Source: a virus
Strand: one strand, 5' to 3'
IMG/VR virus record: IMGVR_UViG_3300008952_001682
Coordinates: 1-21,155 of that record
DNA length: 21,155 nt
The position numbers and the translations under genes are program-made. Positions 1-21,155 of this stretch are shown one piece after another. A model generated the notes under the pieces. It searched no databases. It worked only from the letters and a program-made list of their open reading frames with translations, and had not been told where the DNA came from. The first letter of the stretch is position 1; every line of letters begins with the position of its first letter.

Positions 1-2
1 TA

Positions 3-395
3 ATACTATTAACTAATACAATATTTGCACAAGTTGACGTACCTGCGAAATATTGGATCGAGGATTCAAATTTCGAAGAAAAAATTAATGAACATCACGC
101 TTTTGGAGATGATGACAAGCTGCCTATTATTGTGGAATTTTGGGCTTCCTTTAATGCTGCGAACTGCTTTGCCGACTGGGATAAGATTAAAAATGCTGTT
201 TATTACAGGGTTGATATTTCAAAAGCTCCAAATGTTAAAAAAGAATATAGAATACGCATGGCTCCAACTATCATACTATTTAAAGGTGGTGTTAAAGAAG
301 ATATGTGGAAAGCTGGTTTAGATTTAATGTTGCCTGCTAGTTTAAGTGATATACAAGAAGCAATAGACGAAGCAAATACAGCTTCAAGATTTTAA
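3..395 (+). CDS. Exported thioredoxin-fold protein without CxxC (5' partial)
   Basis: The frame is open back to the left edge, so the N-terminus lies outside the window. The first visible residues (ILLTNTIFAQ) look like the end of a Sec signal peptide of Bacteroidota type, which suggests export to the periplasm. The body has a thioredoxin-fold pattern: strand VEFWA, a helix, the partner strand YYRVDIS, and the cis-proline strand MAPTIILFKGG. Where thioredoxin has WCGPC, this protein has WASFNAANC, so both positions of the CxxC pair are Asn and a single Cys follows. It is therefore unlikely to be a disulfide reductase, or the reductant of the phage ribonucleotide reductase. It is followed 2 bases later by the nuclease gene. 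Fold assignment is fairly secure; function is unknown. Confidence 0.7.
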   Translation: MLLTNTIFAQVDVPAKYWIEDSNFEEKINEHHAFGDDDKLPIIVEFWASFNAANCFADWDKIKNAVYYRVDISKAPNVKKEYRIRMAPTIILFKGGVKEDMWKAGLDLMLPASLSDIQEAIDEANTASRF

Positions 396-397
396 TT

Positions 398-793
398 ATG
401 GAAAAATATATTTATAGAGCAAAGATCGATAGAGTTGTCGATGGAGATACCGTTGATGCTATGATTGATCTTGGTTTTGACACTCACGTTAAAAGAAGAA
501 TCAGATTACATGGTTTAGATACATGGGAAAGTAGAACTAGAGACTTGGAAGAAAAAGAAAAAGGATTAGCTGCTAAAGCTAGAACTAAAGAACTACTATA
601 TGATATTAGTGATAAACCTCAAGTATGTAGAGTTAAGTCCCATGGAGTTGGTAAGTACGGTCGTGTTCTTGGAGAGCTTTTTGTTCGCGATGCGGATGGA
701 AATGAAATTAATATTAATAACACCTTGATAAATGAAGGTCATGCTTATTCTTATGATGGTGGAAAGAAAAAGAAGTTTAATGATAAAAAATAA
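398..793 (+). CDS. Staphylococcal-nuclease-like (SNase/TNase) endonuclease
   Basis: This 131-residue protein matches the thermonuclease fold over nearly its whole length. The calcium-binding VDGDT motif is at residues 14-18 (D17 corresponds to D21 of S. aureus nuclease). RLHGLDTWE at 36-44 supplies R36, D41, T42 and E44 at the spacing of R35, D40, T41 and E43. KYGRVL at 86-91 supplies R89 for R87. All catalytic positions are therefore present, predicting a Ca-dependent nuclease on DNA or RNA. No signal peptide is visible, so it probably acts in the cytoplasm, for example in host nucleic-acid breakdown or DNA processing. The start ATG follows the upstream stop by 2 bases in an AATTATG context with no Shine-Dalgarno sequence. 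The C-terminus is a basic KKKK-rich tail. Confidence 0.88.
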   Translation: MEKYIYRAKIDRVVDGDTVDAMIDLGFDTHVKRRIRLHGLDTWESRTRDLEEKEKGLAAKARTKELLYDISDKPQVCRVKSHGVGKYGRVLGELFVRDADGNEININNTLINEGHAYSYDGGKKKKFNDKK

Positions 794-797
794 AATT

Positions 798-836
798 ATG
801 TGTGAATTATGTGGAGATCATTGTGGTCTTTGTTAA
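798..836 (+). CDS. Candidate 12-residue four-cysteine micropeptide
   Basis: A 12-codon ORF starts at an ATG in the same AAATTATGTG context that precedes three neighbouring starts. It encodes MCELCGDHCGLC, with Cys at 2, 5, 9 and 12 (CxxC-x3-CxxC) and one His at 8. This arrangement could hold one zinc or iron atom. The ORF lies in the short space between the nuclease stop and the next clear gene start at 863. Four Cys in 12 residues is striking in AT-rich DNA, but an ORF this short can arise by chance and no coding statistic can be applied. It is listed as a candidate only. Confidence 0.3.
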   Translation: MCELCGDHCGLC

Positions 837-862
837 AAATAATAATAAAAAGTAAAAAAATT

Positions 863-1105
863 ATGTGGAATAAAACAAAAAAATATTTTGTAGGCATATG
901 GAATTATGTCTGGAATAAAACAACTGTAGATGAAAAAGCTGTTGAAGCTTATAAAGTAGTTATGGAAAGATACAAACTAACTGCAGATGAACTTAGCGAT
1001 GTAGCTAAAGCTATAAAACAAGTTGGAAATCAAATTGATGATATTCCAGCAGCAATAGCAGGTAAGAAAAGAAAAGGAAGAAAAAATGGCACAAAAAATA
1101 AGTAA
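863..1105 (+). CDS. Small basic protein of unknown function
   Basis: This encodes about 80 residues. An aromatic, basic N-terminus carries a repeated WNKT motif, encoded by a near-duplicated 13-base stretch at about 866 and 910. A helical, charged middle (DEKAVEAYKVVMERYKLTAD) follows, then a Lys/Arg-rich tail (KKRKGRK). I recognise no family. ATG 863 is preferred because it has the same ATTATGTGG context as the start at 2072 and leaves room for the micropeptide ORF. An in-frame ATG at 809, also in ATTATGTGG, would add 18 hydrophobic/basic residues and cannot be excluded. The 3' end overlaps the endolysin start by 20 bases, so it is probably co-translated with the lysis genes. Confidence 0.6.
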   Translation: MWNKTKKYFVGIWNYVWNKTTVDEKAVEAYKVVMERYKLTADELSDVAKAIKQVGNQIDDIPAAIAGKKRKGRKNGTKNK

Positions 1106-1550
1106 ACACGTAAGTTATCAAGAAGCCACACGTAGTATTACAGCTTTAAGGTTGGGTTTAAATAATGATCCCTCTGATGATCATTTACAAAACATGAAGT
1201 TGTTGTCAGAAAAAATATTTGAACCCCTTAGAATGTACGTAGGAGGTCCAATACGGATAAATTCGTTCTATAGAGGACCAGAATTGAACAAGGCGATCGG
1301 TGGAAGCCGCAAATCTCAGCATTGTCACGGCCAAGCGATGGATATTGACGACACGTATGGGGTTATGTCAAACTCTACTATGTATAATTGGATAAAAGAT
1401 AATTTAGATTTTGATCAAATGATTTGGGAATTTGGTACGGATGAAAATCCTGATTGGGTTCATGTGAGTTATGTAGATCCTGGGTCTAATAGAAATAGGT
1501 GTTTAAGAGCTAAGAGATGTCCTAGTGGAACAACCTATTCAGTAATATGA
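1086..1550 (+). CDS. M15-family peptidase, probable endolysin
   Basis: This 154-residue protein is a D-Ala-D-Ala carboxypeptidase/L,D-endopeptidase of the M15 type, predicted to cut peptide crosslinks in peptidoglycan. The zinc motif SxHxxGxAxD is at 77-86 (S77, H79, G82, A84, D86). The third zinc ligand is H126 in DWVHVS, and the catalytic glutamate is probably E115 in IWEFG. The FYRGPELNKAIGG segment at 61-73 is the usual structural element before the first ligand. There is no signal peptide, so release would depend on a holin, and a holin candidate lies about 520 bases downstream. The catalytic-motif stretch (about 1255-1365) is visibly richer in G and C than its surroundings. Confidence 0.9.
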   Translation: MAQKISKHVSYQEATRSITALRLGLNNDPSDDHLQNMKLLSEKIFEPLRMYVGGPIRINSFYRGPELNKAIGGSRKSQHCHGQAMDIDDTYGVMSNSTMYNWIKDNLDFDQMIWEFGTDENPDWVHVSYVDPGSNRNRCLRAKRCPSGTTYSVI

Positions 1551-1640
1551 TGTTTAACGAAACAAAGATTTATGTATGTTCAAAGATGTAAAACATTTAA
1601 AAAACACTTTAAAGAAATAGTAAAAGTAAAATTCAAAAAG

Positions 1641-2069
1641 ATGACACAGAAACAAAGAGATTATGGTAAAGTAATAGCGGTATCAGCAATGGTATTAATT
1701 ATATTAATAGGTATGTTAACTAGTTGCACGCCTCAATTATATAAAAACCAGATTAATGTTACCCATGTGTTAGCTTTAACAGAGGAAGGTGATACGATTA
1801 AAATTCCTATAAATCAAATTAGACCTAATGTAGTATATAATGTAGTAGGTTATGATTATTATAGACCTTATTATAATCGTTGGAATCCTTTTAATACATA
1901 TTACGATCCATATTATCACCCTAATACTTATAAACCTAAACCATCATATAATGTTAACAATAATAATAATAATGTTAGTATACCTATACGTCCGTCGAAT
2001 TCAACGCCAAACCCGACGATAAGTTCACCACCTAACCCGGCGAAAAGTAATTCAAAACGAAATAATTAA
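1641..2069 (+). CDS. Spanin-like lipoprotein
   Basis: A basic start (MTQKQRDYGK) is followed by a hydrophobic stretch and a lipobox, LTSC, with the Cys at residue 29. This predicts a lipid-anchored envelope protein. The mature part contains a Tyr-rich segment (YYRPYYNRWNPF), a run of six Asn encoded by AAT/AAC repeats near 1960, and a low-complexity Pro/Ser/Asn tail. Lying between an endolysin and a holin candidate, it could be an outer-membrane spanin subunit, but spanins diverge too much to confirm by sequence. An upstream in-frame ATG at 1572 would add 23 basic residues and make the signal peptide implausibly long, so 1641 is preferred. Confidence 0.6.
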   Translation: MTQKQRDYGKVIAVSAMVLIILIGMLTSCTPQLYKNQINVTHVLALTEEGDTIKIPINQIRPNVVYNVVGYDYYRPYYNRWNPFNTYYDPYYHPNTYKPKPSYNVNNNNNNVSIPIRPSNSTPNPTISSPPNPAKSNSKRNN

Positions 2070-2071
2070 TT

Positions 2072-2287
2072 ATGTGGAGTTTATTTAAAGAAAAAAACGA
2101 TATTAACGAAAAGAACGTTATAGGGTTTGCATCGTTTATAGTTATGACACTATTTGCTATAGCAGACTTATTAACTAGCTTAATAGCTGATAAAGACCTA
2201 ATTATAAACGAAGTAGTTTATAACTCATTTGTATGGGTAACACTAGGATGCTTTGGAATATCTGCTGTTGAGAAAATTAAAAAGTGA
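2072..2287 (+). CDS. Holin candidate, two transmembrane helices
   Basis: This 71-residue protein has a charged N-terminus, a first hydrophobic helix at about 18-38 (FASFIVMTLFAIADLL), a short acidic loop (ADKDLIINE), a second helix at about 48-66 (VYNSFVWVTLGCFGISAV) and a basic tail (EKIKK). Size, topology and position after an endolysin fit a class II-like holin that permeabilises the inner membrane to release the M15 enzyme. The start sits in the repeated ATTATGTGG context. Its stop overlaps the GTG start of the next small membrane peptide (GTGA), implying coupled translation. The role is inferred from context; any small two-helix membrane protein would look similar. Confidence 0.65.
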   Translation: MWSLFKEKNDINEKNVIGFASFIVMTLFAIADLLTSLIADKDLIINEVVYNSFVWVTLGCFGISAVEKIKK

Positions 2288-2406
2288 GATTTTTAGATTT
2301 TAATAAGAATGGAAAATACGATTGGTGGGAGTATTTAATTGCTGTAGTGATTATTTGTGTTATAGAGATTGTTGCTGAGATCGTGGCAAAATCTTTGATT
2401 CCGTAG
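2284..2406 (+). CDS. 40-residue membrane peptide with EF-hand-like loop
   Basis: The ORF begins at a GTG overlapping the holin-candidate stop codon by 4 bases and ends at TAG 2404-2406. Residues 5-16 read DFNKNGKYDWWE, which fits the EF-hand loop pattern DxNxNGxxDxxE. A single hydrophobic helix follows (YLIAVVIICVIEIVAEIVA). It could be a calcium-sensing partner or regulator of the holin, or an accessory membrane protein. The last 47 bases overlap the converging GT29 gene on the other strand. Support is the coupled start, the sensible membrane topology and the motif; the GTG start and small size keep confidence moderate. Confidence 0.55.
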   Translation: MRFLDFNKNGKYDWWEYLIAVVIICVIEIVAEIVAKSLIP

Positions 2407-3172
2407 TTTTCTTAGGAATAGACCTAATTCTTCTCATACCCTTCATCCAACCTTTATACTCTATATCTGTTTCAGATAAATCACTCAAAACGTGCCAAGT
2501 AAATAATCCTTTTCTTTCTAAAAAAGACATATATTCTTGTTCAAGATCCATATCATGTGCTGAATGAGTTCTCATATATATAGGCATGTGCCAACTATGA
2601 GGATCACAATTACTTTCAGTACCTCGCTTATCCATACCTCTTTCATTAATACTTTTAGCAAAAAAATCAAATCCTATAAGAGATATACTTTTATAAGTTA
2701 TTACCTTTTCTATAAACCAAAGTATAGTTATAAATCCTGCACTAGGTCTTAAGTTTTTAAGTTTTAAAATATCTTTGTTAAAGGCTTTCATTATATCAAT
2801 TAATTCTTGATCGGTATACATTTGTTCATATTTCATACCTTCAGGTAAATGATCTTCAAAATCCCAATTCTTTAATTGTAAATTTCCTCTACATCTATTT
2901 ATTAATATCTTAGTATTTTTCCATCTACCAGATTCAAATTCTTTACGTAGTGTTTTATATACAGGTGCTCTAAATTGACCAGTAACCCATATATCACATT
3001 TCTTACCTATAGATTCTTCTTGTTTAGGTGTAGCTTCCATAGCTCTACCAAATCGTACAACAATGTCATGACTATCTATAAAATCACCATATTTATGATG
3101 CATGATTTCTACAGAATTACCTACAAATATTATTGATTTATCTTTTACTAATTCTCTAACACTTTGTACCAT
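2360..3172 (-). CDS. GT29 sialyltransferase-like glycosyltransferase, possible Kdo transferase
   Basis: This 270-residue protein carries the sialylmotifs of family GT29. Motif L is at about 13-44 (IIFVGNSVEI … DSHDIVVRFGRA). Motif S is at about 142-170 (RPSAGFITILWF … ISLIGFDFF). Motif VS is HDMDLE at 206-211, the HxxxxE catalytic signature. GT29 enzymes use CMP-sugars. Two genes upstream in the same overlapped operon encode enzymes that make CMP-Kdo, so the inferred donor is CMP-Kdo rather than CMP-sialic acid. The acceptor is unknown. No transmembrane anchor is seen, unlike Golgi members. Its 5' end overlaps the GT8-like gene by 25 bases, and its 3' end converges on the plus-strand lysis block. 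Fold is secure; substrate is inferred. Confidence 0.82.
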   Translation of the reverse strand: MVQSVRELVKDKSIIFVGNSVEIMHHKYGDFIDSHDIVVRFGRAMEATPKQEESIGKKCDIWVTGQFRAPVYKTLRKEFESGRWKNTKILINRCRGNLQLKNWDFEDHLPEGMKYEQMYTDQELIDIMKAFNKDILKLKNLRPSAGFITILWFIEKVITYKSISLIGFDFFAKSINERGMDKRGTESNCDPHSWHMPIYMRTHSAHDMDLEQEYMSFLERKGLFTWHVLSDLSETDIEYKGWMKGMRRIRSIPKKTTESKILPRSQQQSL

Positions 3173-3795
3173 TCCTCTGACAATTCTCCATTTTTACATT
3201 CTTCAAACCAAGGTCCACCTAAAGTATAATGTATTGCTTTTATTCTGTTATGCTTTTTATAATAACCTACTAAATGATTATATGATCTAGGTATTTCTGC
3301 TATTTCATTATCTTCAACCCATCTTAATTCATGTAATTCACTTGCTTGGGCTGAGTCTAAATAAGCCTTTGTCAAATGCTTTAATTTAGAACAATTAAAA
3401 ATAATCAAACTTGACCAGTTTTTTCTTGGATAAGATTTATTAGTAATACCATCCATCTTGGTTTGTTTAATATCCATATCTTCATGTTTAACTACAGCTA
3501 TAGCTTTATCACCTAAGTATTTTGTCATTTCTGTAGGATCACATTTCCATAAAAAATCATTATCACAAAACATTGCAATACCATCATAATTACACACCAT
3601 GGGTACGTAAAATCTAGTAAAAGAAAATTCTGTTGATTCTCCTGGTATATCTTCTCTACCGTAAAAGTTATATTTTTTTAAGTGTTCCTTTTCTAAAAAT
3701 GTAATATCTAAATTATCATTATAATTTTGCATTGATTTTCTACAAACTTTTGTAGCTTGTGGAAATCTTGAGTCGTGTCCTATAAATATTCTCAT
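3148..3795 (-). CDS. GT8-like glycosyltransferase (GT-A fold)
   Basis: This 215-residue protein starts with IFIGHDSRFPQA, typical of GT-A enzymes related to the GT8/LPS glycosyltransferase group. It has a metal-binding DxD motif, DND at 78-80 in the context AMFCDND. NWSSLIIFNCSKL at 126-138 resembles the strand that follows the acceptor loop. IHYTLGGPWFE at about 188-198 resembles the HxxGxxPW element contacting the nucleotide-sugar diphosphate. It should transfer a sugar from a nucleotide-sugar to a glycan or lipid acceptor in the cytoplasm. Its ATG overlaps the kdsA stop by 4 bases (ATGA), tying it to the Kdo operon. Donor and acceptor cannot be told from sequence. Confidence 0.75.
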   Translation of the reverse strand: MRIFIGHDSRFPQATKVCRKSMQNYNDNLDITFLEKEHLKKYNFYGREDIPGESTEFSFTRFYVPMVCNYDGIAMFCDNDFLWKCDPTEMTKYLGDKAIAVVKHEDMDIKQTKMDGITNKSYPRKNWSSLIIFNCSKLKHLTKAYLDSAQASELHELRWVEDNEIAEIPRSYNHLVGYYKKHNRIKAIHYTLGGPWFEECKNGELSEEWYKVLEN

Positions 3796-4562
3796 GCTAT
3801 TTGTTTTAAAATGTTTTCAAAATCTATTAAATGTATCATATTTGGTCCATCACACAAGGCGTTTTCTGGATCTGGATGGACTTCAAAGAAAAATCCATCT
3901 ACATCTACTGCATTCGCAAGCTTTGCCATGTGTATAGCATACTTCCTTTCACCACCACTTTTATCACCTAATGAACTAGGTTTTTGAGTTGAATGAGTAC
4001 AATCCATTATAACAGGATAACCAAATTCTTTCATATCTATAATTTGTCTAAAATCTACAACTAGATTACCTAATCCAAACATAGATCCTCTCTCAGTTAA
4101 CATAATATTTTTATTACCTGCTTTTTCTATTTTATTGATAGGATGCTTCATATCCTTACCGTCTAAAAATTGTGCTTTCTTTATGTTGATAGTTTTTCCA
4201 GTGTTTGCTGCTGTAGTTAACAAATCAGTTTGTCTACATAAAAAAGCTGGTATTTGTATTATATCTACAACATCAGCAACAAAAGCTGCTTGTGTTACTT
4301 GATGTATATCAGTTGTTACTTTACAACCAACAATTTCTTTTACTTTTCTTAATATTTCTAAACCATCTACTAATCCTGGTCCTCTATAAGAATCAATAGA
4401 TGTTCTATTAGCTTTATCAAATGATGATTTAAATATATAATCAAAATTATATTTATTAGCTAAGCGTTGTAATTCACCAGCTAATGTTATAGTCATCATT
4501 TCATCTTCAATGACGCAAGGTCCAGCTATCAAAATCTTGCTGCGTGTTGATTTCTTCTCCAT
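3792..4562 (-). CDS. kdsA: 3-deoxy-D-manno-octulosonate 8-phosphate synthase
   Basis: KdsA condenses phosphoenolpyruvate with D-arabinose 5-phosphate to Kdo 8-phosphate. Clear family segments are IAGPCVIED near the start, FKSSFDKANRTSIDSYRGPG, IIQIPAFLCRQTDL, LTERGSMFG, DCTHSTQ and FFFEVHPDPENALCDG. The Cys of IAGPC, the His of DCTHS, the Glu of FFEVH and the Asp of ALCD match the four metal ligands of the Aquifex-type enzyme, so this is predicted to be metal-dependent. Length (256 residues) is near normal. ATG 4562 is preferred over a TTG at 4571. The gene overlaps the end of kdsB by 56 bases, an unusually long overlap. Not a sialic-acid synthase (NeuB): the match to KdsA is continuous. Confidence 0.93.
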   Translation of the reverse strand: MEKKSTRSKILIAGPCVIEDEMMTITLAGELQRLANKYNFDYIFKSSFDKANRTSIDSYRGPGLVDGLEILRKVKEIVGCKVTTDIHQVTQAAFVADVVDIIQIPAFLCRQTDLLTTAANTGKTINIKKAQFLDGKDMKHPINKIEKAGNKNIMLTERGSMFGLGNLVVDFRQIIDMKEFGYPVIMDCTHSTQKPSSLGDKSGGERKYAIHMAKLANAVDVDGFFFEVHPDPENALCDGPNMIHLIDFENILKQIA

Positions 4563-5154
4563 TATATTCAATTTTAACTACGTCTACATCGTAGTATCCT
4601 AATATTCTATTTTGTTCTAAATTTTCTTCTGGATATTCATCATGAAATAAACTATACGATCTTAACAATTCAGGTTTGTAAGCATATATACCTACATGTC
4701 TATCTCCATATCCTATAGGAGCTCTAGTAAACCATAATGCTTTACCTTCTTGATGTATACACTTAACCCCAGCCGGGTCATATCCTTTTGTATAAGCAGT
4801 TAACATATAATTAAAACCTTGTTGACATCTATTAATAACAGATCTTAAATGCCAAATATCTATATCAACCATATCACCTTGAACATTTATTATAACATCA
4901 TACTGTTTAAGTTTATCTAATACTGATGCTATTCTAGCAGTTCCATTTTCTGCTTTTTTAGACATAATAACATTTCCTCTAGTTATATATTGAGCTATTT
5001 TTTTACTATCAGTTACAACATATGTATCATATCCCATAGTTCTAACTTTATCAAACATATATCTAATAAGAGGTTCACCATCAACATCAATAAGCATCTT
5101 CTCTTTTAATCTAGTACTTTTTAATCTTGCTGGTATTACAATACCTATGTTCAT
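4507..5154 (-). CDS. kdsB: CMP-Kdo synthetase (3-deoxy-manno-octulosonate cytidylyltransferase)
   Basis: KdsB activates Kdo with CTP to CMP-Kdo. The 215-residue product begins IGIVIPARLKSTRL (nucleotide loop) and continues with NGTARIA (for SGTER), IINVQGD, LWFTRAPIG (for YFSRAxIP), HVGIYAYKPE and LEQNRIL. It is about 30 residues shorter than E. coli KdsB. Two departures are notable: NVQGDEP reads NVQGDMV, and the C-terminal DTPEDL metal-ligand segment reads NTQQDF, so one Mg-binding Asp appears to be Asn. It could be a divergent KdsB or a related CMP-sugar synthetase, but its pairing with kdsA argues for Kdo. Its ATG overlaps the cupin stop by 4 bases. Confidence 0.85.
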   Translation of the reverse strand: MNIGIVIPARLKSTRLKEKMLIDVDGEPLIRYMFDKVRTMGYDTYVVTDSKKIAQYITRGNVIMSKKAENGTARIASVLDKLKQYDVIINVQGDMVDIDIWHLRSVINRCQQGFNYMLTAYTKGYDPAGVKCIHQEGKALWFTRAPIGYGDRHVGIYAYKPELLRSYSLFHDEYPEENLEQNRILGYYDVDVVKIEYNGEEINTQQDFDSWTLRH

Positions 5155-5495
5155 ATTTTTTTACCTGATGTTCTTCTTTGTATATCGTCGTGATTAAATT
5201 CAGCCCAGTATAACTCAAATGCTACACCGTCTTCAACTCCTTCGAATTGATGAAATTCACCTGGTTTAACCATAGTAAAATCTCCAGCTTCTAATATTGT
5301 TTCATCTAATAAACCTTGATCGTCTTTCCATACTCTTACAATCATTTTACCTGACTCAACAAAAAATCCATTCCATTTAAATCTATGTTCATGTTCTGAA
5401 CATTTAAATCCTGCTTTATATTCTATACGGTGAAACTCCAAAACTCCATTCTTATGAATCATTTCGGTTTTTCCCCAAATTTTTCCTGCTTTCAT
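5151..5495 (-). CDS. Single-domain cupin protein
   Basis: This 114-residue protein has one cupin barrel. Motif 1 includes H35 and H37 (SEHEHRF) and a glycine turn FFVESG, with E47 as possible third ligand. Motif 2 is GDFTMVKPGEFHQF with H82. The His and Glu residues predict a bound divalent metal. Small cupins of this type are isomerases, epimerases, dioxygenases or sugar-binding proteins, so the reaction cannot be named. Context suggests work on a sugar: it lies between a JmjC-type oxygenase (1 base away) and kdsB (4-base overlap). No signal peptide; cytoplasmic. Confidence 0.72.
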   Translation of the reverse strand: MKAGKIWGKTEMIHKNGVLEFHRIEYKAGFKCSEHEHRFKWNGFFVESGKMIVRVWKDDQGLLDETILEAGDFTMVKPGEFHQFEGVEDGVAFELYWAEFNHDDIQRRTSGKKI

Positions 5496-5496
5496 A

Positions 5497-6462
5497 TTAT
5501 AAATATTTCTTTTTCCAATCAGATTTATCTCTCCATTGATATGGAAAATCTTCTTTTATTCCTTGTTCGTTATATATTTCGGGTTTCCAATTATACCATT
5601 TAGCTCTAGGATTATCCTTTTCTTTTGTTACTTTAAACTTATTTAAACTTTGTCTTTCTTTATTTTTAAAGTGTATACTAATCATTATTCTTGGTCCAAG
5701 CGTATCTACTTTATGGAATTGAAACTGTGGTATATATAATAAATCCCCAGCTTCTAAAGCAAATTTTTCTAATACTTCTTTTGGTTTATTTGGAGCAAAC
5801 TCTTTATATATTGTCCATTTTTGTCTACCTTCAGTATGAAATAAAAAGTTTTCAGTACTATCAGCATGTGCTGGAAAACTTTTAGATCCAGCTCTTGGAG
5901 AACAATATATATTAGCTTGTCCTTTATCAAAATACTTTTCAAATTCAAAACAAATATCAACTAAATCTTTTTTCTGATATTCTCCAAATGGTAATACAAA
6001 TGACTTACCATCTTTTTTCCATAAATCATAAACTTTTTGACGGTTTAACATAGGAAGTTTTAATTCTCCCTTTCTAACTTTATCAAGGCACCATCTTCCA
6101 TCACCTTCTTTTCTATAATCTAAAATTTGTAATCCTTTCATTGCAGGATACTTATTCATATACTCATTGAAATCATACCATGTAAATAGATTTTTAAATT
6201 TATTTCTTCTAATTATTAAGTGTTTTTTATTCCAATATTCTGTAAAAAATATTTTAGGACTTATTGGGTCTAATATATCTTCTAATGTTATTTTTTTCAT
6301 TTTATTCTTTTGTTTATAAGGAAACCATTTGTTTAATAGGTCTTGTCTGTATCTACAACCACAGTTTACACCAAACCAACCTGTTACTGTTATTATTAAC
6401 CATTTAATACCAGTTGTTTTAGTGAATCGTTCAAAAGTGTCTCCAAATCCTCTATCCTTCAC
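5497..6462 (-). CDS. JmjC/cupin-8 Fe(II)/2-oxoglutarate oxygenase with N-terminal fused phage domain
   Basis: The 321-residue frame has two parts. Residues 1-54 carry GFGDTFERFTKTTGIK and CGCRYRQDLLNKWFPYK, which I recall as a small stand-alone phage protein type. Residues 55-321 form a JmjC/cupin-8 domain: KKHLIIRR at 79-86, the iron motif HAD at 199-201, distal His H250 in FQFHKV, and PRIMISIHF. A Met at 55 (ATG 6300) could start the oxygenase alone, so the frame may yield a fusion or two products. JmjC enzymes hydroxylate proteins (such as ribosomal protein arginine by YcfD) or small molecules; the substrate here is unknown. The start is a GTG at 6462, overlapping the nrdA stop by 11 bases. 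Both flanks belong to one transcription unit. Confidence 0.75.
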   Translation of the reverse strand: MKDRGFGDTFERFTKTTGIKWLIITVTGWFGVNCGCRYRQDLLNKWFPYKQKNKMKKITLEDILDPISPKIFFTEYWNKKHLIIRRNKFKNLFTWYDFNEYMNKYPAMKGLQILDYRKEGDGRWCLDKVRKGELKLPMLNRQKVYDLWKKDGKSFVLPFGEYQKKDLVDICFEFEKYFDKGQANIYCSPRAGSKSFPAHADSTENFLFHTEGRQKWTIYKEFAPNKPKEVLEKFALEAGDLLYIPQFQFHKVDTLGPRIMISIHFKNKERQSLNKFKVTKEKDNPRAKWYNWKPEIYNEQGIKEDFPYQWRDKSDWKKKYL

Positions 6463-8176
6463 AACTCATACATTCTTCGCTAGTAGCTTGTTCAGCTATA
6501 TCGCCTCTTAATACAGATTCAGTTCTCATATAATATAAGGTTTTAATACCTTTCTTATGAGCTTCTAAATGTACTTTATTAATAAATTTAGGATCAGCTT
6601 GTGCTGGAAATGCTAGATTTAAACTTACAGCTTGATCTATATATTGTTGTCTTATTCCAGCTTGATTAACTAATTCTAATTGATTTATCTCTTTAAAAGT
6701 TTTGTAAACTTCTTTAATTGGTATATCTTTTTCAGGTCCTACCATAACCTTATTTAATTTTTTAATACCTTGAATAGATCCACCATCTTTTAATATTTGG
6801 TCCCATATTTTATCGGTATTTAAATTAAGTCTTTTTAACTCTTCTAATAATGTAGGGTTCTTTCTTATGAATGTTCCCTTAGCAGATTGATCTGTAAATA
6901 CATTTGCTGCCCAAGGTTCTATTCCCGGCGAAATGTTTCCAGCAAGCTTGCTATTACTAACAGTGGGAGCGATAGCACGAAGATGAGTATTACGCATCCC
7001 AGTACCAACACACCAAAGAGGCTCACCAAAAGTCTCGGCAAGAGCCATAGAAGCGCGTTCAGACTCGATCTTAATTTGACTGAATATTCTTCTTGTTTCA
7101 TATTGTGCTAATAATCCTTCGAAAGGAAATCCTTTCTGTTGTAGGTATGTATGCCAACCTAAAACTCCTAATCCTAAAGCTCTACCTTTTTCAGCAGATC
7201 TTATAGCATTTTCAAATCCCCTTCTATTTTTTGCATTTTGTATAAATTCTTCTAATACACCATCTAAAAACCATATGCTATCATAGATTAAATTACTATC
7301 TTTCCATTCATGGTATTTAGCTAGATTTAAACTAGATAAACAACATACGAATGAATGATTTTCATCTGTGTGTAATACTATCTCTGAACATATATTTGTC
7401 ATAAATACTTTCAGAGCATTATCCTTATACATGCTAGGGTTTTGTTTATTAACATTACCCTTAAACATTATGTAAGGTTCTCCAGTTGCTTTACGTTTCT
7501 GAAGTAGTTTACCCCATTTACGTCTTGCAACTTTATCTCCTGCTGCTAACTTTCTCATAAACTTATCACCAATAATAGTACATTGATGTAGGTTTAATGA
7601 TTGTCTATTAACATCACCTTTAGGTTCTCTAATCTCTAACCAGTCTTCCCAATCAGCATGCTCTATATTAAGATTAACTGATGCAGCTCCTCTTCTTACC
7701 GCTCCCTGGTTGGTAGCTAATATGCTAGAGTCATATATTTTACAAAAAGGTACAGTACCATCAGAGGTACCATTCATTGTAATTTCTGATCCAGCAGGTC
7801 TAATCTGATTTATACCAACTCCAACACCTCCACCGTGTTTAGCTAGTAACATCATTTCTAAATTCTTCGTTCCAATATCATATATACTATCGGCAACATC
7901 AATACCAAAACAAGATATAGGTAATCCACGATCAGTCCCAGTATTACTAAGCACAGGGCTAGCAAGACAAAGCCAGCCTTTCCATATGTACTCAAAAAAT
8001 TTCTCCTCCATCTCTGGTTTCTTGATTCTCTTCGCAACCGTTCTAGCGACTCTTTGATAAGCTTCTCTTGGCGTTTCCCCATTATATAAGTATCCTCCTT
8101 GAATTGTTTTTTTATATACGTCAGCTTCTGCCCACTCTGGGTAGTCCTGACCTTTTATCCATCTATTACTCCACAT
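6452..8176 (-). CDS. nrdA: Class I ribonucleotide reductase, large (alpha) subunit, no ATP-cone
   Basis: This subunit reduces ribonucleoside diphosphates with NrdB. Active-site features are C89 in PISCFGID, the NxCxE triad N261-C263-E265 (TNICSEI), its partner Cys in FVCCLSSLNL (278/279), the phosphate-binding KLAGNISPGIEPW segment, the radical-transfer pair in TLYYMRT, and the C-terminal redox pair C569/C572 (CMSC). It is 574 residues, far shorter than the roughly 760 of E. coli NrdA. It begins where the catalytic domain begins, so the dATP-sensing ATP-cone is absent and dATP feedback control should be lost. The C-terminal pair needs an external reductant. The gene is separated from the Kazal lipoprotein gene upstream by 1 base. 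A GC-richer patch covers about 6910-7080. Confidence 0.93.
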   Translation of the reverse strand: MWSNRWIKGQDYPEWAEADVYKKTIQGGYLYNGETPREAYQRVARTVAKRIKKPEMEEKFFEYIWKGWLCLASPVLSNTGTDRGLPISCFGIDVADSIYDIGTKNLEMMLLAKHGGGVGVGINQIRPAGSEITMNGTSDGTVPFCKIYDSSILATNQGAVRRGAASVNLNIEHADWEDWLEIREPKGDVNRQSLNLHQCTIIGDKFMRKLAAGDKVARRKWGKLLQKRKATGEPYIMFKGNVNKQNPSMYKDNALKVFMTNICSEIVLHTDENHSFVCCLSSLNLAKYHEWKDSNLIYDSIWFLDGVLEEFIQNAKNRRGFENAIRSAEKGRALGLGVLGWHTYLQQKGFPFEGLLAQYETRRIFSQIKIESERASMALAETFGEPLWCVGTGMRNTHLRAIAPTVSNSKLAGNISPGIEPWAANVFTDQSAKGTFIRKNPTLLEELKRLNLNTDKIWDQILKDGGSIQGIKKLNKVMVGPEKDIPIKEVYKTFKEINQLELVNQAGIRQQYIDQAVSLNLAFPAQADPKFINKVHLEAHKKGIKTLYYMRTESVLRGDIAEQATSEECMSCEG

Positions 8177-8177
8177 A

Positions 8178-8396
8178 TTAATTTTTACAATTTGTTTCTA
8201 CTGTAGCTGTAGTCCAGCTAGTATTTCCATCACGCATAGCCCAACATTCGTTAGCATAAAGAAACCCATTACATCCACATACATAGTCTATTTCCATTGT
8301 ACATACTAGGTCTGGGTCTGGTGATGCTATACACTCTGCAGGTATTATAAATTCTTCTTTACATCCCAATAATAATAATAAAATTATATATCTCAT
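8178..8396 (-). CDS. Kazal-type protease inhibitor lipoprotein
   Basis: This 72-residue protein starts with a very short hydrophobic signal (MRYIILLLLLGC) whose lipobox LLGC predicts lipidation at C12. The mature part has six Cys at 22, 32, 40, 42, 51 and 70. The core CTMEIDYVCG … LYANEC mirrors the Kazal pattern CTxxYxPxCGxDxxTYxNxC. By analogy with ovomucoid, the reactive-site P1 residue would be M34, two after the second Cys, giving preference for chymotrypsin- or subtilisin-like proteases. It should sit on the cell envelope. It lies between nrdB and nrdA with gaps of 3 and 1 bases, so it is expressed with the reductase although unrelated to it. The domain call is strong; the target is unknown. 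Confidence 0.82.
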   Translation of the reverse strand: MRYIILLLLLGCKEEFIIPAECIASPDPDLVCTMEIDYVCGCNGFLYANECWAMRDGNTSWTTATVETNCKN

Positions 8397-8399
8397 TAG

Positions 8400-9359
8400 T
8401 TACCAGATATTTTCGAAATCTTCGCCCTCATTTGCTTTGCTGTAGTCGGTAGGCCTGATCGCAAAGAAGTCAGTATGAGTATGACCCCCAGTGAGATGAT
8501 AAAACCAATCAAGGTTTTTAGCAGCTTCGACGTTATATTTGAAGATTTTCTTGTATCCAAGTTCTTTAAGTTTTTCATTAGCTCTTTTTCTAATAAATTG
8601 TTTTAAATCATATTTCGTTAGATTCTCCAAATCTCCCATTTCAAACATCTTGTCTATATATTTTTCTTCTAATTCTACCATTGTTTTAGCTGCTTCTAAT
8701 ATATCTGCCTCACAATCTTTTAATAAAGATTTGTTTTCAGTACACATATGTCGAAATAATTTACAACCCATTTTAGAATGAAGAGATTCATCTCTTACAC
8801 TCCATTTCATTTGTTGTCCTACACCTTTTAATAAGTTTCTTAGTTGAAAGCTATATAACACCGCAAAAGCTGAATATAAACTTACGCCCTCTGCAAAAGC
8901 TGAAAATACAGCTAATGATCTACCTATCCCCACTTGATCTGTGCCATCATAACTTACTAAGTTGTCGAACCTTTCTGCAGTAGCAGGTTCGTGTAAAAAC
9001 GCCTCAAAGTCCTCAAGACCTAGCGTTTCGTTTAAATAGGAATATGCAACAGCATGTATTGTTTCCTGTGATCCAAACATCATAGACATTTGTTGTATCT
9101 CATGTTTTGGAAACCATGATACAACTTTTTGTGTCCAATAGTCTGATACAGCACATTCTGTTTGTGCAAATCCTAATAATATATTGCCAACTAAATTCTT
9201 CTCAGCTGGTTTTAATTTTTCATTCCAATCTTTTATATCACCACTCATTGGTATTTCAGTATGTAACCAAAATGCTTGAGCTTGTGGTAACCAACCCTCA
9301 GTATAATATTCAGGGTATTCAAAAGGTTTATAAGGTATTCTTTCGTCAAATAATCCCAT
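8400..9359 (-). CDS. nrdB: Class I ribonucleotide reductase, small (beta) subunit
   Basis: This 319-residue ferritin-like subunit makes the metal cofactor/radical for NrdA. Ligands at canonical spacing are E68 (TEC), E99 and H102 (QETIH), E157 (FAEGVSLY), E191 and H194 (RDESLH). The radical tyrosine is Y106, four after H102 as Y122 follows H118 in E. coli. The E68-E99 gap (31) and the E157-E191 gap (34) equal those of D84-E115 and E204-E238. The first ligand is thus Glu where E. coli has Asp. The C-terminal tail (EGEDFENIW) is the usual acidic/aromatic docking tail for the alpha subunit. It is first in the nrdB-Kazal-nrdA order. Confidence 0.93.
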   Translation of the reverse strand: MGLFDERIPYKPFEYPEYYTEGWLPQAQAFWLHTEIPMSGDIKDWNEKLKPAEKNLVGNILLGFAQTECAVSDYWTQKVVSWFPKHEIQQMSMMFGSQETIHAVAYSYLNETLGLEDFEAFLHEPATAERFDNLVSYDGTDQVGIGRSLAVFSAFAEGVSLYSAFAVLYSFQLRNLLKGVGQQMKWSVRDESLHSKMGCKLFRHMCTENKSLLKDCEADILEAAKTMVELEEKYIDKMFEMGDLENLTKYDLKQFIRKRANEKLKELGYKKIFKYNVEAAKNLDWFYHLTGGHTHTDFFAIRPTDYSKANEGEDFENIW

Positions 9360-9360
9360 A

Positions 9361-9510
9361 TTAATCGTAAAAAAGTGTTAAACAAATATCGAATATAAAT
9401 ACATAAAACACATGATCTATTTTATTATTTTCCATATCTGGATAATTTCTATATCCAAATAATAAGCCTTCAAATAGGCCAAAACTTAATTCCCATCTTG
9501 TTAATCTCAT
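9361..9510 (-). CDS. Small protein of unknown function (49 aa)
   Basis: The ATG at 9510 overlaps the TGA of the upstream basic gene by 4 bases (ATGA), and the TAA lies 1 base before nrdB, so the frame fits exactly between two genes. The product begins MRLTRWELSFGLFEGLLFGY, contains KIDHVFYVFIFDICL and ends in FYD. It alternates aromatic and hydrophobic residues and may be a compact beta-rich or membrane-associated protein. I recall similar short proteins in marine phages but can name no function. The tight coupling is the main support. Confidence 0.68.
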   Translation of the reverse strand: MRLTRWELSFGLFEGLLFGYRNYPDMENNKIDHVFYVFIFDICLTLFYD

Positions 9511-9650
9511 CTTCCTTGTCCTCTATATTTAGTTCCACAATAATACTTACCAGTTTTCTGATTAGTATGTCTATTTTTTGAGTGTACACCTGGTCTTTTC
9601 TTTTTTGGTTTTATATTATACGCTACAGCGAACCAATTTTTTCTAGCCAT
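9507..9650 (-). CDS. Small basic protein (47 aa)
   Basis: The ATG at 9650 lies just inside the 3' end of the nuclease gene (8-base overlap), and its TGA overlaps the next start. The product is rich in Lys, Arg and Gly, with a PKKKRPGVHSKNRH segment and a C-terminal YRGQGR, and contains one Cys. Net charge is strongly positive, suggesting nucleic-acid or ribosome binding. Short proteins with an RPGVH…YRGQG pattern recur in marine phages, to my recollection, without known function. Confidence 0.7.
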   Translation of the reverse strand: MARKNWFAVAYNIKPKKKRPGVHSKNRHTNQKTGKYYCGTKYRGQGR

Positions 9651-10083
9651 GTTTTAGTATTAACTTAACTGTTTCATCACACTCTTTTTGATTTTGAGGT
9701 TTATATAATATTGAGTTTAAATTATGTTCTGCATAATACTTAAACAATTTCCATCTCATTGGAAAAGCTTCATTAGCTCTTCCTTTACATTCTATTATAA
9801 AACCTTTACCTATGAAATCAGGAGTATATCGAATAGGTAATATTTTCTTATTACCTCTATCTTTATAATCTCCTTTTCCATTAGCACATCTTTCATAACA
9901 AGTTTTATTTAAATCAAAACCTTGAAAGATTGTATATGTACTTCCCTCATACGCTGCAGGTATTTTAGCTGCTTTTAAAGCTTTATACATATACGATTCT
10001 AACCCGCTAGCAAACTTAATCCCGTCAACCGTAATTTTCTTCGATTGAACGGGACCTCGTTTTCTTCTTATCTTTCTTCTCAT
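9643..10083 (-). CDS. PD-(D/E)XK endonuclease, T7 endonuclease I-like
   Basis: This 146-residue nuclease has the core E29 (SGLESYMYKAL), D89 (RYTPDF), E98 and K100 (IIECKG). The order SGLE…YTPDF…ExKG is that of T7 endonuclease I, which resolves branched DNA, and also of some phage DUF1064-type nucleases. A basic N-terminus (MRRKIRRKRG) suits DNA binding. An insertion between the first and second motifs contains C62 and C66. ATG 10083 is preferred over a TTG at 10089 because it forms an ATGA overlap with the MazG-like gene upstream. Likely role: processing replication or recombination intermediates, or host DNA degradation. Confidence 0.8.
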   Translation of the reverse strand: MRRKIRRKRGPVQSKKITVDGIKFASGLESYMYKALKAAKIPAAYEGSTYTIFQGFDLNKTCYERCANGKGDYKDRGNKKILPIRYTPDFIGKGFIIECKGRANEAFPMRWKLFKYYAEHNLNSILYKPQNQKECDETVKLILKHG

Positions 10084-10361
10084 GTCCAACTACCAGGTTT
10101 TCTTTCGTTCTTTTTTCCTTTATCCATCATTTTAGCTATATATTGTATTTCATCTTTTAAGCAATACTTTGCTGATTCTAAATACAATAATGCATCCATT
10201 AATTCTTCCTGTACATCTTCCATGAAATGATAAAGACCTTTTTCTCTTCTTTCTATTTCAGATTCCATAGTATCCCCATATTTCTTTTGTCCTATGAGAC
10301 TACGTTTATCCATCTTTTTTAAGACTCGTCTAACGATCGCGTCTTTTGTTCTTATTTCCAT
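10080..10361 (-). CDS. MazG-like all-alpha NTP pyrophosphohydrolase-type protein
   Basis: This 93-residue, mostly helical protein has a GQKKYGDTM segment at 24-32 and an acidic helix HFMEDVQEELMDALLYLE at 45-62, whose EExxD spacing (E52, E53, D56) resembles the metal-binding helix of MazG/dUTPase-type NTP pyrophosphatases. Such enzymes hydrolyse nucleoside triphosphates to monophosphates, and in phages may adjust nucleotide pools or (p)ppGpp signalling. Only one strong acidic motif is visible, so activity is uncertain. It is separated by 2 bases from the GIY-YIG/MazG fusion gene, giving two MazG-type genes in tandem. Confidence 0.6.
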   Translation of the reverse strand: MEIRTKDAIVRRVLKKMDKRSLIGQKKYGDTMESEIERREKGLYHFMEDVQEELMDALLYLESAKYCLKDEIQYIAKMMDKGKKNERKPGSWT

Positions 10362-10363
10362 GA

Positions 10364-11161
10364 TTAATCTTTAACAAAAGTTCCGTTGTTCATTTTGCCT
10401 TTACGGTCTTTAATTTCATTATAGGCGGATGCTATACACGTTTCTATGTTTACTCCATTGAGATGGGCTAAGTTTGTTAATACAACTACCATATCTCCAA
10501 CAGCATCAATTATTTCATTTTCATCTTTTTCAAGAGTAGCTTTAGCTAATTCACCCATTTCTTCTTGTAGTTTAATGAGTTGTGTTTTAGCATCTCCTTT
10601 ATCATATAAACCTCTAACTTTAGCCCATTCTCTAATGTTCTCAAACATTTTAAGGGACTTTTGTTTATTGTTAGGTTTAACATGATGTTTTACGTCTATG
10701 ATAATCGCTTTTTGAGTCATAACCCAATTAGCAAACGCTTTATTATATATATAACATCTGTCGTTGTTATACATAGAGGTCTTAACATTCCTCATAATCC
10801 ATTTGATTGATTCGGGATTAATTTCAAACTCACCGTGCTCCGTAGTCCATTTCATCCCAGGTAAATCAAACAATCTACCTTTTAATTTATCTATTGGACA
10901 TGGAAATGTAGTGGTTTGTTCAGTTACATTTATGTTCATATTAGTTCTTGGTTTAAGGTTTTTATATGGTACCATATCTACTCGATAGCCATATTCTTTT
11001 TGTAATTGTAGTTCTAAAGAAGATATATGATCTATATCTTCAGAACTTTCTAGTACTTCATACTCATCAGGTGAATAGCCTTGTTGAACTGTGACCCGGT
11101 TCTTAAGATCACAGGTAACGCCAATCTTTTTACCTGGAATATGATATAAATAATAAGTCAT
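10364..11161 (-). CDS. GIY-YIG-like domain fused to a MazG pyrophosphohydrolase domain
   Basis: The 265-residue protein has three parts. Residues 1-65 resemble a GIY-YIG nuclease domain: YYLYHIP … KIGVT in place of GIY…YIG, R22 in DLKNRV, and E50 before a KEYGYRVD end. Residues about 70-170 are a spacer of no recognised type. Residues about 170-265 are a MazG domain with E200/E201 and E204 (LQEEMGELAKA), then E216, D219 and D223 (ENEIIDAVGD), which bind Mg for NTP hydrolysis. The MazG part looks active; the nuclease part is shortened and may only bind DNA. It lies between the ThyA-family gene and the second MazG-like gene, with gaps of 2 bases on each side. Confidence 0.72.
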   Translation of the reverse strand: MTYYLYHIPGKKIGVTCDLKNRVTVQQGYSPDEYEVLESSEDIDHISSLELQLQKEYGYRVDMVPYKNLKPRTNMNINVTEQTTTFPCPIDKLKGRLFDLPGMKWTTEHGEFEINPESIKWIMRNVKTSMYNNDRCYIYNKAFANWVMTQKAIIIDVKHHVKPNNKQKSLKMFENIREWAKVRGLYDKGDAKTQLIKLQEEMGELAKATLEKDENEIIDAVGDMVVVLTNLAHLNGVNIETCIASAYNEIKDRKGKMNNGTFVKD

Positions 11162-11163
11162 AT

Positions 11164-11811
11164 TTATTTTTCTAATTTATCGTTATATATATGCATGTTA
11201 TGTGCGTGATGGTAATACCATCCGATGTCCATAGACAGTCTCTCTGCAATCATCTTCTGTAACATACTAAAACAGTATTGGTCATTACAGAAGCCGTACC
11301 AGAGATCATTAGATCTCATGTAAACAGACATACATAATTTGTTTTGTATTATTGAAAATTGTACCGCATAAGTACAAGGAGTATCATTTCTATATTTACT
11401 CCATTCTTTTGCGTCGTAAATGCTTATAGCCGCGTGTCTAGTGTCTGGTTTGTCTTTAAGCTTAGCAACGACATAATCTATTTGATCATTACGTTTCCAT
11501 TGATAACCGTAATTACTATTTACATTACCATTAACATCTGCCATTCGACACCAAATAGGAGGTACTTTACCGTAGATCTCACCTAGTTTATCTATGTTCT
11601 GATCTCCTGATAAATACCATTGCCATTCAGCTTCAGCATAATCTGATTTCCAATCTCTTATTGGATTTACTATATGATTATCTAACGGGTTTTGTATATA
11701 AAAACCACAGTTAAATATAGCTTTTGTATTATCGAAGTTTTGTCCAGCTTCTGGAATATACTCCCATAAATCGTTAAAAGCATGATTTGCATTATAATAA
11801 CTATTTTGCAT
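11164..11811 (-). CDS. Thymidylate synthase/dCMP hydroxymethylase superfamily protein
   Basis: This 215-residue protein follows the ThyA fold from the WQWYLSGDQNI segment (63-73) onward. The catalytic Cys is C146 in NDTPCTYAVQF. Phosphate-binding residues are R125 (KPDTRHAA, where E. coli has RR) and R166 (YMRSND), followed by D169, N176 and the H207/Y209 pair (HIY). The N-terminal RTGT phosphate loop of E. coli ThyA is missing: the region reads NFDNTKAIFN. The GxPFN loop is shortened to GFCND. It should methylate or hydroxymethylate a pyrimidine deoxynucleotide, dUMP or dCMP; the altered loops prevent a firm choice. Its start overlaps the upstream gene by 11 bases. Confidence 0.78.
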   Translation of the reverse strand: MQNSYYNANHAFNDLWEYIPEAGQNFDNTKAIFNCGFYIQNPLDNHIVNPIRDWKSDYAEAEWQWYLSGDQNIDKLGEIYGKVPPIWCRMADVNGNVNSNYGYQWKRNDQIDYVVAKLKDKPDTRHAAISIYDAKEWSKYRNDTPCTYAVQFSIIQNKLCMSVYMRSNDLWYGFCNDQYCFSMLQKMIAERLSMDIGWYYHHAHNMHIYNDKLEK

Positions 11812-12082
11812 ATTTTTTATAATAATATAATTGATATTCAGCTACTTTTTCCCATATAGTATTTTTTCCATAAGTTTCAGGTGATGTACCAATTAATTTT
11901 CTATTTGGATAAACACCTTTTTCTATATCAATATACCAACTAGGAACTCCCCATTCAGACTGTCTAGGCGTAATACATATATCATTATGTAAACACCATA
12001 AACAAGCTTTGTCTTCTTCTTCAGATCTATTATAAGATCCCATAGAAAATTTTCTAGTTTTCCCATGGTAAGCTGCCGACAT
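11801..12082 (-). CDS. Unknown phage protein with a Cys cluster
   Basis: I do not recognise a family. The 93-residue product has a basic N-terminus, a possible metal site CLWCLHNDIC at 27-36 (C27, C30, C36, with H32), then SEWGVPSWYIDIEKGVYPNR, and an aromatic, basic C-terminus (EYQLYYYKKYAK). It overlaps the end of the primase-helicase by 29 bases and the start of the ThyA-family gene by 11 bases, so it is translated within the replication/nucleotide operon. Confidence 0.68.
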   Translation of the reverse strand: MSAAYHGKTRKFSMGSYNRSEEEDKACLWCLHNDICITPRQSEWGVPSWYIDIEKGVYPNRKLIGTSPETYGKNTIWEKVAEYQLYYYKKYAK

Positions 12083-13784
12083 CTTTTTCTTTATCTAATA
12101 CATTAATCTGTGGTATAAAAGAACCTGATTTTGGTTCCCAAGTAAAAAATGATTCAGCACCATTTTCCCCTAAGTTTTGAAACTTAACTTTTAATACTTT
12201 AACTTTAGTATTTTTAGCTTCATAATCTCTATGTACTAATAAGCCGTGATAACTAGCATCATACCATTCACCACCACCTTTTATATTATACATAGTTGGT
12301 TCTGCAATTTTACCATTTTGATCTCTCATCATTTTAGTCGGATGTGCTACTATAAACGTTAAAACGTCATACCTTTTACAAAAGGCCTCTATCTTTGATA
12401 GATAATCCATAGTATATCTATTAACATCATCAGACACTGCATTTGCATCTCTAATTTTATTATATGGGTCTATAACAAGGCATTTAATACCTTTACGTTT
12501 AACTAATTCAGCACCTTTTCTTAATACTGATTCTAAACTATATTTATCCATATCAATAAAGTAGTAATTATCATTTACATGTTGAGAAACTTCTTTCCAT
12601 TTACTACCACCTATATCACTACGACTTGGCATATCTCCCCAAGTCTTTCTCATAAGTTTGTGAGCATGTAAATATATCGGTTGGTTTTCAGGACTAGCAA
12701 AAGCAGTCTTCCAACCATACATTTTATTATACCCTACAACCATTTGATCAACAAAATCACTCTTCCCACTACTAGGAATCCCAGTAACAGTAATAAACTG
12801 TCCAGTATAAGTACTGAATGTTTGGTCGAAGTTTTGTAAACCCACTTGAAAACCGGGTTTAAAACCGTGTTTAACAAAGTCTTTAAGGTCATTTTCTACA
12901 TTTTTAAGTGTTGTTACATTCTCTAACGGTACTTGCCACGCGTTGTGTATAGCACTTTTCAATTCTTCTGCTCCATGAGTAACTAAATATTCATTCGCAT
13001 CTTTACATTTTTTGAAATCTACTAAATAACAATGCTCAGCTCCTAGTCTACGAATAAACTCTTGTTTAAGCATAGTGCCAGGTTCGTCAGCATCAACTGC
13101 TAGAATTATTTTCTCTTTATCTTCAAAATAATCTATACAATTATCAAGATAATCTAAATTATTGTGATTCAACGTTGCTCCATTAGGAACTGATATTACG
13201 TTAGGCACACCTGCCTCATGCAATGATAGTGCATCTATTTCTCCTTCAACTATAACACAAGTATCATGACCAACAATACTATTGATATTGTAAAATACTT
13301 TTTCAGCTCCTTTGTAAAGCTTAAAGTTTTTACGACCATCTCTATATTTAATATTGATTAGTTGATTACCCATGAAGTAATTGAATTTGATTGTGTTCTC
13401 TTCCTTCCCAGTTTGAGGCATAAACTCAAGACCTTCTGAAACATTTAATGCCTCTAAAGTATCTTGAGTTATTCCTCTAGACTTAAACCATTCTACGACT
13501 TTACTACTAGGTGCTTTATGAGTTTTCGTAGAAAAACTCGGGCGTACGTATTCACGTTCGCTAGCTCCCTTACGTTCGTAAGTGTGTAGTTGATAAGTCG
13601 AATTACAGTTGTGGCAAGTCCCGAGACCACGTTCCCAATCATAGGAAGAACACTTAAGTTTTCTATGATCAGGCTTCCTATCATGAGAGCACAAAGGACA
13701 AATTCCTTGTGTCTTACCCACTTCTAGGTTATATTGATTGAACTTGTCAATCAAAAATCCATTGATCTCTTTATTTTCTATCAT
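12054..13784 (-). CDS. Bifunctional DNA primase-helicase, T7 gp4-like
   Basis: The 576-residue protein combines both replication activities of T7 gp4. A zinc-binding domain uses C29/C32 and C57/C60, with C45 between. A TOPRIM primase domain has E180 (VIVEGEIDAL) and D231/D233 (LAVDADEPG). A RecA/DnaB-type helicase domain has Walker A GIPSSGKS at 335-342, Walker B CLVIDPYN at 435-442 and a sensor His in IVAHPTK at 478-484. It should unwind DNA at the fork and lay RNA primers. Length is close to that of T7 gp4 (566). The zinc-finger region (about 13490-13690) is GC-richer than the rest. Its ATG overlaps the next upstream stop by 4 bases. Confidence 0.93.
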   Translation of the reverse strand: MIENKEINGFLIDKFNQYNLEVGKTQGICPLCSHDRKPDHRKLKCSSYDWERGLGTCHNCNSTYQLHTYERKGASEREYVRPSFSTKTHKAPSSKVVEWFKSRGITQDTLEALNVSEGLEFMPQTGKEENTIKFNYFMGNQLINIKYRDGRKNFKLYKGAEKVFYNINSIVGHDTCVIVEGEIDALSLHEAGVPNVISVPNGATLNHNNLDYLDNCIDYFEDKEKIILAVDADEPGTMLKQEFIRRLGAEHCYLVDFKKCKDANEYLVTHGAEELKSAIHNAWQVPLENVTTLKNVENDLKDFVKHGFKPGFQVGLQNFDQTFSTYTGQFITVTGIPSSGKSDFVDQMVVGYNKMYGWKTAFASPENQPIYLHAHKLMRKTWGDMPSRSDIGGSKWKEVSQHVNDNYYFIDMDKYSLESVLRKGAELVKRKGIKCLVIDPYNKIRDANAVSDDVNRYTMDYLSKIEAFCKRYDVLTFIVAHPTKMMRDQNGKIAEPTMYNIKGGGEWYDASYHGLLVHRDYEAKNTKVKVLKVKFQNLGENGAESFFTWEPKSGSFIPQINVLDKEKDVGSLPWEN

Positions 13785-14206
13785 ATTTTCATTTCTTTTC
13801 TAAAGTCCTTAGTACCAAAAGAGTATTTAGAACCTTGTAAAATAAATCTTAGATTAATATTATTTTTATCACCATAATCTATAAGCCATAACAAAGCTTC
13901 ATTGTCATATCCATCTCTCGATGCTACAGCTCGTAGATATGATATACCAGATTTAGTTTTTCCCCAATTTAAGACGAAACCACTTTGATCTGGTTTTAAA
14001 AACTCAGGAAACGTGAAGTTAGTATCTTTCAACCATTCACATTCAAACGTTCTACAAGGTTCGTGAGGTCTATCTTCATAGATAGCACAACCAGTTCCTG
14101 TATTGAATTGGCATTTTCTACCAACCCATTTATTACCAAATATTTTTAGTAATAATCTACCATCACAACATGCGGTACAACCGTCACATTTCCTAGTTTT
14201 TTCCAT
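13781..14206 (-). CDS. YkgJ-like CxxCxxCC metal-chelating protein
   Basis: This 141-residue protein opens with CDGCTACCDG (C7, C10, C13, C14), followed by C32, C40 (TGCAIYEDRP), C51 (HEPC) and C56 (FEC). This is the pattern of the YkgJ family, thought to bind zinc or an iron-sulfur centre; no reaction is established. The C-terminal half (GYDNEALLWLIDYG) lacks further Cys. It sits between the SSB-like and primase-helicase genes and overlaps the latter by 4 bases, suggesting a replication- or recombination-linked role. Confidence 0.78.
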   Translation of the reverse strand: MEKTRKCDGCTACCDGRLLLKIFGNKWVGRKCQFNTGTGCAIYEDRPHEPCRTFECEWLKDTNFTFPEFLKPDQSGFVLNWGKTKSGISYLRAVASRDGYDNEALLWLIDYGDKNNINLRFILQGSKYSFGTKDFRKEMKI

Positions 14207-14527
14207 TTAGAACGGTAAATCAGCTTTTTCTTCTACCTTAGATTTAACAACCTCAGGTTTAGCTTGTGGCTGATCTGTTCTTGGAGCTACGCCGACATTG
14301 TCACCGTTCGTCCATACTACCTTTACGTTACCTAAATAAACCTTAGGTTGTTTAGCTTCTCTTTCTTCCTTTGATTGTTGAACAACCACTGGTCCTTGAT
14401 TACCAAATTGATCAGGTTCATCGTTAATAGTAACTGTAATAGGTAAGTATTTACCTTTCTTACCTACGATAATTTTATCTGAAGGTATTTCTGTAAGATT
14501 AATACTTGTTGCTATTATACTTGCCAT
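14207..14527 (-). CDS. Small SSB-like protein with DLPF tail
   Basis: This 106-residue protein starts with a likely OB-fold of alternating beta segments (SIIATSINLTEI, KYLPITVTIND, PKVYLGNVKVVWT). A disordered Gln/Pro/Lys/Glu linker follows, ending in ADLPF. Bacterial single-stranded-DNA-binding proteins end in a similar acidic tip (…DIPF), which recruits partner enzymes. It lies between a recombination pair (ERF, exonuclease) and the primase-helicase, where an SSB is expected. The OB-fold assignment is by pattern and context only, as residue identity with known SSBs is low. Confidence 0.6.
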   Translation of the reverse strand: MASIIATSINLTEIPSDKIIVGKKGKYLPITVTINDEPDQFGNQGPVVVQQSKEEREAKQPKVYLGNVKVVWTNGDNVGVAPRTDQPQAKPEVVKSKVEEKADLPF

Positions 14528-14529
14528 AA

Positions 14530-14697
14530 TTAATAAGCATTTAATTGATTAAACATTCTAGTTAATTGTACTTTATTAGCACCACTAACTCTTCTTAAAT
14601 TGTCTACAGCTTTAACGTGACTTTGATTTGAATAAAAGTTGTTAGTGCTAGTAGTCATTCCTGTTACATCACAGGTTCTTTTTCTAGTTCTCGCCAT
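14530..14697 (-). CDS. Small basic protein of unknown function (55 aa)
   Basis: The ATG at 14697 and TAA at 14530-14532 fit between the exonuclease and SSB-like genes with gaps of 11 and 2 bases. The product begins MARTRKRTCDVTGM, continues with NNFYSNQSHVKAVDNLRR and ends in FNQLNAY. It is basic, with one Cys, and could be a small nucleic-acid-binding protein. No family is recognised. Perfect spacing and unbroken sense in an AT-rich region support it. Confidence 0.66.
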   Translation of the reverse strand: MARTRKRTCDVTGMTTSTNNFYSNQSHVKAVDNLRRVSGANKVQLTRMFNQLNAY

Positions 14698-14708
14698 ATT
14701 ATATTATA

Positions 14709-15440
14709 TTAAAGTGTTTTACTTATGAAGTATTGTTTTGGATCAAAATCCTTGGATTTAAAGAACAAGTCATAAGCTTCCATTGCTCTCTCTACCTTAT
14801 CTTTGCCTGATGCATAAAATTCATCAGAACAATCGAACATTCCAATTTGATGTGTAGTTTTATCTATAACTATAAATAACATATCATATCCAAATAGTTT
14901 CCTATATACATATGCTTGTGCATCGTAGTTATATCTAAAAGCAGATCTTCTAAATTTATTTATATCTGCAGTAGTCTTCAAATCAATTACTAGTTGATCG
15001 TCATGATTTAATACATCGCATTTTCCTTTCCACATATATTTACCAATTTTGGTAATCATAGGTTTTTCATACTCAACCCAATTTCCTTGTATTAAATCTC
15101 TACAAATATTATTACTCAACATTTTCTCACTCATTAATCCTATCTTATCTACCTCATGTTGCAATAAACATAGTTCTCCATTTGACATCTCCTTATACAG
15201 CTTAGTGTTCCTAGTGGTGCTAGGTATAACCTTGTACTTCTTAAGTTTATCCGGTTCTAGGATAGTGGTATGAAAGTATCCACCAACTAGAAACGCAGCT
15301 GTCTTTATTTGTTCTTGCCCAAGTGCAAGTGGGTTACTAAGTAACGTACCTACATCTGAACTACTTAAATATTTCTTTCCGAACTTACCATAATAATCTT
15401 CATCATTAGATAACTTCTTAAGAATTTCCTTCCTATTCAT
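14709..15440 (-). CDS. RecE/RecB-like PD-(D/E)XK exonuclease
   Basis: The 243-residue protein has the RecE-type signature: H57 in YFHTTILEPD, D142 in KGKCDVL, D153 and K155 in VIDLKTTADI, and the QxxxY motif Q175-Y178 (DAQAYVY). These build the metal site of a 5'-3' double-strand exonuclease. It directly follows an ERF annealing protein (stop and start abut), forming the usual phage exonuclease plus single-strand annealing pair that makes and pairs 3' overhangs during recombination-dependent replication. Confidence 0.85.
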   Translation of the reverse strand: MNRKEILKKLSNDEDYYGKFGKKYLSSSDVGTLLSNPLALGQEQIKTAAFLVGGYFHTTILEPDKLKKYKVIPSTTRNTKLYKEMSNGELCLLQHEVDKIGLMSEKMLSNNICRDLIQGNWVEYEKPMITKIGKYMWKGKCDVLNHDDQLVIDLKTTADINKFRRSAFRYNYDAQAYVYRKLFGYDMLFIVIDKTTHQIGMFDCSDEFYASGKDKVERAMEAYDLFFKSKDFDPKQYFISKTL

Positions 15441-15953
15441 TTATAAAGTTGTTAGTTCTTTTTCTTGATCTGAAGTTAGTTTATATTTCTTTTTGATTGC
15501 ATCTAAAGTTCCACCAGATTTTATATAATCTTTAGCTTTCTTTAAATCAGGTAACATTGTACTGTGATTATTAGAAGCATCAGAATCTTGAGTGTCATCA
15601 ATTAGAAATAAGTTTCCTAAAGCATATTTCTTACCGTAAGATGATGCGCTACCAAATTGCTGAGGTGTTTGCATACCTTTTTGCATTAAGTCTACTCCGA
15701 CTATAGCTGTTGCTTCTAGCTTCATGCCTTTCACATCGTGTATAGCAGCAGTTGATTTAATGATAGGTGTAGGTCCTTCACATATTAATTTTTCATTAAC
15801 AGTGACAGTAACACCATATTTCAATAAGTAAGGTTTGATTGCTTCGAGAATATCTTCGGCACTTCGAAAGTTGTATTTGCCGAAGGAGTTAAATCTACTC
15901 TTCTTCGATTTAAACTCAGTCTGGATTTGAGCCAGCTTTTCATGTAAAGTCAT
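15441..15953 (-). CDS. ERF-family single-strand annealing protein
   Basis: This 170-residue protein matches the ERF family. An N-terminal helical part (LHEKLAQIQTEF) precedes YNFRSAEDILEAIKPYLLKYG, a beta region, and the diagnostic GSASSYGKKYALGNLFLI followed by DDTQDSDA. ERF proteins anneal complementary single strands for homologous recombination or genome circularisation. The C-terminal 40 residues are Lys-rich and helical. It is paired with the exonuclease gene immediately downstream. The 74-base gap upstream, holding a hairpin, separates it from the sigma-factor gene, so it may start or end a transcript segment. Confidence 0.85.
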   Translation of the reverse strand: MTLHEKLAQIQTEFKSKKSRFNSFGKYNFRSAEDILEAIKPYLLKYGVTVTVNEKLICEGPTPIIKSTAAIHDVKGMKLEATAIVGVDLMQKGMQTPQQFGSASSYGKKYALGNLFLIDDTQDSDASNNHSTMLPDLKKAKDYIKSGGTLDAIKKKYKLTSDQEKELTTL

Positions 15954-15988
15954 ATAATTTAATTTAATTGTCTATATATATAATTACA

Positions 15989-16025
15989 TAGAAGTGGACA
16001 CTATTTACATTAATATCCACTTCTA
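15989..16025 (-). terminator. Inverted repeat between the sigma-factor and ERF genes
   Basis: A perfect 10-base inverted repeat (TAGAAGTGGA / TCCACTTCTA) with a 17-base loop lies 3 bases past the sigma-factor stop and before the ERF start. On the minus strand it could be a terminator, but the downstream tract (TGTAATTATATAT) is only moderately T-rich. It could instead be an mRNA-processing or stability hairpin, or a protein-binding operator. Confidence 0.4.
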
Positions 16026-16027
16026 AA

Positions 16028-16810
16028 TTACAGATAATCAAGCACTTGCTTGTAATCTACATTCTCTATTAGTTTTTCTACAGCTTGCTTTTTTAACTGT
16101 GAAACTCTAACATAAGAGCTTTGTCCAGGTATATCTAATTTTTTAGCTATATCTTTAGCTTGTAATTTATCACAGTCTAATCCATAGCTTAATCTAAGTA
16201 CCTCATACTCTTTATCATTTAAATATTTCTTTAATAATCCTTTTAAATATATATTTAGTATTTCCATATTATAAGGCTCTGATTTATCAGGTATTTGATA
16301 CATCATATTCTCATTATTATCTGGTTTACTATCAATACTTAAAAATATACTATTAAAAAACATTTCAACCATTTTTTTATCTCTACCAAAAGATTTACGT
16401 ATCTCATTTAGTTTGTGCTCAGGTATTCTCATGTCACCTCTATTAGTATCAATGCCTCTACGTATTGCACCTCGTATTCTTTTTGATAAAAATGATTTAA
16501 TAGTTTTTTCTTGTTCTTCAGACTTAAATAATGTATCCTTATCAAGTCTATCTACTGCAAAAGTTAATCCAGCACTACCTTCTTGTATTAAGTCCATAAT
16601 AGTCATAACACCTGAAGCTTGTTGTGATGTGGAAAATTTTCTTGCAATATTTTCTACTAAAGGTAAAAACATAGTAATTGTTTGGTCTCTATCGAGAACT
16701 GTGAAATCACCTTTTTTAGTAGCATCTTTTAATTCTTTTGGAATTAATGCTATTGCGGTTTGAACATCATTCTTCCACCTAACATAATTTTCTATATTAT
16801 ATTTCTTCAT
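16028..16810 (-). CDS. Sigma-70-like RNA polymerase sigma factor
   Basis: The 260-residue protein has region 2 features at about 47-115 (FLPLVENIARKFS, TIMDLIQEGSAGLTFAVDRLD, FLSKRIRGAIRRGID), a short region 3-like segment (RIPEHKLNEIRKSFG), and region 4 at about 190-250, with YEVLRLSYGLD and a helix-turn-helix around AKDIAKKLDIPGQSSYVRVSQLKKQAVEKL. It should bind host core RNA polymerase and direct it to phage promoters, most simply those of later genes. It is co-transcribed with, and overlapped 14 bases by, the HTH regulator gene upstream. Confidence 0.85.
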   Translation of the reverse strand: MKKYNIENYVRWKNDVQTAIALIPKELKDATKKGDFTVLDRDQTITMFLPLVENIARKFSTSQQASGVMTIMDLIQEGSAGLTFAVDRLDKDTLFKSEEQEKTIKSFLSKRIRGAIRRGIDTNRGDMRIPEHKLNEIRKSFGRDKKMVEMFFNSIFLSIDSKPDNNENMMYQIPDKSEPYNMEILNIYLKGLLKKYLNDKEYEVLRLSYGLDCDKLQAKDIAKKLDIPGQSSYVRVSQLKKQAVEKLIENVDYKQVLDYL

Positions 16811-17414
16811 TTAATCTTTGTTTTTCTTGTTTTAATTCATCACACATGTGACGATAAATAGTTCTTTGCGAAACATTTAATAGTTCTGATAATAGTTTTA
16901 TAGTTATTTTCTTATTTATATGTGCTAAATCTAACATGCACTCATAAATTGTTTCTTTATCTAATTTACTTCGACCTATTAATTGTCCTACAATAGTTAA
17001 TTTTTCTTTTAAATCTAATCCACTAAAGTCTTTAAATATAACCTTACGAATCTTATTAATTGGTGGATCACCACCTTGTTGTAATACATCTCCAATCATA
17101 CCCTCTAATAATTTATTACTAATAAAGAAGGTAACAAAACCGTTTTCTTTATCAGCTATAAATCTAGCTACAGTAACAAAATCAGAGTTTAATATATTAT
17201 CCATGTTAAGATAATAAAGTACTAGGAAATGCCACTTTAATGATTTATAAGTAGTTATCTTAGCCCGCGTATTAAAAAGTGTATAGCATTCATGCGTACC
17301 CTCTTCATAATACATGTACTTATCTGTTTCAATAGTAGGTTTATCATTAATAGGATTTCTCCTATAAATAACCCTTCTATCATTTAACCACTTTATATTT
17401 CTATCATGTGACAT
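16797..17414 (-). CDS. DNA-binding regulator with C-terminal helix-turn-helix
   Basis: The 205-residue protein has no recognised domain in its first 150 residues. Near the C-terminus, ITIKLLSELLNVSQRTIYRHMCDEL reads as a helix-turn-helix of the AraC/LuxR/Hin-like general type. The N-terminus (NIKWLNDRRVIYRRNP) is basic and aromatic. It sits just after a likely promoter with a palindrome and just before the sigma-factor gene, so it may be an autoregulator or sigma-partner controlling that operon. Regulatory role is inferred from the motif and context. Confidence 0.65.
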   Translation of the reverse strand: MSHDRNIKWLNDRRVIYRRNPINDKPTIETDKYMYYEEGTHECYTLFNTRAKITTYKSLKWHFLVLYYLNMDNILNSDFVTVARFIADKENGFVTFFISNKLLEGMIGDVLQQGGDPPINKIRKVIFKDFSGLDLKEKLTIVGQLIGRSKLDKETIYECMLDLAHINKKITIKLLSELLNVSQRTIYRHMCDELKQEKQRLNEEI

Positions 17415-17434
17415 TTGCCTATTACTTATTTATT

Positions 17435-17462
17435 ATTATAACCTATTGTCACAATTTTTCAA
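17435..17462 (-). promoter_or_regulatory. Sigma-70-type promoter with internal palindrome
   Basis: On the minus strand, TTGAAA (17457-17462) and TATAAT (17435-17440) are separated by 16 bases, a near-consensus arrangement, 20 bases before the regulator ATG. The spacer holds a perfect palindrome ATTGT-G-ACAAT (17445-17455), a candidate operator. A partial repeat (ATTGTAACA on the plus strand, about 17461) follows. The element overlaps the last codons of the upstream 3D-domain gene. AT-rich DNA makes chance matches common. Confidence 0.45.
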
Positions 17463-17781
17463 TTGTAACATTTTCCCATTTTCCTGCTTTTAATTCTTTA
17501 TTAACTAAAAAATCAATACGATTTTTCCAACGGGAATTCATTCTATCTTGTACTATCCATATACCATCAAGGTTTCCAGCTCCGGTAACGCAGACTCTTA
17601 CGCCAAACGTAAAACCTTTTTCTTCTAAATCCCTTGATACAGCTATCCATCTATGTGATTGTGGATTTTCCATATTAATATGTTTACCACTTGCTGTTAT
17701 ATGTGGAGTACTATCTGTTTGTTCTGGTACAGCATGATAAATAGTTGCTGTAACCAAAATTACTTGTAGTAAGCTATTCAT
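17449..17781 (-). CDS. 3D/RlpA-like double-psi beta-barrel protein
   Basis: The 110-residue protein has a short hydrophobic N-terminus (MNSLLQVILV) followed at once by TATIYHAVPEQTDSTPHITASG, then WIAVSRDLEEKGF, and IWIVQDRMNSRWKNRIDFLV. The spaced Asp residues of QDRM and NRIDF, with the TASG turn, are the pattern of 3D/MltA-type double-psi barrels, several of which are peptidoglycan lytic enzymes. The N-terminus may be a minimal signal peptide or simply the first strand. It overlaps the ligase gene by 8 bases. A cell-wall role in the middle of a replication block is unexpected; it might act in entry or late lysis. Confidence 0.6.
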   Translation of the reverse strand: MNSLLQVILVTATIYHAVPEQTDSTPHITASGKHINMENPQSHRWIAVSRDLEEKGFTFGVRVCVTGAGNLDGIWIVQDRMNSRWKNRIDFLVNKELKAGKWENVTIEKL

Positions 17782-18634
17782 AATTTCTTAATGATTTATA
17801 TAATGGGTGTCTATAACTACCCGCTTTTGTTCTTTGAAAATAGGTAAAGGTAGCACGTTTGCCTAAATAATCTTGGATATTATCTAGCATATTGGCGAGG
17901 TCTTTATAATTATAACCTTTGCCCGGTGGACATCCGAACTCTACGCCTTCATCGTCTTTCATCACGAATTTACCTAACGTGCCTTCCCTTTTACCCTGTC
18001 CAACATCATATCCAATGATAGTTGCCTCATCATCAGAAAAATCTTTAAATTTCATTAACCCAAAAGATCTACCATGTTTATATGGTGTATTGGTTCTTAA
18101 TATAGAACCTTCATATCCTTCAGCTAATTTTCTTTTATGAAAATCTTTTGCTTGTTTCATAGTTTTAACTCTTCTACTTTCAACATAACATACACTTGGT
18201 GTATACATATCTGAACATGTTAAATTGTCCAATCTATCTCTGTATGGTAATCCTTCAAGAGACATATAATCTCTTCCAGTATAATCATACACGTGATATT
18301 GTGTTAATCTACGTGCCTCAGATCTGTCCTCGTCTGTTGGTTTTTGTTTTCTGACAAGGGATATTATTTTTTCAAAATTATCCTTTAGATTGTGATTATA
18401 TAATTCACCGTCTAAAGCTATCCAAGGACAAGCTTTAAATAAATCTTGTAAATCTTCTTCAATATGTCTTACATTCATAAATTGTTTACCTGTGCGAGAG
18501 AACGCACCATCTTTAGTAAACAGACAGCGAACACCATCTAATTTAGGTTGCATATATACTATATCTTTTTTAAAGTTTATCCTAGCCTCATCAAATTTGT
18601 GGGCTAGCATCGGTTTGATTACCTGGTTCTCCAT
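17774..18634 (-). CDS. ATP-dependent DNA ligase
   Basis: This 286-residue minimal ligase has motif I K31-LDGVR (QPKLDGVR), where K31 is adenylated by ATP. Motif III is ALDGELY (E77), motif IV is EGSILR (E175) and motif V is LMKFKDF (K195, K197). A short OB-fold domain follows (about 200-286, with ATIIGYDVGQGKREGTLGKF). It seals nicks during phage replication and recombination. No extra DNA-binding domain is present, as in T7-type viral ligases. The start lies 44 bases inside the preceding gene. Confidence 0.92.
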   Translation of the reverse strand: MENQVIKPMLAHKFDEARINFKKDIVYMQPKLDGVRCLFTKDGAFSRTGKQFMNVRHIEEDLQDLFKACPWIALDGELYNHNLKDNFEKIISLVRKQKPTDEDRSEARRLTQYHVYDYTGRDYMSLEGLPYRDRLDNLTCSDMYTPSVCYVESRRVKTMKQAKDFHKRKLAEGYEGSILRTNTPYKHGRSFGLMKFKDFSDDEATIIGYDVGQGKREGTLGKFVMKDDEGVEFGCPPGKGYNYKDLANMLDNIQDYLGKRATFTYFQRTKAGSYRHPLYKSLRNYE

Positions 18635-18923
18635 AATTATTTAATTTATTTTCTACTATTTCTATTCGTCTCTTTATTATTGCTGCCTTCATATATTCTT
18701 CTTTACCTTCATATAAAGCTAATAATGTATGCAGTCTGGCTAATTCAGCTAACAAGAACTCTTCTTGTGTCTCTTTAAAAGGCATATAACCTTTAATTAC
18801 CTCACCTATAGTCATTGGACTATTAAGTTGATGTTCTTCTTGTTTAAATTTCCATATCATTTTTCTAATCACTGCATCAGTAATTAAATCAATTGTCTTG
18901 TCATTTATATTATCCAAATCCAT
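18591..18923 (-). CDS. Helical protein of unknown function
   Basis: The 110-residue product is predicted mostly helical. The C-terminal part EEYMKAAIIKRRIEIVENKL has the spacing of the UVR motif (short helical hairpin of UvrB/UvrC), and it precedes a polar tail (GEPGNQTDASPQI). The N-terminus (NDKTIDLITDAVIRKMIWKF) is another helix. No enzymatic motif is seen. It precedes and overlaps the DNA ligase, so a DNA-transaction role is possible but unproven. Confidence 0.62.
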   Translation of the reverse strand: MDLDNINDKTIDLITDAVIRKMIWKFKQEEHQLNSPMTIGEVIKGYMPFKETQEEFLLAELARLHTLLALYEGKEEYMKAAIIKRRIEIVENKLNNYGEPGNQTDASPQI

Positions 18924-18939
18924 TCGTATTTAATTTGTG

Positions 18940-19404
18940 TTAATTTGCTATCTCATGTTTATCTTGCTCGTATCTAGTATCACCATTAGCAAAATCAGTG
19001 TAATCCATATCATCTTTGTACCTTTTTATAATTTTATCAGGTTTTAATACAAATACACATCGATTACTATATTGGTCATAACAAGTAATCCATATATCTT
19101 TTTTACCTGTCCATATTACATAAGTATATTGATGGTCTATATTCTCTGGATGGCTATATAAGTAGCAACTGTCATAATACATATCGTGTACTAATTTAGA
19201 AGCTAACCTGCTACCGTCACTATTATTATTCTCAATACACCAGTTTGCTAGTTGTACACCTTGCCATTGAGGATAACCATCGTGATGTAAATACATATTT
19301 ACATAGCTACTGTCACCTAAATTCATAGGGTTTTGAGCAAATCCTAATTCGTGATTGCTTGAGTAATCTCTATCGACTACCATTGTTAAGTTTCTCGTAC
19401 TCAT
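18940..19404 (-). CDS. Conserved-type phage protein of unknown function
   Basis: The 154-residue product opens MSTRNLTMVVDRDYS and continues YVNMYLHHDGYPQWQGVQLANW. This resembles a family of phage and bacterial proteins starting MSTRSLT with a later MYRxxDGYPxGHG segment, for which I know no function. The rest is rich in Tyr, Trp and Asp (HQYTYVIWTGKKDIWITCYDQYSNRC). The start ATG lies 19 bases after the tRNA-Asp 3' end, so tRNA processing would create a very short mRNA leader. Confidence 0.7.
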   Translation of the reverse strand: MSTRNLTMVVDRDYSSNHELGFAQNPMNLGDSSYVNMYLHHDGYPQWQGVQLANWCIENNNSDGSRLASKLVHDMYYDSCYLYSHPENIDHQYTYVIWTGKKDIWITCYDQYSNRCVFVLKPDKIIKRYKDDMDYTDFANGDTRYEQDKHEIAN

Positions 19405-19423
19405 AATTTATTTATTTAATTAG

Positions 19424-19497
19424 CAGTCTAGACCGGACTCGAACCGGCGACCTCCTGCGTGACAGGCAGGCGTTCTAACCAACTGAACTACTAGACT
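19424..19497 (-). tRNA. tRNA-Asp (anticodon GTC)
   Basis: A full cloverleaf can be folded on the minus strand. The acceptor stem AGTCTAG/CTAGACT is 7 pairs. The D-arm is GTTC-loop-GAAC. The anticodon arm is CCTGC-CTGTCAC-GCAGG with anticodon GTC, and the T-arm is GCCGG-TTCGAGT-CCGGT. The discriminator base is G, as usual for tRNA-Asp. Length is 74 and no CCA is encoded, so the host must add it. Its GC-rich stems stand out in AT-rich DNA. It may supplement host tRNA-Asp or replace it if cleaved by defence nucleases. Confidence 0.95.
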
Positions 19498-19502
19498 ATT
19501 AT

Positions 19503-19587
19503 AGGTAGTGGGACCGATTTCCGGTACGCCGGGTTGCGGTCTCTTTACGTCACCATGGGATGCCCTGGTACTTGACCACCACTACCT
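19503..19587 (-). ncRNA. Unassigned structured RNA, three-way junction
   Basis: An 85-base GC-rich segment lies 5 bases upstream of the tRNA. Its ends form a 9-pair closing stem, AGGTAGTGG/CCACTACCT. Inside are two arms. One is GACCG/CGGTC (19512-19516, 19537-19541) topped by CCGG-tetraloop-CCGG. The other is GTC/GAC (19549-19551, 19574-19576) continuing into ACCA/TGGT (19552-19555, 19566-19569) and GGG/CCC (19557-19559, 19563-19565). It lacks a T-arm and anticodon arm, so it is not a normal tRNA. I could not match hammerhead, HDV, twister, hairpin ribozyme or glutamine riboswitch cores. Strand is assumed from the flanking genes. Confidence 0.6.
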
Positions 19588-19670
19588 TATTTCTTTAATA
19601 TACAATATATTAAGAGCATAAAAGCTCCAAATATAAATGTAAAAAATATCGCTTCTTGTAATATTGTCAT
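19587..19670 (-). CDS. 27-residue single-helix membrane peptide
   Basis: The ATG at 19670 overlaps the previous TGA (ATGA), and the TAA ends exactly at the structured RNA. The product is MTILQE followed by a hydrophobic helix (AIFFTFIFGAFMLLIYCIL) and KK. It is a plausible small inner-membrane peptide. The ATGA coupling to another tiny ORF and the sensible topology support it; the small size limits confidence. Confidence 0.5.
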   Translation of the reverse strand: MTILQEAIFFTFIFGAFMLLIYCILKK

Positions 19671-19801
19671 AACGTTTCTTTAATCATTACATTAGTTAAC
19701 TTATCACATAGGTCATCATAGTCACGCGTGTGTATAGCATATTCTTGCTTACCATTCACGTCTACTGTAACTCTAAATAATACTTCATTTTTAAATTTCA
19801 T
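19667..19801 (-). CDS. Small protein of unknown function (44 aa)
   Basis: The ATG at 19801 overlaps the stop of the DUF1599-like gene by 4 bases, and its TGA overlaps the next ATG. The product (MKFKNEVLFRVTVDVNGK, then a DYDDLCDKLTNVMIKETL end) looks like two beta strands and a helix. No family is recognised. Double ATGA coupling is strong support for translation. Confidence 0.62.
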   Translation of the reverse strand: MKFKNEVLFRVTVDVNGKQEYAIHTRDYDDLCDKLTNVMIKETL

Positions 19802-20106
19802 TGTCTTTCTTTAAATAATGCTAAACCAAGGTGACAATAGTTTATTATATCTGCAAACCTTGATTCAATAGTTTCTGCTTTCTTTAAATTCGCATCATTT
19901 AAATGCGCATAAACACTCGATATTTGCTTATCAAAAAACGCTCCCCAAACTTTAAGTGGTACAGTATTTAATCTATCTGCAGTATTTTTAAAGTTCGCAA
20001 GAACATCTCTATCTTGTTGAGTGTATTCAGGTCCTTTAGATTTCATTATATCTTTCGACATATAATCTAAAGCCTTACTTAATTTGTTAAATTCTTTCTG
20101 TGTCAT
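19798..20106 (-). CDS. DUF1599-like (nucleotide-modification-associated) protein
   Basis: This 102-residue helical protein has KGPEYTQQDRDVLANFKNTA, then PLKVWGAFFDKQISSVYAHL, and ETIESRFADIINYCHLGLAL. This pattern is seen in DUF1599-type phage proteins associated with nucleotide modification and in MazG-like folds. Conserved acidic and Asn residues (D, N, E, D) could bind metal-nucleotide. No reaction is established. It is followed by two tiny coupled ORFs. Confidence 0.6.
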   Translation of the reverse strand: MTQKEFNKLSKALDYMSKDIMKSKGPEYTQQDRDVLANFKNTADRLNTVPLKVWGAFFDKQISSVYAHLNDANLKKAETIESRFADIINYCHLGLALFKERQ

Positions 20107-20110
20107 AGTT

Positions 20111-20392
20111 TTAATCTAGTAATACCATATAAGCTTTTGGACTATTTTGTCTAAACCAATCTAAAGCTTTCCTCATTTCATCTACAAGTTTATTTGTTGA
20201 TTCATAACCTTTATTCATAGCTAATACGAATTCGGCTCCTTTTATAAAATCATACATACTTAATTCTGTACGATTTAAATAAAACTCTTCCCCACTAAAT
20301 GGATTACTTACTGTGTCTCCATGAGAATAATGTTCTCCATTAAACCATTTAGGTAATTTAGTCTTGGTATTCTCCATAGTCTTCTGTTTCAT
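20111..20392 (-). CDS. Conserved-type phage protein of unknown function
   Basis: The 93-residue product has LPKWFNGEHYSHGDTVSNPFSG, then LNRTELSMYDFIKGAEFVL, and ends with KALDWFRQNSPKAYMVLLD. I recall related small proteins in marine phages (NPFSGE … ELSMYDFI … NPKAYMVLLD) with no known function. An internal ATG at 20377 would shorten it by five residues and reduce the overlap with the upstream gene from 35 to 20 bases; either start is possible. Confidence 0.72.
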   Translation of the reverse strand: MKQKTMENTKTKLPKWFNGEHYSHGDTVSNPFSGEEFYLNRTELSMYDFIKGAEFVLAMNKGYESTNKLVDEMRKALDWFRQNSPKAYMVLLD

Positions 20393-20831
20393 ACATTAAT
20401 TCTTCTTTTTTCTCATCAAACTTATCTGAAAACCAATCTTCATAAGCATAAGCCCAAGAGGTTTCAGCTTCATATTCCATACTATCCCATATAGAATAGC
20501 TAATCCAAACATGACCACCATCTCTTAATGTATCCATTACTCTTTCCATCCACTCTTCATGAGCTTCATAGTAATAAACATCTTGGTCCCAATATGGATT
20601 GTTGTTATGGTCATCTGTACATATAAACACTTCATAGCCATCAGCTGTGGTTTCAGTATATATTATTAAATCCTCTTTACCATTAGCCCAATCGCTATTA
20701 GTATCAAGTGTACCACCCCAATCTTCGAGTAGTACTTTTTTTGCGTCTTCATCTTGTAAACCAAAGATGATTCCGTCTTTTTCTAATTCTTCCCTGACTA
20801 TAACAGGTGTTAAAATTTTCTTTTTACTCAT
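20358..20831 (-). CDS. Very acidic protein of unknown function
   Basis: The 157-residue product has about 42 Asp/Glu and 13 Lys/Arg by my count, concentrated in the C-terminal half (EEWMERVMDTL, YEDWFSDKFDEKKEEL, YETEDYGEYQD), and is rich in Trp and Tyr. Such charge is seen in DNA-mimic inhibitors of restriction or other DNA-binding proteins, but also in unrelated proteins. The N-terminus (KKKILTPVIVREEL) is the only basic part. No enzymatic motif is found. It is expressed in the rightmost, probably early, part of the minus-strand block. Confidence 0.68.
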   Translation of the reverse strand: MSKKKILTPVIVREELEKDGIIFGLQDEDAKKVLLEDWGGTLDTNSDWANGKEDLIIYTETTADGYEVFICTDDHNNNPYWDQDVYYYEAHEEWMERVMDTLRDGGHVWISYSIWDSMEYEAETSWAYAYEDWFSDKFDEKKEELMYETEDYGEYQD

Positions 20832-20833
20832 AG

Positions 20834-21064
20834 TTAATCTACTTTAAATAATTTATCTCCATACTTCCAATTAATAGTATCCCATTTAGTGTCATTTGTA
20901 TCACTTAAATTAATTAAGTCCCTAATGTCACCCATGGTTAACTCATGAAACATAGTATGTAAATGTAATTTTGCTATTAATATCCTACCAGAATGAGGAT
21001 ACTTCTTAGCATTTAATTTAATTGCTTTTTTTATTTCTGGTTTTAATCTTTCGTATAAATTCAT
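20834..21064 (-). CDS. Small protein of unknown function (76 aa)
   Basis: The product begins MNLYERLKPEIKKAIKLNAKKYPHS, continues TMFHELTMGDIRDLINLS and ends near KYGDKLFKVD. The first half is basic and helical. I recall short phage proteins starting MNLYERLKPE but know no function. Its ATG overlaps the stop of the partial gene to the right by 4 bases, and it ends 2 bases before the next start. Confidence 0.7.
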   Translation of the reverse strand: MNLYERLKPEIKKAIKLNAKKYPHSGRILIAKLHLHTMFHELTMGDIRDLINLSDTNDTKWDTINWKYGDKLFKVD

Positions 21065-21155
21065 TTCGTTATCTCATTTATATATTCTTCCATATTTACT
21101 ATTTCTTTTGCAAGACCAAGTAAATCTCTTAATCCATTTATCTCATAAGAAGATA
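21061..21155 (-). CDS. 3' end of an unknown gene (partial)
   Basis: An open frame runs in from the right edge and ends at TGA 21061-21063, overlapping the next ATG. The 30 visible residues include YEINGLRDLLGLAKEIVNME and end in NEITK, an acidic helix. Nothing can be said of function. Confidence 0.55.
   Translation of the reverse strand, partial: SSYEINGLRDLLGLAKEIVNMEEYINEITK

Follow-up and report, generated by a model that had tools for sequence, protein, structure and literature searches.

Comparative sequence evidence for a three-way-junction phage RNA built of interchangeable parts common to related ocean phages

What is the GC-rich stretch of 85 nt that lies between a small open reading frame and a tRNA gene in an AT-rich phage genome? 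The window analysed here is the whole 21,155-nt record, a 21-kb phage fragment (any RNA cluster beyond position 21155 lies outside view) whose genes include a primase-helicase, an ATP-dependent DNA ligase, an Erf-like annealing protein, an exonuclease, a sigma-like factor, ribonucleotide reductase, and thymidylate synthase; the best relative of the primase is that of Cellulophaga phage phi10:1 (40% identity). The element (19503-19587) occurs once in the window, has a GC content of 0.58 versus 0.31 for the whole record, and folds into a three-way junction in which a 9-bp stem closes over two inner arms. Its base 1 coincides with the final stop-codon base of a 27-aa ORF (MTILQEAIFFTFIFGAFMLLIYCILKK; 19587-19670, minus strand), and similar small ORFs occupy the same place in relatives. 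On its 3' side, after a gap of 5 nt, follows a tRNA-Asp(GUC) gene (19423-19497, minus strand; called by ARAGORN, and scoring 71.4 bits with the Rfam tRNA model). A preliminary description of this DNA had pointed out the closing stem with its two paired arms, the contrast in composition, and the placement between stop codon and tRNA; all of these features are confirmed as real. It had drawn them on the plus strand, however, and the homologues show that this drawing is the reverse complement of the RNA. We assign the RNA to the minus strand because that strand encodes the neighbouring genes and the tRNA, and because every homologue shares its strand with its own tRNA-like RNAs and genes. The minus-strand fold has a predicted energy of -35.2 kcal/mol (z -3.1; 22 of 5000 dinucleotide shuffles as good) and the plus-strand fold one of -37.8 kcal/mol (z -3.4; 23 of 5000), and a minus-strand scan of 85-nt stretches at step 5 has its most stable fold in the element.

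The preliminary description could place the fold with no tRNA, ribozyme, or riboswitch core and proposed an Rfam search, which gave no confident match: no family in Rfam 15 reaches its gathering score with the element, and permissive thresholds add no credible candidate. Searching 50,697 phage records by blastn with the element, its conserved core, and the related RNA cluster stretches returned nothing, or chance and tRNA matches, and no close relative over the full 85 nt. Searches of open-access literature turned up no account of such RNAs; the main text of the 2010 structured-RNA set, which includes marine and cyanophage motifs, uses neither 'tRNA-like' nor 'three-way'. Two simple identities were discarded. 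The element has no acceptor stem and no T arm, and neither ARAGORN nor Rfam matches it to a tRNA or to the tRNA-like domain of tmRNA; a search for intrinsic terminators, as a GC-rich stem followed by a T run, yielded 0 terminator-like sites.

To find relatives, we drew related contigs from IMG/VR via neighbouring proteins and via patterns. The first matches of a covariance model built from the element alone were weak and all fell within GC-rich RNA clusters of relatives, and reading them led us to recognise a common junction, here called W, with the layout P1 - UG - P2 - GUAAAGA - P3 - no linker - P1'. In the element, all on the minus strand, P1 is formed by AGGUAGUGG (19579-19587) and CCACUACCU (19503-19511); the joining strand UG (19577-19578) leads into the P2 arm (19549-19576), a GUC/GAC base stem carrying an extended hairpin; and GUAAAGA (19542-19548) leads into the P3 arm, GACCG...CGGUC (19512-19541). 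The joining strands are exact in the element and in 12 other distinct sequences (13/13), while the stems are kept by pairing and not by sequence. Besides the element, W is found in 18 marine-phage contigs, most of which belong to the clade of the source phage; together these contigs hold 12 distinct short sequences, again not counting the element, and relatives of the source phage's proteins are encoded at many of these loci.

These relatives were reached by more than one route. A W pattern scan of IMG/VR gave 21 loci, with the full junction in 15 and coding coincidences in the other six (L098, L099, L102, L111, L114, and L118). A model of eight W sequences then recovered four more (L133, L129, L155, and L148) in loci that had been fetched by an unrelated tRNA-like pattern. 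The short W pattern had 0 matches in 84,980 bacterial and archaeal genomes. Two lesser markers were dropped: CGTAAATAGAC in L045 and L013 is actually the end of a zinc-finger gene, and the 16-mer RACGTAAAGAGACCGY is not diagnostic by itself, since random coding DNA matches it too.

E-values from the model searches are rough, and they are asymmetric. Searching 431 kb, the element-only model finds L148 (E=6.6e-4), a locus fetched by the tRNA-like pattern and not by W, and L106 (E=1.6e-3). Models built without the element rank it top in its own record, but weakly (E=0.15 and 0.095), owing to its long arms: its P2 and P3 exceed those of every other W module. For the same reason the models R2 and R3, which score the element weakly, misalign its P3 and P1'. 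Among the 12 W relatives, with the element excluded, both sides have changed in 6 of 17 pairs, and there are 17 double-change cells versus 5.4 in shuffles, none of 500 shuffles reaching the score; as the 12 short sequences are 87% identical, this covariation rests on few changes. Adding the element brings further pair types, and 16 of 16 compared pairs are intact. Most of the eight P1 pairs compared differ from the relatives' commonest pair yet still pair, the outer ones being largely replaced; the base of P2 is GUC/GAC in the element versus GGC/GCC, GGC/GCU, GGU/ACC, or AGC/GCU in relatives; and across relatives and element the first pair of P3 is G-C or U-A and the fifth G-C or A-U.

We also searched 2.86 Mb with a junction descriptor that ignores stem sequence (P1>=6, UG, P2>=3, GUAAAGA, P3>=5, no third linker). 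All 11 matches are W modules or the element itself, which is present twice, in the window and in L064, whereas 40 trials with permuted junction 7-mers gave 2 matches in sum; this control was set up after the element, L024, and L039 were known, and some loci, although not L129, L148, and L155, had been gathered by the W pattern. The preliminary description had held that a lack of compensatory changes in homologues would count against a structured RNA; such changes are present in the stems of the element relative to its relatives. Its suggestion of a new phage small RNA is supported by the same changes and by the independent relatives, L148 and L106, that the element-only model retrieves. The structure and homology of the element are well supported by these comparisons, which identify it as a real, evolutionarily constrained RNA of interchangeable parts common to related ocean phages.

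The two arms tell a similar story. Within P2, the hairpin H (ACCAGGG-CAU-CCCAUGGU, with a bulged A; 19552-19569) recurs as ACCAGGG-NNU-CCC-A-UGGU, with a different loop, in a free element of L021 and in a tRNA-like insert of L129. Within P3, the X arm (CCG-CAAC-CCGG-CGUA-CCGG-AAAU-CGG, with a 4x4 internal loop; 19513-19540) follows a pattern, CCG.AA..CGG-N4-CCG.AA..CGG, that is also found in L047, L050, L096, and L131, all of them model matches, and in L056, where the apical part is longer. In L047 the X-bearing element lies directly upstream of tRNA-Asp, the same arrangement as in the window. As both arms recur elsewhere, the element is a combination of three recurrent modules, W, H, and X. 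Separately, all three of the clade's tRNA-Asp genes that we saw have a structured element just upstream, and in L019 a closed-stem RNA of the E type described below (3080-3269) directly precedes tRNA-Asp. Several X-bearing contigs (L047:4178-4309, L050:4119-4242, L096, and L056) also share a conserved element, 'I', whose GUGGU/ACCAC and GGCAGG/CCUGCC pairings are interleaved; this order suggests an H-type pseudoknot, and G-U changes in it preserve the pairing.

Many relatives contain GC-rich non-coding stretches of roughly 300-800 nt, and these RNA clusters often begin where a 62-aa zinc-finger gene reaches its stop codon; the product of this gene is weakly DksA-like (phrog_54, E=0.022). This gene, which encodes a C4 zinc finger and ends in WRRK, was seen in L009 (gene end at 3123) and at more than 30 other loci. 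The clusters contain about 30 or more distinct tRNA-like RNAs that lack a D arm, with the layout GGGCGTG-AAATGG-[variable insert]-AAC-GCAGG-TTCGATT-CCTGC-CACGTCC-A; most have G3-U70 and A73, the alanine identity. Examples of this constant body with hypervariable inserts lie in L024 (3868-3973), L101, L129 (from 5512), L003, L126 (558-637), and more than 25 other loci. A second, internal-loop type of carrier, the E scaffold, follows the pattern GACGAGTAG.TTAAT..GG...CA..TAA.TGAAT.GCT. Judged from sequence, the W core is demonstrably swapped among three carriers: the tRNA-like body (L024, L101, L103, L104, L115, and L133), the E scaffold (L039, L108, L110, L113, L116, L117, L129, L148, and L155), and a free stem (L106 and the element). 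Inserts of the tRNA-like RNAs likewise turn up as free closed-stem elements; one highly conserved example (ACCGGCTTAACAGTAAATCG...GTACAAAGCCAG...AGCCGGT) is free in L011, L021, L022, and L024 and lies inside tRNA-like RNAs in L008 and L039. The tRNA-like pattern matched seven contigs in bacterial and archaeal genomes, two of them from one Aliivibrio MAG (L119 and L120). Both of these carry the clade's zinc-finger gene and a tRNA-like RNA, and in L120 relatives of the source phage's proteins are encoded as well. The two contigs are therefore probably of phage origin, either mis-binned or from an infecting phage.

The tRNA-like carriers share with the tRNA-like domain of tmRNA (RF00023) a 7-bp acceptor stem, a D-loop without a D-stem, a T arm, G3-U70, and A73, and in cmscan each of their two ends aligns with the tmRNA model, at 35-38 bits (E about 1e-12). 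Unlike tmRNA, they stay below its gathering score of 47, are missing about 300 nt, and receive no tmRNA call from ARAGORN; the element itself is not tRNA-like at all. The carriers may mimic tmRNA or serve as a naturally occurring tRNA scaffold. In the engineered tRNA scaffold, a foreign RNA module reportedly replaces the anticodon arm and gives recombinant RNA processing and stability; that scaffold is man-made, whereas the phage carrier lacks a D stem and looks natural and exchangeable.

What might such an RNA do? We give a probability of about one half to the reading that the element is a gene for a non-coding RNA in this clade, a W core with H and X arms, that is released together with tRNA-Asp and binds a partner in trans. 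The element would be transcribed from the minus strand together with the neighbouring genes and tRNA-Asp; maturation of the tRNA by RNase P would set its 3' end, and trimming to P1 would yield a stable product some 85-90 nt long. Its W, H, and X surfaces would then bind a protein or RNA partner through their conserved unpaired bases. The partner would most likely be a host factor, with the element as decoy or adaptor, because patchy, exchangeable modules are more to be expected in an arms race than in a part essential for assembly; the preliminary description had already suggested a host-factor binder, which we too consider possible. By analogy with the engineered scaffold, the carriers may serve mainly as processing and stability devices. 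More broadly, and more tentatively, the element could be a three-module member of an exchangeable repertoire of RNA binding modules on reusable carriers (the alanine-type, tmRNA-like D-armless tRNA body, the internal-loop scaffold, and the free stem), processed by tRNA enzymes and used against host machinery or defence, as decoys or adaptors. The earlier idea of a tRNA-like decoy does not fit the element, which has neither acceptor stem nor T arm; the W core does, however, occur inside tRNA-like RNAs of relatives.

The main rival to action in trans is a protective or spacing role in cis, in which the fold would shield the mRNA 3' end left by the RNase P cut at tRNA-Asp, or would space that cut. 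This fits the placement of the element, which starts precisely on a stop codon and leaves 5 nt to the tRNA, and it fits the closed-stem elements a few nt before tRNA-Met in L022 and L024 and the X element just before tRNA-Asp in L047. We nonetheless think it unlikely, as a mere clamp needs no strictly conserved single-stranded junction bases across carriers, and the W core is also present in tRNA-like RNAs and E scaffolds with no adjoining tRNA. Because W is found away from tRNAs in other scaffolds, we also disfavour the earlier proposal of a processing element for the tRNA. A structural or assembly RNA that acts on phage machinery, comparable to phi29 pRNA in packaging or replication or to HK022 put in antitermination in cis, would account for a compact, multi-arm fold with a conserved junction, and the small, weakly DksA-like zinc-finger gene that precedes the clusters could be counted in its favour. 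Many different modules, patchy presence, and carrier swapping are nevertheless ill-suited to an essential part, and a promoter scan, uninformative for such hosts, found no promoter close upstream; we consider this role improbable.

Decay and self-cleavage fare worse. The element's single copy in the window and the lack of a close homologue of the whole 85 nt among the phage records searched might suggest a drifting insert without present function, or a chance fold, but every compared pair in P1, P2, and P3 is intact despite many changed stem bases, and the fold has a z of about -3; pair conservation and the permuted-junction control largely refute this explanation, which we regard as very improbable. 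Theta ribozymes are HDV-like phage RNAs that cleave at the 3' end of a tRNA (PMC10879173), and the element too is a phage RNA of ribozyme size adjoining a tRNA. A self-cleaving role in tRNA maturation is hardly credible all the same, as the element lies 5' of its tRNA, its ends pair together in a plain three-way junction without the nested double pseudoknot, and no ribozyme family in Rfam matches it.

Other phage RNAs offer looser parallels. Phage T4 produces 'species 1' and 'species 2', small stable RNAs of obscure function from its tRNA cluster. Likened by description only, these resemble the element as small phage RNAs with a tRNA neighbour; to our knowledge they are not modular. Some GOLLD and ROOL RNAs also lie near tRNAs. 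Both kinds are far larger than the element, and neither matches it or the clusters in Rfam. They are large, ornate structured RNAs of phages or prophages without clear function (PMC12286853). We found no RNA family or system that joins conserved junction modules with interchangeable carriers, one type of which parallels in nature the tRNA scaffold of the laboratory. Should these RNAs bind host factors, marine phages would have in them an RNA-based equivalent of small anti-defence proteins. The alanine-type, tmRNA-like carriers also suggest a testable link to ribosome rescue.

Elsewhere in the window, genes at 2360-5154 (minus strand) match a sialyltransferase-like family (GT29), the DAHP/KDO-8-P synthase type, and a cytidylyltransferase of the KdsB type, a possible phage pathway for KDO or another surface sugar. 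A JmjC/cupin-like protein is encoded beside these sugar genes (5497-6462, minus strand).
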